64,000 nucleotides of DNA from an uncultured Saprospiraceae bacterium (lineage in GTDB: Bacteria; Bacteroidota; Bacteroidia; Chitinophagales; Saprospiraceae), in the NCBI GenBank assembly GCA_938007965.1, contig CALLMH010000017.1, forward strand, positions 1 to 64,000, given 5' to 3'. This document shows positions 1-64,000 of the stretch, piece by piece. The notes below the pieces were generated by a model that had not been told where the DNA came from, did not search any database, and saw only the letters and a program-made list of their open reading frames with translations. How positions within the stretch are numbered: position 1 is the stretch's first letter; the number at the start of each line of letters is the position of its first letter. Made by a program: the position numbers and the translations under genes.

Positions 1-233
1 CCTGAACCCGTTACAACTATCGCTGTAATAATGCAAAGCACGAACAATGCGATCGCTAGACCCCATGTCAGTTTCTCTATAAAATCAGTAGATTTAGCTG
101 CGCCTAACATTTGATTTGCACCTGTACCACCGAATGTAGAATCAATTCCTCCACCTTTAGGGTTCTGTATCAAAACAACTCCCATAAGAAGTACACAGAC
201 CAATGCTATTATTATAGTTAATGCTGTAATCAT
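1..233 (-). CDS. secG: Preprotein translocase subunit SecG (3' part outside window)
   Basis: Small inner-membrane subunit of the SecYEG protein-export channel. Read from the ATG at 233 it begins MITALTIIIALVCVLLMGVV, a first membrane helix, followed by the family hallmark LIQNPKGGG and a Phe-Gly-Gly turn, then a second hydrophobic helix (LAIALFVLCIITAIVV). That hairpin with the QNPKGGG loop is diagnostic of SecG. The reading frame is still open at base 1, so the C-terminus lies outside the window. It follows the Lys-rich gene on the same strand with only one base between them, so the two are almost certainly co-transcribed. Confidence 0.93.
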   Translation of the reverse strand, partial: MITALTIIIALVCVLLMGVVLIQNPKGGGIDSTFGGTGANQMLGAAKSTDFIEKLTWGLAIALFVLCIITAIVVTGS

Positions 234-234
234 A

Positions 235-1896
235 TTATTTCTTTTTTAGATTTTCTATTTTGGCTGCAAAGTAAGCACTTTTTTCTGGAAATATCAAGCC
301 TAGTTGCTTATACATCTTCTTGGCCTTTTTTGTATGTCCTTGTGTCGCCATGATATTAGCGAGAGGCTCTGATATAATCATTTCGCTCTTCTTCACGGAG
401 TCTTGAGCCACTTTAAGTACTTTGCTTTTTTTATTTTTCTTCTTTTTCTTCTTATCCTTCTTTTTACCCACGACCTCTGTCTTTTGGTTTATAAGACTCT
501 CATTTTTGCCATTGATTGATTTCTGCTCTAGCAACCAATTGGTAAACTTTGATACTCCATCATAGTCTTTAAGTTTAAAATCATTCGTCGCAGATTCATT
601 TACCACTACATATTTGACTTTATTTTTAATCTTCTTAGCCTTAGACTTAATCGGCTTGCCTGCCTTAAGCTTACTTTCTGTGACTATAGAACCTTCGACT
701 TTTTTTATTGCCCCCTTATTATCATCGGCTAGTATTGTTTTGTTTTCTTTCTTTTTTGAAGCTTTCGATTTTTTTGTCTTTTTCTTGCTTTTAACTTTTT
801 CACTTTTCGACTTTTTATTTTTAGTCGTTGATAGTTTAGCTTCAGTTTTTGACTTTTTATTTTTCTTTCTCTTTTTCTTTTTCGGCGCCGCTATCTTATC
901 CTCTACTTTTAATTGCTTCTTCTTTTTAGATGTCGATACCTTAACTTCGTCTTTTGACTTTTTCTTTTTTTCCTCTATTAATTTGGACTTACTGGTTGAT
1001 TTCTTCTTGTCGCTTTTATTATCTTGATCGGTGGCTTCTGGTTTTATTATTGCGCTTTCTGAAGGTACGCTATTTACATCGTCTGAGACTCCTATTACAT
1101 AAGATTTATAATCTACTAACCCTGCATATTGTTCCTTTACTTCCGTTTCTTTTAGACCTTCTTCTTCCGTGACTTTATCTTCTACTGAATCAGACTCAAC
1201 TTCCAGATCTGATTCCGCATTCGATTCTACAATAACCAACTCTTCCACATCCTCATCTGACACTTCTAAGATTTCGTTTTCTAATTCCGCTTCTAAGACT
1301 TCGTCCGCTTCAGCATGACTGACCTCATTAACTACCACTACATTCGGATTCACCTCAAGTAGGTCTTCTTCGAGAAGATCCTCAGACGTATCATCTACCA
1401 AATTATGTGCTAATACGGGCAATTCCTCTGTCGCTAGCACTGGATTAGTTTCTTCATTGGCTATATCAATGGGGTCATGAGATACATCAGATACTTCACT
1501 ATCTACCAATTTCTCATCAGTCACCTTAGTATGATCCTCTTTGATCGATTGAGTAGCGAGCTCTTCGTCGGCTACTAACTTTGTATCTACTTCGGAGACC
1601 TTTTCGTTTGGCTCTTCAGCCAATGGAGCGACGTCCGCTTTAGTTTTAGACAGATCAGGCTCTACATCATCGATACTATTCTTGAATAATAATGGCTCAT
1701 AATCTTCTGCAAAATATGTCCCATACCTGGAATTATCCTCATCTAAAGAGGATACGAACTGATCGCTTTTGAGATCCATCAGCAATCTGAGAGGCTGACT
1801 GTAGGGCATCTCTTCGACCCACTTATTAAGATCATGGAGAGAAATCTCTGATAATCGCTCCGGGTCCTCTAGGTAATATGCAATATTCTTTTTCAT
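235..1896 (-). CDS. Lys/Glu-rich polyampholyte protein with C-terminal TPR-like motif, upstream of secG
   Basis: Unknown function. The 553-residue protein has three parts: a folded-looking N-terminus (about residues 1-60, with the LSEISLHDLNKWVEEMPYSQ region); a long acidic low-complexity stretch to about residue 280; then a strongly basic, Lys-Ser-rich stretch to about residue 500. The last 45 residues (LANIMATQGHTKKAKKMYKQ onward) look like one tetratricopeptide helix pair. Proteins with this end, next to secG, are common in Bacteroidota, while the middle varies. No signal peptide or membrane helix is visible, so it is probably cytosolic. The start at 1896 is the first Met of the conserved N-terminus. 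The TPR-like call is inference from helix pattern only. Confidence 0.8.
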   Translation of the reverse strand: MKKNIAYYLEDPERLSEISLHDLNKWVEEMPYSQPLRLLMDLKSDQFVSSLDEDNSRYGTYFAEDYEPLLFKNSIDDVEPDLSKTKADVAPLAEEPNEKVSEVDTKLVADEELATQSIKEDHTKVTDEKLVDSEVSDVSHDPIDIANEETNPVLATEELPVLAHNLVDDTSEDLLEEDLLEVNPNVVVVNEVSHAEADEVLEAELENEILEVSDEDVEELVIVESNAESDLEVESDSVEDKVTEEEGLKETEVKEQYAGLVDYKSYVIGVSDDVNSVPSESAIIKPEATDQDNKSDKKKSTSKSKLIEEKKKKSKDEVKVSTSKKKKQLKVEDKIAAPKKKKRKKNKKSKTEAKLSTTKNKKSKSEKVKSKKKTKKSKASKKKENKTILADDNKGAIKKVEGSIVTESKLKAGKPIKSKAKKIKNKVKYVVVNESATNDFKLKDYDGVSKFTNWLLEQKSINGKNESLINQKTEVVGKKKDKKKKKKNKKSKVLKVAQDSVKKSEMIISEPLANIMATQGHTKKAKKMYKQLGLIFPEKSAYFAAKIENLKKK

Positions 1897-1979
1897 CGTA
1901 GACGAAGATATAGATATGTAGTCAAGAACAAATAAAATACCACTAAAAAATTTAAACTATTGAACCACTACTTACTTTT

Positions 1980-2014
1980 TTGACAAAAATCAGCATTATT
2001 TTTTTATAATTTTG
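1980..2014 (+). promoter_or_regulatory. Candidate pdxJ promoter
   Basis: A TTG at 1980-1982 and TAATTTTG at 2007-2014 resemble the Bacteroidota -33 and -7 boxes. The 24-base spacer is longer than the usual 19-21, so only the -7 box is convincing. It leaves a very short leader before the ATG at 2030. Confidence 0.45.
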
Positions 2015-2029
2015 CATAAAAAATAAGCT

Positions 2030-2752
2030 ATGGAAGCGAAGCTCAGCGTAAACATAAATAAAATAGCACTCATTCGAAATAGCCGTGGAGCTAATTTTCC
2101 AAATCTATTGACCGTTGCGAAAGATTGTGAAGAATTTGGTGCAGAAGGCATCACTGTACATCCTCGTCCTGACGAACGACATATCACGTATGCCGATATT
2201 CCTCAGCTGAAGAGTATAGTTACCACTGAATTCAATATTGAAGGATATCCCAACAGAAAATTCTTAGATATGGTGATTGCCAACAAACCACATCAGTGTA
2301 CCTTAGTTCCTGACTTACCAAGTGCGCTCACATCAGATAATGGATGGGACACAATTAATCAGAAAGAGTTTCTCAAAGACACCATTGCCGAACTGCAAGA
2401 AGCAGGCATTCGAGTAAGTTTATTTATCAACCCAGATAATATATTACTAGACGGAGCTTTAGAAACTGGCACTGATAGGATAGAATTTTATACAGGACCA
2501 TATGCACATGATTTCGAACAGGACAAATATAAAGCAATAGAAAAATATGCATCCGCAGCAGATCACTGCAGCAAATTAGGTATTGGTATAAATGCTGGTC
2601 ATGATTTGAATCTTAAAAATCTCAACTTCTTCAAAAATAACATTCCAGGTCTTATGGAAGTATCTATCGGACATGCGCTGGTAGTAGACGCTCTATACTA
2701 TGGATTAAAAAACACCATACAGATGTACCAAAACGAACTTAAGCGCAATTAA
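2030..2752 (+). CDS. pdxJ: Pyridoxine 5'-phosphate synthase
   Basis: Last step of the DXP-dependent vitamin B6 route: condenses 3-amino-2-oxopropyl phosphate with 1-deoxy-D-xylulose 5-phosphate to pyridoxine 5'-phosphate, in the cytosol. The 240-residue length is normal for this TIM-barrel family. Visible hallmarks are LSVNINKIALIRNSRG at the N-terminus, the phosphate/substrate loop HPRPDERHI (residues 44-52), and near the end NAGHDLNLKNL and EVSIGHALV, which carry the late active-site His. The gene stands alone, divergent from the secG-side operon, with its own -7 box just upstream. Confidence 0.95.
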   Translation: MEAKLSVNINKIALIRNSRGANFPNLLTVAKDCEEFGAEGITVHPRPDERHITYADIPQLKSIVTTEFNIEGYPNRKFLDMVIANKPHQCTLVPDLPSALTSDNGWDTINQKEFLKDTIAELQEAGIRVSLFINPDNILLDGALETGTDRIEFYTGPYAHDFEQDKYKAIEKYASAADHCSKLGIGINAGHDLNLKNLNFFKNNIPGLMEVSIGHALVVDALYYGLKNTIQMYQNELKRN

Positions 2753-2972
2753 TTAGTTATCTTTACAAATGATGAGTATTCATATAATAATAATGGAATA
2801 GAATTTGAACTATTACTCACCAATCCCAAGTTCGAGTTTTGTAACAATCAGTTTAATTGATGCAAGTAAAATTATTATTCGTTTTATTCGCTAAATCCCT
2901 TTTTAGTGTCATAACTATCCTAGCGACTATATTCGATAAATAAGAAATTGCGTGAAATTTAAAAATCGTTTT

Positions 2973-5900
2973 ATGAAATATTTTTGTGTTTTTATTATTC
3001 TAATATCTTTCTATTTTTCAAATGCTCAGAGCGACCCACTTTTCCAATTAGAAGAGAGTAAATTTATTGGAGACTTTATCGAAAAAAAACATGAATTCAA
3101 CATCGATTTAGAAAACTTAAAACAAAAATTAGAAAATTCCCCAAATCGAAGCGCCGATAGAGATCAATGGAAAATAATATCACTTCCACTTGCAAATGGA
3201 GTAACTACTCAGATCAAAATCGCTGAGTCATCGATACTTTCTCCAGAAATGCAAATCGAATACCCAACTATAAAATCATATATCGTAGCTTCTCACAACA
3301 ATAATAATGTATTCGGAAGATTGTCTATAACACCACTTGGTTTGACGGGGCTCCTGTTTACAGATGATGGAGATGTGTATTATGAGGTACTAAAAAATGG
3401 AAATAATATCGCATACATATCCAATGGTAAGGATAAAGTGCAAAGCTCTTGTGGGACCATTCATTCTGCTAATAAAACAGAGAATTACACCAACAGAGAT
3501 TCTTACGGTGGAGAAACTAGAACCTTTAGAATGGCTGTCGCCTGTAGTGGAGAATTTTCAAATAAATACAATAACAACCTTACTACGATAAATTCAAAAA
3601 TAAATGAGTATCTAACAGAACTCAATGCCATCTACGAAAGAGACATTGCCATCACATTTCAATTGGCACCCAACAATAATGATATAATATTCTTCAATCC
3701 AGCAACAGACGGACTCGATGATAATAATAGATTGCCGACTGCATTCGAAGTAATATCTAGTAATATGAATGCCGCCGACTATGAGATAGGTCATGTGTTC
3801 CACGAGTTAAATGATCCAGGAAACGGATTTTTTAATGGAAGTGGTGTAGCGGGCCTTGGCAATGTATGTGCGGATGGCTCTAATTGGTTCAACAATAAAT
3901 CTTCTGGTTGGAGTGCTTGTGGAGGTCCATATACTACTTCATTTTGGATGGGTATATTCGCTCACGAAGTCGGTCACCAATTCAATGCTTCTCATACTTT
4001 TTATGGTACTTCAAATTTTTGTGGAGCAAGTGGACAACGATCACCAGGCAATGGCGTAGAACCCGGCTCAGGTAATAGTATGATGAGTTACGAGGGCACA
4101 TGCCAGGCCAATGGATCCTGTAGCAATCAAAATATCACCCCTACTTCAAACTTCCTTTACTTCCATGGACATAGTATAAATCAAATCCAAAACTATATAG
4201 CAGGAGCAGGAAACTGCTCAAACGATACCCCGAATTCTAATTCTGCACCTGTGATCACTATGCCTCAAGACTACACGATTCCCATTGGCACCCCATTTTC
4301 ATTATCCGCGAATGCTACCGACGCTGATGGAGATGCATTACTCCTAGGCTGGGAAGAAATAGATACGGATAATCTTACACTTTCTTGTCCAGACGGAGCG
4401 CCAAATGATGCTGCGAATAGCACTACGGCGCCATTATTTAGAAGCTTTGACCCATCTAGTGATGGAGGGATGAGGACTTTCCCGAAACTCAGCGATATAT
4501 TGAATAATACGCAAACTTTGGGAGAAATCCTCCCTAATGTAGGTAGAGATATAGATTTTAGGTTTACAGCCCGGGCAGAAGCTTTGGGTGGAGTATCTTA
4601 TGAGGATATGACAGTCAACGTAGCTGGTTCTGCTGGCCCTTTTGAAGTACTTACAGCAAACAGCGCCGCTGGATATCAAGGTGGACAATCGCTAAATATG
4701 CAGTGGTCAGTGGCTAATACGAATGTAGCCCCAGTCTCCTGTACGAATGTCAATATACTATTCTCTACTGATGGTGGAGAGACCTTTCCTATAACCTTAG
4801 CATCCAACACGCCCAACGACGGATCACACACCATAACACTTCCATCTACAGGAACCAATACTGGAAGAATAAAAATAGAGGCAGTAAACAATATCTTTTT
4901 TGATATAAATAATGCAGATATAGTCATATCTAGCGATTGTAATCCAGTAGCGAGTTCTATACTCAATGATGAAGATGTAACGGCTGATGCTGGAGATCCA
5001 GCTTTAGATCTTGAAATATTAACTGGTGGACTTATCACTAATTTCGCTGGAACACTTACTACTTCTGATCCTAGTTCTACATTAATAGCTAGAAATGAAG
5101 CCACTAATGAATGCGCTTTATTCAGTGTTTCGCAAAGATACAAATCTATCGTCGTGGAAGTATTAGATACGGATACCTATACATTTACCCCAAATTCAGC
5201 ATTTACAGATGTATTGAATATTTATAGCGATCAATTCAACCCAGCCTTTGGTCAGCAGTGCAATACCTGGCTGGCTTCTACTGCTAGTTGGAATCCAGTA
5301 ACGACGAACATCTCATTCGCAAATTCTACTTCAGTGTCTTTGCAGGCGGGAGACATCATAGAAATAGTCCTTTCTGGATACTTTAGCAATAGTGTGGGCG
5401 ATTTCGATGTAGTTTTCAGCTCTGACAATGGTGGTCAACTGGCTCAAGTCACTGATCCACCGAATGGATATTCTTATACATTCATAATATCTGATGAAAA
5501 TGGAAACATCGTAAGCATAGATCCAGATACAGATCTCTCTGATGATGCTACATTTGCAGGAGGATCTTATACGATAGAGGGCCTTATGCTCTTCGGGACA
5601 CCTGATTTATCCAGTTATATAAACCAGCCATTGAGCACCTTAAAAAATGCAATAGCTGCTGGTAATCCGTGCGGCCTATTTAGTACTAATGACAAAACTG
5701 TAATTATTAATGGTTGTACTCCAAGCACTAAAATTGTGACTTCCTTTTTAGACAATGGGGGCCCAGGGACCCTTAGGTCTGTGATCGCCAATAGTTGCCC
5801 AGGTGATGTTATCACTTTCTTAACCGACTTACTAGGGGTTACTATTTCTCTTGATTCTGAAATATTGATTAATAGTGAGCTTACTATAACAGGGCTAGGT

Positions 5901-6155
5901 ATAAATAATACTATAATTTCTGGAGGATCATCAAATCGTATATTCAATAATTCCGCTGGGAACACGCTAACCCTCATCGATCTAGACCTAGAAGATGGAT
6001 TCTCATCTACAGACGGAGGAGCCATTCTCAATAGTGGGACGCTCAATCTACAGGATGTACGTTTTGAAAATAATAAATCGGGATCAAATGACAAAGCGCT
6101 TACCAATGATGGAATTATAAATATCAGAAGCGGAAATGTCCAAATAAACAAATAA
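2973..6155 (+). CDS. Secreted reprolysin-like zinc metalloprotease, multidomain
   Basis: Predicted secreted M12B/reprolysin-type protease. I start it at the ATG at 2973, giving a clean signal peptide (MKYFCVFIILISFYFSNAQ); a GTG seven codons upstream (2952) is possible. A propeptide-like region is followed by a catalytic domain with HEVGHQFNASH at residues 331-341, the HExxHxxxxxH zinc site, and a downstream Met-turn-like MMSYEG. Then come Ig/cadherin-like beta modules, including a calcium-site-like ATDADGDALLL, a beta-sandwich region, and a C-terminal polymorphic-outer-membrane/right-handed-helix-like segment beginning FLDNGGPGTLRSVI. I see no T9SS sorting domain at the end. Family known, substrate unknown; isolated between pdxJ and serA. 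Confidence 0.85.
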   Translation: MKYFCVFIILISFYFSNAQSDPLFQLEESKFIGDFIEKKHEFNIDLENLKQKLENSPNRSADRDQWKIISLPLANGVTTQIKIAESSILSPEMQIEYPTIKSYIVASHNNNNVFGRLSITPLGLTGLLFTDDGDVYYEVLKNGNNIAYISNGKDKVQSSCGTIHSANKTENYTNRDSYGGETRTFRMAVACSGEFSNKYNNNLTTINSKINEYLTELNAIYERDIAITFQLAPNNNDIIFFNPATDGLDDNNRLPTAFEVISSNMNAADYEIGHVFHELNDPGNGFFNGSGVAGLGNVCADGSNWFNNKSSGWSACGGPYTTSFWMGIFAHEVGHQFNASHTFYGTSNFCGASGQRSPGNGVEPGSGNSMMSYEGTCQANGSCSNQNITPTSNFLYFHGHSINQIQNYIAGAGNCSNDTPNSNSAPVITMPQDYTIPIGTPFSLSANATDADGDALLLGWEEIDTDNLTLSCPDGAPNDAANSTTAPLFRSFDPSSDGGMRTFPKLSDILNNTQTLGEILPNVGRDIDFRFTARAEALGGVSYEDMTVNVAGSAGPFEVLTANSAAGYQGGQSLNMQWSVANTNVAPVSCTNVNILFSTDGGETFPITLASNTPNDGSHTITLPSTGTNTGRIKIEAVNNIFFDINNADIVISSDCNPVASSILNDEDVTADAGDPALDLEILTGGLITNFAGTLTTSDPSSTLIARNEATNECALFSVSQRYKSIVVEVLDTDTYTFTPNSAFTDVLNIYSDQFNPAFGQQCNTWLASTASWNPVTTNISFANSTSVSLQAGDIIEIVLSGYFSNSVGDFDVVFSSDNGGQLAQVTDPPNGYSYTFIISDENGNIVSIDPDTDLSDDATFAGGSYTIEGLMLFGTPDLSSYINQPLSTLKNAIAAGNPCGLFSTNDKTVIINGCTPSTKIVTSFLDNGGPGTLRSVIANSCPGDVITFLTDLLGVTISLDSEILINSELTITGLGINNTIISGGSSNRIFNNSAGNTLTLIDLDLEDGFSSTDGGAILNSGTLNLQDVRFENNKSGSNDKALTNDGIINIRSGNVQINK

Positions 6156-6418
6156 GTCCCTATAACTGAGCAAATGGGCAATGCTCAAACAACTAATCCA
6201 TCGAGTAAGATCTCAGAATTCGACAGGATACTTACCAAACTAAATGAAGTGCATTCTATTTAATTGAAATATAGTTTTCAATTCAGCACTTATTCAACCA
6301 TTTGTTTTGTGTTTTCCCGCGAATCATATTTTATTAAATATTTAGCATCCATATAGTTCTTATTCTCTGCCCTTTATAGTTTCTTTGCTCAAAGATTAAG
6401 AATTATTAAAAATAAAAA

Positions 6419-7369
6419 ATGGGAAACATTTTAATTAATGATGGCTTACATCCATCTGGGATCAAAATGCTCGAAGACGCAGGGCATACCATACAAACAG
6501 AAAAGATAGCCCAAGAAGACCTCCTTGCTCAATTACCAAAATTTGACGGTATCTGTGTAAGGTCCGCTACAAAAGTACGAACCGACTTAATAGATGCGTG
6601 TGCTAATCTGAAATTCATCGGCAGAGGAGGAGTAGGATTGGACAACATCGACGTAGATCATGCAAGATCAAAAGGCGTAGCTGTACTTAATACTCCTGCA
6701 GCATCTTCTAGATCGGTTGCAGAACTTGCATTCGGACATATGCTATCCTTATCAAGATTTGTATATCAATCTAATAGGCAGATGCCCCTCGAAGGCAATA
6801 GCAACTTCGGTACACTAAAAAAATCATTTAGTAAAGGTGTAGAACTTGAAGGTAAGACACTCGGAATCATAGGATTAGGCAGGATTGGTCAAGAAGCTGC
6901 AAAAATCGGATTGGGTCTAGGTATGAATGTCGTAGGAGTGGATCCGTACATCAAAAAGAATGTAACCATCAAATGTAAAATTGGAACGTCATCTGTAGAT
7001 GTAGACATCAAGTCTATCTCAATGGATGAAATGCTAGCTCAGTCAGATTTCATTACTATGCATATTCCTTTTACTGGAGCGGCAGTGTTAGGCCCTACAG
7101 AATTCGCCAAAATGAAAAAAGGAACATTCTTAGTAGATGCCGCTAGAGGTGGCACAATTGACGAAGATGCACTACTAGCCGCTCTAGAAGACGGTACAGT
7201 AGCAGCAGCTGGTCTTGATGTTTTCATCAATGAACCATCTCCTAGACAAGATATATTATCTCATCCAAGAATATCACTGACACCACACATCGGAGCCTCT
7301 ACTTTGGAAGCTCAAGAAAAAATAGGAATAGAACTCGCTTCGAAAATCATCGAAGTATTAAAAGGGTAA
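6419..7369 (+). CDS. serA: D-3-phosphoglycerate dehydrogenase-type 2-hydroxyacid dehydrogenase
   Basis: NAD-dependent D-2-hydroxyacid dehydrogenase, most likely the first enzyme of serine synthesis. The 316 residues correspond to the short form without a C-terminal ACT regulatory domain. Seen in order: substrate-domain loop RSATKVR (about 48-54), GRGGVGLDNID (68-78), the Rossmann dinucleotide loop GLGRIG (152-157), DAARGG with the catalytic Arg region, and PHIGAST with the catalytic His at about 290. Serine-feedback control through an ACT domain is therefore not expected. A terminator follows the gene, so it seems monocistronic. Another 2-hydroxyacid substrate cannot be excluded. Confidence 0.85.
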   Translation: MGNILINDGLHPSGIKMLEDAGHTIQTEKIAQEDLLAQLPKFDGICVRSATKVRTDLIDACANLKFIGRGGVGLDNIDVDHARSKGVAVLNTPAASSRSVAELAFGHMLSLSRFVYQSNRQMPLEGNSNFGTLKKSFSKGVELEGKTLGIIGLGRIGQEAAKIGLGLGMNVVGVDPYIKKNVTIKCKIGTSSVDVDIKSISMDEMLAQSDFITMHIPFTGAAVLGPTEFAKMKKGTFLVDAARGGTIDEDALLAALEDGTVAAAGLDVFINEPSPRQDILSHPRISLTPHIGASTLEAQEKIGIELASKIIEVLKG

Positions 7370-7395
7370 TTGGCCCTCATTAATTAAATATAATG

Positions 7396-7433
7396 AAGAG
7401 GTCATCTACTTAGTTGTATTTGACCTCTTTTCT
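7396..7433 (+). terminator. Intrinsic terminator after serA
   Basis: Nine-bp stem AAGAGGTCA (7396-7404) / TGACCTCTT (7421-7429) with a 16-base loop and a short T tract (TTTTCT). It separates serA from lysA. Confidence 0.65.
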
Positions 7434-7461
7434 ATACAATAGATTATAAAACAATCGATCT

Positions 7462-8697
7462 ATGGAAATTCTAAATAATAAATACGTTTTTTCAGGTGAA
7501 GTCGATGCACTTCAACTTACAGAAAAGTATGGCTGCCCACTATACGTTTATGATACCGCCATTATAGCACGACAATATAAGCGATTAACAGATGCCTTTA
7601 ATGTCGACAAACTCAAGATCAATTATGCATGTAAAGCATTGACAAATATCAATGTATTAAAATACATAAAATCACTTGGTGCTGGGTTAGATACTGTATC
7701 TATTCAAGAGGTCAAACTCGGGTTAATGGCCGGATTTGCTACCGAGGACATAATATATACTCCAAATTGTGTTTCATTAGAAGAGATAAAAGAAGCACTC
7801 GACTTAGGTGTGCGGATCAATATTGATAACCTAAGTATACTAGAACAGTTTGGGAATCAATTCTCTGACAAACCTGTATGTATAAGAATCAATCCGCATA
7901 TCCTAGCGGGAGGCAATTCAAAAATATCAACAGGCCATATTGATAGTAAGTTTGGGATATCATTTCATCAAGTCCCCCATATACGCAGGATAGTCGAAGC
8001 TACAGGAATGAAAGTGACTGGTCTACATATGCATACTGGCTCTGACATCCTTGATTCTGAAGTATTCATACAAGGTGCAGACGTACTACTAAGCATTGCA
8101 GAAGAATTTCCTCATTTAGAGGATATTGATTTTGGGAGCGGATTTAAGGTGGATTATAAGAATGATGGAATCGAAACAGATGTAGAAGATCTTGGAATCA
8201 GAATATCGGATCGTTTCAATGAATTCTGTGCCGCCTATGGCAGAGAATTAACGCTTATGTTCGAACCTGGAAAATTTTTAGTATCAGAGGCAGGAACATT
8301 TTTGGCAAAGGTAAATGTGATCAAACAAACTACCTCTACAGTATTCGCCGGAATCGATTCCGGATTAAATCACCTCATCCGTCCTATGTTATACGATTCA
8401 TACCATAGAATCGAAAACATATCAAAGACAGAAGGTAGGAAAAGAATATATACAATCGTAGGTTATATCTGTGAGACGGACACATTTGGAATAAATAGAA
8501 AACTAAATGAGGTCCTCGAAGGTGATATACTTGCGTTCCACAATGCAGGCGCATACTGTTTTATGATGGCATCAAATTATAATTCTAGATATAGACCCGC
8601 TGAAGTCCTCATACACGAAGGGAAAGACTACCTTATCAGAAACAGAGAGACAATGGAAGACATCCTCAAGAATCAAGTGGAACAAGACATATTTTAG
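7462..8697 (+). CDS. lysA: Diaminopimelate decarboxylase
   Basis: PLP enzyme converting meso-diaminopimelate to L-lysine. Fold-type III (alanine racemase-like) architecture at 411 residues. The Schiff-base Lys58 lies in INYACKALTN; other hallmarks are the HMHTGSDI loop, GSGFKVDY (the Gly-rich PLP-phosphate site), EPGKFLVSEAG, and the C-terminal CETDTFG carrying the catalytic Cys. No fused aspartokinase domain, unlike some bifunctional LysA proteins. Downstream is the phosphatase lipoprotein, 30 bases away on the same strand, possibly co-transcribed. Confidence 0.94.
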   Translation: MEILNNKYVFSGEVDALQLTEKYGCPLYVYDTAIIARQYKRLTDAFNVDKLKINYACKALTNINVLKYIKSLGAGLDTVSIQEVKLGLMAGFATEDIIYTPNCVSLEEIKEALDLGVRINIDNLSILEQFGNQFSDKPVCIRINPHILAGGNSKISTGHIDSKFGISFHQVPHIRRIVEATGMKVTGLHMHTGSDILDSEVFIQGADVLLSIAEEFPHLEDIDFGSGFKVDYKNDGIETDVEDLGIRISDRFNEFCAAYGRELTLMFEPGKFLVSEAGTFLAKVNVIKQTTSTVFAGIDSGLNHLIRPMLYDSYHRIENISKTEGRKRIYTIVGYICETDTFGINRKLNEVLEGDILAFHNAGAYCFMMASNYNSRYRPAEVLIHEGKDYLIRNRETMEDILKNQVEQDIF

Positions 8698-8727
8698 AAT
8701 ATAATCGCACTACAAAATAATCTAAAC

Positions 8728-9315
8728 ATGAGAATAATACTAGGATTGATAGTACTTCTTCTTGCTGCATGTCAAGCAAAAGAAGTATCAACAACCGGAA
8801 AATACATCAAAAATATAAATAAAAATACAGTTGTGTTCGAAGACGGCACCAAACTGGAATTAGATAACTGTAATACTTGTAGGACGATATACCTCACTCG
8901 TCATGCTGAGAAAGATACAGTTCCAGTAAAGAATCCAATTCTAACAAAGGAGGGTTATGAGAGATCGCACAAACTTGCTCAGATATTTAAATCAACGAGA
9001 TTAGATGCAGTATATTCGACATTATACAATAGGACTATGCACACGGTAGACTCACTTACCAACATGAAGGGATTGTCCACTCAAATATACCAACCTAAGG
9101 AGATGAAAAGTCTATCCGGAAAATTATTAACCGAAAGTGACATGAAAAAAGTTCTCATTTCTGGCCACTCAAATACGACACCAGCATTCGCTAGCACGCT
9201 CATGGGTGCAAAGCAATTCGAACGAGGATTTGATGAAAGTGACTATGACAATCTACTTATCGTAAATGTCAATGAGAAAGGAGAAAAAATACTTTATCAA
9301 TTGAAATACAAGTAA
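8728..9315 (+). CDS. Histidine phosphatase (phosphoglycerate mutase-like) lipoprotein
   Basis: Predicted lipid-anchored phosphohydrolase of the histidine phosphatase superfamily. The N-terminus has a hydrophobic leader with lipobox LLAAC (Cys15), so mature protein should be tethered in the periplasm or to the outer membrane. The catalytic motif TRHAEK (Arg58-His59) is near residue 58 and the second catalytic His sits in ISGHSNTTPA in the C-terminal third. Short length (195 residues) fits the SixA/small-branch type. Substrate unknown. It follows lysA closely, but no functional link to lysine synthesis is evident. Confidence 0.83.
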   Translation: MRIILGLIVLLLAACQAKEVSTTGKYIKNINKNTVVFEDGTKLELDNCNTCRTIYLTRHAEKDTVPVKNPILTKEGYERSHKLAQIFKSTRLDAVYSTLYNRTMHTVDSLTNMKGLSTQIYQPKEMKSLSGKLLTESDMKKVLISGHSNTTPAFASTLMGAKQFERGFDESDYDNLLIVNVNEKGEKILYQLKYK

Positions 9316-9345
9316 CCTATTAAGATCTAGACACACTACAGTTAG

Positions 9346-9789
9346 TTACAGCCGTCCATCAAATGCATAATCTCGCTGACCGACAATTTTCACCTGATCC
9401 ATATGGTGGTGTAGCGGATTAAATAACACATTGTATTCTTCTGGAATTATTGCAGACGGCACTTTAAGACCCAATATCTTTTTTAGCTTGATGAATTCAT
9501 CACCTACTGTTTTGGTGGCAACTTGGGGAGGTATTTCGTTCCAGTTGTGCGGCGGTGATTCACACAATTGAATATACTTACTACTCACCTCAAAAGTTAG
9601 CAGTGTCATACCATGTCGGATTGGCATCCCTGCGGTATGAACCAATATTTCTAATGACGCCAATGATATAGAGGTCGAAGTATATATCATACGCACACCT
9701 TTGCTATTCCATCTGCCTCCTACCCGATACGCTCCTTCCCCATTAAGATGTTCCGTATATCTCTTATTACTAATTCTATAAAGTTTCAT
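9346..9789 (-). CDS. RES-domain toxin of a type II toxin-antitoxin pair
   Basis: Known members of the RES family are NAD+-depleting toxins (Xre/MbcA-type systems). The 147-residue length is typical. The family signature is visible: GGRWNSKG with Arg26, IYTS with Tyr36, ASLEILVH with Glu47, and the late VPSAIIPEEYNVLFNP with Ser112, so the putative catalytic set R-Y-E-S is complete and the toxin looks intact. It lies 5 bases downstream of the Xre/DUF2384 antitoxin gene in the usual antitoxin-first order and shares its promoter. Toxicity itself is inference. Confidence 0.9.
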   Translation of the reverse strand: MKLYRISNKRYTEHLNGEGAYRVGGRWNSKGVRMIYTSTSISLASLEILVHTAGMPIRHGMTLLTFEVSSKYIQLCESPPHNWNEIPPQVATKTVGDEFIKLKKILGLKVPSAIIPEEYNVLFNPLHHHMDQVKIVGQRDYAFDGRL

Positions 9790-9794
9790 AGATG

Positions 9795-10289
9795 CTAATT
9801 GTAAACACCATATGCTAACCTCTCTAACTCATCCATCACAATCTCTACTCCAATCCCAATATCTAATAAACTCATAGGCGTGACATCACCAAGCCCTCTG
9901 ATAGACCTCCTGATCCAGACATTAAAAACTTCTAAATCACCAAACACCTCAATACCAAACCTATAGAGTCTTATCAACTCAAGTAGCTTCTCAGAAAGAT
10001 CAATATTAAGTGTTTCTTTTGATGATAATCGTCTTATAGTGCGACTATTTATATGCATAATATGGGCCATCTCATCTATATGAAACTCGGCCATCTCCAT
10101 GAAATCAATAAGCGTCTCATACCCAAGACCGTCTTTTACTACAGACAAAAAGCTATGCTTATCATCTCTCCCCACATCACCTATTACTTTGAGTGGCGAT
10201 GGCATATTATAATAAGCAGCTGCAGCTTCATTAGCTGAATGAGTGTCATCTAGATTATTGATATTATATTTTTTGATATCGTCTTTCAT
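9795..10289 (-). CDS. Xre/MbcA/ParS-type antitoxin (DUF2384)
   Basis: Partner antitoxin of the RES toxin. The 164-residue protein has an N-terminal Xre-like HTH region (about residues 50-110, ...AHIMHINSRTIRRLSSKE...) and a C-terminal toxin-binding domain containing VWIRRSIRGLG and the glycine-rich LLDIGIG motif. In this family the antitoxin C-terminus plugs the RES active site and the HTH represses its own promoter. A well-formed promoter and an inverted repeat lie directly upstream, consistent with autoregulation. First gene of a two-gene operon facing away from valS. Confidence 0.9.
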   Translation of the reverse strand: MKDDIKKYNINNLDDTHSANEAAAAYYNMPSPLKVIGDVGRDDKHSFLSVVKDGLGYETLIDFMEMAEFHIDEMAHIMHINSRTIRRLSSKETLNIDLSEKLLELIRLYRFGIEVFGDLEVFNVWIRRSIRGLGDVTPMSLLDIGIGVEIVMDELERLAYGVYN

Positions 10290-10305
10290 GATTACTTAAT
10301 TTAAC

Positions 10306-10349
10306 CAAATATACGTCTTATTTGTCGTTTTGTCAATTATTTTTTGACA
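10306..10349 (-). promoter_or_regulatory. Promoter and candidate operator of the RES/Xre operon
   Basis: On the minus strand, TTG (10336-10334), a 20-base spacer and TATATTTG (10313-10306) form a near-perfect Bacteroidota promoter. The -33 region is overlapped by an inverted repeat TGTCAA (10331-10336) N7 TTGACA (10344-10349), a plausible antitoxin binding site. Confidence 0.7.
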
Positions 10350-10476
10350 TTTATACAAATGTGTGCTAATATTATGAAATCCATTCTCAAAAATTGTGCT
10401 TTATTCAACAAATTAATTGACTTTTGTACTCAAATTTTAAAATTTGGTGTAGCAGCTAATCAAAAAATGGAGAATT

Positions 10477-13116
10477 ATGGAGATGTCAAAAAAATATACC
10501 CCGTCTGAAATAGAAGGAAAATGGTACGAACATTGGATGGAAAAGAACTACTTCCACTCTGAACCAGATGAAAGGGAAGCATATAGTATAGTCATACCTC
10601 CACCAAATGTCACAGGCGTCCTCCACATGGGACATATGCTCAATAATACGATACAAGACATCCTCATCCGAAAAGCTAGACTAGACGGAAAGAATGCTTG
10701 TTGGGTACCTGGAACGGATCATGCATCCATAGCTACTGAAGCCAAAGTCGTAAAACTCCTCAGAGAAAAAGGAATCAAAAAATCAGATCTAACGAGAGAA
10801 GAATTTCTACAACATGCATATGCTTGGAAAGAAGAATATGGGGGAAAAATACTAATGCAACTTAGACGACTGGGAGCATCATGTGACTGGGAACGAACTG
10901 CATTCACTATGGACGAAATCAGATCTGAAGGAGTACTCAAAGCATTCGTAGATCTATATAATAAAGGAAAACTATACAAAGGACTCCGCATGGTCAATTG
11001 GGACCCCGAAGCTCAGACCGTATTATCCAATGAAGAAGTAATACACAGTGACGAGACCACAGAACTATTCCATGTGAAATATCAGGTGGAAGGCACAGCA
11101 GATTATATTACAATCGCTACTACCAGACCAGAGACCATCATGGGTGATAGTGCAATAGCCGTTCATCCTGATGACCCACGATATACTGCCATGAAAGGTA
11201 AAAAAGTAATCGTACCAATGGTCAATCGGAGCATCCCTATAATATTTGATGATTACGTAGATATGGAGTTCGGTACAGGAGCCCTCAAAGTCACCCCAGC
11301 CCATGACGTAAACGATTATGAAATCGGAAAGCGACATAACCTTGAGGTGATTGATGTTATAAATGACAATGGCACTATCGCAGAAGCCGCTGGAATATTT
11401 ATTGGAGAAGATAGATTCAAAGCCAGGAAGTCAGTAAAAAAAGAATTAGACAAACTCGGTAATCTTGTATCCACCGAAAACTATAATCACTCCGTAGGAA
11501 GATCAGAAAGAACGAATGCCGTAGTAGAACCTAAGCTATCTAAACAATGGTATGTCAATATGGAATCTATCGTGAAACCTGCCTTGGATGCTGTCATGAC
11601 AGATGAAGTAGAGTTCTTTCCCAAAAATCAGAAAAATACCTACAGACACTGGATGGAAAACATCCGAGATTGGTGTATATCTCGTCAGCTTTGGTGGGGC
11701 CATAGGATCCCAGCATGGTACCTGGGTGAAGATACTTTCGTAGCTATGAATGCTGAAGAAGCACTCGCACAAGCGAAAGAAAAAACTGGAAACAATGATC
11801 TAACAATAGAAGACCTCAGACAAGATGAAGACGCTCTAGACACTTGGTTCTCATCTTGGTTGTGGCCAATCACTCTATTTGATGGATTCAACTCAAGAGA
11901 AGAATTAGACTATTACTACCCTACCTCTGTACTGGTTACTGGATGGGACATCATATTCCTCTGGGTAGCTCGTATGGTTATGGCTGGATATGAGTGGGAA
12001 GGCAAGCGACCATTCGACCATGTATACTTCACTGGAATGGTACGAGATCAGAAGCGTAGAAAAATGAGCAAATCACTGGGTAATAGTCCTGATGCGATTG
12101 GCCTTATCGATAAATACGGAGCGGATGGTGTCAGATTCGGCATGTTGAGTAGTTCCCCAGCTGGAGGAGACCTACTCTTCGATGAGAAACTATGCGATCA
12201 AGGAAGCAAATTCAGCATGAAACTATGGAGCGCCATGGGACTTCTCAAGAATCTAAAAATCGACGAATCCAAGAAACCAAATGATGTAGACCTTCTCGCT
12301 GCAAAATGGCTAACACATAAAATGAATGCTGTAGTAGCAGAGATAGAGCAAAACTTCAAAGAGTATCGCCTATCAGAAGCATTGACTACTTTATATTCGT
12401 TCGTATGGAATGACTTCTGTTCATGGTACTTGGAGATGGTAAAACCTCCATACGGTGAAGGAATAGCACCAGAGACGAGAAATATGGCTCTAGATATTTA
12501 TGAGCAAATCTGTATTATACTTCATCCGTTCATGCCATTTATCACGGAAGAGATATGGCACCTACTGAAAGAAAGAGCAGAAGGAGATGACTGTATTGTA
12601 AGCTCTTATCCAAAAGCCAATGAATACGATGCAGCATATCTAAAAATAATAGATCAAGCTAAGGATGTAATCAGTAATGTAAGAGATATCCGAAATAAAA
12701 ATGGTCTGAAAATGAAAGAAGAGCTTGATCTGTATGCCATTAAATCTGATACTATGACTACCCTCTTATCCACTGATGGCGTCTCTAATATGATCGTCAA
12801 ACTAGGAAATCTAAAAGGTATAACAATAACAGAGGACGAGAATGTGAATGGGGCAAGTTTTATATCAGGAACTGAAAAATTCATAGTTGGTATGGAACAA
12901 AATTTAGACATCGATGCAGAGATAGCCGAAAAAGAAAAGGAACTCGAATATCAAATAGGATTCGTAGGGAGTATCGATAAGAAGCTATCCAACGAAAGGT
13001 TCGTGAATAATGCACCTGAAGCCGTCGTAGCTAACGAAAGAAAAAAAATGTCCGACGGTGAAGCTAGAATTAAAATACTGAAAGAAGAAATAGAAAGATT
13101 AAGGGGTATGAAGTAG
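10477..13116 (+). CDS. valS: Valyl-tRNA synthetase
   Basis: Class I aminoacyl-tRNA synthetase charging tRNA-Val. Length 879 matches bacterial ValS. Seen in order: the HIGH-type motif HMGH at residues 50-53 in PPPNVTGVLHMGHMLNNT; the CP1 editing domain with TTRPETIMGDSAIAVHP; the WWGHRIPAWY region; DTWFSSWLWP; the KMSKS motif at 529-533; an anticodon-binding domain; and a C-terminal coiled coil (about 815-879) that contacts tRNA. Essential gene, followed by an intrinsic terminator, so probably monocistronic. Confidence 0.97.
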   Translation: MEMSKKYTPSEIEGKWYEHWMEKNYFHSEPDEREAYSIVIPPPNVTGVLHMGHMLNNTIQDILIRKARLDGKNACWVPGTDHASIATEAKVVKLLREKGIKKSDLTREEFLQHAYAWKEEYGGKILMQLRRLGASCDWERTAFTMDEIRSEGVLKAFVDLYNKGKLYKGLRMVNWDPEAQTVLSNEEVIHSDETTELFHVKYQVEGTADYITIATTRPETIMGDSAIAVHPDDPRYTAMKGKKVIVPMVNRSIPIIFDDYVDMEFGTGALKVTPAHDVNDYEIGKRHNLEVIDVINDNGTIAEAAGIFIGEDRFKARKSVKKELDKLGNLVSTENYNHSVGRSERTNAVVEPKLSKQWYVNMESIVKPALDAVMTDEVEFFPKNQKNTYRHWMENIRDWCISRQLWWGHRIPAWYLGEDTFVAMNAEEALAQAKEKTGNNDLTIEDLRQDEDALDTWFSSWLWPITLFDGFNSREELDYYYPTSVLVTGWDIIFLWVARMVMAGYEWEGKRPFDHVYFTGMVRDQKRRKMSKSLGNSPDAIGLIDKYGADGVRFGMLSSSPAGGDLLFDEKLCDQGSKFSMKLWSAMGLLKNLKIDESKKPNDVDLLAAKWLTHKMNAVVAEIEQNFKEYRLSEALTTLYSFVWNDFCSWYLEMVKPPYGEGIAPETRNMALDIYEQICIILHPFMPFITEEIWHLLKERAEGDDCIVSSYPKANEYDAAYLKIIDQAKDVISNVRDIRNKNGLKMKEELDLYAIKSDTMTTLLSTDGVSNMIVKLGNLKGITITEDENVNGASFISGTEKFIVGMEQNLDIDAEIAEKEKELEYQIGFVGSIDKKLSNERFVNNAPEAVVANERKKMSDGEARIKILKEEIERLRGMK

Positions 13117-13143
13117 TAATCATACTCTTTCGTAATAAAATAT

Positions 13144-13178
13144 AGCCCTCGATGCATTATTTGTTTCGGGGGCTTTTT
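13144..13178 (+). terminator. Intrinsic terminator of valS
   Basis: Nine-bp stem AGCCCTCGA (13144-13152) / TCGGGGGCT (13166-13174), one T-G wobble, 13-base loop, followed by TTTT. Confidence 0.85.
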
Positions 13179-13236
13179 ACGTCAATCAGGCATTTTGAAA
13201 ATCTATTGGATCAAATTCATAATAAACTCCAATAGC

Positions 13237-13267
13237 TAGGGATATTCGTTATTTACGGATATCCCTA
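13237..13267. repeat. Palindromic hairpin repeat, copy 1
   Basis: Thirteen-bp stem TAGGGATATTCGT / ACGGATATCCCTA with loop TATTT. A 27-base core (13240-13266) is repeated exactly at 29824-29850. No T tract follows, so it is not an obvious terminator. It lies between the convergent ends of valS and the Omp28-like gene. Confidence 0.75.
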
Positions 13268-13384
13268 TTTATTGCTGCCATTTTTATAATCTAATTAGGA
13301 TCATCTCCTTTATAAGACTATATTCTATTAGTAATAACATAATCATTACTGCATTCAGAAGCTTATACTCTAGCTATAATATAT

Positions 13385-13419
13385 AAAAAAGAGGATAGCA
13401 CAATTAAGCACTACCCTCT
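13385..13419 (-). terminator. Intrinsic terminator of the Omp28-like T9SS gene
   Basis: On the minus strand AGAGGGTAG (13419-13411) pairs with CTATCCTCT (13398-13390) including one G-U pair, and is followed by six T (13390-13385). Confidence 0.7.
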
Positions 13420-13443
13420 ATATATCTTAAAAAGTACTTGTGA

Positions 13444-15396
13444 TTACTTAATCACTGACACCTTTTGAGTTGATATTCTATCACCAGCAATTACTTTGAA
13501 TACATATGTTCCAATAGCAAATTCTGATACATCAAAGTTTACATTTTGCTTTCCAGCTACGATACCTAGATTTCTCTTAGCTACCAATTGGCCATTTAGA
13601 TTTGTAACTTCGATAGCTACATCCGCAGCACTTCCAACATTTATTTCTACGTTAGTATAAACAGATGCAGGACTTGGATATACAGAAGCTAAACTAGCAT
13701 CAAATACCTCAGTTGTAGAAGTTCCAATAGATAATAGACCACTAGCGATTGCATCATTATACTTCATTGACTTTGCATTTACAATTTCCCCAGAAGAATT
13801 AGTCACAATAGCTATCATATGCATATTATCTTTATTCCACGTACTGTTCATACTGAAGCTTCCCATTTCTTGAATGTAAGATTCACCCGCAGCATAGTTT
13901 CCAGAAATAGCTTCTTCGCCATTAAAACCACCTACAAGCGCTCTACCTACATGTGCATAAGGCCATAAGTTTGAGTCAAAAGCAGTTCCGAACAATTCGA
14001 ATCCTCCCATAGCACCGTTTGCTCCGCCAGAATAATTATTTGCTTGAGTCCATTGTTCTCCAGCACCATTTTCACCAGCAAGCTCGTCTTCTGTAAGGAT
14101 TACTGCAACATTATAATTTGCAGAAGGATTATCTTCCATTACTCTAACTCTTACATTAGAAGTCATAGATGAACCATTTTCTTCAGCACCTAATTCTACG
14201 ATAACTTCTGGTGCAGTCATCATATTTGAAACAGACGGAGCAACAATATCACCTGGATCTAATACGCTCTCTCTATTAAAGATTACAGATGGGAATCCTG
14301 TAAAATTAGGGAAACTAGTAATCGCATTATCATATGCAGGAAGTACCATTGGATCATTTGCTCCATTGTGTACAGCTATACCAACAAAGTTATCTCCAAA
14401 TCTCTTTGACATCTCATCTAGATATACAGTACCTCTTGGACACCATGGACACCATGTACCTGTAGCTTCTTCTACCACTACAGCTTTATCAGGATGCACA
14501 GCTATAGGCTGGAAGTTAATCGTCGCACTATTATCAGATACGTCCTCATCCTCTACTCCTTCTTCGTTTACATTATTTACAATAACCATTACAGAAGAAT
14601 TATCTTCTCCTGTATTTACTTTTTCTTCGAGTACATATCTCACGCCTTCTCCTTTCTCGATGTTTAGTCCACTGAAAGACTGAGTAGTAGATGCACCTTC
14701 ATTCACCATAGTTACATCAAATGAAGTAACTGGTTCATAACCATTATTGAAGAATATCCCTTCAACTGTGTAATCTACATTCTGACCACATGTATTTAAT
14801 GTAGTCCCACCATTTACTGTCATGAAATAGCTTCTTCTTGCAGAATTAATAGGAGTATCACTAATTGTAATATCATCAATACCGACTCCATAATTCCAAG
14901 CTGCACCATCGACATACTCAAATGCTAGCTTAACATTATTACCAGCAAAATCATCAACACTTACAAGCTCGAAATCCCAAGTAACAGCACCATAGTTCCT
15001 AACTTGGCTCCAAGAAGCACCATCATCAAATGAAGCGTACACAATAAATGATTCATCCGCTCCACCATAATCAGCATCTAGAAAATAAAGATTTAGTTCC
15101 ATAAAAACAGAACCTGTAACAGTTGTAAGATCAATATTTCCAGTTTCCATTCTACCGTTTCCAACATGCGCATTACCAAGTCCATCATCGTTGAAAGCCA
15201 TAATATTGGATGTATTCCCAGCTAATGTAAAAAACTGAGAAGCTAATGATTCAGCAGTTCCATATGCCCATTCTCCAGTAATAGTCCAATCAGATGGCTG
15301 TCCAGATTCAAAATCTTCAGAAAAATAGGTAGTCTGTGCTGACACAGCCCCTACGAATAAAAATGCCGTTAAGACAAAAAGTAAAAATTTTTTCAT
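13444..15396 (-). CDS. T9SS-secreted Omp28-like protein with thioredoxin-type CPWC
   Basis: Predicted secreted or cell-surface protein. I place the start at the ATG at 15396 (22 codons inside the longest frame) because it opens a clean signal peptide, MKKFLLFVLTAFLFVGAVSAQ. The N-terminal third (YFSEDFESGQPSDWTIT...) resembles a choice-of-anchor/jelly-roll beta-sandwich. The middle contains VEEATGTWCPWCPRG, the thioredoxin-like CxxC segment typical of Omp28 family proteins. The end (YPSPASVYTNVEINV ... FKVIAGDRISTQKVSVIK) is a T9SS type A sorting domain. Single gene with its own terminator. Function unknown; redox or adhesion roles are inference. Confidence 0.85.
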   Translation of the reverse strand: MKKFLLFVLTAFLFVGAVSAQTTYFSEDFESGQPSDWTITGEWAYGTAESLASQFFTLAGNTSNIMAFNDDGLGNAHVGNGRMETGNIDLTTVTGSVFMELNLYFLDADYGGADESFIVYASFDDGASWSQVRNYGAVTWDFELVSVDDFAGNNVKLAFEYVDGAAWNYGVGIDDITISDTPINSARRSYFMTVNGGTTLNTCGQNVDYTVEGIFFNNGYEPVTSFDVTMVNEGASTTQSFSGLNIEKGEGVRYVLEEKVNTGEDNSSVMVIVNNVNEEGVEDEDVSDNSATINFQPIAVHPDKAVVVEEATGTWCPWCPRGTVYLDEMSKRFGDNFVGIAVHNGANDPMVLPAYDNAITSFPNFTGFPSVIFNRESVLDPGDIVAPSVSNMMTAPEVIVELGAEENGSSMTSNVRVRVMEDNPSANYNVAVILTEDELAGENGAGEQWTQANNYSGGANGAMGGFELFGTAFDSNLWPYAHVGRALVGGFNGEEAISGNYAAGESYIQEMGSFSMNSTWNKDNMHMIAIVTNSSGEIVNAKSMKYNDAIASGLLSIGTSTTEVFDASLASVYPSPASVYTNVEINVGSAADVAIEVTNLNGQLVAKRNLGIVAGKQNVNFDVSEFAIGTYVFKVIAGDRISTQKVSVIK

Positions 15397-15942
15397 AGTA
15401 TAATAAGTTTTAAAATAGATAATAGTTATTAAATAGATGTAAACATAAATTACGTAACCCACAAAATATTATTTGTTGTCGAAAACAAATATAAATTGTA
15501 ATCTTTGCTTATGTTATAATCAATCGACTTTGCGAAAATAGAAAAATTTATACTATACTCGACATTCAGTAGCTGAAATAAGTCTCACAGAAGACTTTAA
15601 GAATTATTTGTCTACAGACAATAATCTCTTCACTAAACAATTAGACTTACTCATAAAAAAACATCTTACAAATGATATGTGTTAATGACCTCTACTTCTT
15701 ACATAAAACCAAATTAAATTTTGAAATAAAAAGGATAACATATAGAATACTAGCAAAGACGAAAGTGCTGTACATTAGAAAATTCTAATTATTATTAAAA
15801 AAATAATCTCATATTTAAACCGAAATTAAATTTTAGAAAAGTCGAAATCTATTTTTTTCTACACCCTTACAAAAATTAAAAGACTAACTAATCATCAGAA
15901 CCTCTCAAAATCATAATACTCTCCAATACTAAAACAATCCAT
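15397..15942. other. AT-rich gap between divergent genes
   Basis: Divergent intergenic region of about 545 bases that must hold the promoters of the Omp28-like gene and of the FAD oxidoreductase. No clear TTG / TAnnTTTG pair stands out. It includes a 47-codon open frame without ATG (15542-15685), discussed under findings. Confidence 0.5.
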
Positions 15943-17286
15943 ATGAAGCATACAGTAATAATAGGAAACGGCATAGCAGGGACCACAGCAGCTCGATGGC
16001 TAAGAAAACTAAGTGATCAGAAAATAACTATGATCTCCTCAGAAACAGATCACTTCTTCTCACGTACTGCGCTCATGTACATATATATGGGTCATATGAG
16101 ATTCGAGGATACTAAACCTTACGAAGATTGGTTCTGGGATAAAAACAGAATAGAACTCGTAAAAGACCATGTAAACACTATAAGCTACAAAAATAAGACG
16201 CTTGGACTTGAGTCGGGTAAAGAAATAGTATACGATAACCTCATCCTAGCCTTGGGATCCAAGTCTAATATGTTTGGGTGGCCAGGTCAAGACTTAGAAG
16301 GCGTGGGTGGACTGTACAATTTTCAAGATCTCGAAAAGATGGAAAAATATTCGCCAAACTTAAAGCGTGCTGTAATATGCGGTGGTGGATTAATCGGCAT
16401 AGAGATGGCGGAAATGTTTCATTCTCGAAACATACAAGTGACAATGCTCGTAAGAGAAAACAGCTACTGGAATAATGTCCTCCCCCCTGATGAATCTCAA
16501 ATGGTAAGCGATCACATCAAAAAAAATCACATCGACCTTCGACTAGGGGTAAATCTAGGAGAAATAAAAGATGATGGATCAGGAAAAGCTAAGTCAGTAA
16601 TCATCAAAGAAACAGGAGAAGAAATACCATGCGGATACGTGGGCCTTACCGCAGGAGTAAGTCCTAATGTAGGATGGCTCAAAGAATCAGATCTAGAAAT
16701 AGAACGAGGTATCATGGTCGATAATAACCTAACCACAAATATACCCGACGTCTATGCCATAGGAGATTGCGCTCAACTAAGAACACCCAAACCAGGCAGA
16801 AGAAACATAGAAGCTATATGGTACACAGGAAGGATGATGGGAGAAACAGTAGCCTACAACATCACTGGTAAGCAGGTGGATTATGATCCTGGCATATGGT
16901 TCAATAGTGCAAAATTTATAGATATGGAATATCAAGTATATGGAGATATGCCAGCAAAACATGATGAAAATACGGAATCTCTCTTCTGGAAACATTCCGA
17001 CAATGAAAAAAGTGTACGAATCAACTATGATAGTACGTCGAAAGTCGTAAAAGGATTTAATCTTTTTGGCATTAGATATAGACATGAAGTCTGTGAGAAA
17101 TGGATCAAAGAACAAACTCAAATAGAAACAGTAATCCAAAACCTAGGACTGGCAAACTTTGATCCTGAATTCTACAAACAGTATGAAGGAGAAATCGTCA
17201 AACAATACAATCAAAAAACGGGAAGTCAACTGACTCTCAAAAAGAAAAGAGGACTCCGTAATGTCTTGGCATTCTTAAAATCTTAA
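15943..17286 (+). CDS. FAD/NAD(P)-dependent pyridine nucleotide oxidoreductase
   Basis: Predicted flavoprotein that moves electrons from NAD(P)H to an iron-sulfur partner. Two Rossmann folds are visible: the FAD site VIIGNGIAGTTAARWL at residues 5-20, and an NAD(P) site AVICGGGLIGIEMAEMF at about 145-160. The second FAD motif DVYAIGDCAQ is at about 270. The fold is that of rubredoxin/nitrite-reductase-type reductases; no extra iron-sulfur or rubredoxin domain is present. It is 45 bases upstream of a membrane polyferredoxin gene, so the two probably form one electron-transfer unit. The acceptor is unknown. Confidence 0.82.
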   Translation: MKHTVIIGNGIAGTTAARWLRKLSDQKITMISSETDHFFSRTALMYIYMGHMRFEDTKPYEDWFWDKNRIELVKDHVNTISYKNKTLGLESGKEIVYDNLILALGSKSNMFGWPGQDLEGVGGLYNFQDLEKMEKYSPNLKRAVICGGGLIGIEMAEMFHSRNIQVTMLVRENSYWNNVLPPDESQMVSDHIKKNHIDLRLGVNLGEIKDDGSGKAKSVIIKETGEEIPCGYVGLTAGVSPNVGWLKESDLEIERGIMVDNNLTTNIPDVYAIGDCAQLRTPKPGRRNIEAIWYTGRMMGETVAYNITGKQVDYDPGIWFNSAKFIDMEYQVYGDMPAKHDENTESLFWKHSDNEKSVRINYDSTSKVVKGFNLFGIRYRHEVCEKWIKEQTQIETVIQNLGLANFDPEFYKQYEGEIVKQYNQKTGSQLTLKKKRGLRNVLAFLKS

Positions 17287-17331
17287 CCTACAAATTAGAT
17301 TATTCTTCAATTACCAACTCAAAAAAATACA

Positions 17332-19122
17332 ATGAAATTAATTCAAAATATAGGCTTGTGTTTGTTTATCGCATCACTTTTGGTTTTCACAGGAATGCTT
17401 GGTCTAGGCACGCAAAAGTTCAACACCTCTGAAATCCCAGGTAAAAATGAATATCACAAAGCCGCTTTAAAAAAAGCAATAGAACAGACTGGCTACGCTG
17501 ATCAAGAATTTGGTAATATCCAATTCGTATCAAAAGTCAAAGAAATAGTGACAATCGCAAATAAAAATCAAGAGGATAGTTTTAAAAAAGATGGACTTCC
17601 TCCAGGTGTTGGAGAGTGGGATTTCAGATTTGGTGGGTCAGCTGGAGATTATATCAATAAACTTACGAGTAGCTCTATAAATGATGGACCTGTCCAAGAT
17701 AATCCGTGGTTATTTTTCTTTCTTACCTTCGGATTAGCAATTATTGGTGGTCTATTATTTATAGTTCCGAAGTTCTTTGAATCGCCAGGAATAAAGCATA
17801 ATGGCATATATCATGACTCCTTGACTAGAGGTCTGAAGTTCAATTTAAGAACAGGCCTCCTCATCTTTACGACTATAGCCGTTATTGTCTATGGATTTAT
17901 AAGAGAAGGCAATCTATTTTGGCCAATAGTCACCGCTGTAATAGGGGTTTTGATCACATACTTTGTATTCATAAAAGAGAGATCGAAGGAAAATAATCCT
18001 CAAAGATCAGCATCACCAATCCACACAGGATGGCTGGGTGTAATTGCAGGATTTATTCTTATAGGCTTCTATATACTTCTCTATTGGAAACCGGAATATA
18101 TCAACAACTGGGTCACTATGGTCACTCCTCTAAGCGAACTCCTAAATGGGGGACAAGCTAGTCGATGGTTCCTTTATGGTCTTATGTATACGATCATCAT
18201 GTTGGTCATGGGCATAAGAATGCTCGCCAAATATCAACATAACAAATACCAAAGAGTAAGAACTTATTCTGTAATGTTTTTTCAGACTTCATTTGCATTT
18301 TTGATTCCTCAGATCTTAGCAAAATTCAATATGCCAGCTCCTGATTTAAAAAACATGTGGCCTCTTGACTATTCATTCTTTTTTGACTACCGATTAGACG
18401 AATTAATAAAGAGCGGTAATATTGGGATTTTTATGTTAGTATGGGGCATTGTCTTATTTTCGATAGGTGTACCCGTTTTCGTATTTTTCTTTGGTAAGCG
18501 ATGGTACTGCAGCTGGGTCTGTGGATGTGGTGGATTAGCTGAGACTATGGGAGATCCATTCCGACAGTTATCTGATAAGAGTATGCGAGCTTGGAAGTAC
18601 GAAAGATATATCATACATGGGGTGATGGTGGCCGCTGTCGTGATGACTATAGGCGTTCTATACACCTACTTTACAGGCAGTTACAGTATATTAGGCTTCA
18701 ATACAGCAAGCCTCAAATCTTGGTATGGATTCTTCATCGGTGCAGGCTTTGCAGGAATTGTTGGAACAGGATTTTACCCGTTGATGGGAAATAGGGTTTG
18801 GTGTCGATTTGGCTGTCCACTCGCCGGATACCTAGGTCTGATCCAACGATTCAGATCTAAATTTAGAATCACGACTAATGGTGGACAATGTATCTCTTGT
18901 GGCAATTGCTCGACGTACTGTGAGATGGGTATTGACGTAAGATCATATGCACAAAAAGGACAAGACATCGTGCGATCAAGTTGTGTGGGATGTGGTGTAT
19001 GTTCTGCCGTATGCCCAAGAGGTGTGTTGAGATTAGAAAATGGACCCAATACAGATTCAAGTAGAACAGAAGAATTAAGAACCATCCATATCAGTGAAGG
19101 CGAAATCAAAATACTAAGCTAA
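17332..19122 (+). CDS. Membrane polyferredoxin (NapH/NosR/CcoG-like 4Fe-4S protein)
   Basis: Integral membrane electron carrier. The 596-residue protein begins with a membrane anchor and an extra-cytoplasmic segment of about 90 residues, then several membrane helices. NapH/NosR-type cysteine pairs occur at WYCSWVCGCG and VWCRFGCPLAG. The C-terminal soluble part has two 4Fe-4S motifs: CISCGNCSTYC (Cys520, 523, 526, 530) and CVGCGVCSAVCP (Cys551, 554, 557, 561). Family members link quinone or flavin electrons across the membrane. With the FAD oxidoreductase upstream it likely oxidises NAD(P)H and feeds an unidentified partner; no terminal reductase is nearby. Confidence 0.83.
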   Translation: MKLIQNIGLCLFIASLLVFTGMLGLGTQKFNTSEIPGKNEYHKAALKKAIEQTGYADQEFGNIQFVSKVKEIVTIANKNQEDSFKKDGLPPGVGEWDFRFGGSAGDYINKLTSSSINDGPVQDNPWLFFFLTFGLAIIGGLLFIVPKFFESPGIKHNGIYHDSLTRGLKFNLRTGLLIFTTIAVIVYGFIREGNLFWPIVTAVIGVLITYFVFIKERSKENNPQRSASPIHTGWLGVIAGFILIGFYILLYWKPEYINNWVTMVTPLSELLNGGQASRWFLYGLMYTIIMLVMGIRMLAKYQHNKYQRVRTYSVMFFQTSFAFLIPQILAKFNMPAPDLKNMWPLDYSFFFDYRLDELIKSGNIGIFMLVWGIVLFSIGVPVFVFFFGKRWYCSWVCGCGGLAETMGDPFRQLSDKSMRAWKYERYIIHGVMVAAVVMTIGVLYTYFTGSYSILGFNTASLKSWYGFFIGAGFAGIVGTGFYPLMGNRVWCRFGCPLAGYLGLIQRFRSKFRITTNGGQCISCGNCSTYCEMGIDVRSYAQKGQDIVRSSCVGCGVCSAVCPRGVLRLENGPNTDSSRTEELRTIHISEGEIKILS

Positions 19123-19258
19123 GATAGGAATACCTAAATTATTACTCTACGTCCACCAACCAATGAGATTGGATTTTTTGAGATTTTTTCTATACCCAAA
19201 AAGTATAATTGAGATCATTGGGCGAAGGGACCTTCTTATGCAAAAAATCGTCTATTTT

Positions 19259-19591
19259 ATGAATCTAACGCTAGAATCAGAAAATAAAAAGATCAAGATA
19301 GTAGTAATCGGAAAGGTACAAGGCGTAGCTTTCCGATACTATACAAAGATGAAAGCTGATGAACTAGGTCTGACGGGCAGTGTCCAAAACATGGAAGATG
19401 GAAGTGTCGTCATATTCGCAATGGGACAGAAGAAACAAATAGATGTAATGACTGCATGGTGCCATATCGGGTCACCTGCATCCTACGTCTCTGAAGTACT
19501 CGTTCATGAAATCCGAATCGAGGATACTCAGCTTTCCTCTGATGATGAAATGCCACCCTCAGAACGGTTTATTATTTTGAGAGCCAGTTAA
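19259..19591 (+). CDS. acyP: Acylphosphatase
   Basis: Hydrolyses acyl phosphates such as carbamoyl phosphate or 1,3-bisphosphoglycerate. The core IVVIGKVQGVAFRYY contains the family phosphate loop with the catalytic Arg, and LTGSVQNMEDGSV carries the catalytic Asn. The longest frame starts at 19163, but acylphosphatases are about 90-100 residues, so I choose the ATG at 19259, giving 110 residues; the 32 upstream codons look non-coding. A C-terminal extension of about 15 residues is present. No functional link to its neighbours is visible. Confidence 0.9.
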   Translation: MNLTLESENKKIKIVVIGKVQGVAFRYYTKMKADELGLTGSVQNMEDGSVVIFAMGQKKQIDVMTAWCHIGSPASYVSEVLVHEIRIEDTQLSSDDEMPPSERFIILRAS

Positions 19592-19626
19592 TTTGATGTA
19601 ACTTGGATCTGAATATACTGTAAGCC

Positions 19627-22380
19627 ATGAAGAATATCCTAGTTTTAATATTTACATTTTTCATATTGACACCATCTTATGCTCAATTCGTAGAGTTTGA
19701 AGATGAAAACTTCAAGGCATACCTCATCAGCTTAGGCATCGATACAGATGGCGATGGCGAAATCCATGAGAGCGAAGCAGGAGAAGTTACCACACTTCAT
19801 ATTGAGAATTCTGGAGCGACCTCAGTAGTCGGCATTCAATCGTTTACAAATCTAGTGGAGTTATCTTCTGTTGATTCTGAAATAGAAGTCATAGATGTGT
19901 CCAATATGATTAAGCTAGAAGATATAAAAGTGGACAGTGATTTAAACACCCAGCAACTCATCGCACAATATTGTACAGCGCTAACTAGTATCTCTGAATA
20001 CAGCTTTCAAATGGAATTGGAGCTACTAGACCTGACAGGATGCACCGGACTTATCGACCTATACTTCTATTCAAATATGGCGAATACGATCATTTTGAAA
20101 GATTGCACTAACTTGAAATCGCTCGTCCTAGAAGGCGGAGGAGTGCTGCATAACCAAAGAATAGACCTAAGTGGATGTTCTTCCTTATCACAAATCAATG
20201 TAGACGGAGTATTTGATGAAATAGATGTATCAGGTCTTGCCTCTCTACAAAATATTGAAATTCGTGGAGAAATAAATTCCTTTGTATGTACGGACATGCC
20301 AAGTTTGGAAAATCTGAAGATAGAAGGTGGTCTTTTGTTCGATTTAAAATTAGAGAATTGTCCATTACTCGACGCAATAGATATGGATGCCTTTGGCATT
20401 TCCGGAGTTATAACATTGAATGATCTCCCAGAACTGACCTATCTCCGACTTGATGCTAGTACTTCTGAAAACATATCAATTACCAACTGCCCAAAACTGA
20501 TTGATTTCTACATTTTTGCAGGGCCTATCGACACATTGGACCTTACAGGGTGTACGGCACTTACAGGCATTGATGAATTTAGCTTTATCGATGCATCAAA
20601 CTTGATTCTAAAAAATTGTATATCATTCACGGAAATTGACTTAACTAATACGATAATTCATCAATCGATCAATTTTTCTGGGATGATATCGTTGGCAGAA
20701 ATTAATCTCAATGACACTCCTGAGACTATAATTCTGGACGGTTGTTATAATCTTAGATTATTTAATGTAAATGATTTCACTTGGACTAAAAGATTAGATT
20801 TCTCTAGCTGTACAAAACTGGAAGAAGTCAATTTATCAAATACATTTCAATTAGAAACCCTAATCTTAAAGAACGGATCTAAGGAAACCCTACTAATCCA
20901 AGATGCATCCGTACTATCAGAAATATGTGTAGATCCAGATGAATTTCTAGAAGTACAGAGTATAATAAGCGCTCTCAATCTACCAGACGTAAATATTACG
21001 ACCTCCTGCGAATTCACAAATGCAGGTCTACCTTTTCAAATCACTGGAAAATCTATCTTAGATATCAATGGTGACGGCTGTATCACATCATCACAAACAC
21101 TTCCTTTTTCCAAGTACTCTATTACAGACACACAAGGCGGAGAAGGTTTTTTCTTTGCGAATAGAGACGGGCAATATAGATTTTACCTGCCCGAAGGTGA
21201 GTTCGTCTACAAGCCCGAAGTACTCTATGGTAACGACTTATTTATAACCACACCGATCGAAGATTCTGTATCATTCCCTTCGGACGGTGCAGAGATAGTA
21301 AAGGATTTTTGTTTTACGCCTGGCATACCAGTGGATATCATTGAGGTCACCTTGATCCCATTAGAAGCTGCACGTCCTGGGTTCGACGCTAGATATCTCA
21401 TTACGTACAAAAATACTGGAAATGTAACCAGAGGAGGTGATATAAAACTAGACTTCCAAGATGATCGCATGGATCTCATAAGTGCGACTCCGATGGCGGA
21501 CGTCCAAGAAGTAGGATTCCTATCGTGGGCATTCGAAGATCTAATACCATATGAGATGCGATCTATAGAATTCTCTATGAATCTCAACTCTCCGATGGAA
21601 ACACCTGCACTCAATGGTGGCGACATCTTAGAATTCGAAGCTATGGTCGGACCGCTTGGTAATCAGACAGTGACTGCATACTGGTCTAACTTGAATCAAG
21701 AAATTGTCAATTCTTTTGACCCAAATGATAAAACCTGCCTCGATGGAAATATCCTAGAACCATCCATGGTCGGTGATTTTGTAAAGTACATGATACGGTT
21801 TGAAAATACTGGAACTGCAGAAGCCATCAATGTGGTCGTCACAGATAGTATTGATGCTACAAAATTCGACATCAAAACGTTGGAAGTGATTGATGCTAGT
21901 CATAACATGGAAATAACAATTGAGGGGAATGTCGTGGATTTCATATTTAAAGATATCTACCTACCATTCGAAGATGCTACAAATGATGGCTATGTAACCT
22001 TTAAGATCAAAACATGGGATGATTTAGTACTTGGTGATGATTTGAGAAACAAGGCAGAAATCTATTTCGATTTTAACTTTCCGATTATTACGAACACTAC
22101 ATCCACAGTAGTAATGGATCCACTATCAATAAAAGTAGAACATAGCGTCACAAATCAGGTCTCCCCTAATCCTACTGGAGACTTCGCCGATATCATTAGT
22201 ACCGAACCCATCTCGATGATAGATGTACTCTCGATTGATGGAAGAATACTCCGCTCAGTATCATATGAAGATAAGAAAACAATACGTAGATTACACTTAC
22301 GAGATCTCAATCCTGGTCCATATTTCATAAAGCTAAGACATAATGATGGGTACTCTATTGAGAAAATCATAAAACTATAA
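19627..22380 (+). CDS. T9SS-secreted leucine-rich-repeat-like surface protein
   Basis: Predicted secreted repeat protein of 917 residues. A signal peptide (MKNILVLIFTFFILTPSYAQ) is followed by FEDENFKAYLISLGIDTDGDGEIHESEA, an EF-hand-like acidic loop seen in many Bacteroidota surface proteins. Residues of about 60-440 are irregular leucine-rich repeats (L-x-L-x-x-C-x-x-L / I-D-L-S-x-C type). Next come a carboxypeptidase-regulatory-like beta domain, a DUF11/DUF7619-like segment (VNSFDPNDKTCLDGN and VKYMIRFENTGTAEAINVVV), and a T9SS type A sorting domain at the end (VSPNPTGDFADI ... SIEKIIKL). Adhesion is a reasonable guess only. Confidence 0.83.
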   Translation: MKNILVLIFTFFILTPSYAQFVEFEDENFKAYLISLGIDTDGDGEIHESEAGEVTTLHIENSGATSVVGIQSFTNLVELSSVDSEIEVIDVSNMIKLEDIKVDSDLNTQQLIAQYCTALTSISEYSFQMELELLDLTGCTGLIDLYFYSNMANTIILKDCTNLKSLVLEGGGVLHNQRIDLSGCSSLSQINVDGVFDEIDVSGLASLQNIEIRGEINSFVCTDMPSLENLKIEGGLLFDLKLENCPLLDAIDMDAFGISGVITLNDLPELTYLRLDASTSENISITNCPKLIDFYIFAGPIDTLDLTGCTALTGIDEFSFIDASNLILKNCISFTEIDLTNTIIHQSINFSGMISLAEINLNDTPETIILDGCYNLRLFNVNDFTWTKRLDFSSCTKLEEVNLSNTFQLETLILKNGSKETLLIQDASVLSEICVDPDEFLEVQSIISALNLPDVNITTSCEFTNAGLPFQITGKSILDINGDGCITSSQTLPFSKYSITDTQGGEGFFFANRDGQYRFYLPEGEFVYKPEVLYGNDLFITTPIEDSVSFPSDGAEIVKDFCFTPGIPVDIIEVTLIPLEAARPGFDARYLITYKNTGNVTRGGDIKLDFQDDRMDLISATPMADVQEVGFLSWAFEDLIPYEMRSIEFSMNLNSPMETPALNGGDILEFEAMVGPLGNQTVTAYWSNLNQEIVNSFDPNDKTCLDGNILEPSMVGDFVKYMIRFENTGTAEAINVVVTDSIDATKFDIKTLEVIDASHNMEITIEGNVVDFIFKDIYLPFEDATNDGYVTFKIKTWDDLVLGDDLRNKAEIYFDFNFPIITNTTSTVVMDPLSIKVEHSVTNQVSPNPTGDFADIISTEPISMIDVLSIDGRILRSVSYEDKKTIRRLHLRDLNPGPYFIKLRHNDGYSIEKIIKL

Positions 22381-22439
22381 ATATAGCTCCGTTAAAATTC
22401 CTTCCATTATTTGCGTAATTTTGAATAAAATAAAATTTC

Positions 22440-23129
22440 ATGTTTTTTCCAGTAGGTGATACACAGGTACAAAGAGGATACAAACCTATCGTGGCGTATA
22501 GTTTTCTTGCTTTAAATATTTTGATATTCTTATATCAGTTTTCTCTAGGACCAGACTCCAATCAATTTTTGATAACCTATGGTTCTATTCCTTCCGAAAT
22601 CACGAACGGTCAAGATTATTATACACTCATCACGAGTATGTTTTTACATGGAGGATGGATGCACCTGATCGGAAATATGTTATTCTTATGGGTCTTTGGT
22701 GACAATATAGAAGCGACTATCGGATCAGTTAAGTTCTTATTGTTTTATATATTCGGAGGGATAGCCGCGAGTGGGGCTCATATATTTTTCAATTGGGACA
22801 GTAATATCCCGTGTGTAGGTGCGAGTGGGGCTATCGCCGCTATCCTCGGAGCGTATCTGATTATGTTTCCAAAGTCTAGGGTTAAGATCTTAGTGGTGAT
22901 TCTATTTAGAAATTTTGAGGTTCCAGCATTGGCATTTTTGGGCCTGTGGTTTGGTCAGCAGTTATTGTCGGGTGTCGGAGAGATAGGCAATACAGCGGAA
23001 ACTTCGGGAGTCGCCTGGTGGGCTCATATTGGTGGATTTGTATTTGGGGTAGCATTTGGATTTCTACTCAAACGGATGATCCGAAATGATGTGAAAACCA
23101 AAATCCCGTCACTTAAAGATTACACCTAA
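22440..23129 (+). CDS. Rhomboid intramembrane serine protease
   Basis: Polytopic inner-membrane protease cleaving transmembrane substrates. In 229 residues it has six predicted helices, the HGGWMHLIGNM loop, the catalytic serine in GASGA (Ser129) and the catalytic His in AHIGG (His196), so the Ser-His dyad is intact. No extra soluble domain. A -7-like box, TAATTTTG, lies at 22416-22423, leaving a leader of about ten bases. The ECF sigma factor gene starts 5 bases after its stop, so they are co-transcribed, which makes a signalling role plausible. Confidence 0.93.
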   Translation: MFFPVGDTQVQRGYKPIVAYSFLALNILIFLYQFSLGPDSNQFLITYGSIPSEITNGQDYYTLITSMFLHGGWMHLIGNMLFLWVFGDNIEATIGSVKFLLFYIFGGIAASGAHIFFNWDSNIPCVGASGAIAAILGAYLIMFPKSRVKILVVILFRNFEVPALAFLGLWFGQQLLSGVGEIGNTAETSGVAWWAHIGGFVFGVAFGFLLKRMIRNDVKTKIPSLKDYT

Positions 23130-23134
23130 GTTAC

Positions 23135-23686
23135 ATGTCCAAAATAATACCACTCAAACAAAAATCTGACGCAGAACTTATACAAGACTATAAGGATGGT
23201 AAAGCGGATATCAGCATCCTCTACAACCGATACGCTAGATTAGTATATGGATCATGTCTAAAACACTTTAAAAATAAAGCCGATGCTGATGATGCCGTAA
23301 GTGAAATCTTCTCATTAATCAGTAAAAAATTAAAAACACATGAGGTTAAGAGTTTCAAATCATGGCTATATACAGTGACTAAAAATTACTGTATTGAAGT
23401 ATTGAGAAAAAATAATCGTCAGAGAGATAAAATAAGTACCGCAGAAAGTATGTATTCAGAGACCATTTTTCATCCTGATAATGTAGAAGATGAACAAATG
23501 ATCTACAAACTATCCAAATGTATGGAAGCACTGCCTCCAAAACAAAAACAATCCATCGACTTATTCTACTATCAAAAAATGGGATATAAAGAAATAGCTC
23601 AACAACTAGATATATCATGGGATAAAGTGAGATCATTCATACAGAATGGGCGACGAAATCTCAAAAACTGTATCGAGAAGAAATAA
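23135..23686 (+). CDS. ECF-type RNA polymerase sigma factor
   Basis: Alternative sigma-70 family factor of 183 residues with only regions 2 and 4. Region 2 is visible at about residues 25-90 (ILYNRYARLVYGSCLKHF, DADDAVSEIFSLISKK, FKSWLYTVTKNYCIEVLR). Region 4 is at about 125-178 (LPPKQKQSIDLFYYQKMGYKEIAQQLDIS with the HTH). Co-transcribed with the rhomboid gene and followed, after 130 bases and a separate promoter, by a membrane protein that resembles Bacteroidota anti-sigma proteins. Target genes are unknown. Confidence 0.92.
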   Translation: MSKIIPLKQKSDAELIQDYKDGKADISILYNRYARLVYGSCLKHFKNKADADDAVSEIFSLISKKLKTHEVKSFKSWLYTVTKNYCIEVLRKNNRQRDKISTAESMYSETIFHPDNVEDEQMIYKLSKCMEALPPKQKQSIDLFYYQKMGYKEIAQQLDISWDKVRSFIQNGRRNLKNCIEKK

Positions 23687-23751
23687 TAAGAACATATAAA
23701 ATATAAAACTCAAATACCAAAAGACAAAAGACACCTATAGCCTATCGTTTA

Positions 23752-23800
23752 TTGGTGATTTTGTAAAAGATTGCTTAATTTTGAAAACAGAGGCAATCTT
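23752..23800 (+). promoter_or_regulatory. Promoter with flanking inverted repeat before the TonB-like gene
   Basis: TTG (23752-23754), a 21-base spacer and TAATTTTG (23776-23783) match the Bacteroidota promoter pattern. An exact 8-bp inverted repeat AAGATTGC (23767-23774) / GCAATCTT (23793-23800) brackets the -7 box and start site, suitable for an operator or an RNA 5' hairpin. Confidence 0.6.
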
Positions 23801-23816
23801 CTAAGAAATAAAAATA

Positions 23817-24866
23817 ATGACCGAATATTCAGAAGAACATTGGAACAAATTAATAGACCAATATCAGGATGGAACCATCTCTCCGACTGACCGTTTCGCC
23901 TTAGAAAAAAAGGCCTTGGACGACCCGTTTCTTTTCGATGCATTGGAGGGTTACGCCCTGATGGACGATGAAAAAGAAACTATAAATAAGACAAGGTCCA
24001 AAATATTTACCCTGCCAAGACTTGCCATGGCTGCATCATTAGTGTTTTTAGTATCTATGATTTTCCTGATGAAAGAGGATAAGTCTACCGAAATTACACA
24101 GAATGATAAAGTAGCGATGGCGCTTCCAGAAGAGAATAAGGAATCATTGCAGAATGAAGATGACCTCCAACCCAAAGAAGAGACCGAAGCAACAATCACC
24201 TCAGAAAAGAAAATTACAAATACTCCAAAAAGAAAAACATCAGAAAACAACGAGGGTCAAACCACCCCAATCCAAAAGCAATCCAAGAATAATAATGATG
24301 GCCAAGAAGTGACAAAAAGTAATAAAGAATCCGAAGCCGTAATCAACGAACAATCAAACCAATCATCAGACGCTTCGATCGAATCAGACGTAGAAGAAGT
24401 TTCTAATCTCGAGCCCACCACAGATGTAAATGTCATCACATCACAAAAGGAAGCTGAATATGAAACGGTCGCAAATTCCAATGAAAATAAATTGCTGCCA
24501 GATACTGAAGCTGTTGCCGACATTACACTTTCATCAGAATTAGATAAGAATATTGAGTCAAAGAAAAAGTCGGCCCCACCATTATTCTATGTGGTAGAGC
24601 CCCTCATCGGAAAAACAGACTTTGATGAATACATCCAGCAAAGAATAAACCAGAGGAGTGATTTGAAACAAAATCCTACGCAAGAAATAGTAATTGAATT
24701 CTCTATTGATAAGAATGGGGAAATTGGCAATTTCGTACATATCACCGAACAGGGTACATGCAGTGCCTGTGGATCATTTGCTATAAATATACTTCAAAAT
24801 TCTGGAGTATGGAGAACCATACCCGCTGGAAATGAGGGCAGAGCTAGATATTCATTTAAGTTCTAG
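23817..24866 (+). CDS. Single-pass membrane protein, anti-sigma-like N-terminus and TonB-like C-terminus
   Basis: A 349-residue protein in three parts. The cytosolic N-terminus (residues 1-60, HWNKLIDQYQDGTISPTDRFALEKK...) resembles the Bacteroidota anti-sigma/zinc-finger-less segment that binds ECF sigma factors. One transmembrane helix follows (about 62-81, LAMAASLVFLVSMIFLM). Then comes a long charged Glu/Lys/Ser/Thr linker of about 190 residues. The C-terminus (EIVIEFSIDKNGEIGNFVHI ... GVWRTIPAGNEGRARYSFKF) matches the energy-transducer TonB fold. Placement after an ECF sigma gene supports a regulatory or energy-transduction role. Binding to that sigma factor is inference. Confidence 0.75.
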   Translation: MTEYSEEHWNKLIDQYQDGTISPTDRFALEKKALDDPFLFDALEGYALMDDEKETINKTRSKIFTLPRLAMAASLVFLVSMIFLMKEDKSTEITQNDKVAMALPEENKESLQNEDDLQPKEETEATITSEKKITNTPKRKTSENNEGQTTPIQKQSKNNNDGQEVTKSNKESEAVINEQSNQSSDASIESDVEEVSNLEPTTDVNVITSQKEAEYETVANSNENKLLPDTEAVADITLSSELDKNIESKKKSAPPLFYVVEPLIGKTDFDEYIQQRINQRSDLKQNPTQEIVIEFSIDKNGEIGNFVHITEQGTCSACGSFAINILQNSGVWRTIPAGNEGRARYSFKF

Positions 24867-24886
24867 TGGAGGTGAGTTCGCAATCA

Positions 24887-25270
24887 TTATCCTACAATGG
24901 CGGTCGCTTCTATCTCAATCATCATATCCGGATCTATCAACGATGAGACTTCAACCATAGTAGTAGCCGGTTTTATCTTCGAAAAAACTTCTCCATGTGC
25001 TCTTGCTGCATGTTTCCACTGACTCATATCTGTGATATACATTCTCGTCCGGACTACATCTTCTATGGTCCCTCCAAGATTCACAATCGCATCTTCGATA
25101 ATAGTCAATATTGTTTTTGATTGTATGTACAGATCTTTCTTGCCTATCACGAGTCCATCTCGCACAGATGTAGTACCAGACACTTCGATGGTCTTCCCCA
25201 CTTTTACAGCCCTACAGTATCCCGCTATATCTTCCCATTCAGCCCCAGAATTGTATCTCTGTCTATCCAT
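24887..25270 (-). CDS. RidA-family protein lacking the catalytic arginine
   Basis: Member of the YjgF/YER057c/UK114 superfamily, 127 residues, normal length. True RidA enzymes use an Arg (position 105 in Escherichia coli-type proteins, in P-A-R-x-x-V-E-V) to hydrolyse enamines and imines; here the segment reads KPATTMVEVSSL, with Thr in that place, so imine deaminase activity is not expected. The conserved IEIEATAIV end and the N-terminal beta core are present. It is the last gene of an operon with TlpA-like and GmhB-like genes. Likely one of the Rid subgroups of unknown activity. Confidence 0.85.
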   Translation of the reverse strand: MDRQRYNSGAEWEDIAGYCRAVKVGKTIEVSGTTSVRDGLVIGKKDLYIQSKTILTIIEDAIVNLGGTIEDVVRTRMYITDMSQWKHAARAHGEVFSKIKPATTMVEVSSLIDPDMMIEIEATAIVG

Positions 25271-25308
25271 GAAATAATGAAAAATTGATAAATCAAGAAG
25301 ATTATATA

Positions 25309-25866
25309 TCAGAGACCATTCAATATGGACTCTAGGGATACGAGAAGTTTAGAATTATCGGCAAATGCTTCTTTGGGAAGTACCACTTTGATGATACCGA
25401 ACTCATCGATAATGAACATTCTCGGGTTCCCTAATTCTGCACCATATGCCATCTGGCCGAATATCTCTCCATTTGGAATGACATCTAAATCCATAGGATT
25501 CTGACGTAGATACTCTTGAACCTTTGCTTTAGGCTCTTTGGCGAAACCGATAACCTTTAGATCCTTATTTCTTTCTTGCAGCAGAGTCATTGCGCCTACC
25601 TGATCTGTCGCTACAGCATCTTCTGTTGACCAAAACCATAGAATGACATTCTTCCCTTTATAATCTGGCAGATAGTGCTCTTTTCCATTTACATCCTTAG
25701 CTAGAAACTGTTCTGCAATATGCCCCTCGAATGCTCTTACCATATCCTTTGTAGGCGGAGAAAACTTAGCGAATTCTACAAGAAAATGACCATTGGCACT
25801 GGTCTGAGCTGAGCAGTCAAACTGTAAAAAAAGTACAGCAAGTAAAACAAAAGTAATGTGTTTCAT
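25309..25866 (-). CDS. Secreted thioredoxin-fold (TlpA/AhpC-like) protein without CxxC
   Basis: Predicted periplasmic protein with signal peptide MKHITFVLLAVLFLQFDCSAQ. The body has the TlpA/redoxin pattern: DYKGKNVILWFWSTEDAVATDQ, then the LKVIGFA strand, and the cis-Pro-containing GNPRMFIIDEFG. Where family members carry WCxxC after the FW segment, this protein has STEDA, so it has no redox-active cysteine pair. It may be a structural or chaperone-like relative. In an operon 14 bases after the GmhB-like gene and 38 bases before the RidA-like gene. Confidence 0.8.
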   Translation of the reverse strand: MKHITFVLLAVLFLQFDCSAQTSANGHFLVEFAKFSPPTKDMVRAFEGHIAEQFLAKDVNGKEHYLPDYKGKNVILWFWSTEDAVATDQVGAMTLLQERNKDLKVIGFAKEPKAKVQEYLRQNPMDLDVIPNGEIFGQMAYGAELGNPRMFIIDEFGIIKVVLPKEAFADNSKLLVSLESILNGL

Positions 25867-25880
25867 CTATTTACGTATTA

Positions 25881-26417
25881 TTATTTATTCAAATATAACA
25901 AAAAGTCTGCCAATGAAGAATGTGTGAAATCTGCATTGGGATCTCTACCATGTGAGATACGTACTGTTATCATTTTCAATGCCTTTCCGAATTCTATATC
26001 ACTCACAGAATCTCCTACCATGATGGATTTTCTAAAATTAATATCAGGAAAATCCCCTTTGGCTATAAATCCCATTCCCGGGTTCGGTTTTCGATTTGGA
26101 GAATCTTCCCACGCAAGATCAGGACAATAATAGATCTCATCAATCCGTCCTCCACTCCATGCGATCGCATCTATCATTTTGTCATGTATCTCAGCTATAT
26201 CTTCGTGTGTCATCAATCCTTTTCCTATTCCTTGCTGATTTGTCACGACGATGATTCGCCCAAACATAGTCGAGAGCATACCAATAGCTTCAGATACCCC
26301 CGGCAATATCTCAAATTGCTTTGGATTCATAACGTAGGTCCCATCGAGTTTCTTATTGATTACGCCATCTCTATCCAAAAACAGAGTCCATTCGCTGGTA
26401 ATATCTGGGTATTGCAT
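25881..26417 (-). CDS. HAD-IIIA phosphatase, GmhB/HisB-N-like
   Basis: Predicted phosphatase of the GmhB (D-glycero-D-manno-heptose 1,7-bisphosphate 7-phosphatase) / histidinol-phosphatase branch, 178 residues. HAD motif I is LFLDRDGVI (Asp15, Asp17), motif II is IIVVTNQQGIGKG, and RKPNPGM and MVGDSVSDIEFG supply motifs III and IV. The zinc loop expected as CPH...CxCRKP is degraded to CPDLAWEDSPNRKP: only one of four ligands remains (Cys98), so it probably lacks zinc. The heptose substrate is not secured. First gene of a three-gene operon. Confidence 0.8.
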   Translation of the reverse strand: MQYPDITSEWTLFLDRDGVINKKLDGTYVMNPKQFEILPGVSEAIGMLSTMFGRIIVVTNQQGIGKGLMTHEDIAEIHDKMIDAIAWSGGRIDEIYYCPDLAWEDSPNRKPNPGMGFIAKGDFPDINFRKSIMVGDSVSDIEFGKALKMITVRISHGRDPNADFTHSSLADFLLYLNK

Positions 26418-26835
26418 ATATGATTAGTAGCTATTTATAAGTTCTTAAACGAAAATATATCTTAAATACGTTCTCGAAATTTGAATTAATATTACCAAAT
26501 TGAACTTCGTAGTGCGTCTTAGATTTACTACAAAAATAGCATAGCATATGATTAAAATCTGATAGAATGAGAAAATTATAAAAATAATAAACTAAGTAAC
26601 ATTAAACTCGAACCGTACAACTAATTACATAATTACCCAATCATGCAACATAAGACTAACTTATACATAGATTCAAAACAATAGTTTGACAATTAGGATC
26701 TCGACCAAACATCTATAATCGACATACACGCACAGGCTACATTAAAAATTTATTAAAATAGATTATTTTCATTTATTCTATTTAGAAAGAATAAACCATG
26801 CAGAAAAATATCAACTTAGGTTATTGATATAATGC
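26418..26835. other. Intergenic AT-rich gap
   Basis: About 420 bases between the start of the GmhB-like gene and the stop of the S9 peptidase gene, both on the minus strand. It must contain the operon promoter, but I see no TAnnTTTG box with a matching TTG, no terminator with a T tract, and no plausible small gene. Confidence 0.5.
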
Positions 26836-29628
26836 TTAATCATCCACCTCATAGCCCTGTCTTATGCCTTTCTCTATCGCTGGCACTCCACTCTTCATCC
26901 ACTTTGGCATCGGAGCATCCATGAGATAGTAATCAAAGAACTGCTCCATTCTAATATTAAAATCTAATCTATTCTGCCATTTCACAGGCCAGTGGGGTTC
27001 TCCATTATAATTGAGAAACCAAGCTGGTTTTCCAAGTCTCCTAAGACCATTGAAGTATTCTATACCCTGATACCATGGGACTGCACCGTCGTCGTCATTA
27101 TGTAAGATTAGTACAGGTGTCGTCACCTTATCCAAGTTGAAAATTGGACTATTCTCGAGATACAAATCTGGATTCTCCCACAATGTTGCTCCGAGCCGAC
27201 TTTGTGTTTTCTCATATTGGAACATCCGACTCATCCCTGAGCCCCATCGGATACCTCCGTACGCACTTACCATATTGACCACTGGAGCCCCTGATTCTGC
27301 ACATTTGAATATATCAGTCTTAGTAAGTAGGTCCGCGATCTGATAACCGCCCCAACTATGCCCCTGTACACCAATCCTGTCTCGATCGATAAATCCGAGA
27401 TCTACGACTGACTCTACTCCAGGTATCACAGCATCATAGCAACTCTGACCTGGGTGACCATTTCTGTAGACAATATCTGGATTAAATATTACGTACCCTT
27501 TGCTAGAATAGTAGCTATAATTAATCGTAGATCTATGAGCGTATGGTGCTCTATGATTGTGAAGTCCATCGGAACTACGCTCGTAGAAATTCACCAGCAG
27601 TGGATACTTTTTTCTCGGATTGAAATCATCGGGTAAGACCAAAAGACCCGTCAACTCTACGCTGTCTAGTGATAACCACTTATGCAGCTGGATGTCACCC
27701 CAATTGTAATTGTTTTGTTGTGGGTTTGCATCACTCACCTGTGTATATTCTAAGTCCATCTCCTCGTCATAAAACATCTGGGTATGTTGTAGGTCCGGAA
27801 ACTGTGTATACGATTCTTCGGTAAATACATAATCGTTCGACTCCCTGGCTTTGATTGGTCGGCTATCCAACTTGAAATCTCCCTTATGTACGACTCTTGT
27901 ATTATTGTACTTCAAATCTAAGAACTCATACCCATGTGACTTATCTACCTCATTGAAGCTATGTAACATCAGAAAATTAGAAGATATATCTATGATCGAA
28001 TTTTCTAAATCAAAATCCATATATCGATATATTGTTTTAGTTTCTCGACCTGCTGTGATCCGCTTAGGAACTTCTACACCTAGTGGATCTACTAGCCATA
28101 GATCGTATCTATCGTATATGATGATGTATTGCTCGTCATTAGTGTATCCTGCGTATCCATAGGCTCTTGGATCCATGGGCCTATCATTCTGCTCATCATA
28201 AAAAACTCCTGTTTCCTCCGAGGTGATTTGTTTGATTTGGTTCGTTTCTACATTGTAAGCGAAGTACGCCTTCTTCGTAGCATTGTACCACATAGCGTAC
28301 CGTCCTTCTGGAGATCTTCTCGCTCTCCCTCTTTCTTTGGATATGAATTTTTCTTTTTTTCCTGATTTTAGATTGATTCTATATCCGTCAAAGAAGTTAT
28401 GTCCCTTCCACATTACATATTTTTCGTAAGGTTCAGTCCGAATCCCTATCGCATATTCATGATTTCTATCTTCATCGTACAATACTCGATCAATATCAGC
28501 TACCTGTACTATAGAAAATTTATTACGAGTGATATCGTACATACAACTGTAATCCTTTTCTTTATCTTCTTTGAGATCATTTTCTTGTCTGGTGTATAAT
28601 TTACTGTCCTCGTAATGCCATACTTCTACATTGACTATTTCATCATCGAGCAGAGAAGTATCTTGTAATATTGCTGGTGGAGTGATAGAAAACATCAACC
28701 TACTCCCATCAGCCGAAAATCTAGGCGAATTGTAATTACTTATTTGATAGTCTTTTGGGAGAAAATTCGCTTTATTATCCACTATCATTTTGGCTTTAGC
28801 TTGACCTTTCTCCCACAGGTATAATTCATAAGGTCTTATTCGTGCTTTCGTAGTATCTCTATCCGCTATAAACGATAATCTTTCAGCGGTTTCTTGCCAT
28901 GAGATTTTAGATATTTCCCCTTTTGTTTCTAATATATTAGTCCACTTTCTATTTTCGAATTCGTAATTATATACGCCTCCAGCCATGAGACCCTCTATCC
29001 CTGTAGATGTGGCCGCTAATCCCTGTCCGTCTTCTGCAAACTGATAATCGGTAGCATAGTAAAGTGTATCGGACATTTGACTTCTCAAATTCAATACTAT
29101 AAGTTTCGATCCATTCTTTTTGCCTTCCTTAGGTAGAGTACTCAAAGTATCTTTGGACAGTTCTGCATCTTTTAGGTATGCGAGGTACCCTTTCCATTTG
29201 TCCGGCATTTTGAATGAAGTTACATTAGGTACCTTCGTAAGTACTTTTAGCTCTAGGTCATATATACAAAGTGTATCATTGGGCATATCCTCCTTATCGA
29301 CTTTCTTTTTTTGTAATGCTCTTACGTGGTCATACGATGGTTTCATCATAAACACTACATATCTAGAGTCTCCGTCTATAGAAGACTCCCCCACTTTATT
29401 GAATGTATAAGTGGTCTCAGCCCTAGTATTATAAATTTTGAGTGTCTTATCTCCTTTTTCAGATTGCAAATGATATTTTATCCAGTCTCCATTATTAGAT
29501 ATTTGTTCTGATCTGATCTTATTCCATTCTAAGTAGGTATCAGGTGTCATTACTTTAGTGGATTGTGCACTAAGATCTAGAACAAACAGTACGTTTAATA
29601 TAAGGGCGAAAAGAAGATTGATATTCAT
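26836..29628 (-). CDS. S9 family (prolyl oligopeptidase-like) serine peptidase
   Basis: Large secreted or periplasmic peptidase of the alpha/beta-hydrolase type, 930 residues, with an N-terminal signal peptide (MNINLLFALILNVLFVLDLSAQ). A seven-bladed propeller-like region occupies about residues 30-640. The C-terminal catalytic domain contains GHSWGG with nucleophile Ser758, the acid in NDDDGAVPW (probably Asp847) and the His in GEPHWP (His879). The triad is complete. Members of this Bacteroidota group cleave peptides after Pro or Ala. It stands alone; a hairpin repeat and the accC terminator lie upstream. Confidence 0.88.
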   Translation of the reverse strand: MNINLLFALILNVLFVLDLSAQSTKVMTPDTYLEWNKIRSEQISNNGDWIKYHLQSEKGDKTLKIYNTRAETTYTFNKVGESSIDGDSRYVVFMMKPSYDHVRALQKKKVDKEDMPNDTLCIYDLELKVLTKVPNVTSFKMPDKWKGYLAYLKDAELSKDTLSTLPKEGKKNGSKLIVLNLRSQMSDTLYYATDYQFAEDGQGLAATSTGIEGLMAGGVYNYEFENRKWTNILETKGEISKISWQETAERLSFIADRDTTKARIRPYELYLWEKGQAKAKMIVDNKANFLPKDYQISNYNSPRFSADGSRLMFSITPPAILQDTSLLDDEIVNVEVWHYEDSKLYTRQENDLKEDKEKDYSCMYDITRNKFSIVQVADIDRVLYDEDRNHEYAIGIRTEPYEKYVMWKGHNFFDGYRINLKSGKKEKFISKERGRARRSPEGRYAMWYNATKKAYFAYNVETNQIKQITSEETGVFYDEQNDRPMDPRAYGYAGYTNDEQYIIIYDRYDLWLVDPLGVEVPKRITAGRETKTIYRYMDFDLENSIIDISSNFLMLHSFNEVDKSHGYEFLDLKYNNTRVVHKGDFKLDSRPIKARESNDYVFTEESYTQFPDLQHTQMFYDEEMDLEYTQVSDANPQQNNYNWGDIQLHKWLSLDSVELTGLLVLPDDFNPRKKYPLLVNFYERSSDGLHNHRAPYAHRSTINYSYYSSKGYVIFNPDIVYRNGHPGQSCYDAVIPGVESVVDLGFIDRDRIGVQGHSWGGYQIADLLTKTDIFKCAESGAPVVNMVSAYGGIRWGSGMSRMFQYEKTQSRLGATLWENPDLYLENSPIFNLDKVTTPVLILHNDDDGAVPWYQGIEYFNGLRRLGKPAWFLNYNGEPHWPVKWQNRLDFNIRMEQFFDYYLMDAPMPKWMKSGVPAIEKGIRQGYEVDD

Positions 29629-29823
29629 ATTTACTTACCTATTATTAATATTATTTCTTGTTGGAAAGACTGAAAACACATTATTAATTAAATATAATAA
29701 ATTAGTGTAGTCCTAGATAATTATAATAGACTTTTAATGACACAACAAGCCATCGAGTAGTTATCTTATGATGGTAAGCAGCGTAATCTTTTCAGAAGTA
29801 GTTTGAAAAACTGTTATGGTTAA

Positions 29824-29850
29824 GGATATTCGTTATTTACGGATATCCCT
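29824..29850. repeat. Palindromic hairpin repeat, copy 2
   Basis: Exact copy of the 27-base core at 13240-13266. Stem GGATATTCGT / ACGGATATCC, loop TATTT. Here the flanks GGTTA (29818-29822) and TAACC (29856-29860) can also pair, extending the structure. It lies just beyond the terminator of accC and upstream of the S9 peptidase gene. Confidence 0.75.
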
Positions 29851-29863
29851 CAGAATAACCGAT

Positions 29864-29898
29864 AAAAAAACCAGCTACCTCAATCAAGAAATAGCTGG
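29864..29898 (-). terminator. Intrinsic terminator of accC
   Basis: Minus strand: CCAGCTA (29898-29892) pairs with TAGCTGG (29877-29871), loop of 14 bases, followed by seven T (29870-29864). Confidence 0.85.
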
Positions 29899-29923
29899 CT
29901 TTATATATTCTTAGGAGGAAATA

Positions 29924-31273
29924 TTATTTCTCCTCTTCTCCCATCTCGAAATCATTCAAAAATCCAGTATCAAACATACCGTCATTGAATCTTTTCTCCT
30001 TCATCAATTTTTGATGGAATGGTATAGTTGTCTTTACGCCCTCGATAATAAATTCATCCAGTGCTCGTCGCATTTTCAATATTGCCTCATCTCTTGTCTG
30101 AGCTTTTACGATTAGCTTCGCGATCATAGAATCATAATATGGGGGTACAGAATAACCAGCATACACATGCGTATCTACCCTTACACCATGACCCTTAGCA
30201 CTGTGAAACGATTTGATATGTCCCGGAGAGGGTCTGAAGTCATTATATGGATCTTCGGCATTGATTCTACATTCTATCGCATGCATTGTAGGAATCCTAC
30301 TTCCACCTTCTATTGGTATACCATATGCTACCTTGATTTGTTCTTTTATGAGATCATGATCGATCACTTCTTCGGTAACACAGTGTTCTACTTGGATTCT
30401 AGTATTCATTTCCATGAAGTAGAAATTTCTATGTTTATCGACTAAAAACTCGACAGTACCTACACCTTCATAGTTGATCGCTTCGCCAGCTTTTATAGCC
30501 GCAGCTCCCATTCTTTCTCTCAAGTCGTCAGTCATAAATGGTGACGGACATTCCTCCACCAACTTCTGATGTCTTCTCTGGATAGAACAATCTCTCTCTG
30601 ACAAATGGATTACCTTCCCGTCTTGATCTCCTATGATTTGGATCTCTATATGTCTAGGCTCCTCTACAAATTTTTCTGCATACATGCCATCGTTTCCAAA
30701 TGCAGCTTTAGCTTCTTGTCTTGCACTATTCCACTGAGCTTCGAATTCTTCTTCACTTTTTACTATACGCATCCCTTTTCCACCTCCACCAGCAGTAGCT
30801 TTGATCATAACAGGATATCCTATCTTCTTGCACACGGCGTAGCCTTCTTTGAGATCCTTTATCAATCCATCTGAACCAGGTACGACTGGTACATCTGCCT
30901 TGATCATAGTCTCTTTGGCTGTCACTTTATCTCCCATCTTACGGATCATCTCGGGTGCTGGACCGATAAATTTTACTCCATATTCTTGGCAAACTTCAGC
31001 AAAATCTGCGTTCTCGGCAAGAAAACCATACCCTGGATGCACGGCATCAGCATTGGTAATCTCCACCGCTGCCATAATCTTAGGTATGGACAGATAGGAC
31101 TCAGAAGAAGAAGGAGGCCCTATACACACAGCTTCATCAGCAAATCTTACGTGAAGACTATCTTTATCAGCAGTACTATATACAGCTACTGTCTTAATCC
31201 CCATCTCTTTGCAAGTACGGATCACACGCAGTGCTATTTCACCTCTATTAGCTATTAATATTTTATTAAACAT
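29924..31273 (-). CDS. accC: Acetyl-CoA carboxylase, biotin carboxylase subunit
   Basis: ATP-dependent carboxylation of the biotin on AccB, first step of fatty acid synthesis. 449 residues, the stand-alone prokaryotic length. Hallmarks: [16 protein letters not shown] at the N-terminus, the ATP-grasp loop [14 protein letters not shown], the [13 protein letters not shown] segment, [19 protein letters not shown], and [18 protein letters not shown] with the metal- and bicarbonate-binding residues. It follows accB but is separated by 185 bases without a clear terminator, so it may have its own promoter. A strong terminator lies after its stop. Confidence 0.97.
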
Positions 31274-31458
31274 GTTGTCTTAGTTTTGGTACTTTGATGA
31301 GTAAAACATGACTACCGTTGAGTATCAATCTAAAAAAAATTGAATATTCCCAACTCCACACTCATGTATACGCAACTCAGTTTGGAATTATCTGTATCAC
31401 AGAAATTCTGATATAAGCCAATTTAATTGTTATAAATCGACTTCTATTTCATACTAGT

Positions 31459-31950
31459 CTAACTAGGATCTACTAGGAATAATACTTGATCGTACTCTAC
31501 AGGAGCAGCATCTTCTATCATTACTTTTACGATAGTTCCACTTACTTCACTTTCGATCTCATTGAATAGTTTCATTGCTTCGACAATACAGACCGTATCT
31601 CCCTTCTCAATAGTGTCACCCACTTTTGCATAAGCAGGCTTATCAGGAGAAGAAGACCTATAGAAAGTACCTACGATTGGCGATTTCACTTCAAGTAATC
31701 CCTCTGTACTCTTCGCCTCTGATTCTTTCTTAGCTGGCGCATCTTGTACAGGGGCCGCCGGCGCTGCTGGCGTTGGAGCCACAGGCATCTGCATCATAGG
31801 CGCAGGATTTGGCTGTACTACTTGTGTAGATTTCCCTTGAAAATTGCTCGTTCTAATCGAGATCTCGAAATCTTTATCTTTTAGCTTTACTTCAGATAGA
31901 TTAGTCTTGTTGACCAATTTGATAAGGTCTGTTATTTCTTTGTAATTCAT
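31459..31950 (-). CDS. accB: Acetyl-CoA carboxylase, biotin carboxyl carrier protein
   Basis: Carrier of the biotin that shuttles carboxyl groups between AccC and the carboxyltransferase. 163 residues. An N-terminal helix region ([24 protein letters not shown]) is followed by a Pro/Ala-rich hinge (about 70-100) and the biotinyl domain. The biotin-accepting Lys127 sits in the classic EAMKLFNE motif. Starts 12 bases after efp on the same strand, so the two are co-transcribed. The BirA that should modify it is encoded in this window. Confidence 0.96.
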
Positions 31951-31962
31951 TGGGTTAGAATT

Positions 31963-32529
31963 TTAAGCTTTTACTCTTTCTACATATCCTCTTGATGCAG
32001 AATCTATTTTGATTAAATCTCCTTCGTTAATAAAAATTGGAACTTTTATCTCCGCGCCTGTCTCTACTGTAGCTGGTTTAGTTACGTTAGTTGCAGTATT
32101 CCCTCTTACACCTGGCTCTGTATATGTAACTTTGAGTGTGATATACTGAGGTAGATCTATGGTAAGTGGAGTATTATTCTCTGCGTGGAACAATATCTCT
32201 ACGTCACTTCCTTCTTTGAGTAGATCAGCATTATCTATCATCTTCTTTTCGATATTTACTTGATCATAAGTCTCATTGTCCATGAAATTCATTCCTTGAT
32301 CATCAGGATATAGAAACTGATATGTTCTCCTTTCGACTCTTACCACATCAATTTTATGCCCTGATGGGAATGTATTATCGATTACTTTTCCAGTCGTTAG
32401 ACTTTTCAACTTTGTTCTTACAAAAGCGGGACCTTTCCCGGGTTTTACGTGGAGAAACTGTATTACTTTGAATACGTCATGATTATAATTCATGCATAAT
32501 CCATTCTTAATATCTGATGTACTAGCCAT
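31963..32529 (-). CDS. efp: Elongation factor P
   Basis: Relieves ribosome stalling at polyproline. 188 residues, standard. The N-terminal KOW-like domain has the tip loop KPGKGPAFVRTKLKSL, where Lys32 is the usual position of post-translational modification. The two OB-fold domains follow, ending ...FINEGDLIKIDSASRGYVERVK. No gene for a modifying enzyme (EpmA, EarP or YmfI type) is in this window. A -7 box (TATATTTG) lies upstream at 32562-32569. Confidence 0.96.
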   Translation of the reverse strand: MASTSDIKNGLCMNYNHDVFKVIQFLHVKPGKGPAFVRTKLKSLTTGKVIDNTFPSGHKIDVVRVERRTYQFLYPDDQGMNFMDNETYDQVNIEKKMIDNADLLKEGSDVEILFHAENNTPLTIDLPQYITLKVTYTEPGVRGNTATNVTKPATVETGAEIKVPIFINEGDLIKIDSASRGYVERVKA

Positions 32530-32561
32530 TTTTTCTAATTCATTTTGTGTTAAATCGAGTG

Positions 32562-32601
32562 CAAATATAAGAATAGTCAGCAGATCGATTATCTAATCTG
32601 C
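32562..32601 (-). promoter_or_regulatory. Candidate efp promoter with an upstream palindrome
   Basis: TATATTTG reads on the minus strand from 32569 to 32562. No TTG is present at the expected -33. An inverted repeat GCAGAT (32580-32585) / ATCTGC (32596-32601) covers that region instead, which would suit an activator or repressor site. Confidence 0.45.
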
Positions 32602-32734
32602 CTTCAAATATATTTTGAGAACCAATCTAGATTCTTAATGCAAACACTTATTTGTCGTTATAATCTACGTCAAGAAGCAAAATTAAATTCTAGACCTAAG
32701 CTAAAAAGACTATTTATTAAAAATTCTATTGTCT

Positions 32735-33730
32735 CTATTTGCTATCGTAAGCCCATGTTAGAAGTGAAGCTCCCCATGTAAATCCTCCTCCGAATGCAGT
32801 AAGTACAAGTGTATCTCCTTTCTTCAGTTGAGATTCATAGTCTGCAAGACATAGAGGTAGCGTCCCGGCCGTAGTATTTCCATAGTTTTGGATGTTGACC
32901 ATTACTCTTTCTTTTGGAAACCCTATCATATCTCCTACACTAGAGATTATCCTCATATTTGCTTGATGCGGCACTAACCAAGTAATATCATCTATGGATA
33001 GATTATTTCTTTTTATCAATTCATTGAATGATTTGGTCATATTGGTGACGGCTGCTTTAAAAACAGGCCTCCCATCTTGGAATACAAAATGATCACGTGC
33101 CTTGACACTCTCTATAGTAGGTCTCACGAGAGATCCACCACCTTTCATATGTAGGTACTGTCGTCCACTACCGTCTCCTCCAAATACAGAATCGACTACT
33201 CCATTCTCCTCATCTGGCTCTAATAATACAGCACCACCTCCATCACCGAATATTACACAAGTCGTACGATCTGTATAATCTATGATGGATGACATGAAAT
33301 CTAATCCGAGTACTATTACCTTTTTGTGAGAACCAGACTCTACAAATTTTGCTCCTGTAGTCAATGCGAATAAAAATCCACTACACGCAGCATTTATATC
33401 AAATGCAAAGGCATTATTAATGCCCGCCTTATCACATATCGTATTCGCAGTATCGGGAAATGTCATATCGGGAGTTATGGTAGCACATATAAGCAACTCT
33501 ACCTCATCAGGACTAGTCCCTGTTTTCTCCAGTAACTTATTTACCATACGCACACCCATATCAGAAGTAGCCTTACCTTCTTCTTTGAAGATATGTCTTT
33601 GCTTGATGCCTGTCCTAGATGTTATCCATTCATCATTAGTGTCTACTATTTTCTCCAAATCAGCATTGGTAAGTACCGTCTCTGGTACGTATTTAGCGAC
33701 TCCTTTTATAGCGGCTTTTATATTTCCCAT
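32735..33730 (-). CDS. fabH: Beta-ketoacyl-ACP synthase III
   Basis: Condenses acetyl-CoA (or branched acyl-CoA) with malonyl-ACP to start fatty acid synthesis. 331 residues. Active-site Cys116 in AACSGFLFAL, the His in PHQANMRI and the Asn in NYGNTTAG complete the Cys-His-Asn triad. N-terminal thiolase fold with TSRTGIKQRH. It lies 205 bases upstream of efp on the same strand, consistent with the Bacteroidota order fabH-efp-accB-accC, though the gap and the efp -7 box suggest a second promoter. Confidence 0.96.
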   Translation of the reverse strand: MGNIKAAIKGVAKYVPETVLTNADLEKIVDTNDEWITSRTGIKQRHIFKEEGKATSDMGVRMVNKLLEKTGTSPDEVELLICATITPDMTFPDTANTICDKAGINNAFAFDINAACSGFLFALTTGAKFVESGSHKKVIVLGLDFMSSIIDYTDRTTCVIFGDGGGAVLLEPDEENGVVDSVFGGDGSGRQYLHMKGGGSLVRPTIESVKARDHFVFQDGRPVFKAAVTNMTKSFNELIKRNNLSIDDITWLVPHQANMRIISSVGDMIGFPKERVMVNIQNYGNTTAGTLPLCLADYESQLKKGDTLVLTAFGGGFTWGASLLTWAYDSK

Positions 33731-34332
33731 ATTTATGGATTATATTTTATTTTTAATTATTGCAATTATAAATTCTTATCACAATTTCGTCGCAAGATAA
33801 TATATATTCATTAATCTATGAGATCACATCGGTACTCTGCCTTATTTTGACTCTCATTTATAAGCGAATAACCCTTGAATAAGAATATATATTATCCAAA
33901 GTCCATAAGACTCGGCAAATAATCATAGAAAGAATGTTTTATAAACTCAATGCCCTAGATTAGTACGTTCCCAACTATCATCCTGGTGAAATTTTGCAGA
34001 ATTGAAAACTGATTGCCTCTTCAAAATGATCAATAAGTTCTGTGGCTAAAAAAATAAAAATTTCTGAAAAATTTTTTTTGAAAAATTAAATAAACACACA
34101 TCACACTATCTATCAGACACTTACGCCTAAATCAAAATAATCAGTCTTCATTTATTTCATATTAAAAATAAGAATAATACATAAATAAAAACTGTTGGTA
34201 TGCAATTTGCAAATACTGATGTATAGACTATCAATTAGTTATGCATAATAGCAAATTCTAATTTGTTCTTATACATAGATAAAAAAGATAGATAGAACAT
34301 AATATATCATCAACATCAAACAACCGTGAATT
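33731..34332. other. Divergent intergenic region
   Basis: About 600 AT-rich bases between fabH (minus) and the thioredoxin-SPOR gene (plus). No tRNA, no small gene with a plausible start and no well-spaced promoter could be identified. An A-run and T-run near 34050-34085 can fold weakly but give no convincing terminator. Confidence 0.5.
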
Positions 34333-35133
34333 ATGAATAATATAAAAACAAGTTGGAAGCAGACCATTTTAGTGGGATACTTTATGATTTTTGGTTTAGT
34401 GAGTGCTATAGCATCTCCCGTCAATTCAGTAGATTTCATAGACGTAAAAGTAGAAGAAGCACTGGCCAAAGCAAGCTCTGAAGGTAAATTAGTATTTATG
34501 GATTTCTACGCTAGTTGGTGTACTCCGTGTAAGTGGATGGAACAGACTACTTTTACCGATTCTAGAATAGCCAGAGCGCTTAATGATAATTTCATATCGA
34601 TAAAAGTAAATATCGATAATGTAGAAGGCTTCCAAATGAAAAACAAGTACGAAGTCAACTTTTTACCAACTATCCTAATACTCAACTCTAATGGTAAGAT
34701 GGTAGAGCGGATAGAACAAACTATGATAGCCGATGACCTCATAGGTATATTGGAAATTCATAATTCGCCAGAAAATAAGATTGTGATAAAACATGACTTC
34801 AACCAATCTCCCAAAAGGATCAATGGTACAGAAGATGCTGACGAAGAGGACCCGTGGACAATCAGTCAAGACGACTATCGACGGTATCAAGAAAGTGAAG
34901 AAAAACGAAACTACAGAGTTCAAGTAGGTGTATATACGAAATATGCGGATGCACACGAACAAGTGCAATATCTGAGAAACACATTCATCGAACCTATCAT
35001 GGTATTGAATGACTTCAATGGGGATCAGGTATTGTTCAAGGTGATGTTGGGTCAATTTAAGACTTCTAGTGAGGCACAAAGCTTCTGTAAGATACTAAAA
35101 ACCAACTTCAAGATCGATGCTGTGATTAATTAA
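34333..35133 (+). CDS. Thioredoxin-SPOR fusion protein, exported
   Basis: Predicted periplasmic redox protein of 266 residues. An N-terminal hydrophobic segment (ILVGYFMIFGLVSAIA, about 12-27) acts as signal peptide or anchor. The thioredoxin domain spans about 35-145 with the redox motif WCTPCK (Cys63, Cys66) and the cis-Pro region FLPTILI. An acidic linker follows, and residues 194-266 form a SPOR domain (YRVQVGVYTKYADAHEQVQY ... VLFKVMLGQFKTSSEAQSF). SPOR domains bind denuded glycan strands of septal peptidoglycan. The joint architecture implies a thiol-disulphide activity placed at the division site, which is inference. Confidence 0.85.
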   Translation: MNNIKTSWKQTILVGYFMIFGLVSAIASPVNSVDFIDVKVEEALAKASSEGKLVFMDFYASWCTPCKWMEQTTFTDSRIARALNDNFISIKVNIDNVEGFQMKNKYEVNFLPTILILNSNGKMVERIEQTMIADDLIGILEIHNSPENKIVIKHDFNQSPKRINGTEDADEEDPWTISQDDYRRYQESEEKRNYRVQVGVYTKYADAHEQVQYLRNTFIEPIMVLNDFNGDQVLFKVMLGQFKTSSEAQSFCKILKTNFKIDAVIN

Positions 35134-35247
35134 ATGGAATTAGACAATATTCGTTTTCTGTCATTGACCAAACTAATTTTTATTTGATAAACGTCAAACT
35201 GAAATATATGTAAGTAATTAATCATTTTATAATTACTAAAAATAGTA

Positions 35248-35287
35248 AAATGTCCCTTTCTGCTAATATTAGAAAGGGACATTTATA
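35248..35287. terminator. Strong hairpin, terminator of the thioredoxin-SPOR gene
   Basis: Perfect 14-bp stem AAATGTCCCTTTCT (35248-35261) / AGAAAGGGACATTT (35271-35284), 9-base loop. T-rich on both sides rather than a clean T run. It sits 115 bases after the plus-strand stop. Confidence 0.7.
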
Positions 35288-35476
35288 TTTTACCGAACAT
35301 ATGCACGGTATGATAGTTAAATTGTTGAGCTATTGTAGTACCTTTAAGTGAGTTAAGTTGTAAATCAATGTGTTTAAAGCGCAAATTAGACTCACAAAAA
35401 TCGCACTACCTCATAGATAGGTCACCTTCTATGTTTTAGAAATAAATACACTCATAGAATAATAGAAATAAAACGA

Positions 35477-35986
35477 ATGAAAAACCTAATCTTTCTCTTT
35501 TGTATAATCTGCCTTGCATCATGCTTACCCGACAGTCCTAATGTCAATAAGAAAGGCGAAGACATCATAGAAAGTAATCAGCATTATACAGACACGAGTA
35601 CACAACACTACCACGATACAGTATACATACCTATATACTCTGACATATATAGCGTGGATAGATTAAAATCGACATTACTGACCGCTACGTTGAGTATCAG
35701 ATCAACCTCATTGGTAGATACTACATATATCAACGATATAGACTACTATGATACGAATGGTAAAAAAGTAAAATCATTTATCGATCAAACATTGATCCTC
35801 GGCCCGATGCAGTCTATAGATTACGTCATAGAGCGAGATGATAATAGTGGGGGGACAGGTGCTAACTTTCTAGTTACTTGGGGCGCAGAAAAGAATACTA
35901 AACCTCTCTTTCAAGCGGTTATGATTGGCACCTCAGGTCAACACGGATTGTCGTTTATTGTCGACGGTATATCATTAAAAGAATAA
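35477..35986 (+). CDS. DUF3124 lipoprotein
   Basis: Unknown function. A 169-residue protein with a leader ending in a lipobox-like LASC (MKNLIFLFCIICLASC), so probably a lipoprotein. The body (SDIYSVDRLKSTLLTATLSI ... VTWGAEKNTKPLFQAVMIGT ... GLSFIVDGISL) matches what I know of the DUF3124 family, a single beta-rich domain with conserved TLSIRSTS and FQAVM segments. It is 50 bases upstream of a di-haem peroxidase gene on the same strand, so it may act in the same periplasmic pathway; that link is inference. Confidence 0.75.
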   Translation: MKNLIFLFCIICLASCLPDSPNVNKKGEDIIESNQHYTDTSTQHYHDTVYIPIYSDIYSVDRLKSTLLTATLSIRSTSLVDTTYINDIDYYDTNGKKVKSFIDQTLILGPMQSIDYVIERDDNSGGTGANFLVTWGAEKNTKPLFQAVMIGTSGQHGLSFIVDGISLKE

Positions 35987-36036
35987 TTTCTAATCTTACT
36001 AAAACAAATTTTATACATCAAACGTATAAATATAGT

Positions 36037-37176
36037 ATGAGGATAAATTCACTAAAATTTTTGATATTATTTACGCTGACGGTGATTGTTTTTGCTTGTA
36101 GTGAAGAACCTATCTTGCCTCCTGTTGAAGAAGATGATGATCTCACTGACATTATATATGATCCTGTACCAAGTGAAATAGTTTACCCCGTGTATACACA
36201 GCAGGTAGGATTCATAGTCCCTGTAATCCCAGAAATGGTCATCCCGGAAGATAATCCTCAGACTGAAGAAGGGATTGAGTTAGGGAGACATTTGTTTTAT
36301 GATACGATTCTTTCCGCAGATAGTACATTATCTTGTTCGAGTTGCCATCTACCTGCGGGATCATTCACGGACAATAAAGCTGTGAGCTTCGGTATCGATG
36401 GCATCCCGGGCAAAGTAAGTTCCATGAGCTTATTAAATGTAGGTTTCTATGACAACGGATTATTCTGGGATGGCCGAACCGCTACTTTAGAAGAGCAGGC
36501 GCTACTTCCTGTAGAGGATGAAATAGAACTACATAACACATGGCCAAACGTAATTTCGAAACTAAAAAAGCATGATATCTACCCAACTATGTTCAGAAAA
36601 GCATTTGGGATAGAAAAGAAATCAGAAATTACAAAAGAATTGGCGGCTAAAGCAATCGCACAATTCGAAAGATCAATATACAGTTTCGAATCCAAGTTCG
36701 ATAAGTTTATGAAAGGTGAAGTACTATTCAATGACGAAGAACTGAATGGCTTCGAGATGTTCCTGGATCTGCCAGGTGCCTCCAATGATGCACACTGCTC
36801 TCACTGCCATGCTATGCCACTGATGACTTCTAATGATTACTTCAACAATGGTCTACAAGTAGCTGAGACATTGCAAGATTTCGAATCGAAAGGAAGAGGC
36901 CTTATTACTGGGTCATCTCAAAATGGATTTTTCAGAGCTCCTAGTTTGAGAAACATCGAACTCACCGCACCTTATATGCATGATGGTAGTATGCAGACTT
37001 TGGATGAAGTTATGGATCATTATATCTCTGGTGGCAAATTTTCGCCAAATAGAGATTCATTTATTCCCGCAATCAATCTGGACGATTACGAAAAAGAGTC
37101 GATTATTGCATTCATGAAAACCCTAACCGATACCGAGGTAATCAATAATGAAAAATTGCAAAATCCATTCAAATAG
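36037..37176 (+). CDS. Di-haem cytochrome c peroxidase (MauG/CCP family)
   Basis: Periplasmic di-haem c-type enzyme, 379 residues, with a hydrophobic leader ending IVFAC (possible lipoprotein, Cys21). Two haem-binding motifs are seen: CSSCH at residues 100-104 and CSHCH at 254-258. Between and after them are the family segments NVGFYDNGLFWDGRTATLEEQAL, AIAQFERSIYSF and ITGSSQNGFFRAPSLRNIELTAPYMHDGS. Reduces hydrogen peroxide, or oxidises a protein partner in MauG-like members. No cytochrome c partner is adjacent; the nearest is the small cytochrome c at 43.8 kb. Confidence 0.9.
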   Translation: MRINSLKFLILFTLTVIVFACSEEPILPPVEEDDDLTDIIYDPVPSEIVYPVYTQQVGFIVPVIPEMVIPEDNPQTEEGIELGRHLFYDTILSADSTLSCSSCHLPAGSFTDNKAVSFGIDGIPGKVSSMSLLNVGFYDNGLFWDGRTATLEEQALLPVEDEIELHNTWPNVISKLKKHDIYPTMFRKAFGIEKKSEITKELAAKAIAQFERSIYSFESKFDKFMKGEVLFNDEELNGFEMFLDLPGASNDAHCSHCHAMPLMTSNDYFNNGLQVAETLQDFESKGRGLITGSSQNGFFRAPSLRNIELTAPYMHDGSMQTLDEVMDHYISGGKFSPNRDSFIPAINLDDYEKESIIAFMKTLTDTEVINNEKLQNPFK

Positions 37177-37646
37177 CAAAATCAGGTCTCGTAGGTTAGT
37201 GCATCAAAAAACATCTATATACAAACCCATGCTCTTATCTTGATCAAACTCTACAACAAAGAGTCGTCATGAAGCTTCGTGTTCTATACATACGGTGATC
37301 GATCTATATTTAAATATTAATTTCCATTTTCACCTTACAATTCAGGATTTCGGCTGATTTCGCGACTCAAGTATCCCTCAAAAGGGTATCAAAATCAAAT
37401 CTTTTCTATCCTCAAAAATCAATAAGATTACATTTTGAATGTTTTTTTCACCAAAAAACACCTTTTTTTCAACTCTTTGAGGACTAAATTTTAAATAATT
37501 ACTACACATTATTTCACCACTTCGACTACTTAACATTATTTTATATATTGATTTACAGCGGTTTAAATATATTAATTGGACATATTATAAATATTTATAT
37601 ATGACAAATTGGGTATTGTGTACTTCCATAAGGGTAAATGTGATCT
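37177..37646. other. Intergenic, downstream of the di-haem peroxidase
   Basis: Four hundred and seventy AT-rich bases with homopolymer tracts near 37440-37475. Apart from the 31-codon open frame that begins at about 37600, nothing resembling a gene or a clear peroxidase terminator is visible. Confidence 0.5.
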
Positions 37647-37720
37647 TATATTTGAATTGTGAAAGGGAATTATTGAGTGCTTCTCTTTCATTCTGAAATA
37701 AGATTCAGATAAATAATTAG

Positions 37721-37741
37721 GATATGTTCATGGGATTATAA
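37721..37741 (+). repeat. 21-base motif, copy 1
   Basis: GATATGTTCATGGGATTATA plus a final A; identical to 37894-37914, 173 bases away. It is followed by the 20-bp imperfect hairpin that starts GTTGTTAGGAAGTT. Confidence 0.85.
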
Positions 37742-37893
37742 GTTGTTAGGAAGTTGAATTTACAAGTATAAATTTAACTTCCTAAACAACAAATTCCGAA
37801 GAACTTTTAGATGCGATTGAGTTTACTTTATATATAAATTATTATTCTGAAATTCGATTCCGTAAGTCACAAATGAGTGATGGTTTCGACTCA

Positions 37894-37914
37894 GATATGT
37901 TCATGGGATTATAA
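37894..37914 (+). repeat. 21-base motif, copy 2
   Basis: Exact copy of 37721-37741. Six bases later the terminator stem begins. Also preceded, like copy 1, by TTGAGT, ATTCTGAAAT and GATTC in the same order. Confidence 0.85.
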
Positions 37915-37920
37915 TTTGCT

Positions 37921-37953
37921 AAAATAGCCGCTGGGGAGCGGCTATTTTTTTTT
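37921..37953 (+). terminator. Very strong intrinsic terminator without an upstream gene
   Basis: Perfect 12-bp stem AAAATAGCCGCT / AGCGGCTATTTT, loop GGGG, then T continuing to nine. It ends a plus-strand transcript, while the next gene (birA) is on the minus strand and converges. Confidence 0.92.
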
Positions 37954-38106
37954 GCATTTATTTCTCTTGAAGTATTTATGATATAAAAATGTATACCCTA
38001 TTTATAAAGTCTTCCTTTTACGAATTGGATTCAGCCAATCAATAAAAAACAGACAAACTACTCCTACCTTCGGAAATCGCATTTTCATACATTGCTAAAA
38101 TAATCA

Positions 38107-38883
38107 TCACACTACATACCTTATCTCTCTAAATCCATAAACTCCACATATTCCATCTCTGTCTTCTACTATCAATCTTCCGATCTCATCGACTCCTATA
38201 ATCTTACCCTCTAGTGATAATCCATGCTCATCATGAAACAGATTCCACGTACCGACACGATACAGCAGATCAAGGTATTCTGACTTTATGACCTCCAATT
38301 GCTTGTTTTTCAATTGAAGATATCGCTTAGTGAGAAATCTAAATAACCAAGGTAATAATCCATCTAAATCGAAAACCTCATCTCTGATCATGGCAAAAGA
38401 AGTAGGATTACGGATATGCTTAGAAAAATTAACTTGATTGATATTTATCCCTGTCCCGATAACACTAGAGCTTATCGTCTTGCCTACGAGCGAATTTTGC
38501 ACTAGTATACCTGCAATCTTTTTATCGTCCACATAGATATCGTTGGGCCACTTTATTTTAACATTTTCATCTTTCAAAAAATGGTCAACAAAATCATGAA
38601 CCGCCAAAGATACAGCCATATTAAGATAAAACTGATCTCCTGATTCTAAGAAAGATGGCTCCAAAATAGTAGAACAGGTAATATTCTTTTCCGCTTCAGA
38701 CTCCCAAAATCTGCCAATTTGTCCTCTACCTTCGTATTGAAAGGATGCGGATATGACAGTTCCCTCTATTGGTTTGCTTTTTGCAATCATATCTAGAGCA
38801 TACTTGTTAGTACTATTGACGTTTTTGAGTCTTATGTGGTTATTGCCAATCAATAATGATTTATCTATACGGTCTATTGCCAT
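38107..38883 (-). CDS. birA: Biotin--[acetyl-CoA-carboxylase] ligase
   Basis: Attaches biotin to AccB. 258 residues, without the N-terminal winged-helix domain, so a non-repressor type of BirA. Hallmarks: GRGQIGRFWES (residues 52 onward), the biotinyl-AMP loop, and KIKWPNDIYVDDKKIAGILV with the catalytic Lys. A small C-terminal SH3-like cap is present (LEGKIIGVDEIGRLIVEDRDG). It is divergent from rsfS; birA next to rsfS-ftsH is a conserved Bacteroidota order. Confidence 0.94.
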   Translation of the reverse strand: MAIDRIDKSLLIGNNHIRLKNVNSTNKYALDMIAKSKPIEGTVISASFQYEGRGQIGRFWESEAEKNITCSTILEPSFLESGDQFYLNMAVSLAVHDFVDHFLKDENVKIKWPNDIYVDDKKIAGILVQNSLVGKTISSSVIGTGININQVNFSKHIRNPTSFAMIRDEVFDLDGLLPWLFRFLTKRYLQLKNKQLEVIKSEYLDLLYRVGTWNLFHDEHGLSLEGKIIGVDEIGRLIVEDRDGICGVYGFREIRYVV

Positions 38884-38975
38884 GATTATTACTAACTTTG
38901 ATATGTGTTAGTCGGACTAATGTAAGCAATGTGTCCTTAATATGTGAGCCATCATCTAATATTTTGATCAATTTG

Positions 38976-39401
38976 ATGTATTTAAACGTTATACATCCTA
39001 GAAAAGAAAAAAATTTGAACATACAAGAAAGTGAAACAATAGATAACCTTACAGATCAAGAAATCAATAGCCTGATCATAGATTCTATTCAAGATATCAA
39101 AGGGAAAAATATAATACAAATAGATCTGAGCAAAATCGATGACGCACCCACGAAGTACTTCATCATATGCGAAGGAGAATCAACAGTCCAAGTTGGTGCT
39201 ATAGCCAGCAATATTAATAAAAGGTTGCGAAAGGAAATTGGTGTGAAATGTTTTCACCTAGAAGGAATGAAAGAATCCAAATGGGTGCTTCTAGATTATT
39301 TTGACACGGTGGTGCACGTTTTCCATCCAGAAACAAGACAATTCTATGACATAGAAGATCTATGGAGTGATGGAATATTCACAGAGTACCAAGATATTTA
39401 A
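38976..39401 (+). CDS. rsfS: Ribosome silencing factor RsfS
   Basis: Binds L14 on the 50S subunit and blocks subunit joining in starvation. I choose the ATG at 38976 (141 residues) over the TTG at 38898, because the upstream codons would overlap the divergent promoter region with birA. The family core is clear: IIDSIQDIKGKNIIQIDLSK, then TKYFIICEGESTVQVGAIA, then HLEGMKESKWVLLDYFDTVVHVF. Followed 87 bases later by ftsH on the same strand. Confidence 0.93.
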   Translation: MYLNVIHPRKEKNLNIQESETIDNLTDQEINSLIIDSIQDIKGKNIIQIDLSKIDDAPTKYFIICEGESTVQVGAIASNINKRLRKEIGVKCFHLEGMKESKWVLLDYFDTVVHVFHPETRQFYDIEDLWSDGIFTEYQDI

Positions 39402-39488
39402 ACTTATGGCCGTCCTCTTTATTACTAGTAAGATATGGATGACTAGAAGCAAACACAATTATTAAAAGAAGTACAGAGTCGATTATAA

Positions 39489-41444
39489 ATGGAGAACGAA
39501 AATAAAAATAAGAACAACGGCGGACCTAAAAAGCTGAATTTCAATTCCTATTGGATATATGGAATTATAATCTTGGTATTGATCGCTATTCAACTGGTGA
39601 CTGCTATGTCTATCCAGACGAAAGATATCAGCCAAAGTCAGTTTGAGAAAATCGCCTCCGCTGGTGATGTCAAAAAAGTGGTTGTTGTAAATAAATCTAT
39701 AGCAAACATATACCTAACCGAGGATGCATTAGAATCAGAAAAATATTCTGAGGTAAAAAACACAAGTGATATCCATCCTCATTTCAAATACGAAATTGGT
39801 GAAATCGGTTACTTCTATGATAGAGTCCAATCACTAAAAGACAGTGGTGTCAATCTTGACATCAGAGCAGAATCCAAAACCAACTGGTACGCACCGCTTA
39901 TTGGCTGGATCTTACCCTTTATCTTGTTGATAGGCTTATGGTTATTCATTATGAAGAGGATGAGTGGTGGAGCTGGTGGCCCAGGAGGACAAATATTCAA
40001 CATTGGAAAATCGAAGGCCACATTATTCGACAATACGAATGGTAAAGTCAATGTGACATTTGCTGATGTTGCTGGATTAGACGAGGCCAAAGAAGAAGTG
40101 ATGGAGGTTGTAGACTTCTTGAAAAATCCTAAAAAATACACGTCACTAGGTGGTAAAATCCCAAAAGGTGTTCTTCTAGTAGGCCCTCCAGGAACAGGTA
40201 AAACATTACTTGCAAAGGCAGTAGCAGGAGAAGCCGCTGTTCCATTCTTCTCTATTTCAGGATCGGACTTTGTGGAGATGTTTGTAGGTGTAGGAGCATC
40301 TAGAGTAAGAGACCTGTTCAAACAAGCAAGGGAAAAAGCGCCGTGTATCATATTCATAGATGAGATTGATGCCATCGGTAGAGCGAGAGGTAAAGGTGCT
40401 GTACAAGGTGGTAATGACGAACGAGAAAACACACTGAATCAACTTCTAGTAGAGATGGACGGATTCAGTACGGATAAAGGTGTAATCTTGATGGCCGCTA
40501 CCAATAGACCTGACATATTGGATGGGGCTCTGATGCGTCCTGGTAGATTTGATCGTCAGATAGGCATCGACCGTCCCGACCTTAAAGGAAGAGAAGCGAT
40601 CTTCAAAGTACACTTAAAAAACATAAAGACTGGGCCAGATATGGAAGCGGATACATTGGCCGAAATGACGCCAGGTTTCGCTGGAGCAGAAATCGCGAAT
40701 GTCTGTAACGAGGCAGCATTGATCGCCGCAAGACGGAATAAGAAGGCTGTCGATATGGATGACTTCAACTATGCACTGGATAGAGTGATCGGTGGTCTTG
40801 AAAAGAAAAACAAACTGATCTCCCCAAAGGAGAAGAAAATAATAGCTTATCACGAAGCGGGACACGCCATCTGTGGTTGGTTTTTGGAACATGCTAGTCC
40901 TCTAGTCAAAGTAACTATCGTGCCAAGGGGCGTGGGCACATTGGGCTATGCTCAGTATCTACCAAAGGAAGAATACATTACTCGTACTGAAGCATTATTA
41001 GACAGGATGTGTATGACTATGGGTGGAAGAGCTGCCGAGAAGATCGTATTCGATAAGATATCAACAGGGGCTCAATCTGACTTAGATCAAGTGACTAAGA
41101 TGGCTTACTCGATGATCGCTATATACGGTATGAATGAAAAGGTAGGAAATGTATCATTCTACGGAATGCAGCAAGACCAATTCAATAAGCCATATTCTGA
41201 TGATACCGCTACGATCATAGATCAAGAAGTCAGATTAATGATAGATTCGCAATATGCTAGAGCTCAACAACTCCTTACTGACAAAAGAGAAGAATTGAAT
41301 GCACTTGCTAATGCGCTGCTAGAAAATGAAGTGCTTCTAAAATCAGACGTAGAAAGACTGATAGGTGTAAGACCTAATGGAGAATCATCTAGTAAGGAAC
41401 TAACAGCCAAAAGAAAAGAAGACGAATCAACTGGAGAAAACTAG
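39489..41444 (+). CDS. ftsH: ATP-dependent zinc metalloprotease FtsH
   Basis: Membrane-bound AAA+ protease for quality control of membrane and regulatory proteins. 651 residues: N-terminal helix (about 21-41), a periplasmic domain, a second helix (about 135-154), then an AAA module with Walker A GPPGTGKT (232-239), Walker [13 protein letters not shown], the second region of homology [10 protein letters not shown], and the peptidase site HEAGH (455-459). A glycine-rich linker GGAGGPGG precedes the AAA module. The terminator-like hairpin downstream lies inside the next coding region, see findings. Confidence 0.97.
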
Positions 41445-41468
41445 AATCAACCGTTAAAATTAAGGATT

Positions 41469-42719
41469 ATGTCTGGTTTGGGATTTCTAGTACTACTATT
41501 AATCATCTATCTAGGATTCGATATATATACATTTTATGGGCTGATCGGTATAAGTGCCGATCAGCCTTTTTTTTATTTTATATATTGGTCGATTAGTATA
41601 GTCGTGTTGGTGGGTTTCTATAAAGTATCGAAAGATATAAAGAGACACAAAGAAGGTGTACGTCCATTATCTACAAATCTTTTGCTTGGGTTTGGGTATG
41701 CAGTATTTGTAGGAAAGATCGTTTTCTCTGGTCTCTTATTGACTCAGGATCTATCCAGGTTCATCATCGGTATATTCAATTACTTATTCGACTTTGTATC
41801 AGAATTCACTGGTCATGAGGATTTCCCTCCACGACATAATTTGCTCACTTACGTATCTGTGGGACTAGCGGCTATACCGTTCCTGAGTATGCTATATGGT
41901 ATGACATTGGGAAAGTATGAATATACAGTTGACCGTATAAAGTTATCATTTAAGGATCTACCAAGTGCTTTTGATGGATTTAAGATTATACAGATATCAG
42001 ATATTCATGCTGGCAGTTTCGATAGTATCAAAGATGTAAGAAAAGGTATCGACCTTATGATGCAGCAAGAAGCAGACCTAATCCTATTTACTGGCGATTT
42101 AGTGAATTCTAATAAGAATGAGATTGATCCATACATAGAATCATTCAGCAATTTGAATGCTGCTTATGGAATGTATTCTGTCATGGGAAATCACGACTAC
42201 TATGGGTTATATCGGATCCCACGGGGAGACCATTCCACAAAATCAGCCTACTTAGATAACTTTAATAAAAAACATCGTAAGATGGGATTCACCCTAATGA
42301 ATAATACATCTGTCTTACTATCAAAAGGAGGAGAAAGCATCAGACTTATTGGTGTAGAAAATTGGGGTGCGGGACCATTTCCCAAAAAAGGAAACTTGAC
42401 AAAAGCAATCGATGGTGTGGCACAAGATGAATTCTCAATCCTGATGAGTCATGACCCTACTCACTGGGATCATCACGTCATAGACCATCCAAAAAAAATA
42501 CACCTTACCCTCTCTGGACATACCCATGGAATGCAGTTCGGCATCAACTTTCTGGGCATAAAATGGAGCCCAGTAAAATACAGATACAAAAGATGGATGG
42601 GCCTATATAAGTCTTCAGATCAATACCTGTATGTGAATAGAGGGTTCGGTTTTTTGGCGTGGCCTGGACGAGTAGGAATGAAGCCTGAGATCACCGTGAT
42701 AGAATTAAAGAAAAGCTAA
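41469..42719 (+). CDS. Membrane-anchored metallophosphoesterase
   Basis: Calcineurin-like phosphoesterase of the YkuE/YaeI type, 416 residues. About four N-terminal membrane helices (residues 1-25, 34-50, 64-82 and 115-140) are followed by the catalytic domain. Metal-binding motifs: ISDIHAGSF, FTGDLVNSN, MGNHDYYG and SGHTHGMQFG. Members of this group have been linked to lipid or envelope phosphate hydrolysis; substrate unknown. It starts 24 bases after ftsH. The N-terminal helix pattern (DIYTFYGLIGISAD) supports the start at 41469 even though a perfect terminator hairpin lies within codons 24-36. Its stop is 5 bases from the convergent anmK stop. Confidence 0.88.
   Translation: MSGLGFLVLLLIIYLGFDIYTFYGLIGISADQPFFYFIYWSISIVVLVGFYKVSKDIKRHKEGVRPLSTNLLLGFGYAVFVGKIVFSGLLLTQDLSRFIIGIFNYLFDFVSEFTGHEDFPPRHNLLTYVSVGLAAIPFLSMLYGMTLGKYEYTVDRIKLSFKDLPSAFDGFKIIQISDIHAGSFDSIKDVRKGIDLMMQQEADLILFTGDLVNSNKNEIDPYIESFSNLNAAYGMYSVMGNHDYYGLYRIPRGDHSTKSAYLDNFNKKHRKMGFTLMNNTSVLLSKGGESIRLIGVENWGAGPFPKKGNLTKAIDGVAQDEFSILMSHDPTHWDHHVIDHPKKIHLTLSGHTHGMQFGINFLGIKWSPVKYRYKRWMGLYKSSDQYLYVNRGFGFLAWPGRVGMKPEITVIELKKS
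41539..41574 (+). terminator. Intrinsic terminator inside the metallophosphoesterase ORF
   Basis: Perfect 10-bp GC-rich stem GGCTGATCGG (41539-41548) / CCGATCAGCC (41557-41566), loop TATAAGTG, followed by eight or more T. It lies about 95 bases after the ftsH stop and within the start of the next CDS. Confidence 0.8.
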
Positions 42720-42724
42720 AAGCA

Positions 42725-43780
42725 TCATTCAGAATCGCTTATAACCTTATACATAGCTCCTCCGATACTATCCTTAGATGCACCCGTAATACTAGACAAC
42801 ACGTTATGCTTTCCATCGATGTAGTGCTTAGCTAGAGCTGACATGAGTATTGCTTCTTTATAATCTATCATCTCTCGACTAGGAACAACAAGTTCGCATT
42901 TCCTCTCTTTTAGCGCTGTTTTCAAAAGAGAAATAAAGTACAAATTATGGGTACCTCCACCCGTGCAATACAATCGTGAATCAAAACTCATATCGACTTG
43001 ATCAGCGATACTATTCGCCATCCACTTACAGTATGTGTTGAGTATATCTTCAATCTTATATTTTCCTATCCCAGGTATAAATACTTCTCTTATCCAATTA
43101 TTGTCTAGAGATTTGGGCGGTTTCGATTCGAAATATGGATGATCGGAAAAATAAGCGTCAAGTGCCTCAATATATGCTCCTGAAGAGGCCATCATGCCAT
43201 CTTTATCATATTTCATGCCTCTCGCTTGACTAAAATGATTCAACACCTGATTGCAAGGACAGATATCATATGCGGATATTTCATGATTTCGGGAACGGGT
43301 TATATTAGCAATGCCTCCAAGATTCAGATAATAATCATATCCATATAGATAAGTCAATTCGAGAAAAGGAACAAGGGGTGTCCCTACCCCACCGAGAGCC
43401 ACATCTTGAGTTCTAAAATCTACAATTGTGGGAATCCCTGTAATCCCCGCGATGATACCACCATTACCTATTTGTTCGGTATATCCATCTGCTGGCTTGT
43501 GGACTAATGTATGACCGTGAAAACTTATGTATTCGATTTTTTCTTCTGTATTATCGAAAATAGATGTAAGGATCTCCCCGATATATCGTGAATATTCAAA
43601 CTTAAACTCTATATACTCTGAAGCAGAAAGTAAATGATAGTCTTTTAATCTTTGCACCCATTTATCGGTGTATTCAGAGCAGAAAGTTGACACCACCCTC
43701 CATTCATCTCCGTTGAATCTAACCAATGCAACATCTAGTCCATCTAGGGAACTTCCCGACATTACACCTGCAATAATCAT
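42725..43780 (-). CDS. anmK: Anhydro-N-acetylmuramic acid kinase
   Basis: Recycles peptidoglycan by phosphorylating 1,6-anhydro-N-acetylmuramate to MurNAc 6-phosphate. 351 residues, ASKHA-fold kinase. The phosphate-1 loop GVMSGSSLDGLDVALV opens the protein; FHGHTLVH, VVDFRTQDVALGGVGTPLVP and NLGGIANIT are family signatures; the later LYCTGGGTHN is the adenosine motif. 8 bases downstream of the cytochrome c gene on the same strand, thus co-transcribed. No MurQ etherase is in the window. Confidence 0.94.
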   Translation of the reverse strand: MIIAGVMSGSSLDGLDVALVRFNGDEWRVVSTFCSEYTDKWVQRLKDYHLLSASEYIEFKFEYSRYIGEILTSIFDNTEEKIEYISFHGHTLVHKPADGYTEQIGNGGIIAGITGIPTIVDFRTQDVALGGVGTPLVPFLELTYLYGYDYYLNLGGIANITRSRNHEISAYDICPCNQVLNHFSQARGMKYDKDGMMASSGAYIEALDAYFSDHPYFESKPPKSLDNNWIREVFIPGIGKYKIEDILNTYCKWMANSIADQVDMSFDSRLYCTGGGTHNLYFISLLKTALKERKCELVVPSREMIDYKEAILMSALAKHYIDGKHNVLSSITGASKDSIGGAMYKVISDSE

Positions 43781-43788
43781 ATTTAAAG

Positions 43789-44088
43789 TTATTTGAGCTT
43801 AAGCGTATATTCAGCTACCGCTTGTATTTGATCTGCGCTAAGCAGTGTACCTAAGCCTACCATAGCTCCCTTTCCGTTTTTGATTATCGCTTTCCTCTCG
43901 TCTAGTGACATCTTTGACTCGGTAAGATCCTTGGACCCATTCGCACCCAACTTCCCGTCCAAACCATGACAGACTACACAATTTTGCTTGAACACTTTAC
44001 GCCCGTCCACTCCAGGAGTCTTTGCTTTCTTGTCTGCACAAGAGAATGCTATAGTTGCAAATGTTAATATAATAAGTATTTTTTTCAT
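43789..44088 (-). CDS. Small class I cytochrome c lipoprotein
   Basis: Periplasmic single-haem electron carrier, 99 residues. Leader with lipobox IAFSC (Cys17), haem motif CVVCH (Cys37, Cys40, His41) in the context KQNCVVCHGLDGKLG, and a likely Met ligand in GKGAMVGLG. Ends with the C-terminal helix AEYTLKLK. Could serve as electron donor to the di-haem peroxidase at 36 kb; that is inference. First gene of a short operon with anmK. Confidence 0.88.
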   Translation of the reverse strand: MKKILIILTFATIAFSCADKKAKTPGVDGRKVFKQNCVVCHGLDGKLGANGSKDLTESKMSLDERKAIIKNGKGAMVGLGTLLSADQIQAVAEYTLKLK

Positions 44089-44422
44089 TCGATCTGATTA
44101 CATTGTTCGATTTATGATTTCACTTCACAATATATTGTATATGTTTTTGATTCCTATCCTAAATCCTATTTTCAAAATAAAAAATTGAAAAAAATTAAAA
44201 AAATACAATATTTAAAAAAGTTGGCAACAAATTTGTAATATTTATAATGTACCATTGAGGTACAACACCAAAAATTTATTGAGACTCTGGTAAAGTCTTG
44301 GTATTAATTGTTTCCCATATAATTTGGCCCATAAAAGCCGAAGAAATAAGAGTCTTCCAAACGTGGTCGGCTCTTTTTTTCTATAAGCAGGATTCCATGT
44401 TCGGACCAAGATATAATGCCCC
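44089..44422. other. Intergenic region holding a plus-strand promoter and hairpin
   Basis: Between two minus-strand genes. It contains an A-rich stretch (44165-44220) and the promoter/hairpin element annotated separately. No protein gene with support. Confidence 0.55.
44221..44380 (+). ncRNA. Candidate small RNA with own promoter and terminator
   Basis: TTGGCA (44221-44226), 16 bases, TATAAT (44243-44248) is close to a classical sigma-70 promoter, also readable as TTG-N19-TA(n). The predicted RNA begins at about 44255. It contains a hairpin GTACC/GGTAC (44249-44263), a bulged stem with AGACT/AGTCT around 44283-44298, and ends with stem AGCCGA (44336-44341) / TCGGCT (44367-44372) followed by seven T (44374-44380). 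The terminator loop is 25 bases, so the stem could instead end the minus-strand TolC-like transcript. Confidence 0.38.
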
Positions 44423-45694
44423 TTATTCTACCTCTATTAACTTATCAGAAATAAAATTTACACGAGGAGAACTCACCAGTAATGAGGACAATTTTAATAG
44501 ATCTAGATACGCCTCATAAATATCTTTTCTTTCTTCCATTAACTTACCTTCATATCTATTCATATTGTCTTTTATTTCCAATAATACCAAAGGTGACACA
44601 TTTCCGATTGATATATAGTTTTGATAGGTCTGATCAAGAGATTGGCTAGCTACCATTGATTTCAGATTTTCATACTGGATGATTGCTGATTCTAATTTTA
44701 GCTTAACAGATATCAGTTCACGCTCAAATTTTTCTGATTGAAGTATCTTTTTATACTTACTATCCAAGACATCCAAAGCGGCTTCATTTTTCTTTGCTTT
44801 ATTGGTTGACTTATTTGGTAGGTTTATACTCGTACTGAAGGCTAATTCATTCTGAAAGACCACATCATTATCTGATTGGTATCGTACTTGAACCCACTGT
44901 AGCCATTTATTCGTTTCGGCTTCCTCCAATTCATATTCGGCTTTGGCCATGGACTCTTCAGCTGAAGCTATCTTCAAAGAAACCGAGGCTTGACCGCTTA
45001 GAATATATGTATCCATTACATTCTTTATCGTAGATATGGATATAATATCGTCAAAGTTTATTTCACTTCTCCCGCCATTCGATCTATCAAACAAGATTGA
45101 ATCGAGGATTCTGATCGACTGATCTAACTGCACCGAATCACTCATCGCAGAGATAATATCATCTTGATTGGACAGCCAATTTTCTATACTTACATTATCA
45201 GACTGAGCAAGCAGCTTATTCAATATCATCTTTCTATCTCTGAGGATAATTAGTTTTTCTTTTACTATATCCAACTCCCGCTCATAAAAATAGTAATCAA
45301 TTAACTTACGATAAACCCCTTCTACTCTTTCACCTATATACTCTTCTTGTTTGTATTTATAGACTAATTGATTTGTTGCCAGGACTTTATCGTACGCCTT
45401 TCGTTCGTCTCGGCTATTAAGGTCAAATCTTATCAGATACTCTTGCTGGTCGAATACAAATTCATCAGTCTCTGTTCTGATTTCCATACTTTCCACTATA
45501 GGTATACCGCCGCCTTTCTCATCGAGAAACTTTAGGTTTTCTGAGAACATTAGCGACTGGTTGTCTAGTGTGCCAGCGATAATATCTGAGGTAGATAAGC
45601 TCAACTGAGCATAAGAAACACATCCAGATGAAAGTAGAATCAAAAGAATATAAACACTTCGATAATGATATAGTAAAGCCGACCTCAATCTCAT
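44423..45694 (-). CDS. TolC-like outer-membrane efflux protein
   Basis: Third gene of the DUF4956-HlyD operon. 423 residues with a signal peptide (YILLILLSSGCVSYAQ; the Cys could make it a lipoprotein). The rest is mostly long helices with heptad-like spacing, and two related halves (about 100-200 and 240-420), the architecture of TolC/outer-membrane factor proteins; LLKLSSLL near the end is also typical. Its start overlaps the HlyD stop by four bases, so translation is coupled. I infer an outer-membrane channel; identity to TolC is too low to judge by eye. Confidence 0.65.
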   Translation of the reverse strand: MRLRSALLYHYRSVYILLILLSSGCVSYAQLSLSTSDIIAGTLDNQSLMFSENLKFLDEKGGGIPIVESMEIRTETDEFVFDQQEYLIRFDLNSRDERKAYDKVLATNQLVYKYKQEEYIGERVEGVYRKLIDYYFYERELDIVKEKLIILRDRKMILNKLLAQSDNVSIENWLSNQDDIISAMSDSVQLDQSIRILDSILFDRSNGGRSEINFDDIISISTIKNVMDTYILSGQASVSLKIASAEESMAKAEYELEEAETNKWLQWVQVRYQSDNDVVFQNELAFSTSINLPNKSTNKAKKNEAALDVLDSKYKKILQSEKFERELISVKLKLESAIIQYENLKSMVASQSLDQTYQNYISIGNVSPLVLLEIKDNMNRYEGKLMEERKDIYEAYLDLLKLSSLLVSSPRVNFISDKLIEVE

Positions 45695-46776
45695 TTTGAT
45701 ATAGGTTTCGTATTGGCGCCTTTTGAATTTCTATTTTTAGAGGACAATAACTCTTCTAAAGAATTCGCAGAAGTATCTCCGTTGGATATATTGAGTATCA
45801 CTTTTTCTTTTTGAAGAAAACTATTACTCTCTGGAATTTCAATAATCACCTCTCTACCGTATGTTTTGAAATCTGCCATTTTTCGCAATCTTTCAGGTAT
45901 TTCTACTATTCTAGATCCTAGGCCTATGACTACTCCTGTTACTTTTATTTTGGGATGAAGCGTAGAGGCGACTTCTAGTCTATCTCCTACTGCAACTTCG
46001 AGTATCATACTTTCGTGTACGAAGCCTTTTACCTGTGTAGGATTATGCTTATACAAATCCAATAATGATGAAAAAGCGGATATATTCTCTCCCTCTTTGC
46101 AAGATACTGTTCCTACCAGACCATCAAACGGCGCATAGATGGATAACTTATCTTCCATCATTTTAAAGTGATTTAACTCTGAGGAGATATTCTTTGATTT
46201 CAGTTTTCCGGGAAGGGTGATTGTTTTCAAAATTTCATTTTGCTCATTCACTTCTCTTTCTAGCGTCGTAGCAGCATCTCGAAGACTATTCCTCAGGAAA
46301 TCCAACTTAACTTCATCCGGAGACTTATATTCTTTATCATTACTTTCTATGGACTTCAATCCCTCATAAAGTGATTTATTAAGCTCAATCTCTTTTTCTA
46401 GTTCCAATATATCGCTTCTCAGTTCGCTCATCTTTGCCTCCTTTGATGCTTGGATTTGACGTATTTTGTTATTTATTTCTATAATTTTTGTTTGATTATT
46501 GACTGATATCGATTCTCTCGTTACTTCCAATTCATCGAGTTTCAGACCGATCTCCTCGTCTATGACTTCTAGAAGGAGGTCTCCTTTTCTTATTTCCTGA
46601 CCATTATTTACATGGATCTTAGATATTAAAACATCTCTATCATGACTAATCTCCGTCTGTTTATTTTCTGCAAAACCATAGAAATAGGCAGATTCTGACT
46701 GGAAAGTCATAGTAAGATAACTCAGCAATAACAGCATCAAGAATCCGATCACATATATAAAATTGTATCTTTTCAT
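45691..46776 (-). CDS. HlyD/membrane-fusion family protein
   Basis: Periplasmic adaptor of 361 residues. One N-terminal membrane helix (about 7-24). Residues of about 45-75 (ISHDRDVLISKIHVNNGQEIRKGDLLLEVIDEE) form the first lipoyl half, a long charged coiled coil of about 110 residues follows, and the second lipoyl half is about 212-235 (SIYAPFDGLVGTVSCKEGENI). A beta-barrel (VKGFVHESMILEVAVGDRLEV) follows. This is the standard membrane-fusion layout. It lies between a DUF4956 protein and a TolC-like protein, with 5 and -4 base junctions. Confidence 0.88.
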   Translation of the reverse strand: MKRYNFIYVIGFLMLLLLSYLTMTFQSESAYFYGFAENKQTEISHDRDVLISKIHVNNGQEIRKGDLLLEVIDEEIGLKLDELEVTRESISVNNQTKIIEINNKIRQIQASKEAKMSELRSDILELEKEIELNKSLYEGLKSIESNDKEYKSPDEVKLDFLRNSLRDAATTLEREVNEQNEILKTITLPGKLKSKNISSELNHFKMMEDKLSIYAPFDGLVGTVSCKEGENISAFSSLLDLYKHNPTQVKGFVHESMILEVAVGDRLEVASTLHPKIKVTGVVIGLGSRIVEIPERLRKMADFKTYGREVIIEIPESNSFLQKEKVILNISNGDTSANSLEELLSSKNRNSKGANTKPISK

Positions 46777-46781
46777 ATTGA

Positions 46782-47480
46782 TTATATAGTGTCTATTCTT
46801 TTATTTTCTATTACAAGACTACCTACAGCTACGCCGTATAGATCGTCTAAGTCATCCATCAATTCCTGAGCGGCATACGAATCTTTCAATTTTATTCTAT
46901 AATCATAGTTGATCAAGTGTGCCTTCTTGCTTGACCCCGCTCCGAACTCCTTTTTAGAAACTGCAAACCTAGAGCAGTGTTTTGCCAATACTGATTCAAG
47001 TGCCTTTCTATTGCCATCGACCTTATAAAATTTAATTTTCAGACTTCCGAATAGCTTTTCCTTTTCACTAAATGATGAAAATCTAAGTAAGAATGCAGTA
47101 AGGCAAAAACCCAATGTTCCAAAAATCGCTACTGTAAATCCCATTACGCCGCATGCTATACCTGCAGCAATGGATCCAAACATAAAAACTATATTTCTCG
47201 GATCCTGTATCGTAGTTCGAAATCTAATAATGGACAATGCTCCAATCATCCCTAATCCCCTAGCCAGAGAATCCCCTATCGCCTGTATGACCATGGCCGC
47301 AACAACTGTAACTAAGATCAATGCCTGTAGAAAATTATCAGGACGATCTACATCTCTACTTGTCTTTTCGTACGTAAATGCGATCAAGATCCCTAATAAC
47401 ACCGCACATAACACTGTAAATATTATCGAAACTATCCCAGGATATTCTGAACTATATTGTAAGGAAGAAAGATCGAGCAT
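46782..47480 (-). CDS. DUF4956 inner-membrane protein
   Basis: Integral membrane protein of unknown function. The longest frame begins with TTG at 47495, but I prefer the ATG at 47480 (232 residues). Four or five helices lie in residues 10-137. The DUF4956 signature LSIIRFRTTIQDPRNIVFMF sits at about 86-105, before glycine-rich helices (GSIAAGIACGVMGF). A cytosolic alpha/beta domain of about 90 residues ends the protein. DUF4956 proteins are usually near VTC-type polyphosphate polymerase or CotH genes; here neither is present. It is the only integral inner-membrane partner of the HlyD/TolC-like pair. Confidence 0.85.
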   Translation of the reverse strand: MLDLSSLQYSSEYPGIVSIIFTVLCAVLLGILIAFTYEKTSRDVDRPDNFLQALILVTVVAAMVIQAIGDSLARGLGMIGALSIIRFRTTIQDPRNIVFMFGSIAAGIACGVMGFTVAIFGTLGFCLTAFLLRFSSFSEKEKLFGSLKIKFYKVDGNRKALESVLAKHCSRFAVSKKEFGAGSSKKAHLINYDYRIKLKDSYAAQELMDDLDDLYGVAVGSLVIENKRIDTI

Positions 47481-47729
47481 TAATACTATTTTCAATTTGG
47501 CGAATCATGCTTAAAAAAACAATCCGCTAAAGTTAAGATTAAATATAATCTATAAAAATCATCTATAGTGCTAAATGCTTGCAATAAAGCTCGAATTGTA
47601 ACCATTTGTCATGATCAAACTACAAAACTAAAAAATCGACCTACATACCAACCATTTTCTGTGATAAATTTGATTAGTACCTAAGCCGCGATTCGATTTG
47701 TCGAGATAGTGATTAGTGACCTATCAAAC

Positions 47730-48485
47730 TTAAATCTTAATAAACTTTATGGATTCTGAATTCGCCCCATTCAGATAGAGTATGTATATGCCCGATGCTA
47801 GAGATGTTACATCTAGGTCGACTTGATCTACATTATCGATTATCTGTGATACAATTGGGGAACCATCCATACGATAAATTCTCAATTGAGACATACCGCC
47901 ATTACTATCTAAGCCGCTCACTACTAGCCTATCCAGCACAGGATTATTTTGAAGACGTATATCACTAAGATATATTTCTTCGCTAGACACTAAGAATCCA
48001 CGTTCCTCAATCTGAAAACTGAAATCCGCTGCTACTCCCGATATATTATCGCCATCTTCTAGTACGATCTCACTCCATGGATCATTTTCTGTAGTAAATA
48101 TATCATTCGTTTTTCCATCTACATCAGAGACGATGGTAAGCGTAAACCATGTTTCATTGGAAGAAACATCTACAGGCTGAGTGTCCGCCGGGGTCCAAAG
48201 GCTATTCAATGTTTGACTTTGGTTAAAGATATTGTGCGGAATATTGTCAAAAGGCGACCCCTCATTAATCTCTAATATTTGAGCATTTTCAAAATTTAAT
48301 CTAAACTGCCATGCGACTATCCCGTCTAACTGATCCGACCATACGTCGAGTGTAAATTCTTCTCCAGCCGAAAAACTCTTTTCTTCGATGAACATTTGTA
48401 TCGCTGTCGCTCCTATAGTATCAGGCTCCTGACTATACAGAGAAGTCGAAACTAGTAAGAGTACGTAAAATAATAATTTTCTCAT
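47730..48485 (-). CDS. T9SS-secreted cohesin-like protein
   Basis: Predicted secreted protein. I place the start at the ATG at 48485 (signal peptide MRKLLFYVLLLVSTSLYSQ), not at the first Met of the longer frame. The body (TAIQMFIEEKSFSAGEEFTLDVWSD ... IVAWQFRLNFENAQILEIN ... WFTLTIVSD) has the beta-sandwich pattern of a cohesin/dockerin-binding-like module, and SDVDGKTNDIF is a calcium-loop-like turn. The end (NPVLDRLVVSGLDSNG ... YILYLNGANSESIKFIKI) is a T9SS type A sorting domain. Function unknown; no matching dockerin protein is in the window. Confidence 0.78.
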   Translation of the reverse strand: MRKLLFYVLLLVSTSLYSQEPDTIGATAIQMFIEEKSFSAGEEFTLDVWSDQLDGIVAWQFRLNFENAQILEINEGSPFDNIPHNIFNQSQTLNSLWTPADTQPVDVSSNETWFTLTIVSDVDGKTNDIFTTENDPWSEIVLEDGDNISGVAADFSFQIEERGFLVSSEEIYLSDIRLQNNPVLDRLVVSGLDSNGGMSQLRIYRMDGSPIVSQIIDNVDQVDLDVTSLASGIYILYLNGANSESIKFIKI

Positions 48486-48656
48486 TTTTGCAGTTTTGAT
48501 TAAGTACGAATGGATGATCAACTCGTTATATTTATTTATGATATTGCAAAGATATGGTAAAACTACTCCACAAATCATAACAAAAATGATAATTTGTTTA
48601 TCAAAAAACAAACTTCACCTGAAACTATCTTACTGAATATCAAATAAATACAAACC

Positions 48657-48688
48657 AAAAAAGCATAATCAAGTGAATGATTGTGCCT
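48657..48688 (-). terminator. Intrinsic terminator of hppD
   Basis: Minus strand: AGGCACAATCA (48688-48678) pairs with TGATTATGCTT (48671-48661) with one mismatch and one G-U, loop of six, then T tract reaching 48657. Confidence 0.65.
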
Positions 48689-48713
48689 TCTTTATTAATT
48701 AGTCTGATAATAT

Positions 48714-49844
48714 TTATAGTGTCCCTCTCAGCTCTTGTTCCCGTTCTATAGCTTCGAATAATGCCTTGAAATTTCCTTTTCCAAAAGAGGTAGCTCCTTT
48801 TCTTTGTATTATCTCAAAAAACATCGTCGGCCTAGGATTTACAGTCTTTGTGAATATCTGTAAAAGATACCCTTCATCATCTCGATCTACGAGTATGCCG
48901 AGATCTTTAAGCGGTACGAGATCTTCGTCTATCTCCCCTACTCTATCTAATAATGTATCATAATATGTTGATGGGATATTCAAAAACTCTACCCCTCTAT
49001 CTCGCAGTGCTGTCACTGTTTCTATGATATTGTCCGTATTCAAAGCTATGTGTTGCACGCCCGCACCTTCATAGAATTCGAGGTACTCATCAACTTGTGA
49101 TTTTTTCAATCCTTCGGCAGGTTCATTGATTGGAAATTTGATCCTTCCATTACCATTACTCATGACCTTACTCATGAGTGCTGTGAATTCTGTAGATATA
49201 TCTTTATCATCGAAAGAGAGGATTTGTTTGAATCCCATCACGTCTTCATAGAACTTTACCCATTTGTTCATATCACCTAGCTCTACATTGCCGACCATAT
49301 GATCGACAAACTTCAGCCCCGTCGGTTCGGCCTCATATCTAGGAGACCACTTCTCATACCCAGGTAAAAACGTGCCATGATAATCTTTTCGCTCTACAAA
49401 TATATGCACCACCTCTCCATAAGTATAGATACCTGATCTTATGACTCTACCGTCTTTATCCTCTTCTATCGTTGGTTCCATATAAGATTTTGCACCTCGG
49501 CTTATTGCATCATTGTAAGCTTTGGTCGCGTCTTCTACCCAGAGAGCATTCACTTTCACACCGTCTCCGTGCGCATCGATATGCCTTCCGATATCAGATC
49601 CACTCCTTAGCGGAGTCGTAAATACCAACCGAATCTTATCTTGCACTACTACATATGACTCCCTATCTGTCACTCCGGTCTCTAGACCCGCATAGGCCAA
49701 ACTTTGAAATCCAAAAGCAGTCTTGTAATAATATGCCGCTTGCTTAGAATTACTTACATATAACTCTATATAATCAGTCCCATTTATAGGCATGATATCA
49801 GCATCTTGTGCTTGGACTTTAGGCTCTTGTGTTAGGTGATTCAT
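48714..49844 (-). CDS. hppD: 4-Hydroxyphenylpyruvate dioxygenase
   Basis: Non-haem Fe(II) enzyme converting 4-hydroxyphenylpyruvate to homogentisate in tyrosine catabolism. 376 residues, two-domain vicinal-oxygen-chelate fold. The iron ligands are His182 (KFVDHMVGNV), His265 (VQHIALNTD) and Glu344 (FFEIIQRKG). The C-terminal GKGNFKALFEAIEREQ closes the active site. Its own promoter lies at 49930-49960. Together with fahA and hmgA it makes the route to fumarate and acetoacetate; no maleylacetoacetate isomerase gene is seen in this window. Confidence 0.96.
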   Translation of the reverse strand: MNHLTQEPKVQAQDADIMPINGTDYIELYVSNSKQAAYYYKTAFGFQSLAYAGLETGVTDRESYVVVQDKIRLVFTTPLRSGSDIGRHIDAHGDGVKVNALWVEDATKAYNDAISRGAKSYMEPTIEEDKDGRVIRSGIYTYGEVVHIFVERKDYHGTFLPGYEKWSPRYEAEPTGLKFVDHMVGNVELGDMNKWVKFYEDVMGFKQILSFDDKDISTEFTALMSKVMSNGNGRIKFPINEPAEGLKKSQVDEYLEFYEGAGVQHIALNTDNIIETVTALRDRGVEFLNIPSTYYDTLLDRVGEIDEDLVPLKDLGILVDRDDEGYLLQIFTKTVNPRPTMFFEIIQRKGATSFGKGNFKALFEAIEREQELRGTL

Positions 49845-49905
49845 TATTTTATTTAATTAAAATTAAAAATATAGATATTGACATCAATAGTAAAACTTCA
49901 GTAAC

Positions 49906-49960
49906 TTGCCTTGACAAATATTGCTTATGCAAATATAATTCAAATTCGAAGAAACCACAA
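49906..49960 (-). promoter_or_regulatory. hppD promoter and candidate operator
   Basis: Minus strand: TTG (49960-49958), 20 bases, TATATTTG (49937-49930). A 12-mer TTGCCTTGACAA (plus strand, 49906-49917) lies near the start of transcription; TTGCATTGACAA occurs at the hmgA start site. A palindrome TTGCTTATGCAA overlaps the -7 end (49921-49932). Confidence 0.6.
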
Positions 49961-49997
49961 GTGATTTTAGCACCAGATACTAAACCTATTGAGATTT

Positions 49998-50438
49998 CTA
50001 TTCATACCTTTCAAAATTACCAAATACCGTATCAAGAATCCTCGTAAAATCCTCATAATCTGAATCAGTTAAGCCGTCCCATGATAGATCTCTCAACTTG
50101 TCTACTTCAGCCTGGCATCTTAATATCAGTTCTTTTCCAGATTCTGTTACACTTATTGATGTTTTTCTTCGGTCACCTTGTTCTCCGATTCTATCGACTA
50201 ATCCTTTCTTTACCAGATTGTCTATGATTCTAGATATCGTAGGTGCATTCTTGAAGCTCAATTGGCCGATCGCCTTTTGAGACATCGTTCCATTTTTATT
50301 GACCGTATCTATCACGATCCATTGTTCTGGAGTGATGTCTACTTCTAAATTTTTGAATGCTTTCGTAAAACTCAATTTTGCTATACGAGTTGTACGCTCC
50401 AACAAAAAACCGATTCTCTTATTAGTGTGATCTCCCAT
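49998..50438 (-). CDS. MarR-family transcriptional regulator
   Basis: Homodimeric winged-helix regulator, 146 residues. Helix-turn-helix at about residues 50-80 (MSQKAIGQLSFKNAPTISRIIDNLVKKG), then the wing (DRIGEQGDRRKTSISVTESGKEL), then dimerisation helices. Only 2 bases separate it from the fahA stop, so it is co-transcribed with fahA; hppD lies downstream. A regulator of the homogentisate route, perhaps sensing an aromatic intermediate, is the natural inference from position. Confidence 0.9.
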   Translation of the reverse strand: MGDHTNKRIGFLLERTTRIAKLSFTKAFKNLEVDITPEQWIVIDTVNKNGTMSQKAIGQLSFKNAPTISRIIDNLVKKGLVDRIGEQGDRRKTSISVTESGKELILRCQAEVDKLRDLSWDGLTDSDYEDFTRILDTVFGNFERYE

Positions 50439-50440
50439 AA

Positions 50441-51676
50441 CTACAGTTTCGCCGGTAATATCTTAGCCGTGACTTCTCCAAATCCTACTCTCCTGCCGTC
50501 TTTAGCACAGAAGCCTCTCATCGTCACGGTATCGCCATCTTGAATAAATTTGCGTTCCTCTCCACCTTTTAAGGTTAGCGTCTTCTTACCCGCTTGTGTG
50601 ATTTCTAATAACGACCCATAAGAATGTTCATCCTTCCCACTAATAGTCCCTGATGCCATGAGATCCCCCACATTGACATTACATCCATTCACTGTATGGT
50701 GAGCAAGCTGTTGCAGTTGATTCCAATACATATACTTGTAGTTGGATTCGGAAATTACCGTCTCTTCGCTACCTTCTGGGGCAATGGTTACTTCAAGATT
50801 TACATCATAATTCTGATCTCCGTCATATGTAAGATATGGAAGTACAGCAGGATCTTGCACTGGACCGCTTACTCTGAAATAATCCAATGCCTCCATCGTG
50901 ACGACCCATGGAGCCAATGAACTCGCGAAACTCTTCCCTAAAAACGGTCCGAGTGGTACATACTCCCACTTCTGTATATCTCTAGCACTCCAATCGTTGA
51001 ATAGTGCCATTCCGAATATATATTCTTCCGCTTCATCTGTTGTGATTCGACTCCCTAAGTCACTCTTCTTTCCGATGACAAACCCCATCTCTAATTCGAA
51101 GTCAAGCAGTCGACAAGGACCAAATACTGGATCTCCGTCTGGCGGCTTGGTTTGACCTACTGGTCTATGGATCGGTTGACCACTGACGATGATAGACGAT
51201 GCTCTTCCATGATATCCGACTGGCAGATGCTTCCAATTGGGCAGCAGCGCATTTTCTGGATCTCTGAACAGCTTACCTACATTCGTCGCATGCTCGATAC
51301 TACTATAAAAATCTGTATAGTCTCGCACCAATACTGGCATGTGCATAGTCACACGCGACTGCTCGTAGAATGCATTAGGATTATCCTTCAGTATACTACT
51401 CTCATCGCACAGTTCTGATTGGATTCTCGTTCTGACTGCATTGGTAATCGACTTACCAAGGGCCATGAAGTCATTGATATATTGATTATCAAAAACCGCC
51501 GATGGTACGTCTATCCCCTCGAATATCCCCAATTCGTTAGTCGCCCTCAAATCGAGGACCTTGTCTCCTATCGCTATTCCCATTCTCACTCCACCGCCAT
51601 TGACGGAGAATATCCCGAATGGAATATTGAAAATACTGAAATCAGAATCCTCATTTATATTTATCCAACTTTTCAT
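50441..51676 (-). CDS. fahA: Fumarylacetoacetase
   Basis: Final step of tyrosine catabolism: hydrolyses fumarylacetoacetate to fumarate and acetoacetate. 411 residues. Metal and catalytic residues are recognisable: VRDYTDFYSSIEHATNVG (first Asp ligand and His), LLDFELEMGFVIG (Glu ligands), FNDWSARDIQKWEYVPLGPF (Asp ligand) and GKSFASS (Lys). The N-terminal SH3-like domain starts MKSWININEDSDFSIFNIPF. Follows hmgA by 210 bases on the same strand. Confidence 0.96.
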   Translation of the reverse strand: MKSWININEDSDFSIFNIPFGIFSVNGGGVRMGIAIGDKVLDLRATNELGIFEGIDVPSAVFDNQYINDFMALGKSITNAVRTRIQSELCDESSILKDNPNAFYEQSRVTMHMPVLVRDYTDFYSSIEHATNVGKLFRDPENALLPNWKHLPVGYHGRASSIIVSGQPIHRPVGQTKPPDGDPVFGPCRLLDFELEMGFVIGKKSDLGSRITTDEAEEYIFGMALFNDWSARDIQKWEYVPLGPFLGKSFASSLAPWVVTMEALDYFRVSGPVQDPAVLPYLTYDGDQNYDVNLEVTIAPEGSEETVISESNYKYMYWNQLQQLAHHTVNGCNVNVGDLMASGTISGKDEHSYGSLLEITQAGKKTLTLKGGEERKFIQDGDTVTMRGFCAKDGRRVGFGEVTAKILPAKL

Positions 51677-51886
51677 GTTTTTACATTTTTATAAAAAAGA
51701 CAGTCATCCTATCGGGTAATAGCATTTGGGTGCTTTTGCTTACAGTATGACAATCTGCCTTTTCTCATTTTTAGCTTATTACACTTCATTATGAAGCATG
51801 CTATTTATAATACACAATTAGAATATGTTCTTAGTCATAATCCTCAAAAAACAAATTCCAAGAATCAAACAATGCTCAAATATTTC

Positions 51887-53047
51887 TTAATGATCTAGCC
51901 ACGACTGATAATACTTACCATCATCAATATCTATGGCTGCCTTCGTAAGCATCAGCGGTCTGAATGTATCTATCATCACTGCAAGCTCTCCTGTTTCTTT
52001 CTTACCTATACTTCTCTCGTAAGCACCTGGATGAGGTCCGTGAGGTATACCGCCAGGATGTAAACTCATGTATCCCTGATCGATGTCATTTCTACTCATG
52101 AAATCACCGTCCACATAGTAGAGCATCTCATCAGAATCAATATTGCTATGATTATAAGGAGCTGGAATCGCCAATGGATGGTAATCATACAATCTCGGGC
52201 AGAACGAACATATCACGAATGCCGAAGTCTCAAAAGTCTGATGTACTGGTGGCGGCTGATGTACTCGACCCGTAATCGGCTCGAAATTGTGAATACTGAA
52301 TCCATATGGGAAGTTATATCCATCCCAACCTATCACGTCAAATGGATGAGACTTATACACGACCTCATGCATAGATCCCTGCTTCTTGATCTTCATCAGG
52401 AAATCGCCATACTCATCATGGGTCTCTAGGTCCTGAGGCAACTTCAAGTCACGCTCGCAGAACGGAGAGTGCTCTAGCAACTGCCCGAAATGGTTTCTAT
52501 ATCGCTTTGGTGTATATATCGGATGGAATGACTCGGCATATAGAATCCGATTCTCTTTCGTATCAAACTCTATCTGATAGATCATACCCCGAGGGATAAT
52601 CAGATAATCACCATATTCGAACTTGATTTTACCGAAGATAGTACGTAAGGTTCCCGTCCCTTTATGAATGAACAGCATCTCATCTGCATCGGCATTCTTG
52701 TAGAAATATTCAGTCAATGATCTACGTGGAGCTGCGACTCCGATATGTACATCATTATTGACCATTAAAGTGACCCGACTATCTAGAAAATCATCTTCAG
52801 CCTGCACATCGAATCCTACAAGCTTTCTGGCTTTCATATTGCGCTCTACAGCGATCTCGGGAGTCATATCTATCGGCTCTCCAACCTCGCTTATCATGGT
52901 CGGCCGATTCACATGATAAAGCAATGAGGACATCCCATCAAAGCCTATCGTTCCGAATAACTGCTCATAATACAGGTCTCCGTTTTCTTTGCGAAATTGA
53001 GTGTGACGCTTTGGTGGTATCTTTCCTAATTTGTGATATACAGGCAT
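51887..53047 (-). CDS. hmgA: Homogentisate 1,2-dioxygenase
   Basis: Opens the homogentisate ring to maleylacetoacetate; mononuclear iron enzyme of the cupin type. 386 residues, shorter than the animal enzyme and typical for Bacteroidota. Seen: RHTQFRKENGDLYYEQLFG near the start, PRGMIYQIEF, ESFHPIYTPKRYRN, GWDGYNFPYGFSIHNFEPI, VHQPPPVHQTFE, and LHPGGIPHGPHPGAYE, which carry the iron ligands. A strong promoter is upstream at 53088-53118. Confidence 0.95.
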   Translation of the reverse strand: MPVYHKLGKIPPKRHTQFRKENGDLYYEQLFGTIGFDGMSSLLYHVNRPTMISEVGEPIDMTPEIAVERNMKARKLVGFDVQAEDDFLDSRVTLMVNNDVHIGVAAPRRSLTEYFYKNADADEMLFIHKGTGTLRTIFGKIKFEYGDYLIIPRGMIYQIEFDTKENRILYAESFHPIYTPKRYRNHFGQLLEHSPFCERDLKLPQDLETHDEYGDFLMKIKKQGSMHEVVYKSHPFDVIGWDGYNFPYGFSIHNFEPITGRVHQPPPVHQTFETSAFVICSFCPRLYDYHPLAIPAPYNHSNIDSDEMLYYVDGDFMSRNDIDQGYMSLHPGGIPHGPHPGAYERSIGKKETGELAVMIDTFRPLMLTKAAIDIDDGKYYQSWLDH

Positions 53048-53075
53048 GCTTATTATTTAGTTCGATTTAGAATAA

Positions 53076-53118
53076 TTGCATTGACAACAAATATAGAAAT
53101 ATAAATGTTCTATAACAA
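53076..53118 (-). promoter_or_regulatory. hmgA promoter and candidate operator
   Basis: Minus strand: TTG (53118-53116), 20 bases, TATATTTG (53095-53088), a textbook Bacteroidota promoter. TTGCATTGACAA (plus strand 53076-53087) abuts the -7 box at the predicted start and matches the hppD 12-mer at 11 of 12 positions. Confidence 0.7.
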
Positions 53119-53139
53119 ACTACTAAATCAAAAAGAAAT

Positions 53140-54861
53140 CTATAGTACGCCTTCACTCACTTGTTTGTGTGCATAATCTACCGCTCTAGCAGTCAAAGCC
53201 ATATACGTAATACTTGGATTCTGAGTGGCGGAACTGGTCATACAAGAACCATCCGTGATAAATACATTTTGTACGTCGTGCATCTGGTTCCATTTATTGA
53301 GTACACTCGTCTTAGGATCTCTACCCATACGAGCCGTACCCATCTCATGTATGGCTGCACCTACTGCTGTTTGATTATTGACCAATTCTATATCCTTGCA
53401 TCCTGCAGCTTCTAGCATTTCGCCCATACATGTGACTCCATCTTTTCTTAGTGCCATCTCGTTTTCTCTGAGTGTCGCATCGAAAGTAATGATCGGCATT
53501 CCATGTTTGTCTTTTTTATCAAAATTGAGCCACATCTTATTATCATGATAAGGAAGCAACTCCCCAAAACACGTAATAGCAAAATGATATGGACCAGGCT
53601 TGAATAGTGAGTCTTTTAATTCCACCCCTATGCCAGACCTGTCTCCTCCTGCATATCTACGTGCGGTCCCTTGATATCCAAACCCTCGGATATAGTCCTT
53701 CATTGTAGACTCTTTATCGATGTTTCTAAATCTTGGAATATAGAATCCAGATGGTTTTCTTCCTTTATAATAAGTATCTTCAAACCCTGGCAAGCGTCCG
53801 TACGCTTTCATTCCGTAATGATGATCCATGATATTGTGTCCGAGCTCTCCAGAACTATTACCCAAACCATTAGGAAACTCTGAGGATCGACTATTGAGCA
53901 GTATGGCCGTACTTCCTATCGTACTTGCATTGCAAAAAATAATCCTAGATTTGAATTCCATCATTTCTCCAGTGTTGGCATCTTTGACAAGGACTCCAGT
54001 AGCTTTTCTTGTTTTAGAATCATATACTATTTCTGTAACGATGCTATTTGGTCTAAGCGTAAGATTTCCAGTAGCAGATGCTACTGGTATCGTCGCTGAC
54101 AAGCTGCTGAAGTATCCTCCGAGCGGACAGCCTCGCCAGCACCGGTCTCGAGTCTGGCATTCTCCCCTAGTACCGAGGTGTACTTCAGGATTATACTGAG
54201 TTAGATTGGCAATTCTACCAGGAGTAATCACTCGTTTGGGATATTTCGCCCCTACTGATACTCTTAAGTGCTGTTCTGCACAATTCAGCTCCATAGCGGG
54301 CAAGAATTTACCATCAGGCACCTGAGCTAAACCTTCGGCTTGTCCACTGACGCCTACGAAAGTCTCTACATAATCATACCACGGCTCTATATCTCTATAT
54401 CTGATCGGCCAGTCTATAGCGATACCATCTTTCGCATTGGCCTCAAAATCCAAATCCGACCATCTATAACAATGTCTGCCCCACATGATAGATCGCCCTC
54501 CTACATGATGTCCCCTGATCCAATCAAATCTATTGACTTCATCATATGGGTATTCGTCATCTTTGGCTATCCAATGTTTATTATCTTCATGTACCCACCA
54601 GCTGAGTCTGTTTTGCTTGAAGTAGTGTGTGGCGATCTCTTCTGAGGTTACCATATTTTGGTTTTTTATCTCCCAAGGATCGAGACCCGCAGTAGGATAT
54701 TCTCCGTGTTTGACCATTCGACCACGTTCTAGCATGAGTGTCTTGTGTCCCTTCTTACAGAGCTCCATCGCTGCCCATCCTCCACTTATTCCTGAACCTA
54801 TGACGATCGCATCATAGGATACAGATTCTGTTCCTTTTTGATTAAAACTCATATTGCCCAT
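53140..54861 (-). CDS. GMC-type FAD oxidoreductase (sugar/gluconate dehydrogenase-like)
   Basis: Large flavoprotein subunit of 573 residues. ADP-binding DAIVIGSGISGGWAAMELCK (about 18-37) and C-terminal GMC domain with IHEMGTARMGRDPKTSVLN, NVFITDGSCMTSSATQNPS and ITYMALTARA. A Cys-rich segment TRDRCWRGCPLGG occurs in the middle. It overlaps the small-subunit gene upstream by 13 bases (54849-54861), an arrangement known from gluconate 2-dehydrogenase-like complexes of Bacteroidota. No signal peptide; export in complex with the Tat-dependent small subunit is inferred. Position next to hmgA may be fortuitous. Confidence 0.88.
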   Translation of the reverse strand: MGNMSFNQKGTESVSYDAIVIGSGISGGWAAMELCKKGHKTLMLERGRMVKHGEYPTAGLDPWEIKNQNMVTSEEIATHYFKQNRLSWWVHEDNKHWIAKDDEYPYDEVNRFDWIRGHHVGGRSIMWGRHCYRWSDLDFEANAKDGIAIDWPIRYRDIEPWYDYVETFVGVSGQAEGLAQVPDGKFLPAMELNCAEQHLRVSVGAKYPKRVITPGRIANLTQYNPEVHLGTRGECQTRDRCWRGCPLGGYFSSLSATIPVASATGNLTLRPNSIVTEIVYDSKTRKATGVLVKDANTGEMMEFKSRIIFCNASTIGSTAILLNSRSSEFPNGLGNSSGELGHNIMDHHYGMKAYGRLPGFEDTYYKGRKPSGFYIPRFRNIDKESTMKDYIRGFGYQGTARRYAGGDRSGIGVELKDSLFKPGPYHFAITCFGELLPYHDNKMWLNFDKKDKHGMPIITFDATLRENEMALRKDGVTCMGEMLEAAGCKDIELVNNQTAVGAAIHEMGTARMGRDPKTSVLNKWNQMHDVQNVFITDGSCMTSSATQNPSITYMALTARAVDYAHKQVSEGVL

Positions 54862-55421
54862 GCTTTTCCACCTACGCTCTCAAGACTGATACATCCCTCA
54901 AAAGGACCTGGCACAGGTAAGTAATTTAGAAATTTAGTAGCTACTTCTTCAGTATTTAAGTAGTATGCTATCGTTTGTTGTTTTAGCTCTAATAGACCTC
55001 TTTTGACATTAGCTAATGCATCATTTTCCGAAGATGATAAACTTACTAGTATCGCCTTTCTCTTTTCTTCGTCTAACCTATGAAAATCTACACCTCCACT
55101 TTCTCTTGTCATATGGTCCGTCAATTGAGCAAATTGCTCTGAATATGTGGCTCTTGATTCTTCAGTATAAACATGGGCTACCATATGATCGATCATCATA
55201 GGAACTCCTACTTCTGAAGCGGACGGAGTATCGGTTTTTGGCAAAATGGTATCGGCTATTGAACTTGCTAATCTAAATTGGTCTTTATCAAAAAAACTCA
55301 ATTTGCTATAATCAATATTTAAATCATCTGATTTGCAACTCTCTAGAGATAATAATAATGGAGCACTCAGAGCAGCCCCTGTCACATATGCAGTGTATTT
55401 TAGGATATCTCGTCGTTTCAT
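54849..55421 (-). CDS. Gluconate 2-dehydrogenase subunit 3-like Tat protein
   Basis: Small partner subunit of the GMC oxidoreductase. I prefer the ATG at 55421 (190 residues) to the longer frame at 55493, because it gives MKRRDILKYTAYVTGAALSA, a twin-arginine signal (RRDILK) followed by a hydrophobic stretch and a lipobox-like SLESC. The body is helical and has YSKLSFFDKDQFRLASSIADTILPKTDTPSA, characteristic of the family. Tat export in complex with the flavoprotein is expected from the family. The two genes overlap, so production is coupled. Confidence 0.83.
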   Translation of the reverse strand: MKRRDILKYTAYVTGAALSAPLLLSLESCKSDDLNIDYSKLSFFDKDQFRLASSIADTILPKTDTPSASEVGVPMMIDHMVAHVYTEESRATYSEQFAQLTDHMTRESGGVDFHRLDEEKRKAILVSLSSSENDALANVKRGLLELKQQTIAYYLNTEEVATKFLNYLPVPGPFEGCISLESVGGKAWAI

Positions 55422-55493
55422 AGTATTATTTTTGTTTCGCCTCTTGGAGTAGGAGATTTCCTCCTGTGGTTGCTCCTTCATCGCAGGCCACAT

Positions 55494-55892
55494 TTCAAGA
55501 TCCGCTTTTCGACTTTAGACTTTGAGACTATTTTTAAGATTCATGCTCCTCCAATCTTTTATTAGTTATATAAGGTAGAAGGATTACAATTATCTTTATA
55601 TAAGGTGCCTAATCTAGTCGTCGGCGACTTACAGAACTTTATTTTTCGAGCATAAGATATAGATATTTATAATTAACGAAAGTAATTATGTCGAAATATT
55701 CTAATTCTGGTCTAACTTATATTCATTTGTCTTGATAAGGAAATGCATTTGTAGGAAAGCAAAAAGGTTAATATAGTAATACAGACTTTGCTTTAATCGT
55801 CAAGATGCTAGTAATGCTTTAGGCCGTTGACTACTAGAGAACAAATAATTTATTCTGTGTTTTGGAAAATCCCTGTTCTGTAATTTAAAACT
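55494..55892. other. Intergenic region with direct repeats
   Basis: Four hundred bases between two minus-strand genes. It holds the probable promoter of the GMC pair and the end of trkH. TTATATAAGG occurs twice, at 55566-55575 and 55596-55605, exactly 30 bases apart. No other gene or RNA is evident. Confidence 0.55.
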
Positions 55893-57353
55893 CTAATTAC
55901 TCTTCCAAAAATAGGGAGTTAAGATAATCAACACCGTAAATACCTCTAGTCTACCTACTATCATAAGGAAGGATAAGAATATCTTTCCTACTGCAGGGAT
56001 ATGAGCAAAATTATCCACCGGTCCTACACTTCCTATTGCAGGTCCCACATTACTGATACACGTCGCTGTAGAACCAATACCCGTCAAGAAAGGCGTAGGA
56101 TCATCTTGCATGATTACTGTCATCACCAATGACCCGATGATAAATAGAATGAGATAGAATAATAAAAAAACTAGAATATGAGTAATTACTCTTCCTTTAA
56201 TAGTACTACCATCAATCTTAAGTCTTACAAATGCGGCAGGATGCAGTATCCTTTTAAATTCGAGAATTGAGTTTTTGAGAAATACCAAATGACGTATGAT
56301 CTTGATACCACCACTCGTAGATCCTCCACAGGCGCCTACAAATAACAGTACAAAAAACAACATCGTAAGTCCCTGATGCCAAGAAGTATAATCCGCAGAT
56401 ATATAGCCTGTAGTCGTAATCACTGAGACTAGCTGAAAAGCAGACTCCCGTACCAATTGTTCCACTGGCAAATCAGACAATAGACATCTAAATCCACTCA
56501 CAGCAATAATCAAAGTCAATACAAGTGTAATATAAAATCTAAACTCATCACTCTTCCATGCTCTAGTAAATCTACCTTTGAATAACAAATAAATGATCGT
56601 ATAATTCATACCTCCGACAAACATAAATATCAATATCGGATACTGAACCCACAAGCTCGTAAAGTGGGCGATACTGTCATTTTTAGTAGAGAATCCTCCC
56701 GTGGACATGGTAGTCATGGCATGATTGATACTGTCGAAGAAGTCCATCTCTCCAAAAAAATAAAGGATGACGCATAAGAATGCAGTCAAACCCACATATA
56801 TCAACCAGAGCCGCTTTGCTACCTCCTTGATCCTTGGGTGTATCTTATCTGATTGTGGACCAGGAGACTCCGCTACAAACAACTCTACTCCACCGATACC
56901 AAGTAAAGGGAATATAGCTATCGTAAATACGATGATCCCCATACCTCCAATCCACTGGGTAAGGCTACGCCAAAACAACGTACCGAATGATAACCCTTCT
57001 ATATCAGTGAAAATAGTAGCGCCCGTAGTCGTAAATCCAGAAGAACTTTCAAAAATAGCCTCGCTGATAGATATTTCATGATGTATGAGATAAGGCAGTG
57101 CTCCCGCTACGCACATAGCGATCCACCCCAGACCTACGATCAAATATCCTTCTCGTTTTCTTATGGATTTATCCTTTGGTTTGGTCAGGGCTAAAACTCC
57201 TCCGACACCTATCGTAATAAGACTTGATATAAAAAAACATCCACTATCATCACCATTGCTGAGATATGACACTAGAGCTGGCAACATCATAAATAACCCG
57301 ACAATGATGGTTATAAATCCGATTACGTAAGAAACTATTCGACTATTGATCAT
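55893..57353 (-). CDS. trkH: TrkH-type potassium uptake protein
   Basis: Membrane subunit of the Trk potassium system, 486 residues with about ten helices. The four filter loops are visible: SSGFTTTGATIF, TTMSTGGFSTK, TTTGYISADY and CISNVGPAIG, each with the conserved Gly. A conserved Arg-rich cytosolic loop (SGGIKIIRHLVFLK) is present. Its start overlaps the TrkA stop by 11 bases, so the pair is translationally coupled and assembles as channel plus gating ring. Confidence 0.94.
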   Translation of the reverse strand: MINSRIVSYVIGFITIIVGLFMMLPALVSYLSNGDDSGCFFISSLITIGVGGVLALTKPKDKSIRKREGYLIVGLGWIAMCVAGALPYLIHHEISISEAIFESSSGFTTTGATIFTDIEGLSFGTLFWRSLTQWIGGMGIIVFTIAIFPLLGIGGVELFVAESPGPQSDKIHPRIKEVAKRLWLIYVGLTAFLCVILYFFGEMDFFDSINHAMTTMSTGGFSTKNDSIAHFTSLWVQYPILIFMFVGGMNYTIIYLLFKGRFTRAWKSDEFRFYITLVLTLIIAVSGFRCLLSDLPVEQLVRESAFQLVSVITTTGYISADYTSWHQGLTMLFFVLLFVGACGGSTSGGIKIIRHLVFLKNSILEFKRILHPAAFVRLKIDGSTIKGRVITHILVFLLFYLILFIIGSLVMTVIMQDDPTPFLTGIGSTATCISNVGPAIGSVGPVDNFAHIPAVGKIFLSFLMIVGRLEVFTVLIILTPYFWKSN

Positions 57354-58698
57354 GGACCGAAATGAATATTGACTCTACTACTTTTACTGAACTTGGTCTT
57401 ACAAAGATGATCAATTTATCATCCCTATCGAGTACAAAATCTCCTCTTGGGATCAATCCTTTATCATCTCTAATCACACCGGCTACGATGGCTTCTCTCG
57501 GAAGACCTATCTGATTGATTTGTTTGCCAACTACCTGATCTTTTTCATGAATGATAAATTCGATAACTTCTGCATCTACCCCGTGAAACGATGCTATCGC
57601 CTCTACTCTACCTCTACGGACAAATCTAAATATATTATTCGCCGCGAGTATTTTTTTATTTATGATAGTATCTACTCCGATATTCTGAGAGATATGCGTG
57701 TAGGCCGAATTATCCACGAGCGCTATGGTCTTAATATCCCCAGTACGCTCCGCCATCAGACTAGAGATGATATTCGTCTCCGAATTAGGCGTAAGTGCTA
57801 CAAAAGCATCCATCGACTCCAAGCCATACTCAATTAAGAAATCTGTATTATTGGGATCCCCTTGTAAGATGAGTGTATTATTCAATTCTTCATGGCATTT
57901 CTTACATTCTGCCTTACTCTTCATTATCAGAGATACATTATACTCTTTCTCTAGAAGCTTAGCGGTCTGTCTTGCTAGAGGACCACTACCTATAATCATG
58001 ACTTTTTTTACCTTCTTTAATGTTTTACCTACAAAGTGATTCACCCGGTCGAAGTCTTTGATATCTGTAGACAAGTACAAATGATCTAGCGGCTCTATGA
58101 TCATATCCATACTTGGGATGATCGTCTCAGATCCGCGAAGTAGTACGATTACCCTTAGATGGTGATTTGTCGCCTCTTCAGAAAGCTGACGCATGGACTT
58201 CCCAATAAGATTGGAATCCTGATCCGCTGTAAATCCGATGATAGATATCTTTCCCTCTTCGAATTCAAATACATCAGTAACTGATGCACGACTGATCAGC
58301 CGCTTGATCTCTTGTACAGCCAGCAATCTCGGACTGAATAGATTATCAATTCCCGAATCTTTGAAATTCTTTCGTTGTACTTTATGAAAGTACTCTGGAT
58401 TAGATACTCTCGCGATGGTCTTTTTGGCACCTAGTTTTTTCGCCAGTATACAGGCGAGGAGATTCGCTGATTCGTGAGTTGATACCGCAATGAACAGATC
58501 TGCATTTTCTACTTTTCCATTCATCAGGGTTTCTATAGATGTGATCTCACCCTTGATGGTAGATACGTCTATATGAGTAGCTACATAATCTAACACTTGA
58601 TCATCATGGTCGATGAGCGTAATGTTCTGCTCTTCGGTAACCATTAATTTTGCAAGATGAAAGCCTACATCACCAGCACCTCCTATTAATATATTCAT
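57343..58698 (-). CDS. trkA: TrkA, cytosolic gating subunit
   Basis: Nucleotide-binding regulator of TrkH, 451 residues, two RCK_N/RCK_C repeats. The first Rossmann loop is NILIGGAGDVGFHLAKLM (residues 2-19), the second KVMIIGSGPLARQTAKLLEK (about 233-252). Each is followed by a C-terminal ligand-binding RCK_C domain. Typical two-domain TrkA of Gram-negative bacteria. A -7-like box TAATTTTG lies on the minus strand at 58749-58742. Confidence 0.94.
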   Translation of the reverse strand: MNILIGGAGDVGFHLAKLMVTEEQNITLIDHDDQVLDYVATHIDVSTIKGEITSIETLMNGKVENADLFIAVSTHESANLLACILAKKLGAKKTIARVSNPEYFHKVQRKNFKDSGIDNLFSPRLLAVQEIKRLISRASVTDVFEFEEGKISIIGFTADQDSNLIGKSMRQLSEEATNHHLRVIVLLRGSETIIPSMDMIIEPLDHLYLSTDIKDFDRVNHFVGKTLKKVKKVMIIGSGPLARQTAKLLEKEYNVSLIMKSKAECKKCHEELNNTLILQGDPNNTDFLIEYGLESMDAFVALTPNSETNIISSLMAERTGDIKTIALVDNSAYTHISQNIGVDTIINKKILAANNIFRFVRRGRVEAIASFHGVDAEVIEFIIHEKDQVVGKQINQIGLPREAIVAGVIRDDKGLIPRGDFVLDRDDKLIIFVRPSSVKVVESIFISVHDQ

Positions 58699-59018
58699 TT
58701 GTATATTTTATCAGGGATTAGGTATTCCCTGTTTCGGAGAACAAAATTATGTCATTTTTTTCGGTGATAAGGTAAATATTGGAGAATACTTTTGATTTTA
58801 GGCTACTAATCTAATAATTTACCCTTACCAATCTCTCTATTCTGGCGTCCTGCTAGCACTTGTGTACACTTGATCTTGCATCCCCTCCATACTTAAAAAC
58901 GGAAATCTGATATACGATCCAATATACTCAGACAACCCACAGTCTAGAACAATTAACTACCTTGAATAAATTAGAATCAGAAGGATCCATTTCTGTACCT
59001 TCGCAAAAAATATAAAAT
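58699..59018. other. Divergent intergenic region
   Basis: Promoter region of trkA (TAATTTTG at 58749-58742) and of the DUF4286 gene on the other strand (TTG at about 58963, weak -7 TACCTTCG). No terminator or RNA gene seen. Confidence 0.5.
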
Positions 59019-59333
59019 ATGAAGCTCTTTTATAACGTAACAGTAATCATCGATGATTCTATAATAGACGAATGGAAATCTTGGATGATAGACCACCATA
59101 TCCCTGAGGTGATGGCTACTGGCGCTTTCGAATCATATCAACTTACAAAAGTAATCACGGAAGGAAGTGAAGGCGGAACTACATTCGCCATCCAATATTT
59201 ATCCCCAAATCGCGAAGAATATGAGCGATATCAAATGCAGCATGCTCCAAAACTTCAAGCAGAACACAAAGCTAGATATAATGGAAAATTTGGCGCCTTC
59301 CGAACACTTATGGAAGTAATAAGCCACAGTTGA
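59019..59333 (+). CDS. DUF4286 protein
   Basis: Small cytosolic protein of 104 residues, unknown function. The sequence YNVTVIIDDSIIDEWKSWMIDHHIPEVMATGAFESYQLTKV is typical of DUF4286, a ferredoxin-like alpha/beta fold related to the dimeric alpha-beta barrel (ABM) group. Length and start are consistent with the family. Not linked to an operon: ACAD follows 125 bases later on the same strand. Confidence 0.85.
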   Translation: MKLFYNVTVIIDDSIIDEWKSWMIDHHIPEVMATGAFESYQLTKVITEGSEGGTTFAIQYLSPNREEYERYQMQHAPKLQAEHKARYNGKFGAFRTLMEVISHS

Positions 59334-59458
59334 ATCTATGAACATCTGCTGATTTACCAAAATTTTTACTCAAAGTATAGATTTTGGAACCATTTGGCTC
59401 GTTTGCTTATTTATAAATTGCGACTTTTGCCCTACCTTATATCAAATGAAAAATTTTT

Positions 59459-60634
59459 ATGGAATTCGAATTAACAGAAGAACAATTAGCCGTAAGAGAT
59501 GCCGCTAGAGATTTTGCACAGAGAGAGTGCCTTCCTGGAGTAATAGAGAGAGATCGTGAAATGATATTCGCCAAAGATCAAATAAAAATGATGGGTGAAT
59601 TAGGATTCATGGGTATGATGGTAGCTCCAGAATATGGTGGAGGCGGAATGGATAGTATCAGCTATGCTCTTGCTATCGAGGAGATTTCAAAAGTAGACAA
59701 TTCTTGTTCTGTATGTATGTCGGTAAACAACTCGCTCATCTGCTGGGGACTCGAAACATATGGTGATGAAGCACAAAAGATGAAATATCTTACAAAATTA
59801 GCCACTGGAGAATGGATCGGGGCATTCTGCCTATCAGAACCTGAGGCTGGAAGTGATGCTACATCACAAAGAACGACTGCCGTAGACATGGGTGACCATT
59901 ACTTACTTAATGGCACAAAAAACTGGATAACAAACGGTGGAAGCTCTAGTGTGCACATAGTGATTGCTCAGACTGATCCAGATAAAGGTCACAAAGGTAT
60001 CAATGCGCTGATAGTAGAGAGCAGCTGGGAAGGCGTGGAAATCGGAGCCAAAGAAGACAAGCTAGGAATCAGATCGTCTGACACCCATACCATCTTATAC
60101 AATGACGTCAAAGTGCCAAAAGAAAATAGAATTGGCGAAGATGGTTTCGGTTTCAAATTTGCTATGAAAGTGCTCTCAGGAGGTAGAATCGGTATCGCAG
60201 CTCAGGCATTAGGTATAGCTGCGGGCGCGTACGAACTTTCAGTAAAATATTCAAAAGAAAGAGAGGCTTTTGGGAAGCCGATAAGTCAGCATCAAGCGAT
60301 CGCATTTAAGCTAGCTGACATGGCTACTGATATAGAAGCTGCGAGACTATTAGTACATAGAGCGGCATGGCTCAAAGACAATGGAGGGAATTATGACTCC
60401 GCCAGTTGTATGGCTAAGTTATTCGCGTCCGACATCGCTATGAAACATACCGTAGAAGCAGTGCAGGTGCACGGAGGATATGGTTTTGTCAAAGAATATC
60501 ATGTAGAGCGATTGATGAGAGACGCTAAGATTACTCAAATCTATGAAGGAACATCAGAAATCCAAAAGTTAGTCATCAGTAGGAATATTGTCAAAGGAGA
60601 ACTATACCCTGCACTCTTAAAAGCAAAAGTGTAA
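59459..60634 (+). CDS. Acyl-CoA dehydrogenase (short/medium-chain type)
   Basis: FAD enzyme of fatty acid or branched-chain acyl-CoA oxidation. 391 residues. Hallmarks: MMVAPEYGGGGMDSISYALA, FCLSEPEAGSD, the FAD region WITNGGSSSVHIV, REAFGKPISQHQAIAFKLADM and QVHGGYGFVKEYHVERLMRDAKI. The catalytic Glu is probably Glu363 in QIYEGTSEIQ, as in short-chain members. Electron transfer flavoprotein is needed; no ETF genes are here. A terminator follows. Confidence 0.93.
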   Translation: MEFELTEEQLAVRDAARDFAQRECLPGVIERDREMIFAKDQIKMMGELGFMGMMVAPEYGGGGMDSISYALAIEEISKVDNSCSVCMSVNNSLICWGLETYGDEAQKMKYLTKLATGEWIGAFCLSEPEAGSDATSQRTTAVDMGDHYLLNGTKNWITNGGSSSVHIVIAQTDPDKGHKGINALIVESSWEGVEIGAKEDKLGIRSSDTHTILYNDVKVPKENRIGEDGFGFKFAMKVLSGGRIGIAAQALGIAAGAYELSVKYSKEREAFGKPISQHQAIAFKLADMATDIEAARLLVHRAAWLKDNGGNYDSASCMAKLFASDIAMKHTVEAVQVHGGYGFVKEYHVERLMRDAKITQIYEGTSEIQKLVISRNIVKGELYPALLKAKV

Positions 60635-60678
60635 GCACCTAGGTTACCTCTAAGAATGAAGTTAAAAATATACAAGAC

Positions 60679-60707
60679 CTCATGCTTAACTAGCATGGGT
60701 TTTTTTT
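60679..60707 (+). terminator. Intrinsic terminator of the acyl-CoA dehydrogenase gene
   Basis: Stem CTCATGCT (60679-60686) / AGCATGGG (60692-60699), one wobble, 5-base loop, then eight T. Confidence 0.88.
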
Positions 60708-61080
60708 GATTGTTTTGTAGCACTCTATTTTCACGGGACTACGTTCGATTTTTTAAAATTATAATCATAGTACATGAAAAACCATATCCCTATTGTGTAC
60801 TTGGAGTATAAAGGACTACTAGCAGATATGCTGATAGATATATGTCCAGCCGGGTCGTCCAAATGAAGTAATAAACCTGGTAGGATATTATACTTTTTTA
60901 GGGAATCAAAGAGAATGAGTACTAATAAAATCGGCCCCACACCCATCACAAAAGATAATCAATCATATAAAATAGAGTTAGATCAGATCATCATAAAAAT
61001 GACTATTCACAACAAATCACAGCTACACTCATTTAAGTATTGTATTTTAACGACTCAAAATCAAAATACCTGAATTCTCT
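60708..61080. other. Intergenic gap with an interrupted open frame
   Basis: An open frame starting at the ATG at 60774 runs 30 codons to a TGA (60864), then continues in frame to 61071; it includes a 52-codon ORF from the ATG at 60915. No recognisable domain. Otherwise AT-rich DNA that must hold the site-2 protease promoter. Confidence 0.45.
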
Positions 61081-62184
61081 ATGAAATCCATCCAAGTAGC
61101 AAAATTTGCCAATATCCCAATCAAGATCCACTGGTCTTTTGGTTTGTTTGTTGTACTGATAGTTGGCTATGGTCTGTCTAATGACATGCGTGGGACAGAC
61201 TTAGTGTGGTTTTTAGGATTTATCGGAGCCATGTTTATATGTGTAATACTGCACGAATATGGACATGCGATCAGCGCCCGACGATATGGAGTCAAAACGA
61301 TAGATATCATCATATCACCTATAGGGGGACTCGCTAGATTAGAGAAACTTCCCGAAAAACCGATACATGAGTTCGTAGTGGCCATTGCAGGTCCATTGGT
61401 TAATGTTGTCATTGCCCTATGCTTATTTACGATCTTGTTTATTACATTTCAGGACCTATCATTTTTGGTCGTAAATGAAAATCCGCTTGACAACATTATA
61501 ACTCCAAAGGGATTCTTCGGCTTATTGATTTGGACAAATATGATATTATTTTTATTCAATCTAATACCAGCATTCCCCATGGATGGTGGTAGAATCTTGA
61601 GAGCACTTCTATCTATGAGATTTGGAAGAGTCCGGGGTACGCAATGGGCTGCAATAGTAGGCAGAGCTTTGGCTATTGGGTTTATCATATTTGCAGTATT
61701 TACGAGTGACTACATGCTTATTTTTATAGGGATCTTCGTATTTGTAATGGCTGGAAATCAAAAAAATCAGGTCGTCATAGAAAGTATATTAGATACAGTG
61801 ACCGCTTCGGATATCATGAATACGAAATTTTCAAAGATCCATATTTCAGAACCATTGCAGACGATCTATGATCAGTACATCAGAGGTGGAGAGAAAAATT
61901 ATTTGATTTTTGATTCTATGGATAATATTTCTGGAGTGGTACCTGAGTTATTCATCAGACAAGCCTATCATGATAATTTATTAGCGACCACAACAGCTAA
62001 TGCTTACATGAGCACTAAAATAATGAGAGCTACTCCACAGATAAGCCTCAAGGATCTATTCGAAAAAATGAATCGTGAAGGAATCGCAATTGCGGCGATC
62101 GAAGAAGAAGGCAACCTAGTCGGAGTAATAGATCGTAATATGCTACAGAATTATCTGCAGTTGCATATGAGTAGGAGAAAATAA
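61081..62184 (+). CDS. Site-2-protease-like membrane metalloprotease with CBS pair
   Basis: M50-family intramembrane protease, 367 residues with about six helices. The zinc motif HEYGH is at residues 58-62 in CVILHEYGHAISARRYG, and the later ligand in FPMDGGRILRALLSM (the Asp of DG). Unlike RseP it lacks a PDZ domain; instead the C-terminus (about 240-367) has two CBS-like repeats that can sense adenine nucleotides. Homologues cut membrane-bound regulators, but whether it has an anti-sigma substrate here is unknown. Confidence 0.9.
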   Translation: MKSIQVAKFANIPIKIHWSFGLFVVLIVGYGLSNDMRGTDLVWFLGFIGAMFICVILHEYGHAISARRYGVKTIDIIISPIGGLARLEKLPEKPIHEFVVAIAGPLVNVVIALCLFTILFITFQDLSFLVVNENPLDNIITPKGFFGLLIWTNMILFLFNLIPAFPMDGGRILRALLSMRFGRVRGTQWAAIVGRALAIGFIIFAVFTSDYMLIFIGIFVFVMAGNQKNQVVIESILDTVTASDIMNTKFSKIHISEPLQTIYDQYIRGGEKNYLIFDSMDNISGVVPELFIRQAYHDNLLATTTANAYMSTKIMRATPQISLKDLFEKMNREGIAIAAIEEEGNLVGVIDRNMLQNYLQLHMSRRK

Positions 62185-62194
62185 ATCCAAAAAA

Positions 62195-62226
62195 AAATAG
62201 GCTTCCTAAATTTAAGAAGCCTATTT
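62195..62226. terminator. Shared bidirectional terminator
   Basis: Perfect 11-bp stem AAATAGGCTTC (62195-62205) / GAAGCCTATTT (62216-62226), 10-base loop. An A run before it (T on the minus strand) makes it strongest for the OmpH gene; it also sits 10 bases after the plus-strand site-2 protease gene. Confidence 0.88.
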
Positions 62227-62250
62227 CATTTTATTATAAGATTAGATTGA

Positions 62251-62763
62251 TTACCAACCTAACTTTGCCTTTACTTTTGCAAGCAGATCTTCACCTTCCA
62301 TAGCGAATAGTAAGCCATTAGTAGATGTATCGAAGATCATAGTGTATTCACCAGATTTGCCCAATTCATCTATTGCTACTTTTACTTTATCCAGAATCGG
62401 TTTATATAGCTCTTCTCGCTTCATAGCTAATTTTTGCTGCACTTCTTGCTCGTACTTTTGGATTGCCTGCTGAGACGCTTGCAATGCACTTTCTCTTTGT
62501 TGGATTTGGATTTGACTTAAGATACCCTCTTCTCTGTCCTTTGCATAAGCTTCATATTCTCCTTCAAACTTCTTTACCATAGCTTCACCTTTTGAAATAA
62601 GTGTGGTTTGATATTCCGTAATCTGAGTATCCGCTGTTTTCACTAAAGGAGATTCCACTAGTAACTGCTGCGAATTTATATGACCGAATTTTTGTGCCCA
62701 TGATGTAGCCACTACAAGTATTGCCATCATCATAGTCAAGATAGCCTTTTTAGAATTATTCAT
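62251..62763 (-). CDS. OmpH/Skp family periplasmic chaperone
   Basis: Periplasmic holding chaperone for outer-membrane proteins, relative of Skp. I take the ATG at 62763 (170 residues) because it gives a signal peptide, MNNSKKAILTMMMAILVVATSWAQ; the longer frame adds 53 non-coding-looking codons. Mature part: KFGHINSQQLLVESPLVKTA, then a long coiled-coil (MVKKFEGEYEAYAKDREEGI ... EQEVQQKLAMKREELYKP) and the closing ...DTSTNGLLFAMEGEDLLAKV. An OmpH gene of this size is typical in Bacteroidota, often in tandem; only one copy is in view. Confidence 0.9.
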   Translation of the reverse strand: MNNSKKAILTMMMAILVVATSWAQKFGHINSQQLLVESPLVKTADTQITEYQTTLISKGEAMVKKFEGEYEAYAKDREEGILSQIQIQQRESALQASQQAIQKYEQEVQQKLAMKREELYKPILDKVKVAIDELGKSGEYTMIFDTSTNGLLFAMEGEDLLAKVKAKLGW

Positions 62764-63074
62764 TTTTCTATTTTTATATGTAAAATATGCGTTTGCATAT
62801 ATTGCTTCTGCATAATAATTAATAAACAACCGATGTAAAAAGGGCAAAAGTAACAGAACCAACTCATCTTTGGTAATTTTTAACGTAAGAATAAGAGAAT
62901 CTTTAGTTCTAAAGAAAAACACAGCTAATAAAGTAGGCTCAATAAGGTAAATAAAAAGGTGGGGATGACTTATTAGACGAAATTTAGAATGTTTTATTCT
63001 AAAGACCTAAGATAGTCTGCATGGCTTCATATTTAATTGGTTTGCTATCTTAGCTAATCTAAAATGAAATCCCA
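62764..63074. other. Divergent promoter region of ompH and the MFS gene
   Basis: Holds the promoters of two divergent genes. A 6-bp inverted repeat ATATGC/GCATAT lies at 62785-62800, and an exact 9-bp repeat CTAAGATAG (63007-63015) / CTATCTTAG (63045-63053) lies upstream of the MFS start. No clear TTG/TAnnTTTG pair. Confidence 0.5.
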
Positions 63075-64000
63075 ATGGCAGAAATTATAAAAAACGATAA
63101 ACGAATAATCAATGCTTGGGCACTTTTCGACTGGGCTAATTCCGCTTATGCATTAGTGATTTCTACGGCGATATTCCCCGTATACTTTATCAAAAACACG
63201 CCTGATATTATTGATTTATTAGGTCTTACTTTTACAAATACGTCTCTTTACAGTTTCTCTGTTGCGTTTTCATATATACTTATTGCGATCTTGTCTCCCA
63301 TATTATCGGGCATAGCAGATTACACAGGTAAGCGTATGTTTTTCCTTAAAGTTTTCACTTTTATGGGATCGTTGGCCTGTATGGCGATGTGGTTTTTTAG
63401 TGGAGAATCACATATATGGTTGGGCACCTCAGCATTCATTTTAGCTACTGTTGGCTTTGCGGGAGGTATCGTTTTCTACAATTCTTACCTACCCCTTATC
63501 GTGACAGAAGATCGATATGATTCGGTAAGTGCTAAAGGGTTTGCCGCTGGCTATGTGGGCAGTGTAATCCTTTTACTTTTCATCCTTTCGATGGTTCTGA
63601 AGCCCGATTGGTACGGCATTGTTGATGATAGGATGCCTGCACGGATTGGATTTGTACTCGTGGGTATATGGTGGTTGGGCTTTGCATTGATCACATTCAA
63701 GTATCTCCCAAAAGATGACAAAATATCCAATAATGAAAATGTACTTAAGAAAGGGTTTCAAGAAATAAAAAAAGTTGCTGGAGAACTTCGTACCAAGAGG
63801 AACGTTGGGAAATTTTTGATGGCGTTCTTTTTCTATTCGGCAGGAGTGCAGACTATCATATACCTTGCTACCCCGTTTGCAGAGAAGATTCTAAAATTCG
63901 AGCCGAGTGAAATGATAATCATCGTAATAGTCTTACAATTGGTTGGCATTGTCGGAGCATTTTTATTTGCAGCAGTAAGTGATCGCATCGGAAACAAACT
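63075..64000 (+). CDS. MFS transporter, UMF1/Atg22-like (3' end outside window)
   Basis: Open to the window end, about 308 codons seen. Starts MAEIIKNDKRIINAWALFDWANSAYALVIST, in which ALFDWANSAY is the signature of the UMF1 (Atg22-like) branch of the major facilitator superfamily. At least eight hydrophobic helices are visible, with SPILSGIADYTGKR (loop 2-3 motif) and AAVSDRIGNK at the second-half equivalent. Substrate unknown in bacteria. Upstream is a 9-bp inverted repeat near the start. Confidence 0.92.
   Translation, partial: MAEIIKNDKRIINAWALFDWANSAYALVISTAIFPVYFIKNTPDIIDLLGLTFTNTSLYSFSVAFSYILIAILSPILSGIADYTGKRMFFLKVFTFMGSLACMAMWFFSGESHIWLGTSAFILATVGFAGGIVFYNSYLPLIVTEDRYDSVSAKGFAAGYVGSVILLLFILSMVLKPDWYGIVDDRMPARIGFVLVGIWWLGFALITFKYLPKDDKISNNENVLKKGFQEIKKVAGELRTKRNVGKFLMAFFFYSAGVQTIIYLATPFAEKILKFEPSEMIIIVIVLQLVGIVGAFLFAAVSDRIGNK

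Follow-up and report, generated by a model that had tools for sequence, protein, structure and literature searches.

The minus-strand operon at positions 44423–47480 of the window (the whole 64,000-nucleotide stretch of DNA analysed) encodes, in the order DUF4956, HlyD-type adaptor and TolC-type channel, a conserved three-part unit, in which DUF4956 is, as judged by profile comparison, a distant MgtC homologue. We put at roughly one in two the probability that the operon forms a trans-envelope conduit made of the MgtC-like DUF4956 protein, the periplasmic adaptor and the TolC-type channel; the broader reading, that DUF4956 serves an export or envelope conduit, is probable. The features are as follows:

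46782..47480, minus strand: DUF4956, MgtC-like inner-membrane protein (232 aa; PF16316 match)
47217..47273, minus strand: residues 70–88 of DUF4956, with Asp70 and the R-F-R motif at 86–88 (alignment numbering)
46777..46781, minus strand: 5-base gap between the DUF4956 stop and the adaptor start
45691..46776, minus strand: periplasmic adaptor (membrane-fusion protein, HlyD/EmrA type; 361 aa)
45691..45694, minus strand: 4-base overlap between the adaptor stop and the channel start
44423..45694, minus strand: TolC-type outer-membrane channel (423 aa)

The tight coupling of the three genes claimed in the initial annotation was confirmed, the minus-strand ORFs, the gap and the overlap all lying where it had placed them; DUF4956 begins with an ATG at 47480 and its stop ends at 46782. 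The adaptor subfamily is present in at least 19 of the 375 genomes of a phylum sample (search at E up to 1e-25, with at most five candidates scored per genome), and in all 19 it is encoded within 300 bases of a DUF4956 match. Such complete linkage means that the adjacency of DUF4956 and the adaptor is not due to chance, and the association anticipated by the initial annotation thus holds in the relatives in which triads were sought. One further triad, in genome G119, was missed by the scoring of at most five candidates and was seen once its locus was read. The gene order DUF4956-adaptor-channel is found in 28 of 29 relatives' loci containing all three genes, with L024 being rearranged; the genomes of this set and of the phylum samples may overlap. 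In the tree, which leaves aside DUF4956 ORFs under 190 aa (e.g. L111), a 100/100 branch separates 51 adaptor-linked DUF4956 proteins, together with that of L026, a Myxococcota locus whose contig ends after DUF4956, from the rest; L033 was too divergent for classification. The DUF4956 alignment (A5) excludes L028, which has a long insertion, L053 and L059, and includes L007, L013 and L032 trimmed to later starts. Among 30 loci kept from 60 near relatives, chosen by Pfam score from a set in which most DUF4956 places are unread, the adaptor was seen only at L053 and L059. DUF4956 also occurs in 8 of the 21 genomes of a further sample. Overall, the proposal of a conserved three-part envelope unit, with DUF4956 as its one multi-span inner-membrane protein, is supported, and no description of the triad was found in the open-licence papers searched.

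The tripartite exporters EmrAB-TolC, HlyBD-TolC and AcrAB-TolC resemble the triad in combining a HlyD/EmrA-type adaptor with a TolC-type channel, but they have an MFS, ABC or RND pump where the triad has DUF4956. No ABC, RND or MFS pump was recognized among the window operon genes. Likewise, no RND, ABC-ATPase or MFS family is among the 25 of 62 matched families listed for the relatives' operons, in which 59 of 144 ORFs and one more were scanned as operon-mates. The ABC signature motif occurs in two of 602 ORFs, both away from triads. The sole ABC-2 permease, at L032, is accompanied by OEP and HlyD genes of its own, and a pump hidden inside the operon was rejected, as none was recognized and this permease has its own channel and adaptor. 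The earlier statement that the operon lacks a pump is thus borne out in the window and in the scanned operon-mates of its relatives.

The window adaptor scores above the gathering thresholds of both HlyD_D23 (E 1.4e-9, 38 bits against 30) and HlyD_3 (34.9 bits against 22.2), and a profile built from 30 adaptors hits solved structures of EmrA (E 5.2e-6). Hydropathy indicates a single N-terminal hydrophobic segment at residues 4–27. The window channel falls below the gathering score of Pfam OEP (E 0.49, 10.6 bits against 22) and has no NCBIfam match; of the 30 channels aligned, 14 have an OEP match at E up to 1, the weak match of the window channel included, with a best value of 1e-7. The channel profile did not find TolC in a sequence search against solved structures. 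The AlphaFold2 model of the channel (mean pLDDT 86.5) displays the TolC protomer fold, with two beta hairpins and long helical hairpins, and matches a deep-learning-aided TolC model (E 1.9e-12) and Klebsiella TolC (E 5.3e-12, TM-score 0.6), both at 9–10% identity, with TolC, CusC and OprM among its structure matches. Thus, although the Pfam OEP score is weak, the TolC-like predicted fold upholds the naming of the channel, and the possibility that it had been misnamed was rejected.

The window DUF4956 protein matches PF16316 (E 5.1e-15, 56 bits; gathering cut-off 30.6) and is predicted to have five membrane helices followed by a C-terminal ACT-like domain. Confidence in its AlphaFold2 model is moderate (mean pLDDT 73.8), and the best Foldseek match is an ACT domain (E 9.8e-4). 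The membrane part had no solved-structure match among the matches listed, the VIA-align rows spanning the ACT-like part; neither the sequence search of DUF4956 against solved structures, which gave nothing convincing, nor NCBIfam provided a match. The kinship with MgtC is a point absent from the initial annotation. In hhalign, DUF4956 aligned with 21 MgtC proteins over 195 columns, spanning both the membrane and the ACT parts (probability 96.8, E 2.8e-10; controls 0.5, 0.1 and 0.2). The window protein itself has no match to MgtC (PF02308; gathering score 31.4 bits) at E up to 5; among the 32 DUF4956 proteins aligned, 19 do match it, with a best value of 1.4e-4, and two DUF4956 places reach 21.9 and 21.3 bits, below the Pfam cut-off. 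DUF4956 thus shares with the MgtC family a membrane domain and a C-terminal ACT-like domain, and differs from it in scoring under the Pfam MgtC cut-off, in having the R-F-R motif and in sharing an operon with an adaptor and a channel. The motif, as R-F/Y-R, is present in all 77 unselected DUF4956 proteins, a count that excludes 11 outgroup rows picked for motif presence. All 51 adaptor-linked proteins have Asp at residue 70, and all 12 VTC-linked ones have Asn there.

The same homology lends itself to the strongest alternative, namely that DUF4956 is an MgtC-like regulator sensing via its ACT-like domain, with the adaptor and channel serving a pump encoded elsewhere. It would account for the MgtC homology across both parts of the protein and for the resemblance of the ACT-like domain to regulatory domains in the structure matches; adaptors can share pumps or channels. 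Moreover, Salmonella MgtC is reported, in a portion of PMC4469704, to be an inhibitor of ATP synthase. However, the adaptor has DUF4956 for a neighbour in all 19 genomes, as would be expected of a dedicated partner more than of a shared adaptor, and no pump gene was recognized within the operons, for which operon genes only were considered. We thus consider the regulator possible but unlikely.

The separation of the unit from VTC and CotH envisaged in the initial annotation was not supported by the comparison. In 17 of the 29 relatives the triad has a CotH gene for a neighbour (with one gene between in L008 and L011), VTC, a polyphosphate-polymerase-type domain, accompanies it in three early-branching loci (L024, L032 and L112), and the window genome has a matching CotH that is unlinked, on contig C75. 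The operon CotH-DUF4956-adaptor-channel occurs in named Algoriphagus and Pleomorphovibrio strains, and that of G119 reads CotH-DUF4956-adaptor-channel-VTC. CotH is present in all 19 triad genomes and in 55 of 56 genomes with this kind of DUF4956 versus 127 of 375 overall. The Fisher test on the triad genomes (4e-10) takes no account of common descent, and a single family supplies 17 of the 19. It also adjoins DUF4956 in loci without the triad; DUF4956 abuts an OEP gene in L161, and in L162 a Porin_O_P gene followed by CotH. The triad-neighbouring CotH proteins have LTD and T9SS tails; that of L027 is cut by its contig. No CotH adjoins the window triad, and the CotH matches of its own genome are on other contigs. 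When 14 of the 17 triad-adjacent CotH proteins were compared with the six CotH proteins of the window genome (two of 16 CotH-type ORFs and the CotHs of L011 and L024 being left out), the best match for 11 of the 14 was the 840-aa protein of C75, which combines CotH, LTD and a T9SS tail, at 47–60% identity. Polyphosphate polymerases of the VTC/CYTH type are represented by a VTC gene in the early-branching triad operons, and none adjoins the window triad; the sole VTC match of the window genome is on C22, at a separate locus with one VTC and one CYTH gene. Of the 19 triad genomes in the phylum sample, 18 lack VTC, which makes polyphosphate a less likely cargo.

In 17 genomes of family f43, no CotH was found beside the triad in the stretches read, the neighbours by Pfam (L118, L130) being YceI, DUF6580 and SDR. 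These triads, like that of the window, would suit an exporter of the ordinary kind, for small molecules or ions, in which DUF4956 is the transporter and CotH proximity reflects envelope-gene clustering only. The near-universal co-occurrence of CotH with such DUF4956 proteins, its adjacency at 17 of 29 triad loci and its position beside DUF4956 at non-triad loci argue against this reading, which we regard as improbable. It is very improbable that, instead of forming a conduit, the adaptor and channel give surface CotH/LTD proteins a mechanical bridge or a place to dock, as the tails of the adjoining CotH proteins might suggest: the channel model shows TolC protomer topology, and we know of no established pattern of purely structural use of TolC.

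DUF4956, polyphosphate polymerase and CotH are described as accessory genes of Gram-positive pel clusters in parts of PMC7112168 and PMC12345266, and the latter part includes SIR_1592-1594 of Streptococcus intermedius among them. SIR_1592 is probably DUF4956, as PMC7112168 names DUF4956 there in streptococcal clusters; like the window protein, it is presented in the excerpt as a membrane protein with an MgtC domain and an ACT domain, tied to a CotH protein. As in the early-branching triads, the pel clusters have a VTC partner beside DUF4956, but those excerpts mention neither an adaptor nor an outer-membrane channel; the window triad, unlike the pel clusters as described there, has no adjacent VTC or CotH. 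An excerpt of PMC12345266 reports the three-gene synteny as not found outside pel; in Bacteroidota genomes (e.g. G239, G192, G401), considered irrespective of pel genes, CotH, VTC and DUF4956 cluster within some 4 kb. In the portion available of a paper on zetaproteobacterial stalks (PMC8250860), CotH is mentioned but not HlyD or TolC. We infer that a DUF4956-VTC-CotH module gained the adaptor and channel once, and that VTC was then lost in most lineages.

Within the trans-envelope conduit, DUF4956 would be the inner-membrane gate and may itself move the cargo, although no pump function is known for MgtC proteins. Its basic R-F-R cluster, placed at the cytosolic face provided that the C-terminal domain is cytosolic, could gather an anionic, phosphate-rich cargo such as polyphosphate, a nucleotide or another phosphate donor. 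The adaptor and channel would carry this cargo beyond the outer membrane to T9SS-tailed CotH kinases needing a donor, driven by cargo synthesis or membrane potential, no energy source being visible. That the conduit serves CotH is an evenly balanced proposition; a phosphate donor as the cargo is a tentative suggestion. More speculative still, tripartite exporters of a new class might use MgtC-like proteins as their inner-membrane gate, this one carrying a phosphate donor from the cytosol to the surface for extracellular CotH kinases.

The triad joins the question of what DUF4956 and other MgtC-like membrane proteins do to that of adaptor-channel pairs without an ABC, RND or MFS pump. For the CotH of Bacillus spore coats, a passage of PMC7821199 describes where the ATP comes from as an unanswered question. 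The triad bears on how CotH kinases outside the cytoplasm would obtain their phosphate donor, and because named Algoriphagus and Pleomorphovibrio strains have the operon, the idea is open to a gene-deletion test.

The three genes lie on the minus strand of the window as follows.

47480-46782, minus strand: DUF4956 gene, ATG at 47480, 232 aa, above the Pfam cut-off
46776-45691, minus strand: HlyD-type adaptor gene, 361 aa, above the Pfam cut-off
45694-44423, minus strand: TolC-type channel gene, 423 aa, weak in Pfam, TolC-like predicted fold

A 5-base gap and then a 4-base overlap join them, confirming the three coupled genes of the initial annotation. The channel matches Pfam weakly (E 0.49), and 14 of 30 aligned channels, the window's included in the 30, match OEP at E up to 1 (best 1e-7). 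The predicted structure of the window's channel (mean pLDDT 86.5) matches TolC-family structures, namely a deep-learning-aided TolC model (E 1.9e-12) and Klebsiella TolC (5.3e-12), with CusC and OprM after them. The adaptor profile retrieved EmrA. Passages of open-licence papers naming DUF4956, HlyD, VTC or CotH genes do not describe the triad, and the open-licence literature gave nothing for PF16316, nor for CotH kinase in combination with type IX secretion or with TolC plus membrane fusion protein. The gene upstream of the triad (47730-48611) ends in a T9SS sorting tail (26.2 versus a Pfam cut-off of 27) and has relatives in this position, upstream of the triad, only in L003-L005. By eye, 48714-53047 looks like a cluster for tyrosine/homogentisate breakdown that includes a MarR-type regulator.

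The triad is a conserved unit. All three genes are present in 29 of the 31 loci obtained by DUF4956 search; in L026 the contig stops after DUF4956, and L033 is too divergent for classification. The order DUF4956-adaptor-channel is kept in 28 of the 29, the exception being L024 (adaptor-channel-VTC-CotH-DUF4956). In a phylum sample of 375 genomes, a DUF4956 profile with a cut-off of E 1e-12 found 64 matches in 56 genomes, and an adaptor profile with a cut-off of E 1e-25 and no more than five candidates scored per genome found 19 matches in 19; the former misses some DUF4956 proteins, such as the PF16316 genes of G071 and G075. All 19 adaptors lie less than 300 bases from a DUF4956 match, so that the expected DUF4956-HlyD linkage holds in relatives. 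The 64 DUF4956 matches divide into 19 with an adaptor, 43 with VTC within 5 kb (38 of them within 300 bases) and two with neither. One of the 43 VTC-linked matches, in G119, also has adaptor and channel, with weaker scores, in an operon reading CotH-DUF4956-adaptor-channel-VTC followed by an LTD protein.

No pump was recognised among the 60 ORFs (59 plus one more) scanned for families out of 144 in line with triads, with 25 of 62 matched families listed and weak singletons outside that list; among the listed families, CotH occurs 18 times, LTD 15, T9SS tail 13, YceI four and VTC three. The ABC signature motif occurs in two of 602 ORFs, neither within a triad operon. Over this range the results agree with the proposed lack of an ABC, RND or MFS pump. 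A transporter permease in L032 was rejected as the triad's pump, as it has its own OEP and HlyD genes. The triads of family f43 (17 loci read, L114-L130) sit in a distinct conserved neighbourhood: a gene of 238-261 aa follows the triad, and in L118 and L130 Pfam assigns this gene to SDR; in those two loci YceI and DUF6580 genes precede the triad, DUF6580 being a family to which Pfam gives no function. The remaining f43 loci are similar by gene size, a few of their genes having been family-scanned.

In a midpoint-rooted tree of 77 DUF4956 proteins, a branch supported at 100/100 separates the 51 adaptor-linked ones and L026 from the rest; these form one clade provided the root lies outside the group. 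An R-F-R or R-Y-R motif is found in 77/77 unselected proteins; the residue 16 positions before it is Asp in 51/51 adaptor-linked, Asn in 12/12 VTC-linked and Ser or Ala in 12/12 CotH-followed-type proteins. On conservation without VTC, which the initial annotation proposed to check, 18 of the 19 profile-found triad genomes have no VTC match, and the single match, in the window's own genome, is at a separate locus. VTC adjoins the triad in G119, L032 (Fibrobacterota) and L024, the early branches of the adaptor-linked group. Family f43 has the triad in 17 genomes and VTC-linked DUF4956 in eight, both in none. The simplest history would be that a DUF4956-VTC-CotH module gained adaptor and channel once and lost VTC afterwards. 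The separate locus, on contig C22 (L071:3131-8179), is a second DUF4956 operon, comprising DUF4956, a 292-aa CYTH-domain protein (judged by eye, it begins with a hydrophobic stretch and carries a C-terminal tail), a 956-aa CotH and a 210-aa VTC protein.

At the level of sequence profiles, DUF4956 is a relative of MgtC. Its profile aligns with that of 21 MgtC proteins over 195 columns (probability 96.8, E 2.8e-10; controls: reversed 0.5, adaptor profile 0.1, channel profile 0.2). MgtC models match 19 of the 32 DUF4956 proteins in the alignment (best 1.4e-4), the window's own not among them, and two DUF4956 genes below cut-off in a genome scan; NCBIfam MgtC models match L029 (1.1e-4) and L112 (0.0024) and leave the window's protein unmatched. 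The DUF4956 model (mean pLDDT 73.8) combines five membrane helices with a beta-alpha-beta-beta-alpha-beta domain. For this C-terminal domain, the best Foldseek match, and the sole one below 0.001, is an ACT domain (E 9.8e-4); among the VIA-align matches listed are NikR-type, ACT-type and ribosomal S6 ferredoxin-like folds. The same make-up, an MgtC-like membrane part with an ACT-type domain, is reported in passages of a study of Streptococcus intermedius SIR_1592, in which deleting this gene increased Pel and reduced aggregation (PMC12345266). Two small membrane proteins of Clostridium perfringens, CP4_0461 and CP4_0464, which are encoded next to VTC genes and near a CotH gene and are annotated as tubulin/FtsZ GTPase in an excerpt of PMC2879425, may be DUF4956 proteins. 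A table from an iron study lists the DUF4956 gene BT3498 of Bacteroides thetaiotaomicron, with a DUF2490 neighbour, as lowered (PMC10434189, in part).

CotH is a recurring companion of the triad. The initial annotation asked whether the triad is conserved without CotH. None lies beside the window triad, but in relatives CotH adjoins the triad in 17 of 29 loci, with one T9SS-type gene intervening in L008 and L011, and also in G119, G070 and G030. Unlike in the close relative L005, no CotH directly follows the window's channel gene. CotH is carried by 55 of the 56 genomes with profile-matched DUF4956, including 19/19 triad genomes, versus 127/375 overall (Fisher 4e-10, uncorrected for shared ancestry, 17 of the 19 triad genomes belonging to a single family). 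In the window's genome there are six CotH matches, all on other contigs. Against these six, 11 of 14 triad-linked CotH proteins are closest to an 840-aa protein on C75 with LTD, CotH and T9SS-tail domains (47-60% identity over the aligned part); the three from Cyclobacteriaceae (L029-L031) best match another, on C3 (28-31%). Four Asp columns are invariant among 15 CotH-type proteins, C75's included; Bacillus CotH activity requires Asp228, according to an excerpt of PMC7821199. The shorter triad-linked CotH of L011 matches the solved spore-coat CotH (E 5.9e-13).

We infer that DUF4956 would act as an inner-membrane gate. VTC loss, the f43 loci lacking CotH, the reported regulatory role of MgtC and the absence of a visible energy source count against such a conduit. 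Two further loci, in which DUF4956 abuts other outer-membrane proteins, fit the need for an exit: in L161 (G223, 6932-9032) it overlaps an OEP channel gene, with no adaptor seen between that gene and the next, which makes L161 a case, outside the triad group, of DUF4956 paired with a TolC-type protein; and in L162 (G244, 7515-10301) the genes after it are Porin_O_P, of the phosphate-selective porin family, and then CotH. In the triad, adaptor and channel would finish the path across the envelope, and the exported material may serve surface CotH kinases, perhaps as phosphate donor.
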